In this document: positions 1 to 64,000 of the stretch, piece by piece
How positions within the stretch are numbered: position 1 is the stretch's first letter
Layout of the letters: each line of letters opens with the position of its first letter
Source of the DNA: Acidisoma silvae
GTDB lineage: Bacteria; Pseudomonadota; Alphaproteobacteria; Acetobacterales; Acetobacteraceae
Length of the DNA stretch: 64,000 bases
Assembly (NCBI RefSeq): GCF_020618775.1
Contig: NZ_JAESVB010000010.1
Coordinates: forward strand, 1 to 64,000
Direction of reading: 5' to 3'
Notes under the pieces: model-generated
Told to the model about the DNA's origin: nothing
Database searches by the model: none
The model's input: the letters and a program-made list of their open reading frames with translations, nothing else
Position numbers and translations under genes: made by a program

Positions 1-262
1 CGGTAGCACGCTTCAGGGTATCGCGTTCCTGGCGAAGAATTTCATTCTCTCGCCGAAGCCGCTTTAGCTCGGCGGCGGCATCCTCACCCGGTGGTCGCCG
101 CTCCGGCTCATCCATCTCCCGGTCCCGGCGGCGGGACAACCAGCGCGTCAGCGTCGACAAGCCGATGCCAAGATCATTCGCTATCTCCCGCCGCGTCCGG
201 CCGCTCGTCTGGACCAGACGAACCGCCTCGTCTTCAAACTCCTGCGTAAATCGTTGCGCCAT
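1..262 (-). CDS. IS3-family transposase OrfA (partial)
   Basis: The frame begins with ATG at 262 and stays open for 87 codons to the window edge. The N-terminal part reads MAQRFTQEFEDEAVRLV, the usual opening of IS3/IS911 OrfA proteins. It is followed by a helix-turn-helix (RREIANDLGIGLSTLTRWL, about residues 25-43) and the start of a leucine-zipper segment (ELKRLRRENEILRQERDTL). In this family OrfA binds the element ends, and the OrfAB frameshift product is the DDE transposase. OrfB is not visible here. Confidence is high for the family and nil for the exact IS name. Confidence 0.85.
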   Translation of the reverse strand, partial: MAQRFTQEFEDEAVRLVQTSGRTRREIANDLGIGLSTLTRWLSRRRDREMDEPERRPPGEDAAAELKRLRRENEILRQERDTLKRAT

Positions 263-311
263 GCCTGGATAACTCCTCTATGCCAGTAGGAGCCCTCCAC
301 TTTTCTGAAGC
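1..311 (-). mobile_element. End of an IS3-family insertion sequence, rest lies left of the window
   Basis: The orfA reading frame of an IS3-type element starts at 262 and runs off the left edge. About 50 bases separate its start codon from a point near 300-315 where the frame of a VirD4-type coupling protein begins abruptly without its N-terminus. The element therefore appears to have inserted into, or recombined with, that gene. I could not identify the exact terminal inverted repeat or a target duplication because the other end is outside the window, so the right boundary is approximate. Confidence 0.6.
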
Positions 312-1457
312 AAGTCCAAGGCCGGTCAGGACGTGTTTGTAATCGACCCCTTCGGTGTCACGGGCGCGCCAAGCCACAGCATGAACTGGCTCGATGCGCT
401 CGACCCCGAGGATCCGGATGTCGTCGCCTTGGCCGGTGCCATGGCCGAGATGCTGGTGGTCTCCACCGGCCGGGAGACCGATCCGCATTGGACAGAAACG
501 GCGCGCGAGCTGCTCCGCGGCTTGTTGATCTATGTCGCCGGTTTGCCGCCTGACCAGCGCTCCATGAGCGAGCTCCGCGCCATCCTCACCGGTTCCGAGG
601 ATGAATGGGCAGAGGTGCATGCCGATATGCTGGCCGACCCGCTCCGCGGCCACCGGATCGTCGCCCGCAGCGCGACCGCCCATCTCAACCGCCCCGAGAA
701 AGAACGTGGCTCCGTTCTCTCCACCCTCGTCCGTCACACAACCTGGCTGGACGATCCCCGCCTCGCCCGCGCCTTCAACCGCAGCGACTTCGATCTCCGC
801 GACCTCAAGCGGCGGCGCATGACGGTCTATCTTGCCCTGCCCCCGGATCGCTTGCGCGCCTGCCTCGGTTTCGTGCGCGGCTTCATCGGTCTGGCCATCG
901 ACGCCATGACGGTAACCCAGGGGCGCCCGGCTCAGGGCAAACCAGCGGCGAGGGTCGCCTTCTTCCTGGACGAATTCGGTCAGCTCGGCCGCATGGATAG
1001 CCTCGCCGATAACATCACCATGCTCCGCGGCTACGGGGCGCAATTCTGGCTCTTCGTGCAGGATCTCTCCCAGCTCAAGGCCGTTTATCCGCGCTGGCAG
1101 AGCTTCCTGGCCAATACCACCCAGCAGTTCTTCGGAACGGCCGATTACGACACCGCCAAATACCTCAGCGATGCCCTGGGACAGTTCACCATTCGCTACC
1201 GGACCAGCAGCCAGTCCTCTCAGACCGGTTTCAGCACGCGGCCCGGCGGTGGGTCGGCGGGCTCCGGCGAGCACCTCCAAGGTCGGTCTCTGATGACCCC
1301 GGATGAGGTCATGCGGCTCGGACCCACCCGGCCGATCGTCATGATCTCCGGGGAAGCACCCTATCTCCTCGATCGGCTCAACTACCTGTCCGACGGGCCC
1401 TATGCCGGCCGCTTCGACCCAAACCCCATGCACCAGGCTGAGGAAGCCGCTCAATGA
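312..1457 (+). pseudogene. VirD4/TraG-type conjugative coupling protein, N-terminus lost at the IS junction
   Basis: The frame encodes the C-terminal two thirds of a type IV secretion coupling ATPase. The translation opens in mid-domain (GQDVFVIDPFG), and the upstream membrane segments and Walker A loop are absent. A Walker B region is present (FFLDEFGQLGRM), followed by the conserved stretch NTTQQFFGTADYDTAKYLSDAL and a C-terminal section ending in LGPTRPIVMISGEAPYLLDRL. Intact homologues are about 550-700 residues; about 380 remain. A GTG at 333 could in principle start translation, but the product could not hydrolyse ATP. Open frame after the break suggests a recent event. It indicates the replicon once carried, or still carries elsewhere, a mobilisation system. 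Confidence 0.8.
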
Positions 1458-1562
1458 CGGTGCTGTTTGTTGTTCCCGTTCCGCTCGGCGCTTCTACAGC
1501 TCCGACCGATAGAAAAAAGCGGATGGCTTGTAAGAAAATAATCCTGGAAAGAAATAAATAAT

Positions 1563-1778
1563 GGAAGTGGGCGGAGTAATCGTCGACGTTTCCTGGATGG
1601 ACAACTTTTTGGCGCGCTGACCTACCCAGGCATTTTGAGCGCTGATCCCCAATATTATCTGGACAAAGCCAAGGAGGATGATTTTCTGCCCAGCACCGAC
1701 ATCCCGTGGGAAAAACTCAAATTTCAGATCCGCAGGCAGACTGGTCCGGCCACTTGGGAATATCCGGAACTCCGCTAA
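1563..1778 (+). pseudogene. Possible gene remnant within a 518-base gap (1458-1975)
   Basis: A 72-codon open stretch ends at TAA 1776-1778 and reads as plausible protein: RRFLDGQLFGALTYPGIL, then ADPQYYLDKAKEDDFLP, then EKLKFQIRRQTGPATWEYPE. It has no ATG, GTG or TTG start that fits, and in the next frame an ATG at 1561 runs into a stop after 20 codons. I read it as the C-terminal piece of a decayed gene, perhaps beheaded in the same rearrangement that damaged the coupling protein. I do not recognise the family. The rest of the gap shows no gene or convincing signal. Confidence 0.3.
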
Positions 1779-1975
1779 GCATCGGCTGAGCGCGTATGTT
1801 CCCGGGGTTGCGCCTGGGTGGTAACCCTGAGCCTTCCGATAGTCCGGCCCTGCCTGGCTTACGGTGTCCGTTGAAGCTCATCGTGGCCCACCCCGGCACG
1901 AAGCCAATCAACGCTGGCGCTGCGGCACGGCGCGCTTGAGCGTCCTCAGTCTGTTGGTCTGGCTCCTCCTCTTCA

Positions 1976-2914
1976 TCAGGCGCTGAAACGAGCCGTTTTG
2001 ATCAGGGTATCCCGCAGGGCCGCGACGGCCTGAGACACAATGCGACCCTTTTCGGTCAGCACGGAGAAGACCGTCACAAGTCGCAATGCGTCAGAACCGG
2101 GAACGATGACGAAGGGCCGGCGCGTGCGTGTGCCGGTGACATAGTGATCGGGCATGAAGCCGACGCAGCGCCCCGTATTCAGCAGCGTCGCCACCGCCTC
2201 CAGCCCGCTCGCCTCCACGGTCCAAGCCGCCGCGATATGCCTGGAACTCAGGGCTGGCCCGACATTGCGGAAACGCCGCAGCACTACGCCGTAGCCACGC
2301 CCGGATAATTGTGCCAATTGCGGCGGCGTCTCATCCGCACGCGGACAGCAATAGAGGTTGGCGGTTTCCGTAAAGATCGGCGTCGATGCCAGCGCCGGCC
2401 CGCTATGGTCGGCGGAGACGATGCCGAGATGCAATTCGCGGCTTTCCAAAGCGGCTGCCAGCTGATCAGGCGGGTGAATACTGACGGAAAGCCGAACAGC
2501 CGGCGCCATCTGCATGAAAACCTCGATAGCATCCGAGATTTTCGCATCCTCATTGGTCAGGCAGCTATCAGTAATGCCAAGCCGCACCTCGCCCTGAAAA
2601 TCCCGGTACGCGCCGTTGATGCGCGCGCGCGCCGTATCCAGCGCATCCTCGATTCCGCAAATGGCGGCATAGACCTCTTGCCCGTAGGGCGTGAGCGAAA
2701 AGCCTTTGGGACCGCGAATACACAGCGTGCCGTCCAGCCGCTGCTCCAAGGCGCTGACCGCCCGGCTGAGCGCGGTCTTCTCCAGATCGAAGCGCTCCAC
2801 CGCCGCGGTGATGCCGCCCGCATCCGCAATCTGGCGAAACAGCCTCATATCGCGAATATCGCCGGCCGCCAGCCCACCGATCTGTCGCCCTGACCCTAGC
2901 AGCAACCGACCCAT
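1976..2914 (-). CDS. LysR-family transcriptional regulator
   Basis: The 312-residue protein has a LysR winged helix-turn-helix near its N-terminus (about residues 22-80: DMRLFRQIADAGGITAAVERF, then ALSRAVSALEQRLDGTLCIR). A periplasmic-binding-protein-like effector domain follows from about residue 105. It is transcribed away from the ureohydrolase/monooxygenase pair starting at 3018, the standard arrangement for a LysR protein controlling its divergent neighbours. The shared 103-base gap holds a candidate LysR box. The first 20 residues before the HTH are longer than usual, so an internal start is possible. The effector is unknown. Confidence 0.85.
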   Translation of the reverse strand: MGRLLLGSGRQIGGLAAGDIRDMRLFRQIADAGGITAAVERFDLEKTALSRAVSALEQRLDGTLCIRGPKGFSLTPYGQEVYAAICGIEDALDTARARINGAYRDFQGEVRLGITDSCLTNEDAKISDAIEVFMQMAPAVRLSVSIHPPDQLAAALESRELHLGIVSADHSGPALASTPIFTETANLYCCPRADETPPQLAQLSGRGYGVVLRRFRNVGPALSSRHIAAAWTVEASGLEAVATLLNTGRCVGFMPDHYVTGTRTRRPFVIVPGSDALRLVTVFSVLTEKGRIVSQAVAALRDTLIKTARFSA

Positions 2915-2942
2915 TGCTTAACCTTTATGAGACATTTCAGTC

Positions 2943-2961
2943 GGTTGCGAAAAATGCAACC
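2943..2961. promoter_or_regulatory. Inverted repeat, probable LysR box
   Basis: GGTTGC and GCAACC form perfect 6-base arms around a 7-base AT-rich spacer. The dyad contains the T-N11-A arrangement typical of LysR sites and sits between the divergent LysR gene (start 2914) and the ureohydrolase gene (start 3018). Binding by that LysR protein is inferred from position only. Confidence 0.45.
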
Positions 2962-3017
2962 TGATTGCCATCTTCGTCGTTTTCGCACCTGCACAAAAGA
3001 GGAATTCTGAGGATCGA

Positions 3018-4070
3018 ATGCTCGATCCTTCCAAAGCCTCAGGACCGCATGCCTCTTTCATATCTGCCGGCCGGACAATCCCGATGATGAGCGTCAACCG
3101 GGCCTTTACCGGAATACCCAGCTTCCTGCGCGCGCGCATTGCGGCCACCGTCGCTGACTATGCCGGCGCGCGCATCGGCATACTGGGCGTGCCTTTCGAT
3201 GAAGGGTCACCCTTCCTGCCCGGCTCCCGCATGGGGCCCCGCGCCATTCGCGAACATTCGCTGCGGTTTTCCACCACCCAACCTCTCTACGATCCTGATC
3301 GGGATAAAGACTATCTGGCGGAAGAACTGCGGCGCGGCCTGATCGTTGATTGCGGCGATGTCGATATCCGGCCGGCCAATCCTGCGCGCAGCTTTGCAAT
3401 CATCACCGCCCGCGTGCGGGAAATGCTGGAGGCCGGCCTTTTCCCGGTCATATTGGGCGGCGATCATTCCATCACCTATCCGGTCTTCGAAGCCTTCGAC
3501 ACACCGATGCATGTCATCCAGTTTGATGCGCATCAGGACTATACCGAGATTACCGAGGATCTGAACCGCACCAACGGGCAAGCCTTCCGCCATATCACAG
3601 GCATGACAACCTGCCTGTCTCTAACCCAGATCGGCATTCGCGGCCTGCGCACCAATCGCGCGCTGGTGCAGGAGATGCGCGCGAACGGGAATCGCGTCAT
3701 CTGCATGACGGAAGCGCGCAACCTGGGCCCGCAGGGCATCGCCGCGTGTCTGCCGGCAGGATCCGACGTTTATGTCAGCATCGACGTCGACGCGCTTGAT
3801 ATGTCCCTTGTGCCCGGCTGCGTCTCGGGCGAGCCCGACGGTCTCACCTTTACCTATCTGATGGACAGCCTGCGGGCAATTGCCGAGCGGCACCGCATTC
3901 GCGGCTTCGATTTCGTTGAGGTCAATCCGCCGCTTGATATCGGCACCAGCGCCACCGCCTATCTGGGCGCGCTGATCGTCACCGGTTTTCTCGGTTTCAT
4001 TTCCAACCAAGCCTGGTGGGCGGCGATGCGCGACCGGGCTGACACACATCTGACGACGGAGCGTTTATAA
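3018..4070 (+). CDS. Agmatinase/arginase-family ureohydrolase
   Basis: The 350-residue protein belongs to the binuclear manganese ureohydrolases (arginase, agmatinase, formiminoglutamase, guanidinobutyrase and related enzymes), which hydrolyse guanidino or formimino C-N bonds. All three metal motifs are visible: GGDHS (about 148-152), DAHQD (about 170-174) and SIDVDALD (about 254-261). The usual PGTGTPEPGG loop reads PGCVSGEPDG, so the substrate pocket differs from classical agmatinase. ATG at 3018 follows a GAGG at good spacing, although MMSVNRAF (from about 3084) is an alternative start. The gene ends exactly where the monooxygenase begins, implying co-transcription. Substrate cannot be told from sequence. 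Confidence 0.88.
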   Translation: MLDPSKASGPHASFISAGRTIPMMSVNRAFTGIPSFLRARIAATVADYAGARIGILGVPFDEGSPFLPGSRMGPRAIREHSLRFSTTQPLYDPDRDKDYLAEELRRGLIVDCGDVDIRPANPARSFAIITARVREMLEAGLFPVILGGDHSITYPVFEAFDTPMHVIQFDAHQDYTEITEDLNRTNGQAFRHITGMTTCLSLTQIGIRGLRTNRALVQEMRANGNRVICMTEARNLGPQGIAACLPAGSDVYVSIDVDALDMSLVPGCVSGEPDGLTFTYLMDSLRAIAERHRIRGFDFVEVNPPLDIGTSATAYLGALIVTGFLGFISNQAWWAAMRDRADTHLTTERL

Positions 4071-5384
4071 GTGGCCGCTGACAAGTTTCATCTCGCCTGG
4101 TTTCTGCAAGGATCGAGCATCCAGGCCTGGAATCAGGCCTGGACCGGCAATATCAGCGAAGAATGGATGTCCGCTGAAATGTTCCTCGATCTGGTGCGCT
4201 CGATCGACCGCGCCGCCTTCGATTACATTCTCATCGAGGATTCGATCTATATCGGTCAGAACTGGGAAAATCGCCGCGACATGTTCTTGAAAAACGGCAT
4301 GTCTGTGCCGCGCCAGGAACCATCCGTCATCGCGTCCCTGATGCTGGCAGCCACGAAAAGCCTGGGCGTTGTGCCCACATTGTCGACTTTCGCCTATCAC
4401 CCCTATCTGACCGCGCGCACCGTCGGCACATTGGACCAAATTTCCGGCGGCCGAGCGGGCTGGAATATGGTCACCGGCAGTTCCGACTATGGCGCGATGA
4501 ATTTCGGCATGGACCGCCTGCCGGATCATGATCTGCGCTATGATATGGCGGCCGAATATATCGATATCGTCACGCAGCTTTGGGATTCCTGGAAGCCTGG
4601 CGCCATCGTCGCCGACCGCAAATCAGGCGTTCTGATCGACCCGGAGAAGGTCCATACGATCGACTACAAGGGCGAGTTCTACGGCAGCCGGGGTCCGCTC
4701 AATTCCGGTCCCTGCCCGCAAGGCCGTCCCGTCATCGCGCAGGCCGGCGGTTCGGCCAAGGGCCGCGCGACGGCCGCCAAATATGCCGACACCATCGTCG
4801 CTCATCCCAAGGGTATTGAAGCGATGAAGGAATACCGACGGGAAGTTCATGACCATATGCGCTCTGTCGGGCGTGACCCGTCCAGCTGCAAGATCCTCTA
4901 CATGATCTACCCGGTGCTGGGCCGCACGGATGAAGAGGCCAAGGCCCGCAAGGCCGATCGCATGGCGGGCGCCGCGCAGAATGTCGACCGCCTGCTGGCA
5001 CAATTCGGCTGGTCCACCAATATTGACTTTTCCGGCCACGACTGGGATGCGCCGGTCAGCGAACTTTCCACCAATGGGCACCAGTCGTCGCTCTCCGGCT
5101 TCCTGCGTCGGGCCGGCAAGAAGACGCTGCGAGAGGCCATTATTGATTTCACCGATGCCGGGGCCTGTTTCGATCTTGTCGGCTCACCCGAGACGGTGGC
5201 ATCGCAGATGGAAGAAGTCATGCAGGAAGTGGGCGGCGACGGCTACCTGATCGCGCTTCCCGATGTCAGCCGCAAGAGCGTCGCGGAAGTGACGGACGGG
5301 CTGGTGCCGGTACTGCAGCAGCGTGGCCTTGTGCGCACGACCTACGAGCACAAGCAGTTCCGCGATAATCTTTTGGCGTTCTAG
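4071..5384 (+). CDS. Bacterial luciferase-like flavin monooxygenase (NtaA/SnaA/DszA group)
   Basis: The 437-residue protein begins with GTG directly after the preceding stop codon. It shows the hallmarks of two-component FMNH2-dependent monooxygenases of the NtaA/SnaA/DszA group: [17 protein letters not shown] early on, [23 protein letters not shown] (about residues 107-128), the [14 protein letters not shown] segment, and [13 protein letters not shown] (about 222-234). Characterised members cleave C-N or C-S bonds in chelators, sulfonates and heterocycles, using reduced flavin supplied by a separate reductase; none is obvious next door. Coupling to a ureohydrolase suggests oxidation and hydrolysis of a nitrogen-rich compound, but the substrate is unknown. 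Confidence 0.88.
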
Positions 5385-5392
5385 CGAAGATC

Positions 5393-5425
5393 CTGGCCAC
5401 CCGCTGCACGGCAGCGGATGGCCAG
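5393..5425. terminator. Hairpin between convergent genes
   Basis: Arms CTGGCCACCCGCTGC and GCAGCGGATGGCCAG pair over 15 positions with one mismatch around a 3-base loop. The hairpin lies 9 bases after the monooxygenase stop and 8 bases before the end of the convergent ABC ATPase gene, so it probably stops transcription from both sides. There is no long T-run. Confidence 0.65.
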
Positions 5426-5432
5426 AAAGGTT

Positions 5433-6203
5433 TCAAGCCCTCAGGCTGCGCTGCAGAAATTCGCGGGCGCGGCTATGGGACGGGTTGGTGAAGAATGTCT
5501 CGGGCGATGTATCCTCCACGATACGGCCCGCATCCATGAAAAGGATGCGCGTGCCGACATCGCGCGCGAACTGCATCTCATGCGTGACCACCAGCATGGT
5601 CATGCCATCCTGCGCCAGACTGCGAATAACTTCCAGCACTTCACCGACAAGTTCGGGATCGAGCGCCGAGGTCGGTTCATCGAACAGCATCAAAGTCGGC
5701 TGCATCGCCATGGCGCGCGCGATCGCAACACGCTGCTGCTGGCCACCGGAGAGTTGCGATGGCCGCTTCGCGGCATGTGGTGACATGCGCACGCGCGCCA
5801 ATTCCTTGTCGGCGCGCGCCTTTGCCTCCGCGCTCTTCACGCCGAGCACACGCTTCAATCCGATTGCGACATTATCGACGGCGGACAGATGGCCGAACAG
5901 ATTGAAGCGCTGAAACACCATGCCGACACGCCGGCGCTTGCGCGCCGTGGTCACCGAACTATCGGGAACCAGCTTCCCGTTCCGCATCTCGCCCGCCATA
6001 TTGACGTTCTCGATCAGCACGGTGCCTTCGGACGGATGCTCGATCCGGTTGATACAGCGCAGAAGCGTCGATTTTCCGGCGCCGGATGGCCCCACGATCA
6101 TCACGATCTCGCCCGGCTGAACCGAGAGATCAATCCGGTCAAGAACCGGAACCTCCCCAAAGAATTTCGACAGGCCGCTGACCTGCAAGAGAGATTCGGT
6201 CAT
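5433..6203 (-). CDS. Polar amino-acid ABC transporter, ATP-binding subunit (GlnQ type)
   Basis: This 256-residue ABC ATPase carries a Walker A ([13 protein letters not shown]), Q-loop region ([18 protein letters not shown]), signature ([14 protein letters not shown]) and Walker B ([14 protein letters not shown]). The sequence is most like GlnQ/HisP/GltL subunits that energise uptake of polar amino acids. Its ATG at 6203 overlaps the permease stop by four bases. With the two upstream genes it forms a complete three-gene importer. Location beside imidazole/amino-acid catabolic genes makes it a candidate supplier of their substrate, which is inference. Confidence 0.93.
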
Positions 6204-6850
6204 GCTAAACGCTTCTCGATATATTCGGAAAGCCAGGACAGTGCCGAGATGATGACGAGGTAGTAGACCGCGAGCGCGGCATAGAGCTCAAAAGGCGTGA
6301 AGGTCTGGGCGATGATGACCTGTGCCGAGCGCGTCAACTCGGCGATAGAGATCACCGAAAGCAAGGATGAGCTTTTGACCAGCGAGATCAGCTCATTGGT
6401 TAAAGGCGGTGTGATGCGGCGCAGAGACTGCGGCAGCAGGATGAACATGGTGGACTGGCGATTGGTCATACCGATCGCCAGCGCTGCCTCGGTCTGCCCT
6501 ACGTCTATAGATTGTAGACCGCCGCGCACGATTTCAGAGATGAACCCTGCCGAGTTGAACGCGAGCGCCACTACGCCGCTCCAGAAGGCAGAGAGTTCAA
6601 ATCCGATGCGCGGCAGCGCGAAATAGACCAGGAACACCTGCACCAGCGTGGGCGTCCCGCGCACGAAATAGACATAGGCGCGGATCGCCGCCCGCGCCGG
6701 CTTGAAGTCGGAAACGCTGATCAGGCCGAAAACCACCCCGACCAGCGTTGCCACAACCATGGCACAGAGCGAGATTTCGATCGTGACAAGCGCGCCCTGC
6801 AGCATATACGGGACGGCATACCAAATGACCGCCCAATCGAAACCGCGCAT
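6200..6850 (-). CDS. Polar amino-acid ABC transporter, permease subunit
   Basis: The 216-residue membrane protein is a HisM/GlnP-type permease. It has several hydrophobic segments (for example ALVTIEISLCAMVVATLVGV near residue 20) and the family landmark YVYFVRGTPTLVQVFLVYF. The cytoplasmic EAA-like loop reads QTEAALAIGMTNRQSTMFIL, where the ATPase docks. Only one permease gene is present, so the transporter probably works as a homodimeric channel. The gene is preceded by the binding-protein gene with a 9-base gap and overlaps the ATPase gene. Confidence 0.93.
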   Translation of the reverse strand: MRGFDWAVIWYAVPYMLQGALVTIEISLCAMVVATLVGVVFGLISVSDFKPARAAIRAYVYFVRGTPTLVQVFLVYFALPRIGFELSAFWSGVVALAFNSAGFISEIVRGGLQSIDVGQTEAALAIGMTNRQSTMFILLPQSLRRITPPLTNELISLVKSSSLLSVISIAELTRSAQVIIAQTFTPFELYAALAVYYLVIISALSWLSEYIEKRLA

Positions 6851-6859
6851 CGCCCTGGC

Positions 6860-7696
6860 CTATGGCAGAACGGCAGGAATGGTATTCGGTGTCACCATCG
6901 TGCCACCGAACCACTTGTCCTGGAGCTTGGCGAGGCTGCCATCCGCCTTCATGCCGGCAAGTGTCGTATTGGCCAGATCGCGCAGCGCCGTGTCGTCCTG
7001 GCGGAAAGCCATGCCGAAATAGGCTTTAACGGTGGACAGGCCCTCGACGATCTTGAACTGACCCGGCGCCGCCTTCATCACCACCATCAGGCTAGAGATG
7101 GAGTTCACGACGCCGTCGGTACGCTTATTGGCAAGATCCTGATAGGCTTCGGGATAGTGATCATATTGCTTGATGTCAGAGAAACCCGGTTTGCCATCGG
7201 TCTTAAGCGTCGCATCATAGGCTTGCGTCACCGTCGCGGCGGCGCTGCCAAGCTGTACGCCGATAGGCTTGCCGGCCAGATCGGCAGCCGAGGTAATGCT
7301 GCTGTCATCCGCGCGGGCCAGCACAACATTGCTTGCGTCAGCGTAGGGCATGGAGAAGGCCACCTTCTGCGCCCGCGCCGTTGTGATCGTCATGGCCGAG
7401 ATGATGCAATCGAACTTGCCCGCGTATAGAGCCGGAATGATGCCGGCCCAGGCGGTATCGACGAATTGCGGCTTCACGCCGATCTTGTCGCAGAGCGCGG
7501 TGGCGACATCGCAGTCATATCCGACGATCTTTCCGTTCTGAAAAGACTCGTAGGGCACATAGGCGGCTTCCATGCCGATGATGAGCGTGCCGCGCTTTTT
7601 GGCATCGGCCAGGGCATCTGCCCGCGCCATGCGCGTACCGGCCAAACCCGCCAGTGTCGCGGCGCCGGCACCCAGCAGTAATGAGCGTCTATCCAT
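6860..7696 (-). CDS. Polar amino-acid ABC transporter, periplasmic binding protein
   Basis: I place the start at 7696 (MDRRSLLLGAGAATLAGLAG), which gives a signal peptide and follows a GGAG ribosome site; a longer upstream frame would add 37 residues with no signal character. The mature part shows solute-binding family 3 features: GTLIIGMEAAYVPYESFQNGKIVGYDCDV, IIPALYAGKFDCIISAMTIT, FSMPYADASNVVLA and DLAGKPIGVQLGSAA. This family binds amino acids such as glutamine, histidine, cystine or arginine. Ligand here is unknown; proximity to the HutU/HAL-like cluster makes a histidine-related compound worth testing. Confidence 0.9.
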   Translation of the reverse strand: MDRRSLLLGAGAATLAGLAGTRMARADALADAKKRGTLIIGMEAAYVPYESFQNGKIVGYDCDVATALCDKIGVKPQFVDTAWAGIIPALYAGKFDCIISAMTITTARAQKVAFSMPYADASNVVLARADDSSITSAADLAGKPIGVQLGSAAATVTQAYDATLKTDGKPGFSDIKQYDHYPEAYQDLANKRTDGVVNSISSLMVVMKAAPGQFKIVEGLSTVKAYFGMAFRQDDTALRDLANTTLAGMKADGSLAKLQDKWFGGTMVTPNTIPAVLP

Positions 7697-7973
7697 CAGG
7701 CAGCTCCAAATCTTGAAAAGAATTGTCAGGGGGAAGAGCGGCAGGAAAGCGAAAAATTCTGCCTTATGGCTTAGCAAATCACATGCCATCACCAAGCCGC
7801 TCACCATCCATCCCGCTTGCCATGGTAAGGGTTAGAAACACGACCGGGTATCCGGTGCATCGCCCCGCGCAAACTGGTGCAAAAAACAGCAATTGCACCC
7901 AATTACGATTTTGAAACCTTTAGGCCAGCACGCAAATGTCGCTCTATCGGGCCGAAAGACAGACTGATGCCAT

Positions 7974-8008
7974 CATACCGCTGGGAGCTCAGTCACCCCA
8001 GCGGTATG
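7974..8008. terminator. Hairpin at the 3' end of the Old Yellow Enzyme gene
   Basis: CATACCGCTGGG and CCCAGCGGTATG are perfect 12-base arms around an 11-base loop that contains the stop codon of the leftward gene. It lies between that gene and the promoter region of the ABC importer, so termination of the leftward operon is its likely role. No T-run follows on the minus strand. Confidence 0.5.
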
Positions 8009-9188
8009 GCTCGCTTTGATCAATCTCATAGGGGATGGCCACAGCCGAACCCGGTGGATAGGCCTTAAACTGATCATCCCGGCGCTTCACCCGAAAGGCA
8101 TGATGCCGCGGCAGAAGCGAATAATAGTCATCAACGCCCAGGGCGCGCGCCGCACGAACCGCCCAATTGGGGTCAAGCATCGTCTCGGTCGCGACCGCGA
8201 TCAGGTCTGCCGAGCCTTCGGCCAGAATGCGCTCGGCCTGATGGCCGTCGCGAATGCCACCAACCGCCATGGTGGTGCAGCCCAATGCCTGCCGGATGCG
8301 CCGTGCGTAGCTGGTCTGAAATCCCGGCACACGCGGCACGGCGTCCAGGGTGGAAGAACCGCCGATTCCGCCTGAGGAACAGTCAATAACATCAACGCCG
8401 CGCGCCAGAAGTTCTCGGCCCAGTTGCAGGCTATCGCGCATGCCCCAGCTGCCGCCTTTCCCTTCCACCGCTGAGACACGGAAAAACAGCGGCTTGTCAT
8501 CAGGCCAAGCAGCGCGCACGGCCTCCACCACTTCCAGCGCGAAACGCATGCGCCCCGCCAGATCCCCGCCATAGCCGTCATCACGCCGGTTGCTGCCTTC
8601 AGATAGAAACTGGTGGATCAGATAGCCGTGCCCGCCGTGAATTTCGCAGATCTCGTAACCGGCTTCCGCCGCGCGTTTCGCGGCTTCCGCAAATGCCTGC
8701 ACCAGATCGCGGATATCGTCATGGTCCAAGACCCGAGGATTGGGTCCGCTCGCCCGCGGCGGCTCCGCGCTGACCGAGACCGGCGGCCAAGGGGCAAATC
8801 CTTGCGCGGCGTCGTTCTCCGTCAGGAGCGCGAAACCGTCCAGCGGTCCGCGCGTCGACGCGGATCGTCCGGTATGGCCGATCTGTACCGCCGGCACCGC
8901 ACCCAATGCCTTGATGAAATCGGTAATCCGTCTGTATTGCGGGATCAGCCGATCGTCATACATGCCCGCACAGCGATGGGTGGTACGGCCGTCGGCCGCC
9001 ACAACCGAATCCTCGCTAAAGACGATACCGGCACCCCCCATGGCGAAGCGGCCGAGATGCACCAGATGCCAGTCCGTCGGGCCGCCATCGACCGACAGAT
9101 ACTGGCACATGGGAGAGACAACCACACGATTGCGCACAGTCACGCCGCGCAGGCTGATGGGTGTGAAGAGCAGCGGCTGCGCGTTCAT
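7989..9188 (-). CDS. NADH:flavin oxidoreductase, Old Yellow Enzyme family (YqjM-like)
   Basis: The protein (399 residues from MNAQPLLFTP) is an FMN-dependent ene-reductase of the OYE/YqjM class. Motifs include the N-terminal LFTPISLRGVTVRNRVVVSPMCQY, QIGHTGRS, the catalytic-type pair in CEIHGGHGYLIHQFLS, SNRRDDGYGG, and a C-terminal flavin phosphate loop (TTMAVGGIRDG). The start at 9188 is chosen because a GGAG lies 6 bases upstream; the longer frame overlaps the CoA-transferase gene. Members reduce activated C=C bonds, and some relatives dehydrogenate amines. It is the last gene of the leftward operon beginning with the HutU homologue, so it may reduce an unsaturated intermediate there. Confidence 0.9.
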   Translation of the reverse strand: MNAQPLLFTPISLRGVTVRNRVVVSPMCQYLSVDGGPTDWHLVHLGRFAMGGAGIVFSEDSVVAADGRTTHRCAGMYDDRLIPQYRRITDFIKALGAVPAVQIGHTGRSASTRGPLDGFALLTENDAAQGFAPWPPVSVSAEPPRASGPNPRVLDHDDIRDLVQAFAEAAKRAAEAGYEICEIHGGHGYLIHQFLSEGSNRRDDGYGGDLAGRMRFALEVVEAVRAAWPDDKPLFFRVSAVEGKGGSWGMRDSLQLGRELLARGVDVIDCSSGGIGGSSTLDAVPRVPGFQTSYARRIRQALGCTTMAVGGIRDGHQAERILAEGSADLIAVATETMLDPNWAVRAARALGVDDYYSLLPRHHAFRVKRRDDQFKAYPPGSAVAIPYEIDQSEPYRWGD

Positions 9189-9210
9189 TATCATCTCCGT
9201 CCCTACGGTC

Positions 9211-10389
9211 TTACGCGTGGTTTGCAACATCCTGGGCGATGGCACGGCGAAGCTCTTCCAGAATTTCGGCAGAATGCTGTCCCAGCAGCGGTGCCGCGCG
9301 CGGCGGATCGATCCGCGCACCCAGGAACTGCACCGGCTGCGTCACGACCGGAATACGCGCGGCTGTCGGGTGATCTGCCATCTTCACAAGCCCCCGCGCC
9401 TGCGCATGTTCGTTGCTGATCGCCTGATCGACGGAGAGAATGGGAGAAGCAGGAACGGACGCCGCTTCCAGCTTGGCCACAACCTCCTCCACGCTGCGCC
9501 GTAGAGTCCAGCCTTCCAGGATCGCCTTCAGCGCCGCCTCATTCGCCTTGCGCGCGATATCGGTCTCGAAACGCGGATCCTGTGGCAGTTCGGGCATGTC
9601 CATCGCACGCGCCAGACGCTCGAACAGACTGTCATTGGCGACCGCGATGATCAGGCCGCCGTCCTTCGCCTCAAAACTATCCAGCGGCGCGCTGATGGGA
9701 TTGGCATTGCCGATGCGCGTCGGCACTTCTCCGGTAAACAGATATTGCGACAGCGCCGTAATCATGATGGACAAAATCGAATCGACCATTGCAATATCAA
9801 GGTGCTGCCCTTTTCCATCTCGTCTGCTGCCGTTGAGCGCGGCCAGAATGGACCATGTCGCATGCAGGCCGGCGACAAGATCACCGATGGATTCGCCAAC
9901 GCGGGTCGGCCCAGCACCGACAGGCCCGTTGATGCTCATGATGCCGCTCATGGCCTGGGCGATGATGTCATAGGCAGGGCGATGCGAAAACGGACCGCTT
10001 TGCCCGAAACCCGAGATGCTGGCATAAACGATGGCCGGATTGATGGCGCTCAGCGTCTCATAGTCAACGCCAAGGCGGGCAGCAACGCCGGGTTTGAAGT
10101 TTTCCACCACGATGTCGCAGGTCGCGGCCAGATCATGCGCGATCTTTTTACCTTCGGCGCTTTTGAGATCCAGCGTAAGGGAGCGCTTGTTGCGGTTGAT
10201 GAGCATGAAATAGGCGCTCTCGCCGCCACGGCGCGGCGCGAAATGACGGGCGTCATCGCCTTCCTTGCCTTCCACCTTGATGACATCGGCCCCGACATCG
10301 GCTAGCAGAGCGGTACAGAAAGGGCCGGCCAGCATACGGGTGAAATCCAGCACGCGAATTCCGGCAAGCGGCGGCGGAAGTTGGTCCAT
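9211..10389 (-). CDS. CaiB/BaiF family (class III) CoA-transferase
   Basis: The 392-residue protein opens with LAGIRVLDFTRMLAGPFCTALLADVGADVIKVE, the standard start of family III CoA-transferases. It contains VVENFKPGVAARLG and the segment SISGFGQSGPFSHRPAYD, whose Asp corresponds to the residue that forms the acyl-anhydride. These enzymes move CoA between carboxylic acids in catabolism of carnitine, oxalate and aromatic acids. The start codon overlaps the stop of the MmgE/PrpD gene (TAATG), implying coupled translation. In this cluster it could activate the carboxylate made by the lyase or hydratase steps so that the acyl-CoA enzymes across the divergent promoter can act; that is inference. 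Confidence 0.92.
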   Translation of the reverse strand: MDQLPPPLAGIRVLDFTRMLAGPFCTALLADVGADVIKVEGKEGDDARHFAPRRGGESAYFMLINRNKRSLTLDLKSAEGKKIAHDLAATCDIVVENFKPGVAARLGVDYETLSAINPAIVYASISGFGQSGPFSHRPAYDIIAQAMSGIMSINGPVGAGPTRVGESIGDLVAGLHATWSILAALNGSRRDGKGQHLDIAMVDSILSIMITALSQYLFTGEVPTRIGNANPISAPLDSFEAKDGGLIIAVANDSLFERLARAMDMPELPQDPRFETDIARKANEAALKAILEGWTLRRSVEEVVAKLEAASVPASPILSVDQAISNEHAQARGLVKMADHPTAARIPVVTQPVQFLGARIDPPRAAPLLGQHSAEILEELRRAIAQDVANHA

Positions 10390-11750
10390 TAACGAGCCTC
10401 GCTCTTCATGACGTCAAAAATATCGGATGCGGCAGGCAGTTGTTCCACATCGCGCAGCCCGCGCAGCAACGGCTCGGCACGCTGGCCCAGCACGGCTTCT
10501 GTGCAGCCCAAAAATTTGGCGTCGATCTCGGTCGCGCTCAGCGGCAATGATGCCGCACCGCGCGGGAGATCACGCAAGGCCTCAAACATCCGCCCATCGG
10601 CAAGGTGTAGGCGGACAAGAGCCGCTTCCGGCGCTTTGAAACGCTGCATGATGGAACATGAGGCGGCCTGCATCTGTACTTTCGCCATCATGCTTTGCAC
10701 GCCTGGTTCGGCAATCACGCGCTGGCACAGATGCGCCAGCGTCAGCGTGCCGAACAGCGCTGTCACCGCCACCGCGAAATTCAGACTGAACTGCGCTTGC
10801 TGAGGCGTATGGGGCCGGTCATGCACCAGATTCGCGATAACGATGGGCGGGACAAAGCACTCGATACGACTGATCTGATCTGACGCGATGCTATGTTCGA
10901 CCATAAGGGCTTGCACCGCATCCACCGCCGCATGAGATGACAGGCAAACCGGAATGCGCTTCACATCGATCCCAGGGTCGCATAACCGCCAGCGCGCGCC
11001 TGGCATATCCACGGATGCGGCATTGCCCTTGTTGAAAATGGCGGCAAAGCCGCGCGGGTGTTCCACGGCATCGACAGGGCCGGTCAGCCCTTGCGCCGCC
11101 AGCAGCGCCGCGACAACGCCCGCTTCCGCCGCACGCCCAGCCAGGATCGGCTTCGCATCCGTGCCGAAACAGGCTTTCATCCCGCCCGTGCCAGACAGGG
11201 CGATGCCGAGCGCGTGGCCGGTTGTGTCTGCATCCAACCGGAGCAGGTAGCAGGCTGCGGCGCAGGCGCCCAGCGGGCCGAAAACGCCTGTCGTCCACCA
11301 GCCGTGTCCGTAAAGCGTGGCGCCAGTTGCTTCACCGATCGCATATTCGACCTCTGAGCCCACAATAAAGGCCGCCAGCAGGGCAAGCCCCGATGCGCCT
11401 ATTGCCTCGGCAACCGCCAGCGCCGCGGGGAGGATGATGGCCGAGCCATGCACGATCCCGGCATAGCAATTATCGTCAAAGTCCAAAGCATGGGCCGCCG
11501 TGCCATTGACGAAGGCAGCGCCGGGTACGGCGAGCCGCAAACCATCGCCGCCCAACACATAAGCGCTGCCCTGCGCCGCATGGCGGGCTGCGAAAGCCCG
11601 CGCCTGCACAGCCACGCCAGTCGCGGCCCCTGCGATGGCCACGCCCATCGTATCGACCAAACAGGTAACGGCGACAGCTTTCACGGCTGCCGGTATGGCA
11701 TTGCCGTCGAAAGACGCTGTCCACTCCGCCAGTGTGCGCAGCGCCGACAC
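10389..11750 (-). CDS. MmgE/PrpD family protein
   Basis: I start the gene at the GTG at 11750, which lies one base past the HutU stop, giving VSALRTLAEW and a 453-residue protein of typical length. A longer frame would run deep into HutU. Family features include the early CLVDTMGVAIAGA, AFVNGTAAHALDFDDN (about 75-90), GSEVEYAIGEATG and a C-terminal small domain. Known members are 2-methylcitrate dehydratase, cis-aconitate decarboxylase and iminodisuccinate epimerase, so lyase or isomerase chemistry on small carboxylates is likely. Its job between a HutU homologue and a CoA-transferase is not predictable. Confidence 0.88.
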   Translation of the reverse strand: MSALRTLAEWTASFDGNAIPAAVKAVAVTCLVDTMGVAIAGAATGVAVQARAFAARHAAQGSAYVLGGDGLRLAVPGAAFVNGTAAHALDFDDNCYAGIVHGSAIILPAALAVAEAIGASGLALLAAFIVGSEVEYAIGEATGATLYGHGWWTTGVFGPLGACAAACYLLRLDADTTGHALGIALSGTGGMKACFGTDAKPILAGRAAEAGVVAALLAAQGLTGPVDAVEHPRGFAAIFNKGNAASVDMPGARWRLCDPGIDVKRIPVCLSSHAAVDAVQALMVEHSIASDQISRIECFVPPIVIANLVHDRPHTPQQAQFSLNFAVAVTALFGTLTLAHLCQRVIAEPGVQSMMAKVQMQAASCSIMQRFKAPEAALVRLHLADGRMFEALRDLPRGAASLPLSATEIDAKFLGCTEAVLGQRAEPLLRGLRDVEQLPAASDIFDVMKSEAR

Positions 11751-11751
11751 G

Positions 11752-13422
11752 TCAGCGCGGCATCGCGAAGGGCATGACCAGCCCTTCGCGATGCACGGTC
11801 TCAATCGCGTCCTCATAGCCGGCATCGGCGTGACGGAAGACTGCAACGGAGGAATCATTCGACAAGACACGGCTCAAGCGCCGTGCCGCATCGGGCGTGC
11901 CGTCCGCCACAACCGCGAAACCGGCATGCTGGGAGTAGCCTATGCCGACACCGCCGCCATGATGCAGCGATACCCAGGTGGCGCCGCTGGCGCAGGCAGC
12001 AAGCGCATTCAGCATCGGCCAGTCCGAGACGGCGTCCGATCCGTCCAGCATGCCTTCGCTCTCCCGATTGGGACTGGCGACGGAGCCTGAGCTGATATGG
12101 TCGCGCGTGACGAGAATAGGGCCGGAAACCTCGCCCCGCGCCACCATGTCATTCAGCGCGAGCCCTGCCGCCACACGATCCTGCAAGCCCATCCAGTAGC
12201 TGCGCGACGGCAGGCCCTGAAAGCGGATGCGCGTCTCGGCCATGTCGATCCAGCGTGCGAAGCTGGAGTCCGCCACCACGCCCTTCAACTTGCTGCTGGA
12301 GACTGCGATATCCTGCGCCTCGCCGGTCAGCGCCACCCAGCGGAACTGCGTGCGGCCACGGCAGAATTGCGGACGCACATAGGCGGCGATGAAGCCGGGG
12401 AAGGCGAAAGCCTCCTCTACCCCGGCATCACGCGCCATCTGACGGATATTATTGCCGTAGTCGAAAACCGGAATGCCCCGCGCGCGGAAGGCCAGCATCG
12501 CCCGAACCTGCCGCGCCATGGTGGCTTTGGCCGCTGCGATCACGCCAGCGGGATCGCTCTCCCGCCGTGCCTCCCAATCCTGAATGCTCCAGCCTGCGGG
12601 AATATAACCGTGCAGCGGATCATGCGCCGCCGTTTGATCGGTCACCAAATCCGGCATCACGCCGCGCGACAGGATTGCCTCGTAGACTTCAGCGGCATTG
12701 CCGATCAACCCGACCGAGACGGGGGCGCCGCTGCGCCTGGCTGTTTCGATCAGCGCCAAGGCGTCATCCAGATTATCGGCGCGCTTGTCGAGAAAGCCAC
12801 TTTCGATGCGCCGCTCGATCCGCTCCGCGCGCATCTCCACCGCCAGAACGGAGCAACCGGCCATGACGCCCGCCAGCGGCTGAGCGCCGCCCATGCCGCC
12901 CAGGCCGGCGGTCAGCAGCCAGCGCCCGGAGAGGTCGCCGCCATAATGCTGGCGACCGGCCTCGACAAAGGTCTCGAAGGTGCCACCGATGATCCCCTGA
13001 CTGCCGATATAGGTCCAAGACCCGGCGGTCATCTGGCCGTACATCATCAGGCCGCGCCGCTCCAATTCATCGAAAACCTCGGCCGTCGCCCATTTGCCGA
13101 CGAGATTGGCATTGGCGATCAAGACGCGCGGTGCATCGGCGTGGGTGCGAATAACACCGACCGGCTTGCCGGACTGAATGAGCAGTGTCTCATCCGCATC
13201 CATCGCCTTCAGGGTCGAGACGATGCGGTCAAAACTTTCCCAGTTGCGCGCGGCCTTGCCGCGCCCGCCATAAACGACGAGATCTTCCGGCCGTTCCGCC
13301 ACCTCACTGTCGAGATTATTCATCAGCATGCGGAGCGGCGCTTCGGTATGCCAGGATTTGGCGTTGAGCGTCAGACCGCGCGGCGCCCGAATGCTGCGGC
13401 TATTTGGCAAACTTGCCGTCAC
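11752..13422 (-). CDS. Urocanate hydratase family protein (HutU homologue)
   Basis: The frame from GTG 13422 (behind AGAGGGGG) gives 556 residues, the normal length for urocanate hydratase, an NAD+-dependent enzyme that adds water to urocanate. Landmarks are [46 protein letters not shown], the dinucleotide loop [25 protein letters not shown], the catalytic-type Cys in YVRPQFCRG, and [19 protein letters not shown]. Some positions differ from classical HutU, for example [11 protein letters not shown] where Pseudomonas has PARICWVGLG. HutI, HutF and a normal HutH are absent, so this need not be ordinary histidine breakdown. A paralogue acting on a modified urocanate, such as thiourocanate, is an alternative. 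Confidence 0.9.
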
Positions 13423-13514
13423 GGAAGCCCCCTCTGCAAAACACGTGAGGGACGATAGGCCTGGGACAACAATAAGAAAAACTAGCGAATTCTCATATGT
13501 TGAATAATAAAAAC

Positions 13515-14432
13515 CTATGCAGACTGCGCCTCCGCATAGCCGCTGAAGAAAGTCAGGGCGGTCTCGATGAAGGCTTCTGCCAGGGGCGTTAAAGGCGCAC
13601 CCACGGAATGGCCGATGATCGCGCGATGCGGCGGTACGGACTCGATGATCGGCCGGCAAGCAAACGGCCGCCCGTCATGGGCATGGTCGCCGAAGGGGCG
13701 TGTCACCAATATGCTGCAACCGAAGCCATGCGCCACCATGCCGCGCAGCGTATCGATGGAGGTGCAGCGGATCACGCGCGTCGGCATGGCACCCACCATA
13801 CGGAATAACGACAGGAAATAGTCGCGGCTATGCGGCAGGTCGATCAGCACGAAGGGCTCTGCCGCCAGATCGCTGAGCGAGACGGCCGGCGCGCGGGCCA
13901 GCGGATGGCTCTCCGGCAGAAGCGCATAAGGCTGGAAGGTCGCGAGCGGTATGCGCTTCATATTGCCGAACGTGTCGATATCGTAGAGCAAGGCAAGTTC
14001 GATGACGCCGCCTTCCAGATCCCTGTGAATCTGGTCCAGGTTCGCCTCCCGCATGCGAATTTGCACCGTCGGGTAACGCGTCGCGAAGGCCCGCAACAGG
14101 CCAGGCGCATAGGCCGCGGCGAGGGTCGAAAAAATACCGATCTCCAGCTCGCCGGACAGTTCCGGCCCGTCCGTGACTCCGGCGACCGCATTGGCATGGG
14201 CCAGCAATTGCCGCACCTCGGCCAGCTTCCGCCGCCCGAAGGGCGTCAAATCCACGCCTTGCGCGTGCCGCCGTACAAACAGCTTGCGGCCAAAGCTTTG
14301 CTCCAACTGGCCGATGGCGACCGAGACCGCCGGCTGGGAGACGTGGAGCGTTTCCGAGGCGCGCAAAGTGCTGCCAGCCTCAGCCGTCGCGACGAAATAG
14401 GACAATTGGCGCAGAGAAAACTGAATTGCCAC
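13515..14432 (-). CDS. LysR-family regulator between the two divergent catabolic operons
   Basis: The 305-residue protein begins at a GTG (14432) and has a clear LysR HTH (residues about 7-65: [22 protein letters not shown], then [21 protein letters not shown]). An effector-binding domain follows (from about 95; [20 protein letters not shown]). It lies between the leftward HutU operon and the rightward acyl-CoA dehydrogenase/HAL-like operon, so it is the natural regulator of both. The intergenic region to 14518 contains an ATC-N11-GAT dyad. The inducer is probably a pathway intermediate, which is inference. Confidence 0.9.
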
Positions 14433-14437
14433 TTCTT

Positions 14438-14454
14438 ATCCTATCTATGAAGAT
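14438..14454. promoter_or_regulatory. Candidate LysR binding site
   Basis: ATC and GAT arms separated by 11 bases give the T-N11-A geometry of LysR boxes. The site starts 6 bases upstream of the LysR start codon and 64 bases before the acyl-CoA dehydrogenase start, and the region between is AT-rich. Short arms make this only suggestive. Confidence 0.35.
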
Positions 14455-14517
14455 CATATATTTTATTAATCCAAAAACCTCCGTCAATCTCGGGCGAACA
14501 ATCTCGACGAGTGACCT

Positions 14518-15657
14518 ATGAGCCCCTTTTGCACCGAAGATGATCTGGCTATCGCCGAAACCGTCGGCCGTTTCGCGCAGGACGTGGTCGCGCCCCGGGC
14601 CCAGGCTATCGACGCGGAAGAGCGCTTCGCGGGCGAGCATCTGCAAGCTTTGGCCGATATCGGCCTGACCGGCATGAATCTGCCGGCGGAATGGGGCGGC
14701 GCAGGCGTCTCTCCCGTCGCGCTTTATCTGGCAGTCGAAGCGCTGGCCGGTGCCTGTGCGTCCACCACCTCCATGCTGACGGCCCATTTTCTGGCGACGG
14801 ACACGATCCTGCTTGGCGGGAGCGCGGACCAGCACCGGCAATGGCTGCCGGATGCGGCCGCCGGCCGCCGGCTGGGCGCCTTCGCGCTGACGGAGCCGCG
14901 CGCCGGCTCCAACCCCGCCGATATGCGCACAAAGGCCGAACGCACCGCCGATGGCGGCTTTCGCCTGTCGGGCGTCAAGCATTTCATCTCCAATGCGGGT
15001 CACGCCGATTTCCTGACCGTCTTCGCGCTCACGGATCCGGCGGCCGGCGCGCGTGGCATCAGCGCCTTCGTGGTCGACCGGCGCACACCCGGACTTACGG
15101 TCGGCGCGCCGGAACCCACCATGGGGTTGCGCGGCGGCCATGTCTTCGAGGTCAGCTTCGACAACTGCCTGCTGCCGCCGGATGCCTTGCTGGGGCCGGA
15201 AGGCAGCGGCTTCCGCACGGCCATGAAAGTGCTGGACAATGGCCGCGTCGAAATCGCCGCCACCTGCACCGGCATCGCCCAGGCGGCGCTTACAGATTCC
15301 ATCGCCTGGGTAAAGCAGCGTGAGGTGGAAGGGGAGCCGATCGCGCGTTTCCAGGGCCTGCAATGGTATTTGGCCGATATGGCGACCGATCTGGACGCCG
15401 CACGGCTGCTGGGCCTGCGCGCGGCCTCGCTTCGCGCCAACCATCAGCGTTTCAGCCAGGAAGCCGCCATCGCGAAGCTCTTCGCCTCCGAAATGGCGGG
15501 CCGCGTGACGGACAAAGCCCTGCAAATGCACGGTGGCTACGGCTATGCCCGCGCCATGCGACTGGAACGGCTGGTGCGCGATGCGCGCATCATGCGCATC
15601 TATGAAGGATCATCCGAAATTCAGCGCAACATCATCGCGCGCAATCTGCTGAAATAA
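14518..15657 (+). CDS. Acyl-CoA dehydrogenase
   Basis: The 379-residue flavoprotein has the normal acyl-CoA dehydrogenase layout: helical N-terminal domain, a beta domain with GAFALTEPRAGSNPADM (FAD/substrate loop near residue 120), and a C-terminal helical domain ending in MHGGYGYARAMRLERLVRDARIMRIYEGSSEIQRN. The Glu of IYEG is the catalytic base in short/medium-chain enzymes. It introduces a C=C bond alpha-beta to the thioester and passes electrons to ETF. As first gene of the rightward operon it most likely acts on the CoA ester made by the class III CoA-transferase. Chain length and substrate cannot be inferred. Confidence 0.93.
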   Translation: MSPFCTEDDLAIAETVGRFAQDVVAPRAQAIDAEERFAGEHLQALADIGLTGMNLPAEWGGAGVSPVALYLAVEALAGACASTTSMLTAHFLATDTILLGGSADQHRQWLPDAAAGRRLGAFALTEPRAGSNPADMRTKAERTADGGFRLSGVKHFISNAGHADFLTVFALTDPAAGARGISAFVVDRRTPGLTVGAPEPTMGLRGGHVFEVSFDNCLLPPDALLGPEGSGFRTAMKVLDNGRVEIAATCTGIAQAALTDSIAWVKQREVEGEPIARFQGLQWYLADMATDLDAARLLGLRAASLRANHQRFSQEAAIAKLFASEMAGRVTDKALQMHGGYGYARAMRLERLVRDARIMRIYEGSSEIQRNIIARNLLK

Positions 15658-15674
15658 GACAAAGAGAGCTTGTC

Positions 15675-17216
15675 ATGACGCGCCCGCTTCCCGCCGTGCC
15701 ACTCGGCCGCTCCCCCCTCACCGTGGCCGATGTCGCGGCTGTGGCCCACGGCGCGCCTGTGACAATCGATGCCGCAGCGCTCACAGGGATGCGTGCCCTC
15801 AATGCCCTTGTGCGGCAGGCCGTGGAGAGCGGGCAGCCGATCTACGGCCTCACCACCGGGGTCGGCGATCTCTACACCGTGGCGCTGAAGCCTGAGGAAC
15901 TAGCCGCCGCTCAGATGAACCTTTTGCGGAGCCATGCCAGCGGCGTCGGGGCCGCGATGGATGTGCCGGCCGTGCGGGCCACCATGCTGGTTCTGATGGC
16001 AGCCTTTCTGAAAGCCGCCAGCGGCGTGTCGCCCGGTCTGGTGGAAACCATGGCGGCGATGCTGAACCGGGGGGTCACGCCCTGGTCTCCTTCCGGCGGG
16101 TCTGTGGGCTATCTCATCGCAACCGCCCATATCGGCCTCGCGATATTCGGTGAAAGCCAGGCCTATTACGAGGGCGTGTTGCTACCGGCGGCAGATGCGC
16201 TGTCCCGCGCGGGCATTTCCGCCATTGCGCCCGGCGCCCGCGAAGGCCATGCGCTGATCAGCAATACCTGCGAGATCACCGCGCTCGGCGCGCTGGCCCT
16301 GGCGCGCGTGCAGGCGCTGCTGCCCCTCGCCGACCTGGCGGGGGCCATGAGCACAGAGGCGATGCGCGGCAATCTGCGCGGCTATGATGCCCGGCTGCAC
16401 CAACTGCGCCCGCATCCCGGGCAGACGGAAACCGCCGCCCATCTGCGCGCACTTCTAGCCGAAAGCGCCATCATCGCCGCCCATCGCGACCACCGCCTGC
16501 AAGACCCCTTGAGCCTGCGCTGCATTCCACAAGTACATGGCGCCGTGCGCGACGCGCTGGCCCATGCCATCCGCGTGGTGGAAATCGAATTGGACAGCGT
16601 GACGGACAACCCTGTCTTCTTCATCGAGGACGGGGCGCTTGCGGCCCTTTCGGGTGGTGGCAATGGCCATGGCATGCCCACGGCCCTCGCTCTCGATCAT
16701 CTCTCTACCGCCATTGCCGCCCTCTCCTCGATTTCCCAGGCGCGGTCCGATCGCTTGACCAATCAGCATCTCAGCGGCCTGCCCGCCTTCCTGGGCGACG
16801 GCAGCGGCGCGCATTCCGGCTTTATGATCCCGCCTTACGTGGCAGCCGCACTCTCGGCCGATAATCGCATGCTGGCGGCCCCCGCCAGCGTGCATTCCCT
16901 CTCCACCTGCGCCGGCCAGGAGGATCACATCTCCATGGGCGTGGCCGCCGCACGCAAGGCGCGCCAGGCGGCTGAGAATCTCGCCGATATCCTCAGCATC
17001 GAACTGCTCTGCGCAGCGGACGGGCTGGAATTCCACGCCCCCCGCGCGCCCGGCCGCGGCACCGGTGCTGGCCATGCGGTGATTCGCACGGCGATTGCCC
17101 GCCGCACGACGGACCGGCCGATGCAGCCCGATCTTGCGGCCATGCGCATCCTGATGGACAGCGGTGACCTCGCGGCCACAGTGGCACAAAGCCTGCCAAG
17201 CTATTGGGGAGCATAG
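15675..17216 (+). CDS. Histidine/aromatic amino-acid lyase homologue lacking the MIO triad
   Basis: The 513-residue protein aligns along its length with histidine ammonia-lyase: YGLTTGVGDL (Tyr57, like the catalytic Tyr of HAL), NLLRSHASGVG, EGHALISNT, SLRCIPQVHGAVRDA, DSVTDNPV, GSGAHSGFMIPPYVAAAL and AGQEDHISMG. However, where HAL has GSVGASGDLAPLAH it reads GSVGYLIATAH (residues 142-152), so the Ala-Ser-Gly that self-cyclises into the MIO electrophile is exactly missing. I checked this in the DNA and the frame is intact. As I recall, ergothionase, which eliminates trimethylamine from ergothioneine, is a MIO-free HAL relative. A lyase for a better leaving group than ammonia is therefore plausible; classical histidase activity is unlikely. 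Confidence 0.85.
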   Translation: MTRPLPAVPLGRSPLTVADVAAVAHGAPVTIDAAALTGMRALNALVRQAVESGQPIYGLTTGVGDLYTVALKPEELAAAQMNLLRSHASGVGAAMDVPAVRATMLVLMAAFLKAASGVSPGLVETMAAMLNRGVTPWSPSGGSVGYLIATAHIGLAIFGESQAYYEGVLLPAADALSRAGISAIAPGAREGHALISNTCEITALGALALARVQALLPLADLAGAMSTEAMRGNLRGYDARLHQLRPHPGQTETAAHLRALLAESAIIAAHRDHRLQDPLSLRCIPQVHGAVRDALAHAIRVVEIELDSVTDNPVFFIEDGALAALSGGGNGHGMPTALALDHLSTAIAALSSISQARSDRLTNQHLSGLPAFLGDGSGAHSGFMIPPYVAAALSADNRMLAAPASVHSLSTCAGQEDHISMGVAAARKARQAAENLADILSIELLCAADGLEFHAPRAPGRGTGAGHAVIRTAIARRTTDRPMQPDLAAMRILMDSGDLAATVAQSLPSYWGA

Positions 17217-17221
17217 ACAAG

Positions 17222-18112
17222 ATGACCAATCAGACTTCCCGTATCGCCGTCATCGGCGCTGGTACCATGGGGGCCGGCATCGCCGGGGTTTTCGCGAGCC
17301 ACGGCTATGCCGTGGCCCTCTATTCGCGCAGCGCGGCAACACTGGCCCTGGCCCGCGCGGGATTCGACCCTGCCTGGGCCGGGCGAATCGATACGATATG
17401 CGTTCTGGACGAGGCGCTATCCGGCGCCAGCGTCGTGAGCGAGAATGTGGCAGAAGATCCAGCCCTGAAGCGCGATCTTTTCGCGCGCATGGAATCCCTG
17501 GTGCCAGCGGATTGCCTCCTCACCACCAATACTTCCTCCGTTCCCATCGGCAGCATCGCCGCAGGCATGGCGGCGCCCGAACGGCTGGTTGGCATGCACT
17601 GGTTCAACCCGCCTGCCGTCATGCCGCTGATCGAAATCGTGCGCGGACCTGACACGACAGACGCCGTGGTCGCTGCAACGCAAGCGCTCTGCGCCAGCCT
17701 CGGCAAAGAGTCGATAGTGGTGAACACCGACATTCCCGGTTTTGTCATCAATCGCCTGCAATACGCCATGCTGCGCGAGGCGCTGCACCTGGTCGAGCAC
17801 GGCATCGCGTCCATCGCGGACGTCGATCGCGCGGTGGAAACCACCCTCGCCCCTCGCTGGTCCTCCGCCGGGCCGCTGCGGCTGATGGACCTCGCCGGGC
17901 TGGATACGGTTGCGAAAGTCTCGGCCGTGCTCATGTCCGCATTGTCGCAAGCCGATGGCGTGCCGCCGCTTGTTTCCCGCCTGAATGCGGAAGGGGCGCT
18001 CGGCACCAAGGCCGGGCGTGGTTTCTATGACTGGACAGAGAAAGAGACCCGAGCGGCCAAGGCGGACCGAGACGAGACGGTGCAGCTTCTGAACGCGCGG
18101 AGAGCCCGATGA
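17222..18112 (+). CDS. 3-hydroxyacyl-CoA dehydrogenase
   Basis: The 296-residue protein starts at ATG 17222, five bases after the lyase stop. It has a Rossmann NAD+ loop (AVIGAGTMGAGIAGVFASHGY) and the catalytic-type His region GMHWFNPPAVMPLIEIVRG. The conserved link into the C-terminal domain reads NTDIPGFVINRLQYAMLREAL. The end motif EGALGTKAGRGFYDW is also typical. It oxidises an L-3-hydroxyacyl-CoA to the 3-oxoacyl-CoA. With the following hydratase it supplies the middle steps of a beta-oxidation-type sequence; no thiolase is seen in the window. Confidence 0.93.
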   Translation: MTNQTSRIAVIGAGTMGAGIAGVFASHGYAVALYSRSAATLALARAGFDPAWAGRIDTICVLDEALSGASVVSENVAEDPALKRDLFARMESLVPADCLLTTNTSSVPIGSIAAGMAAPERLVGMHWFNPPAVMPLIEIVRGPDTTDAVVAATQALCASLGKESIVVNTDIPGFVINRLQYAMLREALHLVEHGIASIADVDRAVETTLAPRWSSAGPLRLMDLAGLDTVAKVSAVLMSALSQADGVPPLVSRLNAEGALGTKAGRGFYDWTEKETRAAKADRDETVQLLNARRAR

Positions 18113-18882
18113 GCGACGGCAAAGTTCGCATCCTCCGCCATGGGCCGGTGGGTCAGGTCATCCTGGATCGGGCGGCCAAGCGCAATGCCCTGGACCGGCC
18201 GATGCTGGAAGCACTCGTCGCTGGCTTGCGGAATTTCGATGCCGATCCTGCTATCCGCGCCATCGTCATTTCGGGCGATATGCAGGCCTTCGCGGCGGGA
18301 GCCGATATCGGCAATCTCGCCTCGGCGGGGGCGATTGAACTCTATCACAGCGGGTTCAGTGAATTGTGGGATGCGGTGACGCTCATCGCCAAGCCGCTGG
18401 TTGCTGCTGTGGCAGGCTATGTGCTGGGCGGCGGGCTGGAACTGGCGATGATCTGCGACATCGTGGTCTGTGACGAAAGCGCCGTCTTCGGCCTGCCGGA
18501 GACCGGCATCGGCATCATTCCGGGCGCGGGTGGCACGCAGCGACTGGTGCGCGCCGTTGGCAAGTCCATGGCCATGGAAATGATCCTGGCCGGGCGCAGG
18601 CTCACTGCGACAGAGGCGCTCAGCACGGGCATCGCGAGTACGCTCACGCCCAAGGGTGAGGCCGACGCGACGGCGCTCGGCCTCGCCACCCGTATCGCGA
18701 CCGCGAGCCCGACCGCCTTAGGTGCTGCCAAACAGGCCGTGCTCCAGAGTTTCGAGATGCCGCTGTCCGCCGGCATACGCTACGAGCGCTCACTTTCCGC
18801 ACTGATGGCCGCGAGCGAGGATCGCGCCGAAGGGATGCTGGCCTTCAAAGAGAGACGCAAACCAATATTCAAGGGAGAATAA
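18109..18882 (+). CDS. Enoyl-CoA hydratase/isomerase
   Basis: The 257-residue crotonase-fold protein overlaps the dehydrogenase by four bases (ATGA). It contains the oxyanion-hole segment AFAAGADIGNL (about residues 61-71) and both catalytic-type glutamates, in VLGGGLELAMICDI and FGLPETGIGIIPGAGGTQRL. These residues support true hydratase activity on an alpha,beta-unsaturated CoA ester. It completes a set of CoA-transferase, dehydrogenase, hydratase and hydroxyacyl dehydrogenase spread over two divergent operons. The substrate is probably the side chain of the compound released by the lyase, which is inference. Confidence 0.93.
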   Translation: MSDGKVRILRHGPVGQVILDRAAKRNALDRPMLEALVAGLRNFDADPAIRAIVISGDMQAFAAGADIGNLASAGAIELYHSGFSELWDAVTLIAKPLVAAVAGYVLGGGLELAMICDIVVCDESAVFGLPETGIGIIPGAGGTQRLVRAVGKSMAMEMILAGRRLTATEALSTGIASTLTPKGEADATALGLATRIATASPTALGAAKQAVLQSFEMPLSAGIRYERSLSALMAASEDRAEGMLAFKERRKPIFKGE

Positions 18883-19361
18883 CGCGGCAGATCATGAAGC
18901 CGTGTGAGTTTCCGGAGTCATCGGTCACCCTACTCGCATGCGGATGGCACTTGCCCTGAATGCCGCCGCCTCACGCTGTTCACGCCCGAACCGCGCATCG
19001 CCCGCTACTGCGTCATATTGGCGCAATAACTGCTCGGTCGCCAAATATGCTTCCTTCGGCCGGCTTTGCACCGCCGGCCCAAAACCGCGCTCACCTTCGG
19101 CCAAAGCACAAAAAACGCGCACTTTCTGAGCGACAATGTATTTCTCAATCTCCGTTGGCCTGCCGCTTTCGCGTCGCCGTCCACGATGTCCACGGCTCCA
19201 TCGATTATCCGCCATTTTCAACTGCCTCTGACAATTGGTTCCGACCAGACCGGGCAAGGCGTCGGTTTTAGCCTCACCCGATGAGAACATAATAGGAACA
19301 TCGTTCAAAAGCAATAGATGTCGGCTAGATAAGCCTGGCTGGGCGACCGGCCTTTTGTCCC
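18883..19361. other. 479-base gap without a convincing gene
   Basis: The gap lies between the rightward enoyl-CoA hydratase gene and the 3' end of the leftward acylase gene. A leftward frame at 18925-19314 (129 codons) reads partly like protein (RPKEAYLATEQLLRQYDAVAG), but its first half is low-complexity Arg-rich sequence and I do not recognise it. It may be the relic of a gene. No strong terminator was found. Confidence 0.4.
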
Positions 19362-21704
19362 TTAGGGGCTTGGCACAAGTCGGATACGAAACTCCGTCGC
19401 CGCATCGACCGCGTCACGGCTATACAGCAGAGGAACGAAGGAACCCTGCGACCAGGCTGCCGCAAGATCCCCATAATGCGATGATCGCACATCGCCCGAC
19501 TGGCCGGGCGCATTGATGCAACGGCTGTTATCCCAGTCACCGACATCCAGAACCATGCGATAAGACGCACCGAGGGTCACCCGGAAATCGCTATAGCGAT
19601 ACATCGCATTCATGGGACTTGATTCGCTGCCGCCCATCGGCAGCGGGCCGACATCGAATGCCGTCGTGCCGCGGATACCGGCAAGCGCATGCTCGAAATA
19701 GCCATGGTGGAGCGCCCCCCAGGTCCAGACCTGAGAGTCCTCGCCCAGCCGAGCGACACATTCCGCCCAAGCAGCGCCAAGCGTTTCCAGCAGCAGGGCA
19801 TCGCGCCGCGCCATCGCCGGCACGGCAAAGAAACCCTGCGGGCCCTCCAACCGGCGCAGAATGGCATCCACGTCGCCCACGCCCATCAGGGCGCGGATAG
19901 CGGGATCCGGCACTTTCACCGCCATAACCGCAGGCCGCAGATGCTTGGACCACCAGATTTCCGACAGCGCTGCCGCCGCACTGTCAGCCGCCAGCATGCC
20001 GTCCCACCCGCGCAACAGATCCAGCGCGGCGCCGATGGCCCTGTCGTCGGACGCAAGGCCGGCCAGCAGCCTGCCCAACCGACGCGCGGGTAAAGAGACC
20101 AAATCCGTCTGCAAGGCACAGGATGTGTCGACGGAATGAAGCTCGGTTTCAGCGAAGACCTCAGCGATCCGCCCCGCGCGCGAGGATTCAATCCATTCGC
20201 GGCCGATGTCTTCCGCCGGAAGGTGCCAATCCGCGGGCACATTCTGCTCATTGGCGGTGGCGACGAAGCCGGTTTCAGGGTTAAGGGCATGCGGTAGGTC
20301 GCCTGCACGATAAAAGCCCTGCCATTCGTAGCGCCCATCTCCGGGCACCGGCAGCAAGCCATCCCAGTTCGCGCGGATAGGGCTGTATCCCGCGACGAGC
20401 CAGGCGATATTGCCTTCGATATCAGCATAGACCTGATTGACGGCCGGAACCGCCCAACGCTTCATATCCTCGGCAAATTCCGCATGGTTGCGGCGGCGCA
20501 TGGCGGAGATGCTGACGAAATAGGCCGCCGATCCCGGTTCGAACCAGATAGAACGCACGGCATAGGCGCGGCGCACGGCATGGTCCTCGTGAATAACCGG
20601 GCCGTGGCGCGTGAATTTCATGCGCAACGTCTGATCGTGTGCCCCTTTCACCAGTGCATTTTCGGTGATCAAAACCATGCGCTCCCATCCGTCCCCGTAG
20701 CGGTAAAGGTCCGGGTCGTCGGGATGCGTTTCATAGACATACACATCCTCTTCGTCCGGCCCGAAGAACAGGGTGAGACCGAAACCAATCCTGCCGTTAT
20801 GGCCTGCCATGAAACCAGGGACGACTGGCTCGCCTGCGCCGATGCCGTCGAATTCCGGGCAGGACAGGTGAACGATATAGCGCAAGGACGGCACGGCATG
20901 CGCGCGATGGGGATCATTCGCGAGAATGGGCCGGCCGGTTTCCGTCTTCGAACCGGCGATAACCCAGTTGTTTGACCCCTGGCCGTTACTTTCGCGTATC
21001 ACATCACCCAGCGGAGTGACCTTCCGCCAGGATTCCGCCTCGCCGATTGTCGCGTCAAGCCGGTCGCGTCCGAAGTTCACGGGAAGCAAAGCAAGCTTGA
21101 AGGTGTCGAGAACAGCCATGGGGATGGAGCTGAGATCGAGACCTTCGGGAATGTCTGGCGTCTTTGGCGGATTGAGATTCTGGCGCAGCAAATCGGCCTC
21201 GGCGCCGGCTGCCGCCATGACATTCGCCCGCGTCACCTCGGAAAGGGCGTTGCGCATTAAAGCGTGGCTGCGGATACGCACCACGTCTTCCGCCTGCCAC
21301 TTCATCGGTTGCGTGCCGAATTCCATAAATTCAAGGGGCAGCCGCGACGGTTCCTGCGCCACAAGATCAATATAAGCATTAATGCCGGCGACGAAGGATG
21401 TGCATATATCCTGCGCGTCGGGGCTGTAGCAGGCCCATTCCGTTGCCATATCCCCGCGATAGAGGAACAGGCGCGCCGCACGATCCTGCTCCAGATAGCC
21501 GGGGCCGAAATCCGCGGCGAGAAGGCCGAGCCCGCGCTTGCGCCATAGATCGATCTGCCACAACCGGTCTCTCGCGGCATTGAAGCCTTGGGCGAAAAAA
21601 AGATCCTGCAGGTTCTCGGCCCGGATATGGGGAATACCCCAATGATCCACCGCGATAGAGACCGGTGCGGCGAGACCGCTGACCGCAAGCGCTTCTTCGT
21701 TCAT
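19362..21704 (-). CDS. Penicillin acylase family Ntn-hydrolase
   Basis: Starting at ATG 21704 (MNEEALAV) the protein has 780 residues. It begins with the alpha-chain motif VDHWGIPHIRAENLQDLFFAQGFNAARDRLWQID and continues to NGQGSNNWVIAGS, where Ser244 (codon 20973-20975) is the expected N-terminal nucleophile released by self-cleavage. The beta chain follows, with DPHRAHAVPSLRY and PGFMAGHNGRIGFGLT. Relatives cleave amides of phenylacetyl-amino compounds, cephalosporins or acyl-homoserine lactones. Most are exported, but no signal peptide is visible here, so it may act in the cytoplasm. Substrate unknown. It could release an amino acid from an N-acyl conjugate for the nearby pathway. Confidence 0.88.
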   Translation of the reverse strand: MNEEALAVSGLAAPVSIAVDHWGIPHIRAENLQDLFFAQGFNAARDRLWQIDLWRKRGLGLLAADFGPGYLEQDRAARLFLYRGDMATEWACYSPDAQDICTSFVAGINAYIDLVAQEPSRLPLEFMEFGTQPMKWQAEDVVRIRSHALMRNALSEVTRANVMAAAGAEADLLRQNLNPPKTPDIPEGLDLSSIPMAVLDTFKLALLPVNFGRDRLDATIGEAESWRKVTPLGDVIRESNGQGSNNWVIAGSKTETGRPILANDPHRAHAVPSLRYIVHLSCPEFDGIGAGEPVVPGFMAGHNGRIGFGLTLFFGPDEEDVYVYETHPDDPDLYRYGDGWERMVLITENALVKGAHDQTLRMKFTRHGPVIHEDHAVRRAYAVRSIWFEPGSAAYFVSISAMRRRNHAEFAEDMKRWAVPAVNQVYADIEGNIAWLVAGYSPIRANWDGLLPVPGDGRYEWQGFYRAGDLPHALNPETGFVATANEQNVPADWHLPAEDIGREWIESSRAGRIAEVFAETELHSVDTSCALQTDLVSLPARRLGRLLAGLASDDRAIGAALDLLRGWDGMLAADSAAAALSEIWWSKHLRPAVMAVKVPDPAIRALMGVGDVDAILRRLEGPQGFFAVPAMARRDALLLETLGAAWAECVARLGEDSQVWTWGALHHGYFEHALAGIRGTTAFDVGPLPMGGSESSPMNAMYRYSDFRVTLGASYRMVLDVGDWDNSRCINAPGQSGDVRSSHYGDLAAAWSQGSFVPLLYSRDAVDAATEFRIRLVPSP

Positions 21705-21895
21705 TATCCGTCCATTCCGGCAATAGCCGTGCAGAGCCGGAGCCAAGCAAAGCGGCTTGGCACTGCAAGGTCAAGCCACGCCTATTTTCGGCGACACGAA
21801 CGACCGCCCTGCGATAAGGCGCGCCTCGAAATAACGGCGCGCGGGCTTTTACCAAGGATGGCGCAGAGGGTGCATGACATCCGTACACACCCAGG

Positions 21896-23368
21896 TTAAC
21901 GACGCCGAAAGACAATCTGCATTGCCTCAAGGGAGTGTGATGTCTCCGCCACACAGTCTTGCCCTTCCTCGACTTGCACCAGGTCAGGCTTGCCTGAAAA
22001 ACTAGCGATCAGGTAGCAAACGTAGTTCAGCGACAATGCCCCCGTCATGCGCAGACTAAATCCGCGGAGCGGCAAACTTAGACCACGCGCGCCAGCAAAT
22101 CTCCCTTGGGTAAGCCATTCGGTCCAAGTTCCATCATCCAGTTGGGCACGATATTCAATCCCAAGATCCGCCAGCTGGGACGTGAAGCTGAATCCTTCTA
22201 TAGTTCGTTTTGCAGTGTCTCCGCGTTGACCACAGCACAGAGGATTGCCGTATGCCCCGCCAGACAAAGCTGACTCAGTTGTAAAATCACCATGAGTCGA
22301 AATATGCGCGATTAATGTAATGGGAAAAACAACGTCGGCATAGTGCGGCGGGGCCAATGGCACGCGAGCCAACAAAGGATCACAGACGGTCGCCGGAACA
22401 ATATATGAACCATTGTCATATCGGCGGCCCAGTTGCTCACCTCGCAGATTATATATGAAATGATGCTGCAAGGCTGATCGGCGCCGATAGAATTTTTCTA
22501 ACCCTGCCATATTTGAAAAGGTAGAACGGCTCATACCAATGAAACAGGGGGCCTCCAAGGCCATTTCAAAATCGATAACGGACTGCTCAAGCAACGAAAG
22601 CGCATTAATATCTGATGTCGTTAAAACATCAGACTTCCATAGAATAGAGATGCCATGTCGCTGGAGAACTGCCTCGCGGATTTCATCTTTACTGACTGGA
22701 AGGTTCGTTTCATCGCAAACGACATAAAGCACTCCACCCAAGTCTGGCATGGATTTTGTGATTTTTGAAAAAATCTCATTGAAATTCAGTGTATTGTCTT
22801 CGCCAAAATCATGATTTGATTGCTGGGCTCTTTCAAAATGAGCCGTCCAATCTTTTTCAATGCGAAGCTGCACAACAACCTTTACCTGCCTCTTCCGGAA
22901 TACCTCGTGCTTGAGATATTGAAGCACGGGCGCTTCTGCTAGTCTTGGTTGCAAGCCAGAAAAAAAATGTCCGGAAAATTCATCTAACGCCACCATTCCC
23001 TTGGCACCGGCTGCTCCAACAAGACTCCCTCCCCGGGTGAAACATTCGAAAGCGCTAATCGTCTCTATCTGCCGATCATCTAAAATGGGAATGCGATAGG
23101 CGCGAGCAAAGCGGTAGAGAGGCTCGACAGGAAAAACGGAGTCAAGCGACGTTTGTCCGTGAATGCCACTCGCTGGATTGAAAATCGAAAGATCCGGCAA
23201 AATAACGCCGGCACCCAACTCCTTTGCTTTGTGAAACAGGCCCAAAAGGGCCATCTTTTGGTTATTTAAGCCAACGTCGAAGGCATTATAATTTAGCGCT
23301 TGCTGAGGGGCCGAAACCTCACTTTCATCCGACTGTGGCACGCCCAACTGCAATTGGTCTGGCAACAT
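21896..23368 (-). CDS. O-fucosyltransferase-like glycosyltransferase with C-terminal ChW-like domain
   Basis: The 490-residue protein is less GC-rich than its neighbours. The first 350 residues resemble the GDP-fucose O-fucosyltransferase fold: LNNQKMALLGLFHKAKELGAGVILPDL near the start, the basic motif VVVQLRIEKDW (about 167-177), and DFEMALEAPCFIGMSRSTFSNM (about 267-288), where nucleotide sugar would bind. The last 100 residues contain IEYRAQLDDGTWTEWL, then GLSLPLRGFSLRM, which resembles the hydrophobic-W (ChW) repeat of surface proteins. I infer a glycosyltransferase for a surface polysaccharide or glycoprotein. It stands alone without other polysaccharide genes, suggesting acquisition by transfer. 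Confidence 0.6.
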   Translation of the reverse strand: MLPDQLQLGVPQSDESEVSAPQQALNYNAFDVGLNNQKMALLGLFHKAKELGAGVILPDLSIFNPASGIHGQTSLDSVFPVEPLYRFARAYRIPILDDRQIETISAFECFTRGGSLVGAAGAKGMVALDEFSGHFFSGLQPRLAEAPVLQYLKHEVFRKRQVKVVVQLRIEKDWTAHFERAQQSNHDFGEDNTLNFNEIFSKITKSMPDLGGVLYVVCDETNLPVSKDEIREAVLQRHGISILWKSDVLTTSDINALSLLEQSVIDFEMALEAPCFIGMSRSTFSNMAGLEKFYRRRSALQHHFIYNLRGEQLGRRYDNGSYIVPATVCDPLLARVPLAPPHYADVVFPITLIAHISTHGDFTTESALSGGAYGNPLCCGQRGDTAKRTIEGFSFTSQLADLGIEYRAQLDDGTWTEWLTQGRFAGARGLSLPLRGFSLRMTGALSLNYVCYLIASFSGKPDLVQVEEGQDCVAETSHSLEAMQIVFRRR

Positions 23369-23725
23369 GCGCCACGGTCCTTTGGATAAAAGTCCATCTC
23401 AACAGCAATCTTACTCAATGGCCGCCTTCTTACAAGGACAGGCCGTCTGGCGGCATCTCTGCCGCACACACCTTGCCTTCAAAGTCACATATGGAGTACC
23501 CGCCTGCGGCTGGATAACTTGGGTCAACGAAGCCATAGCGGGACAACCCAGCGCGACTTTTCTGAGATAGGCGAAATTTCGAACTTCGCCACCGGCGCTT
23601 TGGTCCCTGATCAGCGGCGGGCCGAGCCACCAATAAATCTGCGTTGTGTTTAGCTCCTCATTGGAAATTTGGGGTGCCGCCTGCGCCTCGCATCTGGTTC
23701 GAGGCAGACAGGCGAGCGGCTTGAA

Positions 23726-23765
23726 TTAAGGCAACTCTCGCCTAACGTATTATTAGGCACGGTAA
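23726..23765 (-). repeat. Composite motif, left copy (inverted partner at 29329-29371)
   Basis: Read on the minus strand, TTACCGTGCCTAA (23753-23765) is followed after exactly 18 bases by a TTGCCTT-A-ATT block. The right-hand copy has the same 13-mer, the same 18-base spacing and TTGCCTT-G-ATT. The two copies point outward from the rep/par block. The function is unknown; shared outward promoters or operators are possible. Confidence 0.55.
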
Positions 23766-23789
23766 ACCATAATTTCATTCTTCACGGGC

Positions 23790-23900
23790 GCACCATTATC
23801 ATCGGTCCGCCCTCATGACCCGCATCAGGCGTCAAAAATCACAGTCAATGCCCTGATCATACGGCTTCAACCATGACCAGTGCGTACGCTTATCATCGGT
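23790..23900 (+). repeat. Two iteron-like sequences downstream of parB
   Basis: GCACCATTATCATCGGT (23790-23806) and GTACGCTTATCATCGGT (23884-23900) match the 17-base pattern GTACC-N4-TCATCGGT found upstream of repA, each with one or two changes in the first half. They are in the same orientation and lie 94 bases apart, just before the 3' end of parB. They could be secondary initiator-binding sites. Confidence 0.5.
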
Positions 23901-23909
23901 TATTCAGAG

Positions 23910-24923
23910 TTAGCCTTGGGTCAGCTTATCCAGCACCTCATTGATCGCCGCCATAAGCTGTTCACGATCGGCAGTCGCATTGCGCGGAACGCTGATAACA
24001 ATATTGCTGCCCCTCTGCGGCCGCGTACCTCGCGCAAGCAAAGCACCACTGGGCGACCTTACAGCGAATTCGACCGCCCTCGCCGTTACCCGCGCGGCAT
24101 CCTTACGCCGCGTTGCCTGCTGCAAGCGCTTCACCACATCGGGCGCCGCGATCGATGGCTGCTTTACTTGACTGCGCTCACTCTGCTCTTCCGCGATCAC
24201 CTGAGCCTCGGCGATAACAGCAGCCTGCGATAGCGGGTGACGCAACAGAGGCGCCAAGGTGGCGCCATGGCTAATCTTGATGGCATGCAGGCTGCCAAAA
24301 GCGGCAATCACAGGCGCCGGAAATCCTGCAAGATCAAGATAGCGGCTCAACCAGCTTTGGCTGACAGCCAAGCGTTCCGCCATGCGTGCCTGATTGCCGC
24401 CATAGTAGCGCGTCAGCGCGCCTGCGTAATCTCTTGCCCGTTCGACATCCGACAGATCCTGTCGACTGCGGTTTTCCAGATCGGCAATACGGAAGGCTTC
24501 TTCATCGCTTAGTTCTCGCGGCTCGACGAGGAACTTAAAACCGGGCGAGCCATTGAGGCGGAGCCAGCTTGCCGTCCAATGCCGCCTTGCCCCACAGATG
24601 ATCTCGAACTGGTAGTCCGTATCCCCTAAAACGCGGCGAACGATGGCCGGAACTTCCTGGCGACCCTGGGCGCGAAAACTCTCTATCAGATCCGAACAGC
24701 TTTCTTCACTCAGCGCGCCATAGTCCCGATTATGGAACTCCCAAACCCGGCAAAGTGCCGGGTCCACCAGTTCATGCTCCCGTGTCATCGTTTGGCCGGA
24801 AGCCATTTCCGCCAGCCGATTGCTGCGGCTTTGCAAAACCCCGGTGCGGGGCGGCAGTTTGCCGGTCTGCGGTTGAGTTCCACTTGCCAGGCCTGCCGCG
24901 AAACCCTTGTTTCCTAAAGCCAT
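23910..24923 (-). CDS. parB: ParB-family plasmid partition protein
   Basis: The 337-residue protein starts at ATG 24923, chosen over a TTG 18 bases upstream because a GGA lies at suitable spacing. It has the ParB N-terminal region with IICGARRHWTASWL (the canonical box is GERR; here Ala replaces Glu) and then RIADLENRSRQDLSDVERARDYAGAL. A central HTH (NQARMAERLAVSQSWLSRYLDLA, about 185-207) and a C-terminal dimerisation region follow. ParB binds parS sites and acts with ParA to position plasmid copies. It is third in the repA-parA-parB order. I found no obvious parS. Confidence 0.9.
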   Translation of the reverse strand: MALGNKGFAAGLASGTQPQTGKLPPRTGVLQSRSNRLAEMASGQTMTREHELVDPALCRVWEFHNRDYGALSEESCSDLIESFRAQGRQEVPAIVRRVLGDTDYQFEIICGARRHWTASWLRLNGSPGFKFLVEPRELSDEEAFRIADLENRSRQDLSDVERARDYAGALTRYYGGNQARMAERLAVSQSWLSRYLDLAGFPAPVIAAFGSLHAIKISHGATLAPLLRHPLSQAAVIAEAQVIAEEQSERSQVKQPSIAAPDVVKRLQQATRRKDAARVTARAVEFAVRSPSGALLARGTRPQRGSNIVISVPRNATADREQLMAAINEVLDKLTQG

Positions 24924-24975
24924 AAAATCATTCCAAATCAATAAGTTGGACTAATCTTGCGAATCTGCAAGGCGA

Positions 24976-26169
24976 TCAAATCTTACCTTCAGCCCGCAGC
25001 TTCTCTGCCTGGCTTGGCCAAGTTGTCCGGATTTGCATCTCAATCTCCGCGTTGACGCCATTCAAATAGGCGAGACCACGATTATAGGTTTCACGCGATG
25101 TCACGGGTGCCGCCAGTTCATAGATGGTCATCAGCCGCGCTGAGGCATTATCGATCTCGGCGCTATCACGCATCACCGTCCGCAACATTTTTTCGCCAAA
25201 CAAATTGCGCATCAGTCCCAGCAGCTCTCGCTGCATGGACTTTCCTTCGTCGGCGCGGGTTGCCACAAAGCGTATCCACGAAAAATCGACCGGAAAATGC
25301 CGCTCCTCCAGAATTTGGAGCGTCTCATAAAGCATGGCGAGGAAGGTCGTGGTCGAGGCGAAATCGACGACGGTCGGCGGCATCGGCACCAGCAGCGCAT
25401 TGGCCGCCCGCATGACAGAAAGCGAAATCGTGCCCAGTGCCGGCGGCGGGTCCAGCACGATGACGTCGAAATGGTCGGCTATGGAGACCAGACCCTCGGC
25501 CAGACGATTGAGCAATCTCGGCTCAGATCGGGAAATACGGGCTGCAAGCTCGTATTCGGCGGAATAAAGCTTCAGATTGGCGGGAATAAGATAGAGGTTG
25601 TCCCAATGCGTTTCCCGCACCGCATAAGCGAGACTGCTCATCTCCATATTGCGGAAAAATGGATAAAGCGTCTCGTCCTCATGAATATCAAGATCAGGAA
25701 CATAGCCGAACAGGGCCGTGGATGACCCCTGGCTGTCGCAATCCACCAGACAGACCCGATAGCCCTGAATCGCGAGATATTGTGCCAGATGGGCAGAAAC
25801 CGTGGACTTCCCTACCCCGCCCTTAAAATTCTGAACGGCGATGACCGAAACCGGATCCTCGGCGCTCCGCCAAGGCCTTGTCCCAAAGACCTCGCGCATC
25901 TGGTTGACCTCAGCCAAAGTATAGCCGACACGACGACCGGACGTGGTTCGCTCGACAGCCGGAATACGCCCGTCCTTCTCTGCCTCGCGAATCGCGGCCG
26001 TGGTCCGTCCGACTAGCTCCGCCACGCGCGTAATGGGAAATCGCGGTGACTGGCGGGCACCACTCTCATGCAATGCCTGGTCGCGCAGGCCGCCTAACAC
26101 AGTCATGCATTTATTGTAGATTTCCCCGACGGAGCGGAGCGTCTGGGATTCCATGCGAGTATCGCTCAT
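24976..26169 (-). CDS. parA: ParA-family plasmid partition ATPase with N-terminal HTH
   Basis: The 397-residue protein has a MerR-like HTH near residues 45-95 (ITRVAELVGRTTAAIREAEKDGRIP, then GRRVGYTLAEVNQMR). The deviant Walker A (VQNFKGGVGKSTVSAHLAQYL, about 113-133) and Walker B-type region (FDVIVLDPPPALGTISLSVM) follow. An HTH-bearing ParA of this length is typical of type Ia systems, in which ParA also represses its own operon. Its ATG overlaps the repA stop codon... in this case parA begins four bases before repA ends, so the two are translationally coupled. It drives segregation together with ParB. Confidence 0.93.
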   Translation of the reverse strand: MSDTRMESQTLRSVGEIYNKCMTVLGGLRDQALHESGARQSPRFPITRVAELVGRTTAAIREAEKDGRIPAVERTTSGRRVGYTLAEVNQMREVFGTRPWRSAEDPVSVIAVQNFKGGVGKSTVSAHLAQYLAIQGYRVCLVDCDSQGSSTALFGYVPDLDIHEDETLYPFFRNMEMSSLAYAVRETHWDNLYLIPANLKLYSAEYELAARISRSEPRLLNRLAEGLVSIADHFDVIVLDPPPALGTISLSVMRAANALLVPMPPTVVDFASTTTFLAMLYETLQILEERHFPVDFSWIRFVATRADEGKSMQRELLGLMRNLFGEKMLRTVMRDSAEIDNASARLMTIYELAAPVTSRETYNRGLAYLNGVNAEIEMQIRTTWPSQAEKLRAEGKI

Positions 26170-27455
26170 GGCGTGGTCTTGCTCACTGGGTTTTTCGTCA
26201 CGTCGACCCGAACCTGGGAAATCCCGACCGCACGGCCAGCCCTGTCCAGATGCAGCTGAAATTCGGTCTTGATATGGTGGCTATGGAAGCGCGAACCCAC
26301 CAGCAGGAACCATTCACTGTCCCTTTGTTCCAGCGTCGCACGCTTGAACCAAGTGTTGAACTGAGCATCGCCCAGATTCTCTTTCAGCGTCCGAAAGAAT
26401 GCTTGAGGCAGATCCTGCGACAGCGGCGCATCGACCGTACCCTTATCATCGGCTTCTACCAGGCGCAGATCCGCGCCTGGCACCAGTTTTTGCTGCAAAG
26501 GCGCCGGTGATCCGTAAAGGCGGATGACGCTGGTATCGAACTCCGCCTTGGCCTCCGGGTAGACGGCAGAGACATGGCGTTCCCAGGCGTCGCGTATGGT
26601 CTGGCGGAATTTGCGGATGTTTTTTCCGTCATTGCCAAAATGGACGGCCAGTTGATCCCAGCTTAATGTCGCAGGCCGCTTTTGACCAATGCGTGGCAGC
26701 CGGTAGGCCAGCCAGGTGTAGAGATCCAAGGCGGTCGCCGAATCGCGCAACTGGCGGATCGCCACCTCGTTCAACGGCACGGCATGGTCTTTCAGGTGAT
26801 GAAAGAACCCGTCAGTCATCAGGATTTCGCGCTGAAAACCAGATTTAGGACCGTCCTGGCCACGATATTCATTGGTCAGCTTGATTTCGCGAATACCGAA
26901 TTCATGCTCGCCGCTTTTGTCGACATTGTCCCAGCGGATCATCCATTCGCAGGACAGCAGCCGGTCCATCTGGTCCCGAATGAGCGTGGCAGAGCCACGC
27001 GGCCCATAGCTGACCGTTTTAAAGCCCATCCGCCGCATCCAGTCGCTGAAATTCCGGCCCAGATGGACATGGCGGGAATTGGCTTTGACGGCTTCCGTCA
27101 TGATATGAATGAGGATCAGCCTGGGCAGAGATCCAAAGGGTATGCCAAGGCTCTGGAACTGTTGTTGGCCGTTGACCAGGTCCAACCGCGGCTTAGGATT
27201 GATGACGAGCGTATATTGGCCGTCCTGGCGCATGATGGGGGCGTATTCGTCCTTTGGACGCCGCACCGGCAAGGACATGGCGCATAGGGCGGAGTGGAGA
27301 AAGCCGGGGCTGGGTGCCTCATCCTGGATCGCGAGAACGCGCTCGAACAGGTCAGGCTGGCCAAGAGAGAGCGCCAGTTGATTGGCTGCATCAGGCCCGC
27401 GCTGTACCAGTTCCAGGTGGACTTGCTGCCCAAGCGGATGACGGGGGGCGGACAT
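26166..27455 (-). CDS. repA: Plasmid replication initiator RepA with a C-terminal DnaA domain I-like segment
   Basis: The 429-residue protein begins behind GGAG at ideal spacing. Its first two thirds resemble plasmid RepA initiators of Alphaproteobacteria: SLPVRRPKDEYAPIMRQDGQYTL, LGIPFGSLPRLILIHIMTEAV, FSDWMRRMGFKTVSYGPRGSATLIRDQMDRLL, and later SATALDLYTWLAYRLPRI. These regions are expected to bind the iterons upstream. Residues about 345-405 (FFRTLKENLGDAQFNTWFKRA, then FHSHHIKTEFQLHL) look like the N-terminal domain of DnaA, which recruits helicase. It heads the repA-parA-parB operon, and a dyad and iterons lie upstream. Confidence 0.88.
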   Translation of the reverse strand: MSAPRHPLGQQVHLELVQRGPDAANQLALSLGQPDLFERVLAIQDEAPSPGFLHSALCAMSLPVRRPKDEYAPIMRQDGQYTLVINPKPRLDLVNGQQQFQSLGIPFGSLPRLILIHIMTEAVKANSRHVHLGRNFSDWMRRMGFKTVSYGPRGSATLIRDQMDRLLSCEWMIRWDNVDKSGEHEFGIREIKLTNEYRGQDGPKSGFQREILMTDGFFHHLKDHAVPLNEVAIRQLRDSATALDLYTWLAYRLPRIGQKRPATLSWDQLAVHFGNDGKNIRKFRQTIRDAWERHVSAVYPEAKAEFDTSVIRLYGSPAPLQQKLVPGADLRLVEADDKGTVDAPLSQDLPQAFFRTLKENLGDAQFNTWFKRATLEQRDSEWFLLVGSRFHSHHIKTEFQLHLDRAGRAVGISQVRVDVTKNPVSKTTP

Positions 27456-27556
27456 GGTATCTCCGACGAATCGTGGTGCCCGAAGGCGTGGGAAACCTAA
27501 GGCAAAGTGGCTAGCTTTCGCAACAAAAACCCTTTTCTTCCGAAAATCGCAAATTT

Positions 27557-27736
27557 ACCGATGATCTGGGTACGGTCTTTCTAAGGTGAATCTTAGGATA
27601 GAGTCTTAGGTATAGTACCTAAGTCATCGTTATTGCCGGGTAAAACGTACCGCGCTCATCGGTCTGGCCCGAGTCTCCGCACCATCATCATCGCTAGCGC
27701 GTACCAAGATCATCGGTCCGTACCAGGACCATCGGT
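27557..27736. repeat. Iteron cluster upstream of repA
   Basis: The consensus is GTACC-N4-TCATCGGT. Full matches occur at 27647-27663 and 27701-27717, and on the opposite strand at 27557-27573. Near matches with one change lie at 27615-27631 and 27720-27736, and a weaker one at 27679-27695. Arrangement beside repA indicates RepA binding sites used for initiation and copy control. Further copies lie at 23.8-23.9 kb and inside the integrase gene at 29484. Confidence 0.7.
27605..27623. promoter_or_regulatory. Perfect dyad with neighbouring half-site repeats, likely repressor operator
   Basis: CTTAGGTA and TACCTAAG flank a 3-base spacer. Extra half-sites (CTAAGG, CTTAGGA) occur in the 25 bases to the left. 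An operator for autoregulation of the repA-parA-parB operon, by RepA or by the HTH of ParA, is the simplest reading. The right arm overlaps an iteron. Confidence 0.5.
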
Positions 27737-27949
27737 TCTTGATGGCAAACGTCATTCTTGACCTAGGCACGATGCTATGGCGAATGTCGCCATGGAAGAC
27801 GGTGCAAAGCTGCCGCCAGAAGAAGTCCGGGCATCCTTGGCACCGGTTCGCATCTTGCAGACCCGCAAAATCACGATAAGCATCTGAATTTAGGTCTGTT
27901 TTTGATATTTGTGGCGCCAAATTACCTAAAAGTCTTGGGTAGCGGGACG

Positions 27950-28396
27950 CTATAGGCCGCTATCGGGCTGAGAAACACAGAATTCCGAGCCGACGGCCAA
28001 TCCCGCCCGGCCAGCGGAAGCTCTCAGCTTGTGCTGATCGAGCCGCAGGTAACGGGCAAGAAGGAAGACATAGGCGGCCAGAAATTGCGCGCCATGGCCG
28101 TCACTTTCCCCTTCGACGGTGGACGTGATGCTATGGGCCAATTCATGCAGCAGGCACCAGGACGGCACGCGGGGCGCCAGTTCGATTGTCAGTCTGTCAG
28201 CGCGGCCAATCAGGGTCTTGGCCTGGGCCGGCAGAGCCGCGATTTTTGGGGGATAGCGGAGGCCGATATCAGCCCAGATGGCATCGACCATGCCCTGGGC
28301 CTGATCGCGCATAATGACGGTTCCATCATGTGGCGCGACAGCCTGCTGCTCCCACGTATAGAGCCGCCCGCGTTGATGATCGCGACCGGTTTTCAT
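27950..28396 (-). CDS. Small zinc-metallopeptidase-like protein (HELAH motif)
   Basis: The 148-residue protein contains HELAHSITS (about residues 85-93), a zincin HExxH signature. It is followed after a short gap by DGHGAQFLAAYVFLLARYL, whose His could be the third zinc ligand, as in SprT/WSS1-like minimal proteases. Preceding sequence (AKTLIGRADRLTIELAPRVPSWCLL) would form the strand next to the active site. No signal peptide is visible. Its start overlaps the end of the DUF2786-type gene by four bases, so both are one operon running toward oriV. I infer a cytoplasmic protease or protease-fold protein linked to plasmid maintenance; no specific function is known to me. Confidence 0.6.
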   Translation of the reverse strand: MKTGRDHQRGRLYTWEQQAVAPHDGTVIMRDQAQGMVDAIWADIGLRYPPKIAALPAQAKTLIGRADRLTIELAPRVPSWCLLHELAHSITSTVEGESDGHGAQFLAAYVFLLARYLRLDQHKLRASAGRAGLAVGSEFCVSQPDSGL

Positions 28397-29142
28397 TTGA
28401 GACAGGGGACGCCCTGATCCCCCACCGGGCGGCTGAGGTTGATACGATCACCGGCTAGTCCGCCAGCCATATAGGCCTGTCGGTCGATAGCGATGACGGA
28501 GGCGCTGCGGGATCGGAGCTTGATCTTCGTCTCGCGAAAGGCGTCCTGCACAACGGTCTGCTTGACCAGAACCAGCGCTGTGCCCCTGCTGGTGCCAGCG
28601 CGCAACGCGCTTTCTCGTGACTGATGCAGTTCCTCCAGCCGATCCTCCACACGCTTTGCCAGCCCGTGCTGAAAGCTGCGCGTTGCCAATCTGAGCTGGG
28701 TGGAGCGCAGTCGTGGATTGAGCTGTTTGAACGCGGCGGTTTCGCTTCTGATGGCTTGCTCGATGATTTTGTAAAGATAGACAGCCATCTGCACATCGGC
28801 CTCGAAACCGAAATAGACGTAGCACTTCGTGGAGGGCGCCTCTGATTCGTCTGATGCCGGCCCGTGATCGAGCCAGACGATGCAGTGGCAAAACCGCCCG
28901 ATTGCGGGAACACAGCCGTCAATCGCGCCACGGCGCTTGCCGGCCATAGGCATTTTGGCCTGAATGCAGATCTGCTCCCGAACCTGAACCTCACTCATCG
29001 TAAGCATGTAGCGATCCAGCAGCTTTCCCACCATTTCAGCGGCGGCAAAGGCTTCAGCATCCGTGCAGCCATTCTGCACAGTCTTTTCCGTCAATGCCCG
29101 AATGCGGGCTTTGGCGCGGTCGATTTCAGAAATTTGGCTCAT
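28393..29142 (-). CDS. DUF2786-type plasmid protein of unknown function
   Basis: From ATG 29142 (MSQISEIDRAKARIRAL) the protein has 249 residues; a longer frame exists but lacks a better ribosome site. The N-terminal 45 residues (AKARIRALTEKTV, then DAEAFAAAEMVGKLLDRYMLTMSEV) match the DUF2786 helical pattern. The middle (CYVYFGFEADVQMAVYLYKIIEQAI) and the Arg-rich helix SFQHGLAKRVEDRLEELHQSRE resemble the domain that often follows DUF2786 in phage and plasmid proteins. It is probably nucleic-acid associated, but no activity can be assigned. It is translationally coupled to the HELAH protein. Confidence 0.6.
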   Translation of the reverse strand: MSQISEIDRAKARIRALTEKTVQNGCTDAEAFAAAEMVGKLLDRYMLTMSEVQVREQICIQAKMPMAGKRRGAIDGCVPAIGRFCHCIVWLDHGPASDESEAPSTKCYVYFGFEADVQMAVYLYKIIEQAIRSETAAFKQLNPRLRSTQLRLATRSFQHGLAKRVEDRLEELHQSRESALRAGTSRGTALVLVKQTVVQDAFRETKIKLRSRSASVIAIDRQAYMAGGLAGDRINLSRPVGDQGVPCLK

Positions 29143-29328
29143 GGCCTTCAAGCTAAACAGCTGGCAGCCAAAGGCAAAGCCTTGCGGGCGTCGCTCAGAA
29201 AATGTCATGGGGGAGGGTGGCAATTCGCAGCGTTTGGGCGCTAAAACAGAGGGCAGCCAATTGCGGTATCGCGCTGCTTATCTCATCCAAGTCCAGTTTT
29301 TTAACGGTTAGGGTGCTCAACCCACGTA

Positions 29329-29371
29329 TTACCGTGCCTAACTCCACGAGAGAGGGCTCTTGCCTTGATTA
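29329..29371 (+). repeat. Composite motif, right copy (inverted partner at 23726-23765)
   Basis: TTACCGTGCCTAA (29329-29341), an 18-base spacer, then TTGCCTTGATT (from 29360), which itself begins a TGCCTT-GATT-AAGGCA dyad. The element ends about 45 bases before the integrase start, so it could contain that gene's operator or promoter. The left copy points toward the glycosyltransferase gene. Confidence 0.55.
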
Positions 29372-29414
29372 AGGCAGCTCTGTCAGGCTGAAGCGGCAAA
29401 AAGGGGAGGGGGGA

Positions 29415-30350
29415 TTGGAGTCGCAGGACAGGCCTGATGTCCCGGCCGAAAGGCCGCTCACCACGGTGACGCGTAAAATTTATACCGATGATTGGGGTAC
29501 GTTTTGCGCCTGGTGTGCAGCCGGGTCTGTTTCCCACCTGCCCGCCGCACCGGAGACAATTCTGGCCTATTTGACGGCACGACAGGCGACGCTTGGCCTT
29601 AGCGGCTTGAGGGTGGCTCTTGCCGCCATCCGGTCTCATCATCGGCAGGCCGGGTTGCCCCTGGCATCCGCCGATCCCGCCATCTCCCGCCTGCTGAGCG
29701 ACATGGCCCAGGCGGGGCGTAGCCCTGTCAGGCCTGCTGCCGTGCTGACCGCTGCCGCGATTGAACGCCTCGTCAGCAGTTGCGATCCTGACCCTGGGGG
29801 GCGGGCTGCTTTCCTCAATCTGCGCGACCGCGCCTTGCTGCTGCTGTGCTTTGCCGGTGGTCTAAGGCGCTCCGAACTGGTGGCCCTGGACCGGGAGGAT
29901 ATCGATGTCACCCGCGAAGGATTGACGCTTCGCGTCGGCAGTTCCAGACCAGACAAGCCGGTGGCAAGTTTGCATGTTTCCCGTGGAACAGATGCCAAAA
30001 CCTGTGCCGTTCAGGCGATGGAGACTTGGCTGCGCCGGGCGCGGATCGATTACGGGCCGGTCTTTCCACGTCTGACGGCGGCCGGGACGATCGAGGCTCG
30101 ATTGACCGGTAATGGCGTCTGGAAAATCCTCCGCCGCCGCGCGGCTTTGGTCGGGCTGGAGGCGCCGGCGGGCGAGCGCCTTTCGCCGCACGGCATGCGT
30201 GCCGGGTTCATCGTGAAGGCCTATGCCACGGGTGCGTCGGATGGGGACGTGATGGCCCATGCCCGACAGAGAGATCGCGGGGCGACGCGCCGTTATAACG
30301 GGCGCGTCGCAAGCTTGGTCATCGACCCCGACCTCGTGCCGGATATCTGA
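29415..30350 (+). CDS. Tyrosine recombinase/integrase
   Basis: A TTG start is chosen because it follows a very strong AAGGGGAGG ribosome site. The 311-residue protein has an N-terminal SAM-like core-binding domain (KIYTDDWGTFCAWC, then ILAYLTARQATLGLSGLRVALAAIRSHH). The catalytic domain carries GGLRRSEL (first Arg, about residue 152), SPHGMRAGF (His-x-x-Arg, about 258) and MAHARQRDRGATRRYNGR with the nucleophile Tyr near 293. It resembles plasmid recombinases that resolve multimers. It heads a unit with a hypothetical gene and an ScpA homologue. An iteron-like sequence lies inside its 5' end (29484-29500). Confidence 0.88.
   Translation: MESQDRPDVPAERPLTTVTRKIYTDDWGTFCAWCAAGSVSHLPAAPETILAYLTARQATLGLSGLRVALAAIRSHHRQAGLPLASADPAISRLLSDMAQAGRSPVRPAAVLTAAAIERLVSSCDPDPGGRAAFLNLRDRALLLLCFAGGLRRSELVALDREDIDVTREGLTLRVGSSRPDKPVASLHVSRGTDAKTCAVQAMETWLRRARIDYGPVFPRLTAAGTIEARLTGNGVWKILRRRAALVGLEAPAGERLSPHGMRAGFIVKAYATGASDGDVMAHARQRDRGATRRYNGRVASLVIDPDLVPDI
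29484..29500 (-). repeat. Iteron-like sequence inside the integrase gene
   Basis: The plus strand reads ACCGATGATTGGGGTAC, the exact reverse complement of GTACC-N4-TCATCGGT. It lies in codons 24-29 of the integrase frame. A full match to both conserved halves is unlikely by chance, so RepA may bind here. Confidence 0.5.
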
Positions 30351-30358
30351 CCTTGCGC

Positions 30359-30979
30359 ATGCCGTCGCGGCGGAGCCTGTCTGGGCCGGATGAAACATTT
30401 GATCCGATGGCATTGCCACAGGCTGACTGGCTGCGCCACGGTCTGACCGTGTCCGGGCCGAGCCACGATGTCCTGTCGTTTCAACGCGCGGCCCGGGGGG
30501 CTGGTGCCATCCCCTGGCAATTGCCGGATCTGTCCTTGACCGAGGAGGATCAGCTCCATGCGCTGCTGAACCCTCCCGACGGATCGCGCGGGCTAAGCTT
30601 GGCGGCGGCGCAAATCCTTGCAAGCCAATTGCGGAGTGCTGTGGAAAATCATGCGGATCGGGTGATTGAAGCCGCTCGGCAGGGCCGGGGCTGTCCGCTC
30701 GATTTGCACGCCTTGTTGCCGATCCCCGCGCTGATTCTGCAGCGTGGACCGGATCATCCCGGCAGTCGCGCCTGGCTGCGCCAGCATTGGGGCATCGTCC
30801 AATCTCTGCGGCAGGTGCGCCTGTTGACCGGCATGGAGGATCACCATCGGCGGCGCGCCGGCAAAATCACCTATGAGTTTTGGTCGGCGGACTGGACGCC
30901 CTGGGCCGCTATCCTGGGGTTCCGCGCCAAATGGCCCAGTCTCATTTTCGATTGCCGACCCGACTATAGCCATGGATGA
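30359..30979 (+). CDS. Hypothetical protein between integrase and ScpA homologue
   Basis: The 206-residue protein starts at ATG 30359 (a TTG six bases upstream is also possible), nine bases after the integrase stop. It overlaps the ScpA-like start by eight bases, so it is translationally coupled to it. I recognise no domain. The sequence has an alpha-helical middle (LSLAAAQILASQLRSAVENHADRVIEAA) and a Trp-rich end (EFWSADWTPWAAILGFRAKW). No signal peptide or membrane segment is seen. Given its position it could be a partner of the kleisin, in place of ScpB, but sequence gives no direct support. Confidence 0.6.
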   Translation: MPSRRSLSGPDETFDPMALPQADWLRHGLTVSGPSHDVLSFQRAARGAGAIPWQLPDLSLTEEDQLHALLNPPDGSRGLSLAAAQILASQLRSAVENHADRVIEAARQGRGCPLDLHALLPIPALILQRGPDHPGSRAWLRQHWGIVQSLRQVRLLTGMEDHHRRRAGKITYEFWSADWTPWAAILGFRAKWPSLIFDCRPDYSHG

Positions 30980-31733
30980 CAGGTGGAAGGGACCGGAGCG
31001 TCTGCCCGCCACGCCGATCGTCCATCTCGATGGGTTCGACGGGCCAATGGATCTGCTGCTCGACCTCGCCGAGCGGCAACGCATCGATTTCGGCCGCGTC
31101 TCAATTCTGGCCCTTGCTGACCAGTTCACTGCGGCGATGGATCATTTTGCGGATCAGGTCAGTCTGGAGCGACGGGCGGATTGGCTGGTTCTGGCGACGC
31201 GTCTTGTCCATCTGCGCTCGCGGCTGTTGTTTCCCGCGTCGGCCCAAGCGGCGGCCGAGGCCGAGGCCGAAGCGGCACGCGAAATCCAGCGCCTCGATGA
31301 GCGGATTGCCATGCGGGCGGCTGGCGCCTGGCTGGGCGGCAGGCCGCAATTGGGGGTAGAGACTTTCGTCAGACCTCTGAGCGAGCGTCCGCGTGAAACG
31401 GGCTATGTCGGTCTCATGGAAGCTTGTCTCGCCGTATTGCTTGGGCCGGACGAGAGGTTGAAGCCCATACCTGTCTACACAAGGCTTATCCCCGATCTTT
31501 GGCGCGTCAGTGATGCCTTGGCGCATATACCCAGCATACTTGCGCGCCATCCGGAGGGGGGGAGGCTGATCGCCTTTTTACCGCCTGTGGCGGCGGACGA
31601 TCCTAACCGCATCGAGAAGATGCGGACGGCCATGGCTTCCACGCTCCTGGCCGGTCTGGAACTGGCAAAAAACGGGTCGCTTCGTATCGAGCAATCTCAG
31701 CCGCTAGAAGAATGCTGGTTGCGCGCGTCGTGA
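30972..31733 (+). CDS. ScpA-family kleisin encoded on the plasmid
   Basis: Starting at ATG 30972 gives 253 residues, the usual ScpA length. The N-terminal kleisin signature is clear: LDGFDGPMDLLLDLAERQRIDFGRVSILALADQF, followed by the helix WLVLATRLVHLRSRLLFP that contacts the SMC neck. The C-terminal end (STLLAGLELAKNGSLRIEQSQPL) matches the winged-helix end that binds the SMC head. In chromosomes ScpA works with ScpB and SMC to compact and separate DNA. Neither partner gene is in the window, so the protein may recruit host SMC to the plasmid or form a different complex. Confidence 0.82.
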   Translation: MDDRWKGPERLPATPIVHLDGFDGPMDLLLDLAERQRIDFGRVSILALADQFTAAMDHFADQVSLERRADWLVLATRLVHLRSRLLFPASAQAAAEAEAEAAREIQRLDERIAMRAAGAWLGGRPQLGVETFVRPLSERPRETGYVGLMEACLAVLLGPDERLKPIPVYTRLIPDLWRVSDALAHIPSILARHPEGGRLIAFLPPVAADDPNRIEKMRTAMASTLLAGLELAKNGSLRIEQSQPLEECWLRAS

Positions 31734-31783
31734 CAGCCTGACCACCAAAGCAGTGGCATGCTTTGTTCTTGCCCTATATATTG

Positions 31784-31796
31784 CCCTGATTCAGGG
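31784..31796. promoter_or_regulatory. Dyad upstream of the toxin-antitoxin operon
   Basis: CCCTGA-T-TCAGGG is a perfect 13-base palindrome located 20 bases before the antitoxin start. A further GCCCT half-site occurs 12 bases upstream of the one in the dyad. Antitoxins of this family repress their own operon, so this is the probable operator. Confidence 0.5.
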
Positions 31797-31815
31797 TAAA
31801 TTACGGGGCGCCCGC

Positions 31816-32184
31816 ATGAACGATATGACCAGTTTCATTCAAGATACGGCGACCGCTGACGGATTGATTGCGGCCGATCGCCTGAGTTCCATGCTGCATA
31901 TCACGCGGGCGGAATTGGCCACCACGCTTGGGCTGTCGCGCGACGCCATTGCCAAAACCGCGCGGGTTGCGGCGCCGTCCACCCAGTCGCGTCTGCGCGA
32001 CATTGTCGAAATCCTCAATCGCGTCAGGCCCTGGGCGGGGTCGCCGCAACAGGCCTTTGCCTGGTACCGGTCGCAGCCCTTGCCTTCCTTCGGGGACCAG
32101 ACGGCGGAGGCCCTTGTCAAGGAAGGGCGGGCTGAGGCGGTGAAACGCTATTTGGATAGGGTCGCGGTCGGCGGTTACGCGTGA
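31816..32184 (+). CDS. Xre/MbcA/ParS-type antitoxin
   Basis: From ATG 31816 the protein has 122 residues. It has an N-terminal HTH (DRLSSMLHITRAELATTLGLSRDAIAKTARV) and the C-terminal DUF2384-like toxin-binding part (LRDIVEILNRVRPWAGSPQQAFAWYRSQPLPSFGDQTAEALVKEGRAEAVKRYLDRV). The motif W-R/Y-S-x-P-L-P-x-F-x-x-x-T-x is characteristic of antitoxins paired with RES toxins. Its stop overlaps the toxin start. It should neutralise the RES protein by covering its active site and repress the operon. Confidence 0.88.
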   Translation: MNDMTSFIQDTATADGLIAADRLSSMLHITRAELATTLGLSRDAIAKTARVAAPSTQSRLRDIVEILNRVRPWAGSPQQAFAWYRSQPLPSFGDQTAEALVKEGRAEAVKRYLDRVAVGGYA

Positions 32185-32702
32185 GGTTTCACGGCTTCGT
32201 CTATCGCGCGCATCATCCGCGTTGGGCTTTTTCTCCATTGTCGGGTGAGGGCGCTGCCCGCTACGGCGGACGCTTCAATCCGCCCGGCATGCCGGCACTT
32301 TATACGGCACGTCGGATGCAGACCGCCTGGCTGGAAGCGCAGCAGGCTTTTCCCTTCAAGGCGCAGCCCATGACGCTTTGCGCCTATGAGGTCGATTGCG
32401 TGGACGTCGCCGATTTAACGAATCCGATTACGCTCGGCGAGCTTGGGATTGCCCAGGCCGCGCTTGCCTGTCCCTGGGAAGACCTTGCATCCCGCCGGCA
32501 GCCGGTGGCCAGCTGGGATCTTGCGCGCCGTCTGCAGGCTGAGGGTTTTGCCGCGATCCTGGTGCCGAGCTTCGCCGCAGGTGCGACGTCCGAGGACGCC
32601 AATCTCGTCTTTTGGCAATGGGCGGCAGATCTGCCGCATCGTGTCACGGTGATCGACGATGATAACCGGTTGCCCCGCGATGATCGTTCGTGGCGGCTTT
32701 AG
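32181..32702 (+). CDS. RES-domain toxin
   Basis: The 173-residue protein begins at GTG 32181, four bases inside the antitoxin gene. It carries the RES-domain landmarks YRAHHPRWAFSPLSGEGAARYGGRFNPPGMPALYTA (early Arg and the RYGGRFN box), a conserved Glu in WLEAQQAF and a C-terminal DANLVFWQW. Characterised RES toxins such as MbcT degrade NAD+ by phosphorolysis and others modify phosphoribosyl pyrophosphate synthetase. With the preceding gene it forms a type II toxin-antitoxin pair that stabilises the plasmid. Confidence 0.9.
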   Translation: MRFHGFVYRAHHPRWAFSPLSGEGAARYGGRFNPPGMPALYTARRMQTAWLEAQQAFPFKAQPMTLCAYEVDCVDVADLTNPITLGELGIAQAALACPWEDLASRRQPVASWDLARRLQAEGFAAILVPSFAAGATSEDANLVFWQWAADLPHRVTVIDDDNRLPRDDRSWRL

Positions 32703-32960
32703 GACCAGATCCAGGAATCTTCCGGTGTTCTTGTTCAGGGCTCCAAGAGAATTCAGCCAAATCCTGCTGCCGCATGCAATATTGTCCGCTGATAAAATGA
32801 ACAAAATTGCATAAAATTGCCTAAAATAAACGCGATCTGGTCATTGCTTCGGCTTTGCTGATCCATTGTGCCGGTTTTTTATTCTCGCGCTCTCATCGCA
32901 TAATGCCTACAGCAGGTGGCGTAATTGCTTCAGTTTTCCCCTGCAAACTGTGGGTTGCTT

Positions 32961-34571
32961 ATGGCTCATTCGGCTATTCCGACCGCATTCGACTTCATCA
33001 TCGTTGGTGCGGGGTCTGCGGGCTGTGTGATCGCCAATCGGCTGAGTGCCGATCCTGCCGTCAGCGTCTGCCTGATTGAAGGCGGTGCGAAGGATAACAC
33101 GCCGCGCATTCATGTGCCGGCTGGCACGGTGACGCTCTATACGAGCAAAACCTACGCCTATCATTTTGAGTCGGTGCCGCAGAGGCATCTGAACAATCGG
33201 AAAATCCCGGTGCCGCGGGGCCGCATGCTGGGCGGTTCCAGCTCCATGAACAGCATGATTTACATCCGGGGGGATCGCTCGGATTACGATGACTGGCGCG
33301 ACATGGGCTGCCCCGGCTGGGGCTATGATGATGTGCTGCCCTATTTCAAGAAATCGGAAGCCGACCAGCTTGGGCTTGACCCTGCCTATCATGGCAAGTC
33401 GGGCGAACTGGACGTCACCAGGCCACGCGACCCGAATAGCGTCTCACGCCTCTTCGTCGATGCGGCGGCCGAGGCGGGGCAGACGCGCAGCGGTGATTTC
33501 AACGGCGCCGAATTGGAAGGTGTCGGTGTCTATAACGTTACGCAGCGCAACGGCCAGCGGCTGAGCAGCTATCGCGCTTTCGTGGCCCCTGTCCGCAATC
33601 GGACCAATCTGCATGTGCTGACCGACGCCGAGGTCATGACTCTCACCATGGACGGCACCCGGGTTACGGGCGTGGCGCTTAAGACAATCAGCGGGAACAA
33701 AACCCTGACGGCGCGGCGTGAGGTTATTCTGAGTGCCGGTGCGCTCGGTTCGCCGCAGCTTCTGATGGCTTCCGGGATCGGCGATGCGGACGAGCTGACA
33801 CGGGCCGGTGTCACTATCCGCCACCATCTGCCGTCCGTCGGCAAACACCTGCAAGACCATCTGGACGCGCTGGTTTCATTCCGCTCCGACAGCGGCAAGG
33901 GCCTTGCGATCTCTGCGAGCACGATTGCGCCCGTGCTGGCCTCGCCCTTCAAATATCTGCTGCAACGCAAAGGGTGGTGGACGACGAATTATGTGGAATC
34001 GGGCGGTTTCGCGCGCACGAAATACGCCAATGCCGTTCCCGATATCCAGTTTCACTTCATCCCCTTCCTGCGCCTGCCGGGTGGCAAGCTTTTCGAGTGG
34101 GGGCATGGCTTCGGCATCCATACCTGCCTGCTGCAACCGAAAAGTCGCGGCGCCGTGGCGCTCGCGGCCGATGGCAGCGGCCGGAACCTTGCGATCGATT
34201 TCAACTTTCTGGATCGTGAGGAGGATGCTCGCGTTCTGGTTGAAGGGCTGAGAACGGCGCGTGCCATTCTCAACGCGCCGGCTTTCGATATCCTGCGCGG
34301 CAAGGAAGCCGCTCCGGGCGTGGATAAGCAAAGCGACGAGGCCTTGCTCGACTATATCCGGCAATTCGCCTCCACCGTCTTTCATCCCTCCGGCACCTGC
34401 CGCATGGGCAGCGACGAGGATGCCGTCGTGACACCGGACCTGAAAGTGCGTGGGCTGCAAGGGCTGCGCGTTGCTGACGCATCCATCATGCCAAAGCTTG
34501 TCAGCGGCAATACCAATGCGCCTTCCATCATGATCGGAGAAAAAGCGGCGGCGATGATTCTGGCCGCCTGA
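32961..34571 (+). CDS. GMC-family FAD oxidoreductase (choline/alcohol dehydrogenase-like)
   Basis: ATG 32961 gives 536 residues. The Rossmann FAD loop DFIIVGAGSAGCVIANRLSADP is near the N-terminus. The GMC signatures follow: PRGRMLGGSSSMNSMIYIRGDRSDYDDW and GALGSPQLLMASGIGDADEL. The C-terminal catalytic region contains VFHPSGTCRMGSDEDAVV and NTNAPSIMIGEKAA, with the active-site His of FHPSGTC. Members oxidise alcohols such as choline or glycol ethers and pass electrons to quinones. It has no signal peptide and no clear operon partner; the upstream 258 bases show no gene. Confidence 0.92.
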   Translation: MAHSAIPTAFDFIIVGAGSAGCVIANRLSADPAVSVCLIEGGAKDNTPRIHVPAGTVTLYTSKTYAYHFESVPQRHLNNRKIPVPRGRMLGGSSSMNSMIYIRGDRSDYDDWRDMGCPGWGYDDVLPYFKKSEADQLGLDPAYHGKSGELDVTRPRDPNSVSRLFVDAAAEAGQTRSGDFNGAELEGVGVYNVTQRNGQRLSSYRAFVAPVRNRTNLHVLTDAEVMTLTMDGTRVTGVALKTISGNKTLTARREVILSAGALGSPQLLMASGIGDADELTRAGVTIRHHLPSVGKHLQDHLDALVSFRSDSGKGLAISASTIAPVLASPFKYLLQRKGWWTTNYVESGGFARTKYANAVPDIQFHFIPFLRLPGGKLFEWGHGFGIHTCLLQPKSRGAVALAADGSGRNLAIDFNFLDREEDARVLVEGLRTARAILNAPAFDILRGKEAAPGVDKQSDEALLDYIRQFASTVFHPSGTCRMGSDEDAVVTPDLKVRGLQGLRVADASIMPKLVSGNTNAPSIMIGEKAAAMILAA

Positions 34572-34927
34572 ACCCCGCCTTCGCTTTATAGGCACTTCGG
34601 TTGATCGAAGCATATGGCGATGTTAGAGCGGGCAGGGATGGCCTCAATTTTGTTGCGATATAACAATTATAAGAAACGCTGCGGCCTCATGTCGTCTGCG
34701 GTTTAGGGTATTCCCTTGCTGTGGCGCTGCCCAAGGCGAAGTTCGCGTCAAACGGCCTGGGGCTCACCTATCCTTGGTTGAAAATGGAATTTCCCCGCCG
34801 GGAACTATGGCAGCGGTGAGCGCGGCCAGTCTCACATGGTCTTGAGCTGATGTAATGGCTGCTCGCTAAGTGTAACCTCTCTGGCTCGCCGACCGTATAG
34901 AGTGGTGAAGCATCTGGGAGCATAACC
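34572..34927. other. 356-base gap upstream of msrB
   Basis: No gene is supported. The last 15 bases contain GGGAG at good spacing for the msrB start, so the promoter of the msrB-msrA pair is expected within this stretch. I see no convincing promoter boxes or terminator. Confidence 0.4.
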
Positions 34928-35419
34928 ATGGCTAGGCGACGTGACCTTTTGGGATTGCTGGGTTTAGGCGTTGTCGGGGGGGGGCTATTCAGCCTGCGTT
35001 CGCACTCAGCCCAAGCGGATGCCACGGTTTATCCGGTGAGCCACACGGACGCGGAATGGCGCGCCATGCTTAGTCCGGCGGCCTATACCGTGTTGCGGCA
35101 GCAGGGCACAGAAGTGCCGTTTTCCAGCAAGTTGGATTACGAAACGCGCAAGGGCATCTATGCCTGCGCCGGCTGCGCCCTGCCGGTTTATGCTTCCGCG
35201 ACCAAATATGACAGTCATACCGGCTGGCCGAGTTTCTGGCAGCCTTTGCCCAAAGGCATTGCCGAGACTGTCGACAACAGCTTCGGCATGCAGCGGACAG
35301 AGGTTCATTGCAGCCGCTGCGGTGGCCATTTGGGCCATGTCTTCCCCGATGGACCGCAACCCACGGGCCTGCGTTATTGCATGAACGGTGTCGCTCTCAC
35401 CTTCACGGCTTCAGCCTAA
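34928..35419 (+). CDS. msrB: Exported peptide-methionine (R)-S-oxide reductase
   Basis: The 163-residue protein begins MARRRDLLGLLGLGVVGGGLF, a twin-arginine-like signal, so it probably acts in the periplasm. The MsrB domain has both zinc Cys pairs (CAGC near 79 and CSRC near 125), the substrate region SHTGWPSFWQPL and the catalytic Cys in LRYCMNGVAL. MsrB repairs R-methionine sulfoxide in oxidised proteins. The msrA gene follows after 12 bases, giving a pair that covers both stereoisomers. An exported MsrAB pair needs electrons delivered across the membrane; no donor gene is seen nearby. Confidence 0.93.
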   Translation: MARRRDLLGLLGLGVVGGGLFSLRSHSAQADATVYPVSHTDAEWRAMLSPAAYTVLRQQGTEVPFSSKLDYETRKGIYACAGCALPVYASATKYDSHTGWPSFWQPLPKGIAETVDNSFGMQRTEVHCSRCGGHLGHVFPDGPQPTGLRYCMNGVALTFTASA

Positions 35420-35431
35420 GGGACCTTTGTC

Positions 35432-36160
35432 ATGGCTCGTCGATCTCGTCTGATCGCTATCCTGTCCAGCACGGCCTTGGCCGCTGTCCTGGCGGTCGGT
35501 GCGCTTACTTTCGCAGCTGGCCATAGTCAGGCCGAGGCGCTGAACAAGCTGGTGCCGGCACCCAGCCTTGATGAAAAGCCCGGCACGGCAGGTTCTGAAA
35601 CACTGATCCTGGCTGGCGGCTGTTTCTGGGGCGTGCAGGGCGTTTTTCAGCATGTCCGTGGCGTCACGGAAGCCATGGCGGGCTATGACGGGGGCAGTGC
35701 GGCCAACGCCCAGTACGAACTGGTAAGCACCAGCACAACCGGTCATGCGGAATCGGTGCGCATCACCTACGATCCGAAGGTCATTACCTACGGTAAACTG
35801 CTACAGGTCTATTTCTCGGTCGCGACTGACCCGACGCAGGTGAACCAGCAATACCCGGATACCGGTTCGCAATACCGGTCTGAGATCTTTGCCACGACGC
35901 CGGAGCAGGCCGCCATTGCCAGCGCCTACGTCGCGCAGCTCGATCATTCAAAAGTTTATTCTGCACCCGTTGCCACGATCGTCGGCAAGAATAGCGGGTT
36001 CTATCCGGCTGAGGCCTATCATCAGAACTACCTGACGCTGCATCCGGACAGTGAATATATCGCGACCTTCGATATGCCGAAGATCGGTGCATTGCAAAAG
36101 CTCTTTCCGGCTAGCTTTCTCACCCAGCCGGTGCTGGTTCAAGGCGTGAAGGGATCCTGA
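35432..36160 (+). CDS. msrA: Exported peptide-methionine (S)-S-oxide reductase
   Basis: The 242-residue protein has a Sec-type signal (RLIAILSSTALAAVLAVGALTFAAGHSQA) and then the MsrA domain with catalytic GCFWGVQGVFQ (about residues 63-73). Other MsrA motifs are VTEAMAGYDGG, STTGHAESVRITYDP, and a C-terminal FYPAEAYHQNYL. It reduces S-methionine sulfoxide. Location after msrB with a short gap indicates one operon for repair of oxidised envelope proteins. A hairpin follows the stop. Confidence 0.93.
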   Translation: MARRSRLIAILSSTALAAVLAVGALTFAAGHSQAEALNKLVPAPSLDEKPGTAGSETLILAGGCFWGVQGVFQHVRGVTEAMAGYDGGSAANAQYELVSTSTTGHAESVRITYDPKVITYGKLLQVYFSVATDPTQVNQQYPDTGSQYRSEIFATTPEQAAIASAYVAQLDHSKVYSAPVATIVGKNSGFYPAEAYHQNYLTLHPDSEYIATFDMPKIGALQKLFPASFLTQPVLVQGVKGS

Positions 36161-36199
36161 CCTGATTATTTGAGATCAGAGCGATTGCAAGACGGAACG

Positions 36200-36224
36200 G
36201 CCTGAGCTGCCTTGCTGCTCAGGC
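36200..36224. terminator. Hairpin between convergent msrA and receiver-like gene
   Basis: GCCTGAGC and GCTCAGGC are perfect 8-base arms with a 9-base loop, overlapping the last bases of the leftward receiver-like gene. It can serve both convergent transcription units. No T-run is present. Confidence 0.55.
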
Positions 36225-36665
36225 ATCTCCACGCCGCCGGCGCGCCCGTTCGTGTTCCAATATCTTGACGAATGACGACAGGCTGGTAACCCGCGACAGG
36301 AAATAGGTTGAAGCGCCGCTTTTGACGCTTTTGCCAAGAACGTCGGAATCCAGCATAGGCGCGTCTGACACCAAAATAATGCTCGCACCTGGATAAGCGT
36401 CGCTCAATGTCTCGACTTCATCAAAGTCGCGGAATTTCGCATCGTGTGAGTGGTATATAACCGTATCGAAAATCTTGTCCTGATGATCGACGCAATCGCC
36501 GATGCTGTTGAAGGGAGTGATTTCAAAAGAGCTATCGGCATTGAGAACGGCGGTGGAGAGAATCTCTCTGGTCAGCCAAACCTCATCGACCCAAGCAATG
36601 TGGGTATTGGTATTTTCGGCCTGCAGATAACTGCCGATGTAATTCCCATTGGCGGGCGCGGACAT
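36219..36665 (-). CDS. Stand-alone degenerate receiver-domain protein
   Basis: From ATG 36665 (GAGG upstream) the protein has 148 residues. The fold pattern is that of a response-regulator receiver: HIAWVDEVWLTREILSTAV with the acidic pair, then FDTVIYHSHDAKF where the phosphorylated Asp should lie, IILVSDAPML, GASTYFLSRV, and a last helix SFVKILEHERARRRRGDA. The phospho-acceptor strand reads VIYHS in place of VLLDI, and the conserved Lys is not evident. It is therefore probably a phosphorylation-independent pseudo-receiver. There is no output domain. It shares strand with the Fic-fold regulator upstream, separated by 103 bases. Confidence 0.5.
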   Translation of the reverse strand: MSAPANGNYIGSYLQAENTNTHIAWVDEVWLTREILSTAVLNADSSFEITPFNSIGDCVDHQDKIFDTVIYHSHDAKFRDFDEVETLSDAYPGASIILVSDAPMLDSDVLGKSVKSGASTYFLSRVTSLSSFVKILEHERARRRRGDA

Positions 36666-36768
36666 GACAACCTCAACAAGATCAATGTACAATATCGATA
36701 GAGTTCGTAGTCTCGTTACTGATCAAAACATAAGGCCATCAGAGTTTACCAAAAATAGCTTTAAGCCT

Positions 36769-37977
36769 TCAGCATTGACCTGCAGACGTGAGAACAGCAA
36801 GAACCTGCGGCGCATAAAAGCGGCGCGTGCCATGGGTTGCGCTATAAATTCGGACAATTCCCAAAGAAACCAAATCGGATACGATTCGGTCGGCCGTACG
36901 AAGGCTCATACCAAAGTCTCTTGCAATATCAACTGTATTGCCGACGGGACTGGCTCCGAGCGACAGCGCGATGCCCATAGCGCCCAGTTTGGCGGTATGG
37001 CGACGACCGTCGAATGCCTTGATCCAGCTGAGTGACAGCTGTTCTAAAGTATCGCGACATTGGTTCGCCTCAAGCAACGCGGCTTCAAGAATATCCAGAA
37101 ACCGGGCACACCATGGAGTCCAGTCACCATTCTCCAGTGCGGAGGTCAGCGCCTCATCGATCTGGGAACGATAGGTCGAGAAGGCTTCGCTCATAAAAAG
37201 AGGGGGCAGACCCTCCCAGCGCAAGTTCATCGTTGTAAAGGCAAGGCAGACAGCTTCCCGTCCGGCCGTCGGTGGCAGTAAGGTCCAAAGCTGACCGACA
37301 CTCATGGCCAGGCGGAGAAGAACGGACGTTTGCTCCTCCGAATTGACAAAATCCATAAGCGTTTGTGCATCGTCCGCGCCATCCACCAGGGATGGTGGCA
37401 TATTCCATTGCGAATCATCGCTGACGTTGATCCGGCTCTGTCCACTCAGCCGTGGATGCATATCGGTATCGGCTTCTGTTTCGATGCTCGCGGCTGACTG
37501 CATCATGTCCAGAAGCGTCACGAGTTCTGCCGCTGTTTGCGGTCGCTCGGCGGCAAGCACAGTTTCAGTGTTCAGCAGGGCCAGGCTGTGTATGCGATGG
37601 GGAATGCGAACACCCGGACCGTCCGCGACATGAACGATCAATTCCAGCAGGTCAAGCGCAGGCATGCGTGATCCGGCCGCGATAACGGCGTCCCGCTGGC
37701 CCATCAAATGATTAAATTGCCGCGCATTATCGTGTTCGCCAAGCTTCACGCCGAACGCCACAATTTGAAAAATCAGTCGCTCTGCGCGCTGGAAAAGGCC
37801 AAGGTCCGAAATCTCACGAGGCAGATTGATAGGCGCGCACATAGCTTTGCTACCGTGAAAAAAACGCGGCTCAACGAGATATGGACCTGAACAATCGTGA
37901 AAGTGAAGCACGGGAACATCCCTGTTGCGACAACGGCTTTCGCAGTCAGATTTCAGTCTTGCAATTTCGGAAAACAC
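36769..37977 (-). CDS. Fic-fold protein lacking the catalytic motif, with C-terminal winged helix
   Basis: The frame from GTG 37977 gives 402 residues; no ribosome site is seen there, and ATG 37842 is an alternative start. Residues about 190-300 follow the Fic pattern: NMPPSLVDGADDAQTLMDFV, then LPPLFMSEAFSTYRSQIDEALTSALENGDWTPWCARFL. The HPFxDGNGR box expected at about 233-243 reads LLPPTAGREAV, so AMP transfer is not possible. The end (TADRIVSDLVSLGIVRIYSATHGTRRFYAPQVL) is a winged helix as in many Fic proteins and in plasmid DUF1612/HTH proteins. A DNA-binding regulator is the likeliest role. Confidence 0.5.
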   Translation of the reverse strand: MFSEIARLKSDCESRCRNRDVPVLHFHDCSGPYLVEPRFFHGSKAMCAPINLPREISDLGLFQRAERLIFQIVAFGVKLGEHDNARQFNHLMGQRDAVIAAGSRMPALDLLELIVHVADGPGVRIPHRIHSLALLNTETVLAAERPQTAAELVTLLDMMQSAASIETEADTDMHPRLSGQSRINVSDDSQWNMPPSLVDGADDAQTLMDFVNSEEQTSVLLRLAMSVGQLWTLLPPTAGREAVCLAFTTMNLRWEGLPPLFMSEAFSTYRSQIDEALTSALENGDWTPWCARFLDILEAALLEANQCRDTLEQLSLSWIKAFDGRRHTAKLGAMGIALSLGASPVGNTVDIARDFGMSLRTADRIVSDLVSLGIVRIYSATHGTRRFYAPQVLAVLTSAGQC

Positions 37978-38663
37978 GAACGGCTAATTTGATGCAGCAA
38001 CTGCGGCAACTGCTCCGCCGATAGCTATATCGGCGATCAAGTCAGGTCAGGCAGTCATCCGGACATGCCTCAACACGGCATTTAGTAGCAACTGACCTGT
38101 CGATTGTGGACTATTAACTTTTGTAACGGCGAATTGCTTATACGCACCAAGGCAAGGCAGCCGCAACATGTTTCTAACGAAAAAGTGAGCAAGTCGTAAA
38201 TTAATCCTTCTGGTTAGAGGGCTTGCTTTAAATTTCGGGAATTATGACTATTGCTACAGCGCAACATGTTATCATGTTGAGGCATTATCCACTAAATTTT
38301 CAATAGATTACGACTGGCAGCGCAATCATTTATGCGATCACGCGACAGGCTAGTTTAATCATAAATCGGAGTAATTTATTTTGATGTTCAAAGCCTCAAA
38401 TGAGGCTTGACCAAAAATTTGATAAGATTTTCTAAATTTGTTTGGTGCTTAACGCTCGTTCATGTGACTTTGGCGAGCAATCCTCACGAAAATGATGTTT
38501 TGATCAAAGACGATAAACCGTGAATTTCTGGGCGATTGAACGCGCTACCTCTATCAAGAGGCTGCCGTCGTCGCAATTTATCCAGAAGGTGATGGGCCGG
38601 CTATTCGTAAGGGTAGCGATTGCTGCCTTTAGGAGTAATGAAAAAGAACGCGACCTTATTTGG
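37978..38663. other. 686-base AT-rich non-coding region
   Basis: The region separates the 3' end of the urease operon from the start of the Fic-fold gene and is much richer in A and T than its surroundings. It contains a GCCGATA-GCTA-TATCGGC hairpin (38017-38034) and a CCTCT/AGAGG mini-hairpin near 38550. I see no gene, RNA gene or IS end. It probably includes the promoter of the Fic-fold gene and may mark an insertion boundary. Confidence 0.5.
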
Positions 38664-39452
38664 TCAGAGGTCGAGCATTGAAGACAAAAGCATCTCGCGC
38701 ATTCTGGTCATTCCACTGTCCAGATCGCCGCCATCTCGTGCCGCGAACCGGATCATAATCCCGCTATCCGCCCGTAGTTGTGTCATGCCCCAATAGCAGG
38801 CCCAGTCGTGAGATGAGATCAGAAATTTAATGTCCTTATATCGACTTTTAGTTATCTCAGCGACAAGCCAGAGGGTGCCGAACGCCCGATAGGGACCGGC
38901 TTCACCATTCGCATCGGTGATCATCATCCGGTCGCGCGCAATCAGCCGACCGGCCGAGTTTTGGATGCTGATACGATTGTCCAGCGCGCGTGATGCGGTT
39001 GGCATGCCGTTTGGATCGTGCATTAGCACGCTATCTTGAAGAAGCGCGGTTGCGCCCGGTCCAAGGGTCAAGTCGACCGACTGCACCAACATGCTGCCGG
39101 GGAGAAGAATTGTCGGGCGCGGCAAGTAGTCCAGCCTGGCGCTATCGGCCAATTGCAGCGATACCGCGCATTGCGCAGCTGCCTTGTCCCGGCGGTCATG
39201 GACGATCGTGGCCGAAGGCATGCGAATGATGGCTGTAGCACCGCTGCCCAAGGTCACGCGCTGCGCGACGCGCTCACCCCCGAACAATCCGCCCGATATG
39301 GATTGTATGACAATCTCGGCATCCGGCCCTCTGCCGCGCAGAGGTGCGGTGATGAAGAACGGATAAGTGACATGACGCCGCGCCAGCACCGTCTGGCCGG
39401 CGCGCGTCTCAAAGGTGAGATCGAGCGGCGGACGGCATTCTGTTGTGGTCAT
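38664..39452 (-). CDS. ureD: Urease accessory protein UreD
   Basis: From ATG 39452, overlapping ureG by four bases, the protein has 262 residues. UreD features are visible: [73 protein letters not shown] and a central [10 protein letters not shown]. UreD docks on the urease apoprotein and with UreF and UreG delivers nickel. It is the last gene of the operon, an uncommon position because ureD usually comes first. Sequence is on the divergent side for the family. Confidence 0.85.
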
Positions 39453-40069
39453 GCAGGCTGATAGAGGACAGCGGCGCATAGCGCGTCGGCAACAGCATCG
39501 ATCCCCTCATTCGCGCGGCAATTGGTGCATAGGACTGCGCGGCCTTGGCGGGCAGTTGAAGCCTCGCGGATCATGGGCTCCAAGGTCACGCCGACATAGG
39601 GTGCAAGATCGACCTTGTTGATGACGAGGAGATCGGACTGGATGACGCCAGGGCCGCGCTTACGGGGAATATCATCGCCACCCGCCACGTCGATCACGAA
39701 GAGCCAGTAATCGACAAGATCAAGCGAGAAGGTGGAGGCCAGATTATCTCCGCCACTTTCGATCAGGATGAGATCGAGCGTCGGGAAGGCGCGGTCAAGA
39801 CTGTCGGCGGCTTCCATGTTCAGGGTCGGATCCTCGCGGATCACCGTATGCGGGCAGGCACCAGCCTCGACGGCCAAAATGCGCTCCGGCGCCAGAAGAT
39901 TGGTGCGGCGCAGCCGCTCGGCATCTTCATGCGTGACGAGATCATTGGTGATGACGGCGAGGTCGATGCCCCGCCGGTGCAGTGCCGGTATCAGCCGCTC
40001 GACCAGTGCTGTCTTGCCCGAACCGACCGGCCCGCCGATACCGACGCGGGCGGCGCCATTCTTCCTCAT
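39449..40069 (-). CDS. ureG: Urease accessory GTPase UreG
   Basis: The 206-residue protein has the P-loop [14 protein letters not shown] near the N-terminus, the nickel-binding-type motif GACPHT (Cys-Pro-His), [16 protein letters not shown] and the guanine-specificity motif [12 protein letters not shown]. UreG hydrolyses GTP to drive nickel insertion into urease. Its start overlaps the end of ureC by four bases. The family is well conserved and the call is secure. Confidence 0.96.
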
Positions 40070-41772
40070 CGCAGCATATACTTCCTGTTGAGGGGCACGA
40101 CGGAAGCCGGCGGGCAGGTGAGCAGCCGGCCATCGGCACGAACCTCGAAAGTGGCTGAATCAACCTCGATATGCGGCTGTGCATCGTTGCGGATCATGTG
40201 CCGCTTGCCGAGGCTGCGGACGGAGGTGATGGGCACCATGCGCTTGCCGACACCGAGCTTGGTTTTGATATCGGCCTGAATCGCGAGTTTGGATACGAAG
40301 GTGACGCCGAGATGCTGGGGGGAAACGCCGGTCGATCCCCACATCGGCCGCTGTATCATCGGTTCGCTGTCGATCTGGCTGGCATTTGCGTCGCCCATCA
40401 CCGCCCAGGCGATGAAGCCGCGCTTCATGACCAGCCAGGGCTTGATGCCAAAGGCGGCGCGCTTCCAAAAAACCAGATCGGCCATTTTGCCGGGGGCGAT
40501 GGACCCGACATGGCTGTCGATCCCGGCCGCGATGGCCGGGTTGATCGTGTATTTCGCGATATAGCGCTTGATGCGCTCGTTATCGGCGCGCGCTGTCTTC
40601 TCCTCAGCCAGCCGGCCGACACGGTCCTTCATGACGGCTGCCAGTTGCCAGGCCTTGGCGACGTTTTCGGCCAGCCGGCCCATGCCCTGGCTGTCGGTCG
40701 CGAAGATGGAAATGGCGCCCATATCGTGCAGAAAATCCTCTGCCGCCATGCTCTGTGGCCGGATGCGGGATTCCGCAAAGGCCAGATCCTCCGCCAGCCG
40801 CCAGTTCATGACATGTGCCAGCATCGTCATCGGCAGGCCTTCATTCAAGGCATAGGCGGTGAAGGGATTGGTCGGATTGGTGGAGGAGGGCAGAACATTG
40901 GCGAAACTATTGACGCGCAGAAGATCGGGCGCATGGCCGCCCCCGGCACCCTCGGTATGATACATATGGATTGTGCGATTGCCGACCGCGCGGAGCGTAT
41001 CCTCGCAAAAGCCGAATTCGTTGATCGTATCGGTGTGCAGATTGACGCAAAAATCATTGCGGTCGGCGGCGATCAGCGATCCGTTGATGACAGCGCCCGA
41101 AGCGCCGAAATCTTCATGGATTTTGACGCCAAGCGCGCCGCCTGCGACCGACTCCTCCACAGAGCCAGGATCAGAACAGCCGCGCCCGAGGAATCCAAAA
41201 TTGAGACAGGAACTGTCGGCACCCTGAATCAGTTGGCCGAGCACATTGGGACCGGAACATGACACATCAAAATGAGGACCGGGGGACATGCCGATGATGG
41301 TGGTGGTGCCGCCTGCCAGGGCATGTTCGCTTTGCTGCGGCGAGAGGAAATGCGCATGCGCTTCCACCGCGCCGGCGGTGATAATGTAAGGCTCACCATG
41401 ATAGACGGTCGTATTGGGACCGGTGCGGAGCTTGGGATCGACACCCGCCATGATATCCGGATTGCCGGCCTTGCCGATACCGACGATCAACCCGTCGCGA
41501 ATGCCGATATCGGCTTTGATGATGCCAAGAATCGGGTCGATGATGGTGGCGTTCTGGATGACGCTGTCGAGCGCGCCTGAGGCATAGGTGCCGGTTGTCT
41601 GAAAGCCTTCGCCGTCACGCATCATCTTGCCGGCGCCGGTCGTCAGTTCCTCGCCATAGAGCGTGAAATCCTGCTCGATTTCGGCGAGCAGGTTGGTATC
41701 GCCCAGGCGGATCATATCGCCCGTGGTGGGGCCGAAGGTCGCAGCGTAATCGCGGCGCGAGATTTTTGCCAT
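40066..41772 (-). CDS. ureC: Urease alpha (catalytic) subunit, divergent form
   Basis: The 568-residue protein has the nickel-site residues of urease: HAHF (two His), the carbamylated Lys in [41 protein letters not shown] and the Asp in [17 protein letters not shown] holds the substrate-orienting Arg. It differs from classical UreC in two visible ways. The opening of the site reads [11 protein letters not shown] in place of TAGGIDTHIHW, and the mobile flap reads MTMLAHVMN where MVCHHL is usual, so the flap Cys is Ala. Both suggest a distinct urease subgroup that should still bind nickel. Urea hydrolysis is expected. Confidence 0.94.
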
Positions 41773-41773
41773 G

Positions 41774-42469
41774 TCAAATACCCCGGTAGCCGCCGGCGCG
41801 GGCGGCCGCGAAGGCGGCCTCGCGCACCGTGTCGTCGTCCAGCCTGCCCTCGGTCAGTCCTGACTGGCCGCGCACAATACGGTCCCCCGCCATGGGGATA
41901 AGCGTGACGCGCTTGCGCAACCCTGGCTCGAACCGCACGCCGCCGCCTGACAGCACATCCAGCCGCTTGCCGAAAGCCCGGGCGCGGTCGAAATCGAGCG
42001 CTGGATTGACTTCGAAGAAATGCGTGTGGCTGCGAACCTGAATGTCGCGGTCACCGGTATTGATGACGTCGATCATGGTCTGCTCGCGGCCGGCATTCAG
42101 CTCTATTTCACCGTCCAGCGTGATGATTTCGCCCGGCTCCTCACTATCGGCCTGGGCTTCTTCACCCGGCCCGATCGGGTTGAAGACGATCACCATCTTT
42201 GTGCCTTCGGTGAAGTTGGCCTCGACCGAGATCATATCGACCATCGGCGCCACCCCGGGTTCCACATCATCCGCCGTCAGCATCTGGCCAGCCATTTCGA
42301 CGATGGCTTCATATGTCATGCCCTTGCGGGCGGCGAGCAGCATCTCATCCGCGATCAGCGCGATTGCCTCGGGGTGAGAGAGCTTGATGCCATGGCCGCG
42401 CAGGCGCCGGGCATGTTCCGCCGCCATGAAAATCGTCAGACGTTCAACTTCGGTGGGAGCGAGATTCAT
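41774..42469 (-). CDS. ureAB: Fused urease gamma-beta subunit
   Basis: From ATG 42469 the protein has 231 residues. Residues 1-100 are urease gamma (LAPTEVERLTIFMAAEHARRLRGHGIKLSHPEAIALIADEML, then MLTADDVEPGVAPMV). Residues about 125-231 are urease beta (PGEIITLDGEIELNAGREQTMIDVINTGDRDIQVRSHTHFFEVNPALDFDRARAFGKRLDV). An acidic linker (GPGEEAQADSEEPG) joins them. Fused gamma-beta subunits are known in Helicobacter and some other bacteria, but separate genes are the rule. ureC follows after one base. Confidence 0.95.
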   Translation of the reverse strand: MNLAPTEVERLTIFMAAEHARRLRGHGIKLSHPEAIALIADEMLLAARKGMTYEAIVEMAGQMLTADDVEPGVAPMVDMISVEANFTEGTKMVIVFNPIGPGEEAQADSEEPGEIITLDGEIELNAGREQTMIDVINTGDRDIQVRSHTHFFEVNPALDFDRARAFGKRLDVLSGGGVRFEPGLRKRVTLIPMAGDRIVRGQSGLTEGRLDDDTVREAAFAAARAGGYRGI

Positions 42470-42479
42470 CGGCGATCCC

Positions 42480-43157
42480 TCAGTTTGAAAAAAGGCGCTG
42501 CGTCTGGTCCGGATGCCGCATGGCGGCGATATCGGCGAGCGGCGTGAAACTATGCATATCGTCGATATCCGGCATTGGCTCCGCAATCAGTTGCGCGAGC
42601 GCTGGCCGGAGGTCGGATAGGCTGCGCTGTGCATCGAGATGACTGATCAGGCCAAGCCGGATCGCCGCCGTGCAGAAGCTTTGCGCCATGCCATAGGCGC
42701 TGACGGCGAGCGCGCTCGGCCTATCCAGGCCGATGCCGGCCAGAACCAAGCCCTGGACGACGGGCAGATGGCCCTGCGCGTCGCCGAGGTCTATCGCATC
42801 CTTGAAATTGCGTGCACCGGGTGTGCCGAGCCGCAGATGCGTGCCCAACAGGGCGAGCCCTGCGCGCTTCGAACCCATACGCAGCGTTTCAATGGTTGCC
42901 CAGGCATCGGCCAGATCATCCAGCACCGTCAGTTCCGGCAGATCGGTCGCCGCCGCATAGGCATGGGCGATGATGACGCGGTCGCAACTCGCCCAGCGAT
43001 TCTGCATCTGACCGCCCAGGAAGGCGCCAAAGCCGGGCCGGGTGATCTGTCCATCGGCGATCAGCGATTCCAAACCCCAGGAGAAGGCAAAACCGCCGCT
43101 TGGGAACTGGCCGTCCCCGAATTGCAGCGCTGTCAGCAGAGTTGCGGGGTCACTCAA
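42480..43157 (-). CDS. ureF: Urease accessory protein UreF
   Basis: The protein (225 residues) starts at a TTG that overlaps the last codons of ureE; no ATG is available near the conserved N-terminus. Family motifs are TALQFGDGQFPSGGFAFSWGLESL at the start and the helical middle RWASCDRVIIAHAYAA, then GSKRAGLALLGTHLRLG. UreF bridges UreD and UreG during nickel delivery and gates GTP hydrolysis. It precedes ureAB by ten bases. Confidence 0.9.
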   Translation of the reverse strand: MSDPATLLTALQFGDGQFPSGGFAFSWGLESLIADGQITRPGFGAFLGGQMQNRWASCDRVIIAHAYAAATDLPELTVLDDLADAWATIETLRMGSKRAGLALLGTHLRLGTPGARNFKDAIDLGDAQGHLPVVQGLVLAGIGLDRPSALAVSAYGMAQSFCTAAIRLGLISHLDAQRSLSDLRPALAQLIAEPMPDIDDMHSFTPLADIAAMRHPDQTQRLFSN

Positions 43158-43599
43158 TGACTGAGACTTTGCCGGTGCTTTGCAGGTCAGCGAGGCGCGC
43201 GAGATACTCGTCTATCGGGCGGTCTAGCGCCACAAGCAGGCAGTCATCCTTAAACCGCACTTTCCAGTGCAGATTGCCGGCGAGATAGCCGAGTTCCATG
43301 GCGCCACCGGCGCTTGGGCGCAGCCGCAGCCAGTTTTGCTGGCCGACGCGCAGCACGATGGCGCGCTTGTCCTCCAGATGGATTAGCGCACCGTCGAAAA
43401 GCTGTGCGGATCGCGGCAGCGAGACGAAACAGGCCGTGCCGCGATCAGTATGGCTATGAAAGCGCCGTCGCGGCAGATCCACCGGCTCCACGAACAGCAC
43501 TTCCACCACGCCGTGATGGCTGATGGCGTGCAGCCGCTCGGCCAGAACGGGATCATCCTGGGATCCCAGTATCGCTTCGATCACAACTACGTCGTCCAT
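43150..43599 (-). CDS. ureE: Urease nickel metallochaperone UreE
   Basis: Starting at ATG 43599 gives 149 residues. The N-terminal peptide-binding-like domain contains LPRRRFHSHTDRGTACFVSLPRSAQLFDGALI. The metal-binding domain ends in MELGYLAGNLHWKVRFKDDCLLVALDRP, whose His is the dimer-interface nickel ligand. There is no His-rich tail. It supplies nickel to UreG. It is the first urease gene, 41 bases after the GlxA-type regulator, so the regulator may be part of the same transcript. Confidence 0.9.
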   Translation of the reverse strand: MDDVVVIEAILGSQDDPVLAERLHAISHHGVVEVLFVEPVDLPRRRFHSHTDRGTACFVSLPRSAQLFDGALIHLEDKRAIVLRVGQQNWLRLRPSAGGAMELGYLAGNLHWKVRFKDDCLLVALDRPIDEYLARLADLQSTGKVSVIE

Positions 43600-43640
43600 A
43601 GAGCGAGTGTTCCATCCCCCGCCGCGAATGTCGATACGGT

Positions 43641-44624
43641 TCAACCGATATCCGCGCGGGTTTCGAAGCGGCGGCGGTAATCGGCCGGGGTGACGTTCAA
43701 CTGCCGCTGGAAGGCGCGGCGGAAGCTATCGACATCGCCGAAGCCGCAGGCCGAAGCGACCTGCTTGGGCCGCTCGCCGGCTTCCAGCATCTGCCGCGCG
43801 GCTTCGATGCGGACAGCATTGACCCAAATGGCAGGTGTCTGCCCCAATTCCTGCTGAAACAGCCGCGCGAAATGCCTGGGGCTTAACCCGGCGCGGCTGG
43901 CGAGAGCGCCCAGGCTGGCATCCTCGCCGGGATGGGCAATGACCCAGCGCTGGATTTGCTGCAAGGAGGATCGCCCTGCCGGATTGGCCGTGCCACGGCG
44001 GCTGAACTGCAATTGGCCGCCGGGCCGCTTGAAGAACATGACAAGCTGGGAGGCGACGCGCTTGGCGATGTCCGGGCCGAGGTCTTCCTCGACCAGCGCC
44101 AGCGCAAGGTCCAGCCCGGCCGTGACCCCAGCCGCCGTGCGCACCGGCCCGTCATGCACATGCAGGGCATCGACGACCACTTCGACGGCTGGAAAATCTT
44201 GCGCCAGCCTGTCGGCAACTGCCCAATGGGTGGTGACGCGGCGCCCATCCAGCAAGCCTGTCGCAGCCAGCGCCAGCGCGCCGCTACAGACAGAGCCGAA
44301 GCGGCGAGCGCGAGGCGCTTCCCGGCTCAGCCAGTCCAGAATCTGCGGTTTAGGCAGCGCGTCCGCCAGATGCGGCGCACCGGCCACCAGCAGCGTGTCG
44401 CATTGTCTGAGCGCCTCGCCGATAACAGTATCAGGAAGAAGACGCATGCCGGAGGAACTGGCGACCGGGCCGGGTGCGGTGCCGATGACCTTCAGCTCAT
44501 AGGCCAGTGCGCCCGCCTGGAGATTGGCTTCCGCGAAGACGTCCAAAGGCCCGGCGACGTCCAGCAGCTGCACGCCGGGCAGGGCGAGGATGCCGATAAG
44601 GCGTGGTGCGCCGGGGCGTCTCAT
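43641..44624 (-). CDS. GlxA-type AraC-family regulator
   Basis: The protein (327 residues from MRRPGAP; an upstream ATG at 44672 would add 16) has an N-terminal DJ-1/PfpI-like domain (LIGILALPGVQLLDVAGPLDVFAEAN, and FGSVCSGALALAATGLLDGRR with a Cys at the nucleophile-elbow position). Two AraC HTH motifs follow at the C-terminus (ASLGALASRAGLSPRHFARLFQQELG; KQVASACGFGDVDSFRRAFQRQLNVTPADYRRRF). Such proteins sense small nitrogen compounds. It lies directly upstream of ureE on the same strand and diverges from the HD-domain gene, so it may control both. Confidence 0.92.
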   Translation of the reverse strand: MRRPGAPRLIGILALPGVQLLDVAGPLDVFAEANLQAGALAYELKVIGTAPGPVASSSGMRLLPDTVIGEALRQCDTLLVAGAPHLADALPKPQILDWLSREAPRARRFGSVCSGALALAATGLLDGRRVTTHWAVADRLAQDFPAVEVVVDALHVHDGPVRTAAGVTAGLDLALALVEEDLGPDIAKRVASQLVMFFKRPGGQLQFSRRGTANPAGRSSLQQIQRWVIAHPGEDASLGALASRAGLSPRHFARLFQQELGQTPAIWVNAVRIEAARQMLEAGERPKQVASACGFGDVDSFRRAFQRQLNVTPADYRRRFETRADIG

Positions 44625-44716
44625 TCTCGGGTCAAATGTCCATTTTTGTCGTGTCACGATGATAGAAGACATTCACTGGAATTTCTAGTCTGCTCTCACA
44701 GGCATAGGAGAAGACC

Positions 44717-45355
44717 ATGAGCAGATTTGAGGCCGTCGCGATTCCGGACAGCAAGCTGGCCCGCGAGGTGACCGAGATCGTCAGGGACACAGCGTCCGAA
44801 CTGCTCTTCAACCATTCCAGCCGGGTCTATCTGTTCGGCGCCATGGCAGGACAGCATCGTGGCCTGCATTTCGACCGGGAGCTGCTTTACACGGGTGCGA
44901 TGTTCCATGACATGGGGCTGACCAAGGCTCACAGCAGCGCGGATGAGCGGTTCGAGGTGGACGGGGCCAATGCGGCAAGGGACTTCCTGAGACGCCAGGG
45001 CATTGCGCAGGCCGACATTGATACGGTCTGGACCGCCATTGCACTCCACACCACGCCCGGCATCCCGCAGCATATGCATCCCGTGGTAGCGCTGGTGACC
45101 GCAGGCGTGGAGATGGACGTGCTGGGTCTGACCTATAAGGAGTATTCAGACGCGGAGCGCGATGCGGTGACGGCGGCTTTTCCGCGCACGCCGCAATTCA
45201 AGGAAGATATCATCCAGGCCTTTTATGACGGCATCAAGCACAAGCCGCAGACGACCTTCGGCAATGTGAAAGGTGACGTGCTGGCGGATAAAGACCCGAG
45301 CTTCCGGCCCGGCAATTTTTGCCATGTCATCCGCTGTTCCTGCTGGAAGGGCTAG
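44717..45355 (+). CDS. HD-domain hydrolase resembling cyanamide hydratase
   Basis: The 212-residue protein has an HD-domain with FNHSSRVYLFGAMAG, LLYTGAMFHDMGLTKAH (His-Asp pair, about residues 63-64) and AIALHTTPGI, giving a metal site. The FNHS-R-x-Y-x-FG opening is the signature of the cyanamide hydratase-like HD group, members of which hydrate cyanamide to urea; many relatives are uncharacterised. It diverges from the regulator of the urease operon, and urea is urease's substrate. The neighbourhood suggests a cyanamide-to-ammonia route, which is inference. Its last four bases overlap the convergent epimerase gene. Confidence 0.75.
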   Translation: MSRFEAVAIPDSKLAREVTEIVRDTASELLFNHSSRVYLFGAMAGQHRGLHFDRELLYTGAMFHDMGLTKAHSSADERFEVDGANAARDFLRRQGIAQADIDTVWTAIALHTTPGIPQHMHPVVALVTAGVEMDVLGLTYKEYSDAERDAVTAAFPRTPQFKEDIIQAFYDGIKHKPQTTFGNVKGDVLADKDPSFRPGNFCHVIRCSCWKG

Positions 45356-46545
45356 GCCGCTGGTGGCGCCCAGACTCTGATTTGGGGGTAGCGCCCCGTC
45401 GGCTGGGGATAATTCTGGCGTAGCTCCGGAGAGACTGCGCGGATACGCGCCTCACTGTCCGCTAAGGCAGACGCCCCGTCCAGAACGCGAAGAACGGTAT
45501 GGTAGCGGCGTTCTTCGGCGTGCCGCAGCCAAATCAACTCGCCACGCTCTTCCGCAAAGGCGCGGCCGAGGACATGATTGGTTGCAGGCTCAATTCCCAA
45601 AGCATATCCGCCGGCGCGAAAATTTTGCCATTCGAAGTGACAGGGGAATTCATCGGCGCGCGTCTCGACCTCGAAGCCGAGGCCAAGGCGGTCATTTAGC
45701 AGGGCCGTGCGGACAAGGCCTTCGCCGTCTGGGCGCATGTCATGCTGCCAGACCTGTTCCCGGAACGTGGGGCTGGGAGGCCCCATGCGATGACAGCCAA
45801 TACCCTGCCGCTCATAGTCGGCACCGGCATGGGATGCCCACAGCGTCTCGGCGATGGGCGCGACATAGCGCGCCCCTTCGTCCAGCAAGGGATAGCCGAG
45901 ATTGATATGATACAGATACATATGCGGCGTTGGTGAAAAGCCCTGATTGACGATACGATCCTGGATCAGGATTTCGTCCGATCCCAGACGTGTCTCGATG
46001 CGGCGGATGAGATGCAGATTCTCGCCGAACAGCGCGACCTGCCGCACAACGCCCTCGCACCACAGCACGCAATCATCGCCATCCCAGATTTCACCATAGC
46101 CGGTCAGCCGGCCGGGCAGCATACTGACGCGCCCGTGCAACGTCGTTTGCACCTTGGTGCGGCCAGGATAGTCGAAATGCGCTGCCCCGGCTTTTCCGCC
46201 GCTCAGGATTTGATCGAGGCCGCAGGTGACAAGCAGGCCGGAGGCTGCGCGTAGCCAGCCGAGCCCGTCCTCACCTTCAGGATTAACGAGGGAGGGATGT
46301 GGAAAGCCGACGGGGGAGTGCCAGCCGAGGGCGCGGCCCTTGTGCTCGCATTCACCAATGTCGAAACCGCGGTCGATCATCACGGTGAAGCGCAGGCCGG
46401 TGCCGGTGCGGAATTCCAGCAGCCGCACGTCACGCTCAGCACCGTCCTCGAACCGCAGCAGGCGGACGCCGGCGACCTGGGAAAGACTGCCGCAGCGCGC
46501 GGCGACCGCTCGCCTGTCCAGGGCCTGGCCGAACAGCGTTACCAT
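45352..46545 (-). CDS. DUF4432 aldose 1-epimerase-like protein
   Basis: The 397-residue protein is a galactose-mutarotase-fold protein of the DUF4432 type. Visible features are the early VRLLRFEDGAERDVRLLEFRTG, FTVMIDRGFDIGECEHKGRALGWHSP, TTLHGRVSMLPGRL with a candidate catalytic His, HMYLYHINLGYPLLDEGARY and GIEPATNHVLGR. Members are thought to interconvert sugar anomers or related isomers. It is the final gene of the ten-gene sugar operon, overlapping the creatininase-family gene by seven bases. The exact sugar is unknown. Confidence 0.85.
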   Translation of the reverse strand: MVTLFGQALDRRAVAARCGSLSQVAGVRLLRFEDGAERDVRLLEFRTGTGLRFTVMIDRGFDIGECEHKGRALGWHSPVGFPHPSLVNPEGEDGLGWLRAASGLLVTCGLDQILSGGKAGAAHFDYPGRTKVQTTLHGRVSMLPGRLTGYGEIWDGDDCVLWCEGVVRQVALFGENLHLIRRIETRLGSDEILIQDRIVNQGFSPTPHMYLYHINLGYPLLDEGARYVAPIAETLWASHAGADYERQGIGCHRMGPPSPTFREQVWQHDMRPDGEGLVRTALLNDRLGLGFEVETRADEFPCHFEWQNFRAGGYALGIEPATNHVLGRAFAEERGELIWLRHAEERRYHTVLRVLDGASALADSEARIRAVSPELRQNYPQPTGRYPQIRVWAPPAA

Positions 46546-47354
46546 TTGCTGTCATCTCCGCGCAGCGTAACCCAGTCGGATCGTTTGGCCGCGATGTCGG
46601 CCCAGATCGGTTCCATGGCCGCCATCGGCAGGAAGGAAGGTGGCGCGCGATCGAGGGAGAAGGTATGAACGGCATCGCCGATGGCGGTGATCGAGGCTTC
46701 GATGATGCCTTGCCCTTCCAAGGCACTTGCTTCCGCGACATCGGGGTTCTGTGCGAAACGGCCGAGCGGGTCAGTCATCGCCCATGATGCGCGGTCCATG
46801 GCGACGAGGTGGGGGCGGATATGGAGAAGCTGCGACAGTTCGTAGCGGCCCGCGTGGTCGCCTTCATAGCGGCCGGCTACGAGTTCCGGGTCACTGCGTA
46901 CGAAATGCGCGATGGGGTAATGGGCGGCGAAGGCGTCCGCCACCATGCGCAGATCCGCCTGATTGGCATTGTGGCCGGAGATGACGACGATGCCCTGGAA
47001 TCCGGCATTGCGGAAAGCCCGAAACTGATACAGCAATGTTTCCAGAACCAGATGCGGCGGCAGGGCGGCCAGAAGCGGGTTGACGCCGCCCATCACATCC
47101 CGCAGCCAAGGGGCGTGATAGCCGGTTTCATGAATGTGGTAGGCCATGGTCGGCGCCACAATTCCGCCGAAGCGGCATGCCGCCTGCGTCGCCAGATACT
47201 CCGCCTTGATGGTATCCAAGCCGAAGGGCGCGACATGGCCATGCGGCTCGCATAGTCCCATGGGCAGATAGACGACCGGAAACGCGTCGCGACGAGCGAT
47301 GAATTCGGCGGGCTTGAGCTCTGCCCAGGCGACGGCATCGGGTGTCACCGTCAT
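46539..47354 (-). CDS. Creatininase-family amidohydrolase
   Basis: The 271-residue protein has the metal-binding pattern of creatinine amidohydrolase: YLPMGLCEPHGHVAPFGLD (Glu, His, Asp), VVISGHNANQADLRMVA and GDHAGRYELSQLL. Family members open cyclic amides (creatinine, riboflavin and mycofactocin intermediates) or dehydrate sugar amines. The usual GDHAGE-ETS reads GDHAGRYELS, so the acidic ligand is shifted. It overlaps both neighbours in the sugar operon, implying that it acts on a sugar-derived lactam, lactone or amide; that is inference. Confidence 0.85.
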   Translation of the reverse strand: MTVTPDAVAWAELKPAEFIARRDAFPVVYLPMGLCEPHGHVAPFGLDTIKAEYLATQAACRFGGIVAPTMAYHIHETGYHAPWLRDVMGGVNPLLAALPPHLVLETLLYQFRAFRNAGFQGIVVISGHNANQADLRMVADAFAAHYPIAHFVRSDPELVAGRYEGDHAGRYELSQLLHIRPHLVAMDRASWAMTDPLGRFAQNPDVAEASALEGQGIIEASITAIGDAVHTFSLDRAPPSFLPMAAMEPIWADIAAKRSDWVTLRGDDSKW

Positions 47355-48346
47355 GGCCTGCCGAAATGCTTGACGTTGGTGAAGTTCTTGATGAAGCGGT
47401 GACGCGTCACCAGCAAATGAAATGTCTCCGCATCCAGGGGCGGTTCGTCGAGTGCGGCAATATTTTCTTCCGCGAAAGCCGGGATATGCATTGAGGTGAT
47501 GGCGGTGGTGATGCCGGGGTCGGCCAGCACGAATTTAATGGCGAGTGCGGCCAGCGAGCTGGCATGGGCCGGAAGGAAGCGCCGCAGCGCTGCGACCTTT
47601 TCGATATAGGTTTCCCGTGACACGGTGCCGTCGAAATAATCACGGCGGAAATCACCCTCCGCGAATTCACTTTCCGGCGTGAGAAAGCCGGTGAGGCCGC
47701 CCTCATCCAGAATGCAGCGCGCGATGACGGCAACTTTATGCGTGATGCAGAATGGCACCAGCACTTCCAGCGCGGTCGGGTCAAAGATATTCACGATGGT
47801 CTGCACGCTGTCGATGAGGCCGCTGGAAACGATCGGCAGCACCATGTCAGACCGGTGATCCGGCACTGAAATGCCGATCTGCCCGACTTTACCTTGGCGT
47901 TTGAGGGTTTGCAGTTCCTCCATCCAATCGCCGGCCATGCCCCAATTCGCCCAATAGGTATGGAGCTGGAGAAGATCGATATGGTCCAGCCCCAAAGCAC
48001 GCAGCGAGGCTTCGCAGGAGGCTGTCACCTGGCCTTTCGGGAAAGCGGCTTCCACCGGAACGGGGGTACCCCATTGGGTGATACCGGCCAGGCCTTCGAC
48101 CTTGGTCGCCACAAAGGGCTTTGCCCCAGGCCATTGCGCCAAGGCGCATCCGACCAGAAATTCGGATTCGCCATAGGCGCGGGCAGTGTCGATGAAGTTC
48201 ACACCGCGATCCAAGGCCAGATGCAGGGCGCGGATATGCTCGGCTTCGCTTTGCTGGCCGAACCATCCCGCGAAACCCATGGCACCGAAGCCAAGCCGGC
48301 TGACGCGCCGTCCGCTTGCTGCAAATTCTGCATATTGCATCGTCAT
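47351..48346 (-). CDS. Aldo/keto reductase
   Basis: Starting at MTMQYAEFAASGRRVSRLGFG the protein has 331 residues. The aldo/keto reductase tetrad is complete: Asp in VNFIDTARAYGESE with its Tyr, Lys in PFVATKVEG, and His in IDLLQLHTYW. NADP(H)-dependent interconversion of sugar aldehydes or ketoses with alcohols is expected. It overlaps the creatininase gene by four bases and follows the desaturase gene after seven, so it is inside the sugar operon. Confidence 0.9.
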   Translation of the reverse strand: MTMQYAEFAASGRRVSRLGFGAMGFAGWFGQQSEAEHIRALHLALDRGVNFIDTARAYGESEFLVGCALAQWPGAKPFVATKVEGLAGITQWGTPVPVEAAFPKGQVTASCEASLRALGLDHIDLLQLHTYWANWGMAGDWMEELQTLKRQGKVGQIGISVPDHRSDMVLPIVSSGLIDSVQTIVNIFDPTALEVLVPFCITHKVAVIARCILDEGGLTGFLTPESEFAEGDFRRDYFDGTVSRETYIEKVAALRRFLPAHASSLAALAIKFVLADPGITTAITSMHIPAFAEENIAALDEPPLDAETFHLLVTRHRFIKNFTNVKHFGRP

Positions 48347-48353
48347 GCGTCTC

Positions 48354-49415
48354 TCAGCTTTTACGGCTGTCGGGCAATTGGCGGCGAACGAAATGATGAG
48401 GGTCATGCCGCTGGCGCCAGAGTGTCGGGATGATTTCCCGATAGGCTTCCCAAAGGCCGCCATAGGGACGCGGACAATCGGCTTTCACCGCGTCATGCAA
48501 GGCCGGCAGGGCATGATAGGGCACCATGGGGAACATGTGATGCTCGACATGATAATTCATGTTCCAATACAGAAACCGAAAAACCGGATTCATGTAGACG
48601 GTTCGGCTGTTCAGCCGATGATCCAGAACGTCTTCCTGCAAACCGGCATGTTGCGTGATGCCAAAAATAATGAGCAGCCAGGCCCCATAGAAAGTCGGCA
48701 GGCCGATGAGCATTGCCGGCAGGATGGAGTGCAAGGCGACGCAGGCGATGATGACCGCGAGCAGAACGGCGATATAGAGGCGCGCATAGAGAAACACCTT
48801 GGGGCGCTCCATATCGGGAATATAGGTCATCTCCGCTTGTGTCAGGCGGCCCGTGGCATGACGTCCAATTTGCCGCAGCGATGCAGGACCGCTTTTGAGC
48901 GACAGCATATTAAGGATGACGTTCATCACTTGCGCCGGACGTGGCACCGCGATTTCTGGGTCGCGTCCGACGATGATGGTATCCGTATGATGCCGCGCAT
49001 GGCTCCAGCGCCAAACGGTCGGTTCGCGCAGCAGCATGAAACTGGCGATGACATAGACTGCATCATTCATCCAGCGCGTTTTGAAAGCGGTGCCATGGCC
49101 GCATTCATGCCAGCGGCTGTCGGATGACGAACCGTAGAGCACGCCATAGGCAATGACGAAGGGTAGCGCCCACCACGAACCCCAGAAGGCGATCATCCCT
49201 GCCGCCATGGCAGCGAGAAGTGCGAACCATAGCAGCGTGTCGCGGATGGCAGGCCCGTCGCTGCGCCGCATGAGCGCCTTCAACTGCGAGCGCGGCAGCG
49301 GCGTCGCATACCAGGATGCGGCGCTTAACCCTTTTTCCACGGCAAGACGGGCATCCTCCCCGGTCAGGCTATAGTCCCGCATGCGGGCGGCGCTCATGGC
49401 GGCGGTCGCGCTCAT
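48354..49415 (-). CDS. Membrane fatty acid desaturase
   Basis: The 353-residue protein is an integral-membrane di-iron desaturase with three histidine clusters: HECGHGTAF, HARHHTD and NYHVEHHMF, plus QHAGLQED. Hydrophobic spans lie around residues 60-95, 120-135 and 210-255. Relatives introduce double bonds in membrane lipids or hydroxylate or desaturate other lipophilic chains. It is transcribed in the middle of the sugar operon, between the TIM-barrel isomerase and the aldo/keto reductase, with gaps of 20 and 7 bases, which is an odd place for lipid chemistry. A glycolipid or unusual hydroxylation role is possible. Confidence 0.9.
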   Translation of the reverse strand: MSATAAMSAARMRDYSLTGEDARLAVEKGLSAASWYATPLPRSQLKALMRRSDGPAIRDTLLWFALLAAMAAGMIAFWGSWWALPFVIAYGVLYGSSSDSRWHECGHGTAFKTRWMNDAVYVIASFMLLREPTVWRWSHARHHTDTIIVGRDPEIAVPRPAQVMNVILNMLSLKSGPASLRQIGRHATGRLTQAEMTYIPDMERPKVFLYARLYIAVLLAVIIACVALHSILPAMLIGLPTFYGAWLLIIFGITQHAGLQEDVLDHRLNSRTVYMNPVFRFLYWNMNYHVEHHMFPMVPYHALPALHDAVKADCPRPYGGLWEAYREIIPTLWRQRHDPHHFVRRQLPDSRKS

Positions 49416-49435
49416 CTTTACTGTCCTAACCCTGG

Positions 49436-50341
49436 TCAGACGCCGAGCGCGCGCAGCTTGCCGTCCAGGAATTTCTTGGCGCGCGGCACATCCGACTCAT
49501 CCAGATGCTCGATGATGAGCGGGATATTCGGGTGTTTCTCAGACAGGCGCTTGAGGTAATAGTCATAGTTCAGCGTGCCGAGACCGGGCGCCGGCAATTC
49601 GATGGAACCGACACCACGGAAGGAATGTGCTTCCGACGCGTCGATCTCCGCATGTTTCTCGCTCGTCTCGGTCGAGCGCTTGACGTCCTTGGCATGGGCG
49701 ATGCGCACATGGCCGGCGAGCGTATCGAAAATCTGCTTCAGCACGACATCCATTTTATCGATATTGTGATCCTCGAAGTAATTCGTGGGATCCATGAGCA
49801 GGCCAAGGCCGGGGTGATCGACCTCGGCAAAAACGCGAACCGTCTCCTCAACCGAGCCGATGACGTTGTTGACATAGGTTTCCAGCAGGAACACTGCACC
49901 ATGGTCGTACGCGACCTGAGAGAGTTCGGCGATGACCTTTCGGCAATCCTCGAACCCTTCCTCGGTCTTGTTCTTGGGGTGATGCACCCAGTCCGAGTCC
50001 GTGTTGAACGTGCCGGTCTCGGAAATCACATAGGGCGTGCCGAAGTTCCGGGCGTTGCGAATGATGGCCTTGAGATAGTCCAGACGGCGCTTGCGTTCAT
50101 CCGGATCGGGATGGACGATATTCGTATAGCCTGAGATGGCGCAGATCGGCAGATTGTAGTCCCGGAAGGTTTCCCTCACCAGCTTCGCTTTTTCGATGGT
50201 GATCGAATCGGGCGTCGAAAAGTCGATATCCTTGAAAGCAAGGTCAAGCTGCACGGTATTGAAGCCGATCGACTTGATGCGCCGTGCCTGCTCTGCGAGA
50301 GCATAGGGAAAATAGCCGCTGAAGATGCCAACTTGCTGCAT
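49436..50341 (-). CDS. Sugar phosphate isomerase/epimerase-type TIM barrel protein
   Basis: The 301-residue protein has the xylose-isomerase-like barrel pattern: VGIFSGYFPYALAEQARRIKSIGFNTVQLDLAF, then AVFLLETYVNNVIGSVEET (metal Glu), LLMDPTNYFEDHNIDK (Asp), RIAHAKDVKR (His) and PLIIEHLDESDVPRA (Glu). These are the four metal ligands of the family. It probably isomerises or epimerises a keto-sugar made by the oxidoreductase encoded just upstream. AGGA precedes the start. It lies 27 bases from the Gfo/Idh/MocA gene. Confidence 0.9.
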   Translation of the reverse strand: MQQVGIFSGYFPYALAEQARRIKSIGFNTVQLDLAFKDIDFSTPDSITIEKAKLVRETFRDYNLPICAISGYTNIVHPDPDERKRRLDYLKAIIRNARNFGTPYVISETGTFNTDSDWVHHPKNKTEEGFEDCRKVIAELSQVAYDHGAVFLLETYVNNVIGSVEETVRVFAEVDHPGLGLLMDPTNYFEDHNIDKMDVVLKQIFDTLAGHVRIAHAKDVKRSTETSEKHAEIDASEAHSFRGVGSIELPAPGLGTLNYDYYLKRLSEKHPNIPLIIEHLDESDVPRAKKFLDGKLRALGV

Positions 50342-50368
50342 TGTTTTTGTTCCTGTTGTTGTCAGCGT

Positions 50369-51466
50369 TCAATAGCCGAATTCGGAGAGTTTGACGGTCC
50401 GTTCTTGCTCGGACGAACGATAGGCGGCTTCGACCAGGGCCATGGTCGCGAGGTTATCCTCGGCATTCAGTGCCGGGCGCGTGCCGGTGGCGAGTGCGTA
50501 TTGCAATTGCTCCATCACGCCCGCGAAAGCCTGCGGAAACCAGCGGGTCGTCCAAGTCGGCTCTACCCATTTTCCGTCCGTCGCCGTTTGTGACGAATAG
50601 CGCAGGGTGGAGGCCGATCCGTTCGGATAGTCCGGCCAGCCGATGCTGCCCTGGGCGATGCCGGTCGTACCCTCGACCCGCCATTTGATATAGATATCGC
50701 CATCATAACCCTCCGCACGCGGGCCAGCCCAGACGTCTTCCAGAGACAGCGCGATCAGGCCTGAACGAAAGGTGAGGGTGGAGACGCAGATGCCGTCCTT
50801 ATGCGCGAAGTCGGTGCGCGGATCAGGACGCACGGTGGTGGAAATCGCCTCCACCTCGCCAAACAAATAGCGCAGCACATCGAGATGGTGGATCGACATA
50901 TTCAGCAGCGTCAGCCGCCCGTAGTCGCGCAGGAAAGGCTGCCAATGCGGAATGGCGCGCATCTCGATGCTGGCGATGACGGGCGTGCCGACTGCGCCAT
51001 GCTCCAGCACCTGTTTCAGCACGCGCATGGACTGGTCGAAGCGCATATTCTGGTTCACGGAAAGGATCTTGCCCGCTGCACGCGCTTCGGCGGCGAGTGC
51101 TTCGGCGGTCGCGAGGTCGAGCGCCAGCGGCTTCTGCGCGAGAATAGCGCGAATATGCGGCTGCTTCAGTGCGTGCCGAATCAGGTCCGGCTGCTGATGC
51201 GGCGGATAGGCGATATCGAGAATTTCATAATCGTGAGCCTCGATCAGTGCTTTCGGCGTGTCATATACTGTCGCAATGCCCCAGCGCTCGGCTACGGCGG
51301 CGGCCTTGTCGGGGCTGCGGGATGCGATGCAGGCCACCGGGAATCCGGCCTCATGATAAGCGGCGAGATGGATATCGGCCATGATGAAGCCGGCGCCGAT
51401 GCAGCCGATGCGAAATTCGCGGCTGCGGATAGGCGCATCGGGTGTGAAGTTGATCGGGTCAGCCAA
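50369..51466 (-). CDS. Gfo/Idh/MocA-family oxidoreductase
   Basis: A TTG at 51466 is the best start: it follows GAGGAGG at ideal spacing and begins one base after the permease stop, giving LADPINFTP and 365 residues. A longer frame would overlap the permease by 44 bases. The Rossmann loop IGCIGAGFIMADIHLAAYHEAG and the sugar-dehydrogenase motif (AQKPLALDLATAEAL in place of EKPLA) are present. It is expected to oxidise a sugar or inositol hydroxyl with NAD(P)+. It is the first enzyme gene after the transporter genes. Confidence 0.9.
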   Translation of the reverse strand: MADPINFTPDAPIRSREFRIGCIGAGFIMADIHLAAYHEAGFPVACIASRSPDKAAAVAERWGIATVYDTPKALIEAHDYEILDIAYPPHQQPDLIRHALKQPHIRAILAQKPLALDLATAEALAAEARAAGKILSVNQNMRFDQSMRVLKQVLEHGAVGTPVIASIEMRAIPHWQPFLRDYGRLTLLNMSIHHLDVLRYLFGEVEAISTTVRPDPRTDFAHKDGICVSTLTFRSGLIALSLEDVWAGPRAEGYDGDIYIKWRVEGTTGIAQGSIGWPDYPNGSASTLRYSSQTATDGKWVEPTWTTRWFPQAFAGVMEQLQYALATGTRPALNAEDNLATMALVEAAYRSSEQERTVKLSEFGY

Positions 51467-51467
51467 G

Positions 51468-52493
51468 TCAGCCTCCTCGGGGCGTATCGGCGGCGGAGGA
51501 TGCCGCCGCAATGGGGGGAGCGGGATTGGGCCGTCGGCCGATCATAGCCATGCGCAGACTGCCTTTCATCATCCGGTCGAGCGCCAGAAAGCCGAGCAGT
51601 ACGAGGCCGAAAATGATCTGCCGCCCGGCCTCGCCGATGGCCAGCGCCGTCAGCAGGCTGACGAGAACCGTCATCATGATGGCCGCGGCCGCAACGCCCG
51701 CATAAGGCGCGCGGCCGCCGGCAAGTGTGGCGCCACCGATGACAGCGACCACGACGCTGGTGAGGATATAGGGGTCGCCAAGGCCGAAGAAGGCCTGGCC
51801 GACGTAACCGGTCAGCAGGAAGCCGGCGAAGGCGGCCAAGGCGCCGCTCAGCCCATAGGCCGCGATGCGGATGGCCGTGACATGATTGCCTGAGAGCAGG
51901 GACGCAACCGGATTGGCGCCCGTCGCCGTCAAACGCTTTCCCCAGGCCGAGGCCGAGAGCAGCCAGATGGCCAAGGCGCCAAGGATGGCCCAGACGATGA
52001 CGATATTCGGCACACCAGCGCTGGCCCAGCCGCCAATGGCGACCAGAACAGGGCTGGCGGAATTGGCGGGATGGGCAATCGAAACACCGAGGATAGTGCC
52101 GCCATCGACGACGCTGGCAATGGCGAGTGTCGCGACCAGCGGCGGTATGCGCATCAATGCGATGCCGATGCCGTTGATGACACCGACCAAGCCTCCGGCG
52201 GCGACCGCCGCCAGCAAGGCCGGTGCGGTCAGCCCGTTACTGCCCTGCATCAGCGCGGCACCCAGAATGCCGCCGAGCGTCGCGGAGGCACCGACGGACA
52301 AATCCAGCCCCTGACCGCCGGCCGCGATGACGATGGTCTGGCAGAGGCCGAAGAGGCCAAGAAAGGCCGCGATCTTGAGCTGATTGCCGATCTGCCCGAG
52401 GCTCAGGAATCCGGGCAGCAGCGCCTGACCGACCAGCAGCAGCAGGATGGCGACACCGACAAGGGCGAGGGGGCGGGTGAGTTGTCTGGTCAT
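51468..52493 (-). CDS. Sugar ABC transporter permease (RbsC type), second copy
   Basis: The protein starts at ATG 52493, overlapping the first permease by four bases, and has 341 residues. About eight to ten hydrophobic helices are visible (for example PLALVGVAILLLLVGQALL; LDLSVGASATLGGILGAAL). RbsC-family motifs include GQGLDLSVGA, GVINGIGIALMRIPPLVATLA and VVVAVIGGATLAGG. A tail after residue 315 is polar and Pro/Ala-rich. Together with the preceding permease it forms the membrane channel of a carbohydrate importer. Confidence 0.93.
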   Translation of the reverse strand: MTRQLTRPLALVGVAILLLLVGQALLPGFLSLGQIGNQLKIAAFLGLFGLCQTIVIAAGGQGLDLSVGASATLGGILGAALMQGSNGLTAPALLAAVAAGGLVGVINGIGIALMRIPPLVATLAIASVVDGGTILGVSIAHPANSASPVLVAIGGWASAGVPNIVIVWAILGALAIWLLSASAWGKRLTATGANPVASLLSGNHVTAIRIAAYGLSGALAAFAGFLLTGYVGQAFFGLGDPYILTSVVVAVIGGATLAGGRAPYAGVAAAAIMMTVLVSLLTALAIGEAGRQIIFGLVLLGFLALDRMMKGSLRMAMIGRRPNPAPPIAAASSAADTPRGG

Positions 52494-53470
52494 GCGCGGC
52501 GCTGTCCTTCCAGCACCATGAAGCCGAGGGCCGCGACGATGACGAGCCCCTTCACGAATTCCTGCCAACTGCTGGCAATGCCGGCGAAGTAGATGACATT
52601 GGTAACAAGGCCGAGCACCAATGCGCCGACAAGAGCGCCCCAGGGCGTGCCGCGTCCGCCGCCCAGGGAAATGCCGCCGATGACGACGGCCGCGACGGAG
52701 GCGAGTGTGTAGCTCGTCCCTAAGCGCGGGTCTCCCGACAGGGTCTGGGCGGAAATGGCGATGGCGCCGAGCGCCACCAAAATCCAGGCGACCAGATAGG
52801 CAAGCAGTTTGGTACGGCGGAGCGGAATGCCCGCGTCGCGCGCGGCCTGCGGATTGCTGCCGACGGCCATGATCCGTCGCCCCGAGCGGTGCCGTGCGAG
52901 AATAGCCCAGCCGGTCATTGCCACAGCGATGATCAGTAGCGGGACCGGAATGCCCATGAGCGTGCCGGCATAACGGTCGCCGATCGCATCCGAAATCACG
53001 CCGCCCGGTTGCGGCATGATGGTCAGCGCCAGGCCGAACCAGATAGCGCCGGTCGCGAAGGTCGCGACCAAAGACGGCAGCCCGGCATAGGCGACCAGCA
53101 GCCCATTGACCGCGCCAAGCAGTATTGCCACCAGGATGGCGATTGCCATGACGCCGAGGGGACCGCCCACTTTATCCTGCGGCAGGCTCGCCATGACGCA
53201 ATTGATCAGCGACACGCCGGCGCCGAGGGACAGGTCAAGCTCGCGGCTCAGGACGATAACAGCCTGCGCGACGCAGATCAGAATGGTCGGCGCGAAGGTC
53301 GCGATATTGCCGGAGAGTGAAGCGCCGGAGAAGAAATCAGGCTGCAAGGCGATATTGAGCCCGGTGACGACGGCCAGCATCAGCAGGCCGGGCCCCAGTC
53401 CGCTGCGGCGCAAGGCCGGCCAAATGGCCAGGGCAGATCCCGTGCGGGGAAGGCCACCTGCGGCGCTCAT
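52490..53470 (-). CDS. Sugar ABC transporter permease (RbsC type), first copy
   Basis: ATG 53470 overlaps the ATPase stop by four bases and gives 326 residues. Motifs mirror those of the other permease: VIVLSRELDLSLGAGVSLINCV, GAVNGLLVAYAGLPSLVATFATGAIW, AVGSNPQAARDAGIPLRRTKLLAYL and VAAVVIGGISLGGGRGTPWGALVGAL. The two permeases probably form a heterodimer, as in other CUT2 sugar transporters with two membrane genes. Confidence 0.93.
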   Translation of the reverse strand: MSAAGGLPRTGSALAIWPALRRSGLGPGLLMLAVVTGLNIALQPDFFSGASLSGNIATFAPTILICVAQAVIVLSRELDLSLGAGVSLINCVMASLPQDKVGGPLGVMAIAILVAILLGAVNGLLVAYAGLPSLVATFATGAIWFGLALTIMPQPGGVISDAIGDRYAGTLMGIPVPLLIIAVAMTGWAILARHRSGRRIMAVGSNPQAARDAGIPLRRTKLLAYLVAWILVALGAIAISAQTLSGDPRLGTSYTLASVAAVVIGGISLGGGRGTPWGALVGALVLGLVTNVIYFAGIASSWQEFVKGLVIVAALGFMVLEGQRRA

Positions 53471-54987
53471 GCGACGCGCCCGAAGCTGGCGGCGATGACG
53501 CGCTGCTCGGTCATGGCACTGCCGGACAATGCTTCCACGATGCGGCCTTCGAACATGACAAGGATGCGGTCGCAATGATGCAGCAATTCATGAATGTCGG
53601 ACGCATAGACCAAAGCCGCGCTGCCGCCGGCGACGAGATCGGCGATCGTGTCATAGATTTCACGCCTTGCCCGCAGATCGACCCCTTTGGTCGGGTCGCT
53701 GAGCAGCAGCACATCAACCGAACCGTCCAGCCATTTGCCGATGACGACTTTTTGCTGGTTGCCGCCCGATAGTGTCGCCACCGGCTGCGCCGGGCCGCGT
53801 GTCTTGATCAGCAGACGTGGAATCGCGCGCTGCACGAAGTCGCGCAATGCGCGGCGGCGCAATCGCCAGGGTTGTGGCTGCATGGCGACGGAAACGGCGG
53901 CCAGGTTTTCACCAACGGTCTCGTTCATGAACAGGCCCTGGCGATGACGGTCATTCGGCACCAGACAGATGCCGCGCCGGATCATGTCACGGGGACGGCG
54001 TGGAGACAGGGCGCGGCCACGATGCACGATGCGGCCGCTATCCTTGCGCCTAAAACCGGCGACGGCATCGAGCAATTGTTCCTGCCCCTGGCCCTGCAAA
54101 CCCGCCAGCCCCAGAATTTCGCCGCTATGAAGATCAAGATCGACGCCGCGCAGCGCTGTACCGGCTGCCAGACCTTCCAGTGTGAGTACGACCTCTCGTG
54201 CCGCCTGCGGCTTGCGGTCACGCGCGCGGGACGCCACATCGGAATCTCCGGTCAGCAGATCCAGCACGCGTGCCTCATCCAGACTGCCGTCGAGTTCCCA
54301 ACTGCCGACGCGGTGGCCGTTGCGCAGGACGACCAGATCGTCGCACAGCGCTTCGACTTCCTGAAGCCGATGCGAGATGAAAATGATAGCGGTGCCACTT
54401 GCTGCCAGCGCCCGCACATGGGCGAAAAGACGCTCGACGAGAGCCGCCGACAGTGCGGCCGTGGGCTCGTCCAGGATCAGCAGGCGCGGCTCGCGCGAGA
54501 GGGCGCGGGCGATTTCAACCAATTGCTGTTCGGCGGCCGACAAGCGTTCCACCGGTTGGTCGATATCGATGTCGAGGCCCACGGCTTGCAGCATATGCCA
54601 GGCCGCACGCCTGCTGCCGGCGCGAGAGACGAAGCCGCCGAGACCGCAGCGTTCCATGCCCAGAAACAAGTTTTCCCAAACCGGCAAATCGGGTGCCAGG
54701 CTTGGATGCTGGTGGGCGATGACAATGCCATGCCGCACGCCATCCTTCGGCGTCGCGAAACGCACGGCCTCGCCGTCCAACAGCAATTCGCCGCCATCCG
54801 GCGCCATCTCTCCCGCGATGATGCGGCAGAGCGTGGATTTGCCAGAGCCATTGGCGCCGAGCAGGCCCAGTACCCGGCCAGGTCGGGGCTCGAGATCAAC
54901 ACCAGCCAAAGCCGGCACCCCGCCGAAGGATTTGCTGATCCGGCGGGCCGTGACGCGGCCAGGGGGCAGGGGTAAATGATCAGTCAT
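53467..54987 (-). CDS. Sugar ABC transporter ATP-binding protein (two ATPase domains)
   Basis: The 506-residue CUT2-type ATPase has two tandem domains. The first has Walker A LGLLGANGSGKSTLCRIIAGE, signature LSAAEQQLVEIARAL and Walker B LLILDEPTAALS. The second has a degenerate Walker A (LAGLQGQGQEQLLDAVAG), signature LSGGNQQKVVIGKWL and LLLSDPTKGVDLRAR. That asymmetry is normal for RbsA/XylG/MglA. ATG 54987 shares its A with the stop codon of the binding-protein gene. It powers the sugar importer. Confidence 0.95.
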   Translation of the reverse strand: MTDHLPLPPGRVTARRISKSFGGVPALAGVDLEPRPGRVLGLLGANGSGKSTLCRIIAGEMAPDGGELLLDGEAVRFATPKDGVRHGIVIAHQHPSLAPDLPVWENLFLGMERCGLGGFVSRAGSRRAAWHMLQAVGLDIDIDQPVERLSAAEQQLVEIARALSREPRLLILDEPTAALSAALVERLFAHVRALAASGTAIIFISHRLQEVEALCDDLVVLRNGHRVGSWELDGSLDEARVLDLLTGDSDVASRARDRKPQAAREVVLTLEGLAAGTALRGVDLDLHSGEILGLAGLQGQGQEQLLDAVAGFRRKDSGRIVHRGRALSPRRPRDMIRRGICLVPNDRHRQGLFMNETVGENLAAVSVAMQPQPWRLRRRALRDFVQRAIPRLLIKTRGPAQPVATLSGGNQQKVVIGKWLDGSVDVLLLSDPTKGVDLRARREIYDTIADLVAGGSAALVYASDIHELLHHCDRILVMFEGRIVEALSGSAMTEQRVIAASFGRVA

Positions 54988-56030
54988 CACACGAAAAGCT
55001 TGTCCAATTCGCTTTCGCTCAAATATTCACCGAGAAAATAACCATCAGGCTTGTCAGCGACACTCGCCAGCAACTGGTCAAGATTGTCATTCGTGACTTC
55101 AACCTTGATCGGATAGTGATAGGTATTATCGGGCAGCGGTTTCAGTTTGCGGCCAGCCGCGATACGCACGGCGACGCCGACTGCCGTGCGGCCGATTTCG
55201 GGTGGATTCGATCGCGCAAACAGATGTACGTCATGCCCGGCGTCTCTTTCCTTTTTCCAGGCAAGCAGAAAGGATTTCTGGGCTTCGCCGGTCATGATCG
55301 GCACCGGCCGTCCCGCTGCCTGAAAGGCCCGCATGATGCCGAGGCCCATGCCGTCTTCCGTGCAAACGGCGTCGATATGCGGGGTTGCCGCCAGCACGGT
55401 TGCCATAACGGCCTGCGCCTTGGCCTGATCCCACATGCCATAGCCGGACCAGACGATCTTGATGCCTGGATTCTTGGCGAAGACATCCATAAAGGCGGTG
55501 CGCCGCGCGACGGCCGCCGGATGGCCGGGCACGCCGTCCATCACGGCAACGCGGCCCTGGCCTTTCAGCTGGGCCACGATCCATTCCGCGTAATGCTTGC
55601 CCCAGTCATATTCGTCGATGCCGACATTGATCGCGTAAGGGTCCGTCACGGCCTGATCGAAAGCGATGACGGGGATGCCAGCGCGTTTCGCTTCATGGAT
55701 GACACCGGTCAGCGCTGTCGCGGAATTCGCGTCGATCATCAGCACATTGACGCGGCTGCGGATCATGTTCCGCACGTCCTGAATCTGTGCCGCCGTGTCC
55801 GGACCGGCTTGCTGCACGATGAGCTTGTGCGCGAGCCCCTGATTTTCATACATCGCAAATTGCGTCTTGGATGCGTCGATCATCTGATCGCGCCATTCCG
55901 TGCCGAAATAGCCATTGGACAGGCCGATGGTGACCGGCGCCGCAGCTTGGCTGGGCTTGATACCGCCCAAGGCGGCGACGCTGGCCAGACCAAGACCCGC
56001 TGAGGTGAAACCCCGACGCGTAAATGCCAT
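54987..56030 (-). CDS. Sugar ABC transporter periplasmic binding protein
   Basis: Start at ATG 56030 gives MAFTRRGFTSAGLGLASVAALGG, a twin-arginine-type signal, preceded by GGGGAA. The mature protein is a ribose-binding-like solute receptor: VTIGLSNGYFGTEWRDQMIDASKTQF, DVRNMIRSRVNVLMIDANSATAL, GIPVIAFDQAVTD and VAVMDGVPGHPAAVARRTAFMDVFA. It binds a sugar or sugar alcohol and delivers it to the permeases. It is the first gene of the operon, opposite the LacI gene. Confidence 0.93.
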   Translation of the reverse strand: MAFTRRGFTSAGLGLASVAALGGIKPSQAAAPVTIGLSNGYFGTEWRDQMIDASKTQFAMYENQGLAHKLIVQQAGPDTAAQIQDVRNMIRSRVNVLMIDANSATALTGVIHEAKRAGIPVIAFDQAVTDPYAINVGIDEYDWGKHYAEWIVAQLKGQGRVAVMDGVPGHPAAVARRTAFMDVFAKNPGIKIVWSGYGMWDQAKAQAVMATVLAATPHIDAVCTEDGMGLGIMRAFQAAGRPVPIMTGEAQKSFLLAWKKERDAGHDVHLFARSNPPEIGRTAVGVAVRIAAGRKLKPLPDNTYHYPIKVEVTNDNLDQLLASVADKPDGYFLGEYLSESELDKLFV

Positions 56031-56164
56031 TGCGATTCCCCGTGGTGCTTTTTTGTCGACCAAGGGTGCACCCCCCGATGGCCGTTGCTTTTGACGGTGG
56101 CGATTGCGCCCGCCTTGATGACGGTTTCGCGATCCGTCGGCACCTTAAAGGCATGATTTTTAAA

Positions 56165-56191
56165 ACATCAAGACAAATCATTTATTGATGT
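56165..56191. promoter_or_regulatory. Inverted repeat, candidate operator of the sugar operon
   Basis: ACATCAA and TTGATGT are perfect 7-base arms separated by 13 bases in an AT-rich stretch between the binding-protein gene (start 56030) and lacI-type gene (start 56288). The position suits repression of both divergent units by the LacI-family protein. Confidence 0.4.
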
Positions 56192-56287
56192 GTATTGAGG
56201 TGTTAAGCGAATTGTCTGAAAATTTGCGGCTGGATAGAGCGACGAGCGAAATGATGTGTTCTGAGGTTTTTGGGTTCGAGGGTTTTT

Positions 56288-57337
56288 ATGGCACCTGAAG
56301 GCGAGACGACGCGGCCATTGGCACGACGGCGGCCGACATTGGATGACGTCGCCCGGCATTCCGGCGCGTCGCTGGCGACTGTGGATCGGGTCATCAATGA
56401 TCGGCCGGGGGTACGGGACAGAACACGGCAGCGGGTGCTGCAGGTGGCGAACCGTCTTGGCTATCTGTCGGCGGAGCCAGAGCCGGAAATGGCAGGGCCG
56501 CCGCTGGTACTTGATTTTGTTCTGCCGGACGGGACGAACAGCTTTATCCTTAACCTCGCCCGGCTACTCGCGGAAAGCGCGGCACAGCGCCCGGATGTCG
56601 AGCTGCGTTTGCATATGATCGAAGGGTTCAATCCCGCTGCCATGGCGGACAAGCTCGGCGAACTCGCCGGCAAATCCCAGGGGCTGGGTATTACGGCGCT
56701 TGACCATCCTTTGTTGCGTGAGGCGATCCGTGCCGTAATCGGCGAAGGCACGCCGGTGGTGACGCTGGCGTCCGACATTACCCAGGTGCCGCGCCTGGAC
56801 TATATCGGCATCGACAATCGCGCCGCCGGCCGGCTGGCCGGCCATCTGCTGGGCCGTTTCATTTGCCAGAATGTCGCCAAGATCGCCCTCTTCGCGGGAT
56901 CGCTGTCCTATCGCGGCCATGAGGAGCGGGAGATGGGGTTCCGCCATATCCTGACGGAATCCCATCCCGGCCTGACGATCGTGGAACTGCGGGAGATGAG
57001 TGACGATACGACGCGCGGCTATGAGGAAGCCAGACGGCTGCTGGAACGCCATCCGGACCTCGCTGGCATTTACAGCATCGGCGGCGGGGTCGAAGGCATC
57101 GCTCGGGCGCTGGAGGAATCCGGGCGCGGCCAGGATGTGGTGTTTATCGGTCATGAATTGACGGAAGGCACCCGCCGCCTGCTCATCTCTGGCACAATCG
57201 ATGCGCTGATCGACCAGAACCCGCGTGTCGAGGCGCGGGAAGCAATCAATCTTCTGGTGCAAGCCGCCCGTGGCATCGAAAGACCCACGGCCAGACCCAT
57301 GCGCGTGCATCCGATCTTTCGGGAAAATCTGCCATGA
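56288..57337 (+). CDS. LacI-family transcriptional regulator
   Basis: ATG 56288, behind GAGG, gives 349 residues. The LacI headpiece is at residues about 17-65 (PTLDDVARHSGASLATVDRVIND, then RTRQRVLQVANRLGYL). The effector domain follows, with the ribose-binding-protein fold (YIGIDNRAAGRLAGHLLGRF; IYSIGGGVEGIARALEESGR; VVFIGHELTEGTRRLL). It is divergent from the sugar importer operon and presumably represses it until the sugar or a derivative binds. A hairpin follows its stop. Confidence 0.93.
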   Translation: MAPEGETTRPLARRRPTLDDVARHSGASLATVDRVINDRPGVRDRTRQRVLQVANRLGYLSAEPEPEMAGPPLVLDFVLPDGTNSFILNLARLLAESAAQRPDVELRLHMIEGFNPAAMADKLGELAGKSQGLGITALDHPLLREAIRAVIGEGTPVVTLASDITQVPRLDYIGIDNRAAGRLAGHLLGRFICQNVAKIALFAGSLSYRGHEEREMGFRHILTESHPGLTIVELREMSDDTTRGYEEARRLLERHPDLAGIYSIGGGVEGIARALEESGRGQDVVFIGHELTEGTRRLLISGTIDALIDQNPRVEAREAINLLVQAARGIERPTARPMRVHPIFRENLP

Positions 57338-57392
57338 TCATCTAGCGTAAAATTAAGTCATCATGTTTTGAGTTCGCTATGAATGGGGAGGA

Positions 57393-57411
57393 GCTTGCCG
57401 GCGCGGCAAGC
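57393..57411. terminator. Hairpin between convergent lacI-type and SDR genes
   Basis: GCTTGCCG-GCG-CGGCAAGC is a perfect GC-rich hairpin with a 3-base loop in the 84-base gap between two convergent genes. No T-run follows, but the location suits a bidirectional terminator. Confidence 0.55.
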
Positions 57412-57421
57412 CCCTGACCGG

Positions 57422-58312
57422 TCAGTCGAAGTAACGCATGGCCGTCAAATCGGAAATCAACCCGGGACCGGTCGGCTCCCAGCCGAGTGTCGCGCGGGTC
57501 AGTGTGCTCGACGCCGGCAGGTCCATGCCAACGAAAAGACCGAGCCAGCCAAAATGCTCGTGCGCTTCCGTCGGCAGCAAAGAAATCACGGGGATCTTCA
57601 AGCCAGCGCCAACGACTGTCGCGATATCCCGTGCCGCGATGCCCTCCTCAGCGACCGCATGATAGCGGGCTCCGGCGTCCCGTCGTTCCAGCGCCAGGAC
57701 ATAGAGACGTGCGACGTCACTCACGTGGGCGGCGGGCCAGCGGTTCAGCCCCTCACCGATATAGGCAGCGACGCCCTTATCGCGAGCCACCGTCACATAG
57801 GGCGTCACAAGCCCTTGCTTGACCGGATCATGAACCTGCGGCAGCCGGACCATGGAGACATTCACGCCGGCATCCAGCAGGGCATTGCCGGCCTTTTCGG
57901 AGGCCGAGCGGGGATTGGGGTTGTCGAGATTGATGACATCCTCCGTCGCCATCTGGCCAGGCTGGGCGCTGCCCATGCCGGTACCGGAGGTTATGATCAG
58001 CGGCTTGTCGGTGCCTTGCAATGCCGCGCCCATGGCGGCAATGACGCGCCGGTCCTTTTCGCAATTCGCCACGAAATTCGAAAAATCATGATCGAAAGCG
58101 CAGTGGATAACGCCATCGGTCTGTGCCGCGCCTTGGGCAAGGCTCTCCGGGTCTTCCAATGTGCCGCGATAGGGTATGGCGCCGGCGGCAATGAGCGCAG
58201 CCGCGCCGGCATCCGATCGTGTGACGCCGAGAACCTCATGGCCGGCCTTGAGAAGCTCGGGGATAATTCTGGAGCCGATAAACCCGGTCGCGCCGGTCAG
58301 GAATACACGCAT
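57422..58312 (-). CDS. Atypical SDR, NAD(P)-dependent epimerase/dehydratase-like
   Basis: The 296-residue protein starts MRVFLTGATGFIGSRIIPELLKAGHEVLGVTRSD, with the extended-SDR nucleotide loop GATGFIG. It continues with VIHCAFDHDFSNFV and LIITSGTGMG. Later segments SMVRLPQVHDP and WPAAHVSDVARLYVLALE also fit NAD-dependent epimerase-like proteins. The usual YxxxK is not obvious, as in other atypical SDRs. It diverges from the XRE gene and is probably its regulatory target. The substrate is unknown. Confidence 0.88.
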   Translation of the reverse strand: MRVFLTGATGFIGSRIIPELLKAGHEVLGVTRSDAGAAALIAAGAIPYRGTLEDPESLAQGAAQTDGVIHCAFDHDFSNFVANCEKDRRVIAAMGAALQGTDKPLIITSGTGMGSAQPGQMATEDVINLDNPNPRSASEKAGNALLDAGVNVSMVRLPQVHDPVKQGLVTPYVTVARDKGVAAYIGEGLNRWPAAHVSDVARLYVLALERRDAGARYHAVAEEGIAARDIATVVGAGLKIPVISLLPTEAHEHFGWLGLFVGMDLPASSTLTRATLGWEPTGPGLISDLTAMRYFD

Positions 58313-58355
58313 GAGGCGATCTCCGTTTGATCCGGCGCTACTATCGGTCGCTGTT

Positions 58356-58392
58356 TTATCCTGTTAAAGTAGTTATCTTATCCTGGTATAAT
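58356..58392 (+). promoter_or_regulatory. Promoter of the XRE gene with paired repressor half-sites
   Basis: A perfect -10 box TATAAT (58387-58392) lies 17 bases after TTAAAG, a weak -35. Two direct TTATCCTG repeats (58356-58363 and 58378-58385) are spaced 22 bases apart, two helical turns, and bracket the -35/-10 spacer. Binding of the XRE protein to its own promoter and to the divergent SDR promoter is the natural reading. Confidence 0.55.
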
Positions 58393-58408
58393 TATCAATA
58401 GGATCAGC

Positions 58409-59248
58409 ATGTCCGCCGCGACCGGCAATCTGTTGGGAAGCTATCTGAAAGACCGGCGGTCACGGCTGGACCCGGCTGCCTTCGGCCTGCCGGTGGCGCG
58501 CCGGCGAACAAAAGGTTTGCGCCGCGAAGAGGTCGCCCAGCGCGCCAATATCAGCCCAACCTGGTATACTTGGCTGGAGCAAGGGCGCGGCGGCGCTCCT
58601 TCGGCGGATGTGCTCAATCGCATTGCCCATGGGCTGATGCTGACCGAGCCTGAGCGCGAGCATCTTTTCCTTCTTGGTCTCGGCCGCCCGCCCGAGGTTC
58701 GCTACAAGGCGGTCGACGGCATCACGCCGCGACTGCAGCGCCTGATCGATTCCTTCGAAGTCAGCGCCACCATCGTTAAAACCGCGCTTTGGGACATTGT
58801 CGCCTGGAATCGCGCGGCCACGATATTGCTGACAGACTACGGCGCTTTGCCGCCGGGGCGGCACAATATTCTACGCCTCATCTTCTGCCATCCTGGCGTT
58901 CGCGCGGTGCAGGATGACTGGATGAAGGTCGCCCGCTTCGCAGTGGGGGCATTCCGGGCGGATGCCGCCCGCGCCGGGGCTGTGGCGGAGCTTGCCGATC
59001 TTGTCGACGAACTCTGCCAGATCAGCCCAGAATTCGCGGCATTGTGGCGCGACAATGACGTGAGCGGCCATGGCGAAGGGGTCAAGCATCTGCGGCACCC
59101 GGTTCTGGGGTCGATCGCAGTTGAATATTCCGCTTTTGCAGTCGATGGGCGGCCGGACCTATCGATGATTGTCTATAATCCGATCCACTTGGCCGATGCA
59201 GATCGTGTCCGTGCTCTTGTGCGGTCCGGGGAGGCAGCGCATGGCTGA
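58409..59248 (+). CDS. XRE-family regulator with MmyB-like ligand-binding domain
   Basis: The 279-residue protein has an N-terminal HTH (LGSYLKDRRSRLDPAAFGL; RTKGLRREEVAQRANISPTWYTWLEQGRG). The MmyB-type domain starts near residue 105 (FEVSATIVKTALWDIVAWNRAATIL, and HNILRLIFCHPGVRAVQDDW). This architecture is common in Actinobacteria and Proteobacteria, where the protein usually regulates a divergent SDR or oxidoreductase gene, exactly as here. Its last codons overlap the start of the secreted-protein gene by eight bases. Confidence 0.92.
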   Translation: MSAATGNLLGSYLKDRRSRLDPAAFGLPVARRRTKGLRREEVAQRANISPTWYTWLEQGRGGAPSADVLNRIAHGLMLTEPEREHLFLLGLGRPPEVRYKAVDGITPRLQRLIDSFEVSATIVKTALWDIVAWNRAATILLTDYGALPPGRHNILRLIFCHPGVRAVQDDWMKVARFAVGAFRADAARAGAVAELADLVDELCQISPEFAALWRDNDVSGHGEGVKHLRHPVLGSIAVEYSAFAVDGRPDLSMIVYNPIHLADADRVRALVRSGEAAHG

Positions 59249-60248
59249 GACAATGAACGCTCGGCCGCCCGTATCATGCCGAAGCCTGGCCATGGCGCTT
59301 TGTGCGATGGTCGCCGCGATCGGGCCGGCCCGAGCCGGAGAGGTTACACTGCTCAAGCCCCTTGACTCGATATCGATTCATTCGCCCGTCCAGCCAGTGC
59401 CGCCTGGCGGACCTTTTCCTTATACCGCGAGCGGTCCGGCGGCGAGTTGGGGGGTGGTCGCCTGGGATATTCCAGGCGGAAATCTTTCGGCGTTCAGCTC
59501 CGTGGCGGCTGGGGCTGCGACTCTGTCCACGTCTCAGTCAGCCGAAGCGAGCGTGACTGTCCTTCGCGCTTCGCGTGGTGGCACGGCCATTACGCTCTCC
59601 CAAGACGGTGCAGTATTGCCTTGTCTGACCGCGGGCGGTCAGCCGAGGGAATCCGATCTGTTTTTGTCACCGAACAAACAAACCAACCGGCTTGAGATCG
59701 ACGGCTACACATCTGCGCTCCATGCCAACCCGTTGACCGATTTGCGGCATCTCTATGCGGCGGCGACTGTATCCTATACCGCTACGCCGTCAGCCAAGCG
59801 TGAGATTTGCGGTGTCGCCCAGGGTGGTGCGCTGATAGCCGTCATTCTGGACAATCGAACGGCGCATCAGACGCTTTTCTATCAGCTGGCGCTGACCACT
59901 GTCTGCGGCCCGCAACCGGCGCCGCGACTCGCCTTCTGCGCCAAGATGCGATCGGCACCTTGGTCCAATTTCTTCTTCACGAAGAATCCCTTCGGCGTGG
60001 ACGACAAGCTGCCGCTGCTCGGGCAGCGGTTTTTGATGCCTGGCGAAACGCGGACGCTTCATGTCGATCTATTGCCGAGGCTGATTGGCTTTTTGCGCGC
60101 TGGGCCTTTTGCGCTAGACAGCGACCCCGGCCACTGGACGATCGATAGTTTCTACGCCGGCCAGCATATCTGGGGCGGGGTCAAGTTGACGACACACTGG
60201 TCTTCGATCCAGCTTGTGGCGGATACGGTCGGCGCATCGGCAAAGTAG
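59241..60248 (+). CDS. Secreted protein of unknown function
   Basis: ATG 59241 follows GGGGAGG and begins inside the XRE gene, giving 335 residues. An N-terminal signal peptide is visible (SLAMALCAMVAAIGPARA, cleavage near residue 32). The mature part has four or more Cys residues (VLPCL, REICGV, TTVCGP, LAFCAK), which could form disulfides, and no membrane segment or lipobox. I do not recognise a family. The length and even hydrophilic pattern suggest a periplasmic or extracellular beta-rich protein. It may be co-transcribed with the XRE gene, but a functional link is not evident. Confidence 0.7.
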   Translation: MAETMNARPPVSCRSLAMALCAMVAAIGPARAGEVTLLKPLDSISIHSPVQPVPPGGPFPYTASGPAASWGVVAWDIPGGNLSAFSSVAAGAATLSTSQSAEASVTVLRASRGGTAITLSQDGAVLPCLTAGGQPRESDLFLSPNKQTNRLEIDGYTSALHANPLTDLRHLYAAATVSYTATPSAKREICGVAQGGALIAVILDNRTAHQTLFYQLALTTVCGPQPAPRLAFCAKMRSAPWSNFFFTKNPFGVDDKLPLLGQRFLMPGETRTLHVDLLPRLIGFLRAGPFALDSDPGHWTIDSFYAGQHIWGGVKLTTHWSSIQLVADTVGASAK

Positions 60249-60253
60249 AGATG

Positions 60254-60285
60254 ATCCGGCTGGCGGCGAAGCCAGCCAGCCGGAT
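60254..60285. terminator. Strong hairpin between convergent genes
   Basis: ATCCGGCTGGC and GCCAGCCGGAT are perfect 11-base arms with an inner GGC-GAA-GCC stem. It sits 6 bases after the secreted-protein stop and 7 bases before the end of the HU gene. It is the most stable hairpin noticed in the window. Confidence 0.7.
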
Positions 60286-60291
60286 ATCACG

Positions 60292-60561
60292 TCAGACGGC
60301 TTTCTTGAGAGACGGCGAGGCCTTGAAGCGCACGGTCTTGCCGGCCTTGACCTTCACAGGTTCGCCGGTGCGCGGGTTCAGGGCCTTGCGCGCCTTTGTC
60401 TTTTTGACGGTAAAGGTGCCGAAGGACGGAAGGGTGAAACCGCCTTCCTTCTTCAGCTCCTTGACGATGGCGTCGATGACATCGGTTGCTGCCCGATTGG
60501 CGGCGACACCCGTGGTTTCGAGCGTCTCCTGAATGACCTGGGCAAGAAAGGCTTTGGACAT
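60292..60561 (-). CDS. HU-family DNA-binding protein
   Basis: The 89-residue protein matches HU/IHF along its length: SKAFLAQVIQETLETTGVA at the N-terminus, a central GGFTLPSFGTFTVKKTKARKALNPRTGEPVKV with the conserved Gly-Phe-Gly-x-Phe turn and DNA-clasping arm, and KAGKTVRFKASPSLKKAV at the end. It bends DNA and compacts nucleoids. Plasmid-borne HU copies can substitute for or modulate host HU. It is a single-gene unit. Confidence 0.95.
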   Translation of the reverse strand: MSKAFLAQVIQETLETTGVAANRAATDVIDAIVKELKKEGGFTLPSFGTFTVKKTKARKALNPRTGEPVKVKAGKTVRFKASPSLKKAV

Positions 60562-60683
60562 GAATCGATCCTAAGTTGGACGGAGAACCTTCTATGCCAT
60601 AAGCTGAGCCATTTTCAAGCAACTCCTGATGGTGTTGTCATAATCCTCTTTGCGACTTCACTTTCCCAGCCGTTTGTCACAGT

Positions 60684-62015
60684 TTAAGCCAGGAAGCTGT
60701 TTCTTGGACGTGCCAAGCCAAGGCGGTCACGAAGCGTTCCGAAATCGTATTCAATTCGGAAAAGTCCGCGCCGCTGCAGTTCCGGCACGACCTGCCTCAT
60801 AAAATTAACCCAGTCATCAGGCAGAAGGGGGAACATCAGGTTAAAACCGTCCGCTGCGCCCGCGACGAACCATGCTTCCATCTGGTCGGCGATCTGCCGC
60901 GCTGTTCCGGCCACCATCGGCACGGAGCCGGTATTGGCAATTTTGCGTGCCAGCTGGCGGATGGAGAGGCCCTTGTTCGATTCGGTCTGGATAAGTTTAA
61001 GCCAGGTCCGCCAGCCATCGTAGCTTTCCAGATCAGGCAAGGTCGGGATAGGCCCGTCGAGCGGGAAGGCCGACAGGTCCACGCCGGCCCAGCTGGAGAG
61101 CAGATCGACACTGACCCGGTCAATCATCAGGGCTTCCAGCGCCGCCTGCTTGTCTAAGGCCTCATCCTGGGATGAAGCGACGACCGGCAGGATGCCGGGC
61201 AACAGCCTGAAGCTGTCGGGCGACCGCCCTTGCCGCGCGAGCCGTTCGTTCATATCCGCACGATAGGCGATACCGTCCTGTTCACTGCGGATAACCGCGA
61301 ACTGGATATCGGCATGGGCCACGGCAAGGGCCTTGCCTGCATCGGAGGAGCCGGCCTGCACGATCACCGGATGACCCTGTGGGGAGCGTGGGACGTTAAG
61401 CGGACCCTTGACGCGGAAATGATCACCCTGGTGATTGAGGTAATGGACCTTCTGCGGGTCAGCGAAATAGCCGGTGTTTTTGTCGATGACAACCGCGCCG
61501 TCCTCCCAGCTATCCCACAAGGCTTTCGTAATATCGAGGAATTCCCTTGCCCGGTCATATCGGGTTGCATGGGCGATATTGCCGTCCAGCCCGAAATTGC
61601 GCGCCTCTTCGGTCAAGGCTGATGTCACGACATTCCAACCGATGCGGCCATGGCTGATATGGTCGAGGGAGGCGAAGGTCCGTGCGATATTGTAAGGCTC
61701 GCTATAGGAGGTCGAGGCAGTGACCATAAAGCCGATATGCTTCGTCACGGCCGCAAGGGCAGAGACGAGCGTGATCGGTTCAAGCCGGGTATTGGCGTAA
61801 TGCGCGACGCCGCTTTCAAAATTGTCCCAGATGCCGAGGTGATCCGCGATAAAGACGGCATCTATTTTGGCGCGTTCGGCCTCCGCGACCAATTTCTGGT
61901 AATAGGCGAGATCAAAAATCTCCTGACCCGGTGCATTGGGATGCCGCCAGGACAAACGGTGATCGCCTTGCGGATTGTAGAAAAACGCCGCCAAAATCAT
62001 CTCTTTCCGCGACAT
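60684..62015 (-). CDS. Second luciferase-like FMN monooxygenase (NtaA/SnaA/DszA group)
   Basis: I start at ATG 62015 (MSRKEMILAAFF) because GAGGG lies nine bases upstream; ATG 62021 is an alternative. The protein has about 443 residues and shows the family segments IDAVFIADHLGIWDNF, SYSEPYNIARTFASLDHISHGRIGWNVVTSALTEEARNFG and HPVIVQAGSSDAGKALA. The last part (FDLMFPL-like: DGFNLMFPLLPDDWVNFM) closes the barrel. Two-component enzymes of this group need an FMN reductase, none of which is adjacent. It is only distantly similar to the copy at 4071. A LysR gene diverges from it and probably regulates it. Confidence 0.9.
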   Translation of the reverse strand: MSRKEMILAAFFYNPQGDHRLSWRHPNAPGQEIFDLAYYQKLVAEAERAKIDAVFIADHLGIWDNFESGVAHYANTRLEPITLVSALAAVTKHIGFMVTASTSYSEPYNIARTFASLDHISHGRIGWNVVTSALTEEARNFGLDGNIAHATRYDRAREFLDITKALWDSWEDGAVVIDKNTGYFADPQKVHYLNHQGDHFRVKGPLNVPRSPQGHPVIVQAGSSDAGKALAVAHADIQFAVIRSEQDGIAYRADMNERLARQGRSPDSFRLLPGILPVVASSQDEALDKQAALEALMIDRVSVDLLSSWAGVDLSAFPLDGPIPTLPDLESYDGWRTWLKLIQTESNKGLSIRQLARKIANTGSVPMVAGTARQIADQMEAWFVAGAADGFNLMFPLLPDDWVNFMRQVVPELQRRGLFRIEYDFGTLRDRLGLARPRNSFLA

Positions 62016-62133
62016 ATCCATCAACCCTCGAGCTCAAATCCACAATAAAATCGATGGTACACGGCTACTGATCTTGCGAAAAACAAGAAAATTGGGGAAA
62101 TAGAAAAGCTGAACTTACCTATTGTGGAGACTG

Positions 62134-63066
62134 ATGGCCGCTTCGCCGTCTTTGCGCAGTTTGCAGGCCTTCGAAGCGGCGGCCCGGCTCGGCAGTTTCG
62201 TCTCGGCCGCTGACGAGCTTGCGGTCTCGCCTGCGGCGGTCAGCCAATTGGTGCGCGGGCTGGAAGATCAGATCGAGCGCAAACTCTTCAATCGAATCAA
62301 CCGCCGTATCGTTCTGACGGAGGCGGGCAGAGAACTTTATCTTCAGGTCAACGGCGCTTTCGCAGAAATCAGGACGATCTCGCGCGACCTCAGTGGTGGC
62401 GAGCGGCGGTCTTCGCTTGTCGTATCCGTTGCGCAATCCGTGGCCATGGGCTGGCTGTCCTTTCGCCTGCCGGCCTTTATCGACGCACATGGCCCGATCG
62501 ATATATCGCTGCGTGGAGAAGATGACCCGGCACCCTTCGAGTCTGCCCTGATCGACATCCGCCTCTCATATGGGCAATTCCACTATCGTGAGCATGAGAC
62601 GGAAGAGATCGCGCAGGATTACGTCTATCCGGTCTGCGCGCCGTCCTTTTTGGAAAGATACGGTCCTGTGACGTCGCCCGAGCACCTGCTCACGAAGAAA
62701 CTGATCCATACGGATTGGGGGCCATCATCGGCGTCATTTCCGCGTTGGAAAACCTGGTTCGATAGTCTGGGCCTTGCCGCCGATCGTAATGTTCAGCGCG
62801 GCATGACCGCAAATTCATCGCGTGCCGCGCTTGATCTTGCATGTGGTGGTCTTGGAGTGGCTTTGGGCCAAGGCATGTTCTGCGCCGAGGCTGTGGAGGC
62901 CGGCGATCTTGTCATTCCGGTCGATCATCCCATCGCCCTCGATCAGCCTTACTGCCTGACTATCCCGGTGAGGAGCGCGCAACGCAGTCTTGTTATCGCG
63001 TTCAAGTCCTGGCTGGCAGCGGAGTGCGTGAAATCCATTCGGTCGCCAGCGCTCAGGTCATGGTAA
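62134..63066 (+). CDS. LysR-family regulator (GcvA-like)
   Basis: ATG 62134 follows GGAG five bases upstream and gives 310 residues. The HTH (SLRSLQAFEAAARLGSFVSAADELAVSPAAVSQLVRGLEDQIERKLFNR) is of the GcvA/AmpR subgroup. The effector domain follows, with DIRLSYGQFHY and CGGLGVALGQGMFCAEAV. It lies opposite the flavin monooxygenase gene. Its stop codon shares a base with the start of the MFS gene (TAATG), so the regulator and transporter are co-transcribed. Confidence 0.92.
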   Translation: MAASPSLRSLQAFEAAARLGSFVSAADELAVSPAAVSQLVRGLEDQIERKLFNRINRRIVLTEAGRELYLQVNGAFAEIRTISRDLSGGERRSSLVVSVAQSVAMGWLSFRLPAFIDAHGPIDISLRGEDDPAPFESALIDIRLSYGQFHYREHETEEIAQDYVYPVCAPSFLERYGPVTSPEHLLTKKLIHTDWGPSSASFPRWKTWFDSLGLAADRNVQRGMTANSSRAALDLACGGLGVALGQGMFCAEAVEAGDLVIPVDHPIALDQPYCLTIPVRSAQRSLVIAFKSWLAAECVKSIRSPALRSW

Positions 63067-64000
63067 TGCCGGGCGGTCCTGTCTCGCGCTTTTGGAAAGC
63101 TCCTGGCTTGCGGCCTTTGTGGATTGCAGGCGGGATTTCCAACGCCATGCTGTGGCTGGAAGTGCTTGCGGCAGCCTTGTTCACGCTACAGGTTACAAAA
63201 TCGGGCTTCGACGTCGCTTTGGTATCGGCGGCCAGGAGCCTGCCGCTCCTGATTGCCGGCGCTTTCATGGGCGTCATCTCGGATGCGACCAACCGCAAAC
63301 GCATCGTGGTCGCTGGTTTGCTCGTGAGCGCGGGTTCGGCCGGCACGGTCGGAATGCTCGCGGCTTGGGGCATGCTGCGCCCCTGGCAGATCGCTATCGC
63401 GGCTTTGGTCAGTGGGTTTGTCTATGCGACCGAGATGCCGGCAAGGCGGCGGATGGTTGCCGAAAGTGCTGGCCCGTCTTTCGCGCTTCGCGCCGTCGCC
63501 GTCGACAGCATGGCAAGCTATGCAACGCGGTGCGCCGGCCCTCTGCTGGGCGGATTGGCCTATCAATATGTCGGGCTTGCCGGGGCATTTCTGCTCTCCG
63601 CCGCTCTCAACATCAGTATGGCGATTTTGGTATCGACCATCCATTACAGGCAGGAGCTGATGCGTCGCTTGTCGCTGACGAGCGCGTTGCGGGACTTGCG
63701 TGATGGTCTCAGCTTCGCGGTCAAGCGCCGGACGCTTGCACTTCTGCTGGGCATCACGATCCTGACCAATTTGTTCGGCTATAGTTACAGCACATTGCTG
63801 ACGCCGATCGGCAAACTGATCCTGGGCTTGTCTCCCGTTATGATCGGCGTGCTGGCGGCCGCCGAACCGGCAGGTTCGCTACTGGCTGGGATTTTTGTTG
63901 CGTTGAAGCCTCTGCCGGGCCATCCGCTACGCTGGCTCGCCGGCGGTGCCACGACGCTGTTCCTGGGTCTGGTCATGGCCTCCCTGCTGGGTCGGCTGCC
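63066..64000 (+). CDS. MFS transporter (partial, runs off the window)
   Basis: The frame is open from ATG 63066 to the window edge (311 codons) with no stop, so the C-terminus is missing. The sequence is strongly hydrophobic with at least eight membrane spans. Near the start are LRPLWIAGGISNAMLWLEVLAAALF and VSAARSLPLLIAGAFMGVISDATNRKRIVVAGLLV, the latter containing the cytoplasmic D-x-x-x-R-K/R loop between helices 2 and 3 of the major facilitator superfamily. It resembles the EntS/MFS_3 exporter group. Coupling to the LysR gene suggests export or uptake of the monooxygenase's substrate. Confidence 0.88.
   Translation, partial: MPGGPVSRFWKAPGLRPLWIAGGISNAMLWLEVLAAALFTLQVTKSGFDVALVSAARSLPLLIAGAFMGVISDATNRKRIVVAGLLVSAGSAGTVGMLAAWGMLRPWQIAIAALVSGFVYATEMPARRRMVAESAGPSFALRAVAVDSMASYATRCAGPLLGGLAYQYVGLAGAFLLSAALNISMAILVSTIHYRQELMRRLSLTSALRDLRDGLSFAVKRRTLALLLGITILTNLFGYSYSTLLTPIGKLILGLSPVMIGVLAAAEPAGSLLAGIFVALKPLPGHPLRWLAGGATTLFLGLVMASLLGRL

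Follow-up and report, generated by a model that had tools for sequence, protein, structure and literature searches.

We analyzed a stretch of 64,000 bases from Acidisoma silvae (assembly GCF_020618775.1; positions 1 to 64,000 of contig NZ_JAESVB010000010.1), referred to as the window here, and focused on an operon at positions 29415 to 31733 in which a recombinase, a middle protein of 206 residues and an ScpA-type kleisin are encoded on the same strand. A preliminary description of this DNA had reported three coupled genes, the middle one overlapping the kleisin gene by eight bases, and both the coordinates and the overlap between the stop of the middle gene and the start of the kleisin gene (ATGGATGA) were confirmed. 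The relevant features of the window are the following:

23910-27455: RepA_C, ParA and ParB-type genes, from profile matches in the window
29311-29339, no strand assigned: candidate dif-like recombinase site, ending 76 bases before the recombinase start
29415-30350, + strand: Xer-like tyrosine recombinase, 311 amino acids, TTG start, R/H/R/H/Y residues present
30359-30979, + strand: adaptor-like protein of 206 residues, ATG start, predicted ferredoxin-type fold with a helical insertion, YubB/Api92-like
30972-31733, + strand: putative plasmid-dedicated ScpA-type kleisin, 253 amino acids, ATG start, with an N-terminal SMC-contact domain, a central helix and a predicted C-terminal winged helix

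Based on its RepA_C, ParA and ParB-type genes, the contig is a putative plasmid. A profile search of the whole contig (134,973 bases) gave no match for ScpB and only two SMC_N matches, of 26.8 and 25.1 bits versus a cut-off of 40 bits, which are typical of many ATPases. The kleisin therefore stands without SMC or ScpB on this contig, as had been proposed, but not as a general rule, since a few relatives carry a plasmid ScpB upstream of the three genes. Elsewhere in the host genome we found one ScpB match (contig C2) and one long SMC frame of 1,159 amino acids (contig C3); the host carries its own SMC, ScpA and ScpB besides the plasmid kleisin. The SMC_N profile was chosen for this search because a search for the SMC hinge was silent in the host genome and in the Caulobacter control alike.

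The operon recurs among relatives and is conserved. We detected its middle protein in 98 of the 397 Acetobacteraceae genomes searched, and gene order is preserved for the complete trio in 88 of the 100 loci that we inspected (84 plus L104, L114, L128 and L136, in each of which the three genes share a strand); in a named set overlapping these 100 loci, the trio was found in 62 of 80. This runs counter to one refuting outcome named in the preliminary description, namely, that the three genes are rarely conserved together. In each of the 87 scored loci, the reading frame of the kleisin runs open through the stop of the middle gene; a start codon lies at −8 in 41 of these loci and at −4 in 12. Still, the parts of the trio can separate: of the 58 loci whose recombinase is intact, 7 have no kleisin, and among the 100 loci the kleisin lacks an adjoining recombinase in 3 and the middle gene stands alone in 2. 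We found no earlier description of this operon in the open-licence PMC literature.

Copies were located at 60 places in 50 plasmid records and, in some cases, on chromosome-sized contigs. When 20-kb stretches around 20 loci were probed for RepA, ParA and ParB, RepA-type genes lay within 10 kb of the trio in only 4 and ParA- or ParB-type genes in 8, and thus we do not claim that the trio always adjoins replication genes. Near-alike copies occur on several replicons of one Acidisoma strain, which, together with a tyrosine recombinase as the first gene of the operon, would be expected of a mobile recombinase operon, i.e., a transposable unit that acquired a kleisin. Such a unit is hard to reconcile with a single kleisin clade of long shared history, with a candidate site that flanks the genes on a single side and, in Komagataeibacter, occurs once per trio, and with the 60 places in 50 plasmid records, and we consider this explanation very improbable.

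The kleisin matches PF02616 above the curated cut-off (E value of 7e-8). Its N-terminal part matches solved ScpA N-domains in sequence (3w6j, E value of 8.2e-10, and 3zgx chain C), while its predicted C-terminal winged helix resembles 4i99_C (Foldseek E value of 2.2e-3, probability of 1.00) and 5h66_C (Z of 9.8, rmsd of 1.8, 66 residues aligned), which are ScpA C-domains solved on Smc heads, winged helices being common in general. The view that the kleisin keeps both SMC-contact ends is hence upheld, by sequence for the N-domain and by predicted fold for the C-terminal winged helix. Among NCBIfam models the ScpA equivalog scored best, with 59.8 bits versus a cut-off of 234, and we therefore regard the protein as a divergent ScpA; identity as a chromosomal-type equivalog was rejected on the same score. 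Of the positions conserved in at least 90% of chromosomal ScpA proteins, only 27 of 50 in the N-domain and 17 of 31 in the C-domain retain that residue among 70% of the trio kleisins.

A tree rooted on three outgroup ScpA proteins placed the trio kleisins in one clade apart from chromosomal ScpA (support of 100/99; 100% of 200 bootstrap trees) and nested among the ScpA proteins of Acetobacteraceae. This tree excludes L071, whose branch was very long, and L108, a row filled to 33%, and a quick tree with both of these but without 11 of the 30 chromosomal loci gave the same kleisin clade. Of the 51 genomes that carry the middle gene, 50 also gave a chromosomal-type ScpA match (E value of 2.5e-74 or lower). 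As judged from their sequences, the trio kleisins diverge fast and are more diverse than chromosomal ScpA; their median omega was 0.09 to 0.24 in the five groups tested. A dedicated clade with both contact domains, in a host that has its own SMC, ScpA and ScpB, fits the earlier proposal that the plasmid uses host SMC, and we predict that the kleisin may bind it. Derivation from a host-family ScpA in hosts with their own ScpA would also suit a decoy, in which the plasmid kleisin would poison host SMC or draw it away, sparing the plasmid from SMC action, and the recombinase would be just a neighbor. A decoy would have no need for a recombinase, an adaptor, a site or the plasmid ScpB of a few relatives, and it appears improbable to us; that PADLOC gave no match for any of the three proteins goes in the same direction, even though it says little.

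For the middle protein, we obtained an AlphaFold2 model (pLDDT of 84.4, pTM of 0.75), whose best Foldseek match was 2ijr, an Api92/DUF1281 protein (E value of 8.1e-5, probability of 1.00). Five viral fold matches fell below 0.001, four of which are named YubB ferredoxin-like. A comparison with 2ijr (VIA) gave a Z of 7.7 and an rmsd of 10.5 over 168 aligned residues, showing that the two are alike in parts and not as a single rigid body. The model thus predicts the ferredoxin-type fold of YubB/Api92, with 2ijr as the best PDB match. In contrast to this agreement in fold, the sequence had no match in Pfam, PHROGs, NCBIfam or PADLOC, nor did a 79-row sequence profile match the PDB, and for this reason we did not file the protein as a YubB/Api92 (DUF1281) member. 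A loose Pfam scan (E values up to 10) of this protein and four relatives left the window protein without a match and gave none of the DUF1281 type for the relatives, and a DUF1281_C search of 40 genomes was uninformative, being silent everywhere, controls included. We know of no link of YubB/Api92 proteins to a recombinase or a kleisin.

The sole match in the loose scan, in one of the five proteins, was to the SAM-like N-domain of phage integrases, consistent with a fused recombinase remnant in that relative. In Komagataeibacter, the middle protein is naturally fused to such a remnant. This fusion and the predicted fold agree with the adaptor role proposed earlier for the middle protein, which may bridge the recombinase and the kleisin. 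A phylum-wide sample of 398 genomes gave weak matches in two besides the window's own. One of these (L238) falls in a coiled coil within a 483-residue frame, looks like chance and was rejected. The other (L237, 193 amino acids) shares motifs with the middle protein (profile comparison of 96% over 78 columns) and is probably a distant relative; it matches two PHROGs of unknown function, has no Pfam or PDB match and no trio within its 3.2-kb stretch. With the window protein alone as the query, no relative was found among the IMG/VR viral contigs.

The recombinase matches PF00589 (E value of 1.9e-11), with XerD (1a0p) as its best PDB match. Its score against the XerD model TIGR02225 was 49.1 bits versus a cut-off of 329.6, and we therefore call it Xer-like, having rejected XerC/XerD equivalog identity. 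We scored the residues of the catalytic pattern R...HxxR...H...Y; the window protein has them, and in all 60 of 96 co-oriented proteins in the alignment do. Across 92 rows the recombinase is intact in 61 and degenerate (catalytic residues lost) in 31, the latter including at least two loci (L123 and L135) where the recombinase is fragmented, possibly through frameshifts or assembly errors; at least five changes are forced. The kleisin is retained in all 30 loci scored with a degenerate recombinase, and in 14 of these no second recombinase was seen within the fetched stretch.

An observation that the preliminary description had not foreseen is that recombinases without catalytic residues are still under selection. 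In Komagataeibacter, they are under purifying selection (median omega of 0.14) despite having lost these residues.

A dif site consists of two inverted arms around a center of 6 or 7 bases. Upstream of the recombinase, many relatives carry a dif-like inverted repeat with the consensus CGRYAA-N6/7-TTRYCG. In its exact two-arm form the repeat was found in 42 of 95 upstream regions (0.0 expected; none exact in the other 53), a count for which the motif had been read from the same loci, many of them related; it occurred in 0 of 96 and 0 of 78 sequences of two control regions. This site family, new here, adds to the proposed link with recombination in about half of the relatives. The window itself, with one clear half, fails the full consensus: the right half (TTACCGTGCCT, 29329-29339) is well supported, while the left half has diverged. 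An 18-base block (29325-29342) is identical and in the same place in Acidisoma cellulosilyticum and is unique in the A. silvae genome at up to 2 mismatches. A repeat finder run on the window flanks found none, and the site emerged only from the comparison between relatives; a count of palindromes with 11-base arms was weak on its own (48 of 80 loci versus 28.9 expected).

In Komagataeibacter and Novacetimonas, 15 site places were found in 14 of 17 genomes, each at a trio. Site sequence tracks recombinase sequence (rho of 0.52; 0 of 500 permutations), suggesting that the recombinase may bind the candidate site, although a tight match is weakened by G086, where two recombinases that are 91% identical lie beside different sites. 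A site adjoining the recombinase in about half of the loci, catalytic residues intact in two-thirds of the rows, 7 of 58 intact-recombinase loci without a kleisin and a kleisin more diverse than chromosomal ScpA could all be accounted for by plain plasmid dimer resolution, in which recombinase and accessory protein act at the dif-like site while the kleisin is a passenger or regulator with no SMC role. This explanation is unlikely but deserves some weight; it sits poorly with a kleisin in 88 of 100 loci in overlapping frames, with the low omega of that kleisin in all five groups, and with its persistence where recombinase catalysis was repeatedly lost.

Our preferred reading, to which we assign a probability of roughly 50%, is that the operon serves plasmids of Acetobacteraceae as a terminus-like segregation module, one that ties dimer resolution to the loading or unloading of host SMC through a dedicated kleisin. 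The Xer-like recombinase would bind the inverted-repeat site beside its own gene and, where catalytic, would resolve plasmid multimers there; the YubB-fold protein would bridge recombinase and kleisin; and the kleisin would replace host ScpA in the host SMC complex, with host ScpB, or plasmid ScpB in a few relatives, as its partner. The plasmid site would then be where SMC rings are loaded or released, so that sister plasmids separate after resolution. Of this, we observed the conserved operon, the kleisin clade with its SMC-contact domains, the site family and, in Komagataeibacter, the loss of catalytic residues under continued selection; SMC binding, bridging by the middle protein, binding of the site by this recombinase and the direction of action (loading or unloading) are predictions. 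The preliminary description is supported in part. More tentatively, the operon may be a third element of plasmid inheritance beside ParABS and dimer resolution, with the recombinase as an SMC docking platform: the recombinase-adaptor pair would mark the dif-like site for SMC loading or release, kleisin and site being supplied by the plasmid, and docking alone would be left where catalysis died, as in the Komagataeibacter fusion.

Parts of this arrangement resemble known systems. As in bacterial SMC-ScpAB, the kleisin is of the ScpA type, with an N-terminal domain and a C-terminal winged helix, but here it belongs to a separate, plasmid-encoded clade and is coupled to a recombinase and an uncharacterized protein, on a contig without SMC or ScpB. 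Alphaproteobacterial plasmid ScpB genes (beside DUF1403 in Mesorhizobium huakuii) likewise place a piece of the Scp machinery on a plasmid, but they encode ScpB, not ScpA, and have a different neighbor gene. With XerCD/dif dimer resolution and SMC unloading by XerD in B. subtilis (PMC8669397 and PMC12322038; dif of pSymB is seen as an SMC unloading site in PMC13342612), the operon shares an Xer-like tyrosine recombinase, a candidate site of two inverted arms and a presumed link to SMC, but the plasmid has its own recombinase and its own site family, retains noncatalytic versions and joins the recombinase to a kleisin in one operon.

The operon bears on the interplay of Xer-type recombinases and SMC complexes. 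It joins a recombinase with a kleisin and a predicted linker, in many cases next to a DNA site, and noncatalytic versions as well as fusions exist in nature, which makes this interplay testable on plasmids of harmless bacteria. If the preferred reading is true, kleisins that serve host SMC can be encoded by plasmids, with implications for the way in which large plasmids turn into stable secondary replicons. Our findings suggest that large plasmids of acetic acid bacteria relatives dock onto the chromosome-folding machine of their host for proper inheritance.

The preliminary description had claimed three coupled genes, with the kleisin gene overlapping the middle one, and this arrangement was borne out: all three lie on one strand and the overlap measures 8 bases. 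The trio and the neighboring replication and partition genes are as follows.

First trio gene, within 29415-31733, same strand as the other two: tyrosine recombinase of 311 residues (PF00589; best PDB match XerD, 1a0p)
Second trio gene, same strand, starting 8 bases past the recombinase gene: middle protein of 206 residues
Third trio gene, its start overlapping the stop of the middle gene: ScpA-type kleisin of 253 residues (PF02616)
23910-27455, strand opposite to the trio: RepA_C, ParA, and ParB-type genes (domain matches)

The RepA_C, ParA, and ParB-type genes mark the contig (C10; 134,973 bases) as a plasmid. The C-terminal stretch of its RepA_C protein (26166-27455) matches PF11638, the N-terminal domain of DnaA, at 25.4 bits, slightly above the cut-off of 24.6. 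Divergent from the trio, 27950-29223 holds a DUF7168/DUF2786 protein and a weak SprT-like match, a stretch that keeps its position in Acidisoma cellulosilyticum. Directly 3' of the kleisin gene, an Xre/MbcA/ParS antitoxin and RES toxin pair occupies 31816-32702; the pair also follows the trio in A. cellulosilyticum (L156), and Komagataeibacter has a RES gene close to its trio.

Because no general family covers the middle protein, it is the best marker of the module, and we used it as such. Of the 397 Acetobacteraceae genomes sampled, 98 have a match (33 of 102 genera), as do 50 records of a plasmid collection (45 to 441 kb; 60 places; seven genera, none outside the Acetobacteraceae), while a phylum-wide sample of 398 genomes yielded three matches, namely, the window's own and two weak ones. 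We fetched 100 of the Acetobacteraceae matches with their flanks, roughly best-scoring first, with weaker matches under-sampled and further matches existing. The trio put forward in the preliminary description holds together elsewhere, since 88 of these 100 loci (84 found by script and four more from the gene listing) carry recombinase, middle protein, and kleisin with order and strand unchanged. Among the 12 incomplete loci, seven have no kleisin downstream on the trio strand (it is inverted in one), three have no recombinase upstream (one lies at a contig end), and two have the middle gene alone. A second, named set, which overlaps the first and includes loci cut by contig ends, has the trio in 62 of 80 loci. 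Several plasmids of one strain can carry the trio (three in Acidisoma, four in Lichenicola), and some plasmids have two copies. The trio is thus a conserved module. Loci L078 and L086 encode orphan middle proteins, with no recombinase or kleisin match within ~3 kb. At the ends of two further contigs of the A. silvae genome (C41 and C49; loci L008 and L007), we observed ScpA C-terminal fragments of 40-43% identity, perhaps from further trio plasmids cut by assembly.

The description of the module as an ScpA without SMC or ScpB stands for the window's contig, as the partners were located on other contigs: the single ScpB match on C2, which also carries a second ScpA (42% identity), and the one long SMC frame on C3. 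It does not extend to a few relatives, in which a plasmid ScpB lies upstream of the trio (among them L071 and L146, two of the 100 loci). Gluconobacter albidus has the row ScpB, recombinase, middle protein, ScpA, and Acetobacter aceti has the same row with two insertion sequences in between, so a minority of the family brings both Scp subunits. One Gluconobacter plasmid has ScpB with no annotated trio within 6 kb, and the trio-bearing plasmid stretches examined contain no annotated SMC gene. In the plasmid collection, one plasmid ScpB has matches in 747 records, a count that includes chromid-borne scpAB, versus 88 matching the window ScpA. Three rhizobial or roseobacter stretches with ScpB (L043, L044, and L045) show no annotated ScpA close by; in Mesorhizobium huakuii, the ScpB gene comes after a DUF1403 gene. 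These may belong to a second, parallel Scp system of plasmids. On C2 of A. silvae, the chromosomal scpA (376 kb) lies ~154 kb from scpB (222 kb), unlike in the Azospirillum, Sinorhizobium, and Paracoccus records examined, where the two are adjacent.

To place the kleisin, we built a tree of 41 trio kleisins (genus representatives), 30 chromosomal ScpA proteins from genomes that also encode the middle protein, and three ScpA proteins as outgroup. The trio kleisins form one clade (support 100/99; present in all 200 bootstrap trees), nested among Acetobacteraceae chromosomal ScpA in the drawn tree, which indicates that one old ScpA duplication gave rise to a plasmid-dedicated kleisin. This kleisin has diverged, with an N-domain identity of 0.54 among trio kleisins versus 0.84 among chromosomal ScpA. 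Positions with 90% or higher conservation in chromosomal ScpA were counted as kept if 70% of trio kleisins had the residue; by this measure, the N-domain keeps 27 of 50, the C-domain 17 of 31, the middle helix 11 of 17, and the linker 3 of 11. The predicted structure (60 rows; pLDDT 83.4, pTM 0.40) consists of two parts modeled with confidence and a poorly modeled linker between them. Fold comparison covered the C-terminal part, where the modeled winged helix resembles the ScpA C-domain on the Smc head (4i99_C, E 2.2e-3, probability 1.00; 5h66_C, Z 9.8, rmsd 1.8, 66 aligned); the N-terminal part resembles solved ScpA N-domains by sequence. This N-terminal part is also matched by phrog_30628, a PHROGs phage-protein family with unassigned function (E 3.9e-13), so phages may carry kleisins too.

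Motifs of the middle protein had pointed to YubB ahead of any fold search. Its predicted structure (79 rows; pLDDT 84.4, pTM 0.75) runs strand, helix, helical insertion, strand, strand, helix, strand, the order of a ferredoxin-type fold. In Foldseek, the sole PDB match below 0.001 was 2ijr (Api92, DUF1281; E 8.1e-5, probability 1.00), and four of five viral models below this threshold are named YubB ferredoxin-like domain proteins. VIA-align gave Z 7.7 against 2ijr (rmsd 10.5, 168 residues), little higher than the 6 to 6.5 of unrelated ferredoxin folds. As no sequence model reaches the protein, we regard it as YubB-like in its modeled fold and do not file it as a family member. In Komagataeibacter, it is fused to a recombinase remnant: a 445-residue protein annotated "transposase" has the remnant as its N-terminal part and the middle protein as its C-terminal half. 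Outside the Acetobacteraceae, one of the two weak phylum-wide matches, a 193-aa protein (L237:1363-1941, minus strand) that matches phrog_12644 (function unassigned; E 7.1e-9), is a probable distant relative in a different setting, with no trio within its 3.2-kb stretch.

When flanks were aligned, a block with perfect conservation stood out upstream of the gene in Komagataeibacter: an inverted repeat with arms of 12 and a center of 6 (identical at 13 of 15 loci, one base off at two). In other lineages, palindromes following CGRYAA-N6/7-TTRYCG occupy a comparable position. We call the site dif-like because its layout resembles that of dif. Among the loci from which the motif was derived, 42 of the 95 upstream regions contain it exactly (shuffled sequence gives 0.0), compared with 0 of 96 recombinase starts (first 500 bases) and 0 of 78 regions downstream of the kleisin; these are not 42 independent events, with 19 near copies (15 Komagataeibacter/Novacetimonas, 4 Acidisoma) and further ones also related. 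With one mismatch, the counts are 49 of 95 (1.6 expected), 1 of 96 (0.4 expected), and 3 of 78 (2.4 expected), respectively. Across 17 genomes of the two Komagataeibacter-type genera, the site was found 15 times in 14 genomes, always at the trio, and was absent from the remaining three. The window's upstream region fails the strict consensus, its left arm having diverged; the right half-site, in block 29325-29342, recurs unchanged in A. cellulosilyticum and is unique in the A. silvae genome at two mismatches. Genome G217, probably A. cellulosilyticum, has a second near copy of this half-site (2 mismatches) at C12:145130-145147, away from its C8 trio.

Across 458 pairs drawn from 31 loci, site arms follow recombinase sequence (rho 0.52, a value reached in 0 of 500 permutations), a correlation to which shared ancestry contributes. 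Two trios of G217, whose recombinases are only 33% identical, have differing sites, which a single host XerCD specificity would not predict; counting against a close fit of site to protein, two recombinases of genome G086 are 91% identical, yet their sites differ.

All five catalytic residues scored (R, H, R, H, and Y; the catalytic lysine lay outside the scoring) are kept in 60 of 96 co-oriented recombinases, including the window's, and are gone in Komagataeibacter/Novacetimonas, Lichenicola, Lichenicoccus, and others. On a quick middle-protein tree (92 rows; 61 intact, 31 degenerate), this state changes 7 times, at least 5 of them forced by well-supported branches. The recombinase part in Komagataeibacter evolves under purifying selection, with a median omega of 0.142 (103 pairs, 15 loci) that is near the values of two groups with intact recombinases (0.114 and 0.084); Lichenicoccus has 0.166 (one pair), and selection is weaker in Lichenicola (0.315; 6 pairs). 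The kleisin is present in 30 of 30 degenerate versus 51 of 58 intact loci, and a second, divergent recombinase lies upstream (~3 kb fetched) in 16 of 30 versus 3 of 58 (Fisher p 5e-7, treating loci as independent despite kinship). Degenerate yet selected recombinases, together with these second recombinases, suggest that catalysis can be lost or handed to a neighbor while the protein persists.

Each part of the trio is of a known kind, and it is their combination of which we found no account in the open-licence literature searched. Alongside the operon, the kleisin clade, the folds, the site family, and the selected recombinases without catalytic residues, all demonstrated here, we propose a mechanism in which the trio recombinase would bind the dif-like site, the YubB-like protein would link it to the kleisin, and the kleisin would join host SMC, with SMC either loaded or released at the plasmid site. 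In earlier reports, SMC is removed by XerD in B. subtilis (PMC8669397, PMC12322038), dif is proposed as the place where SMC is unloaded on pSymB and also more generally (PMC13342612), and all enterobacterial replicons >250 kb have an active XerCD site (PMC11724359). If the proposed mechanism is true, a plasmid that carries its own kleisin together with recombinase and site would amount to a self-contained terminus.
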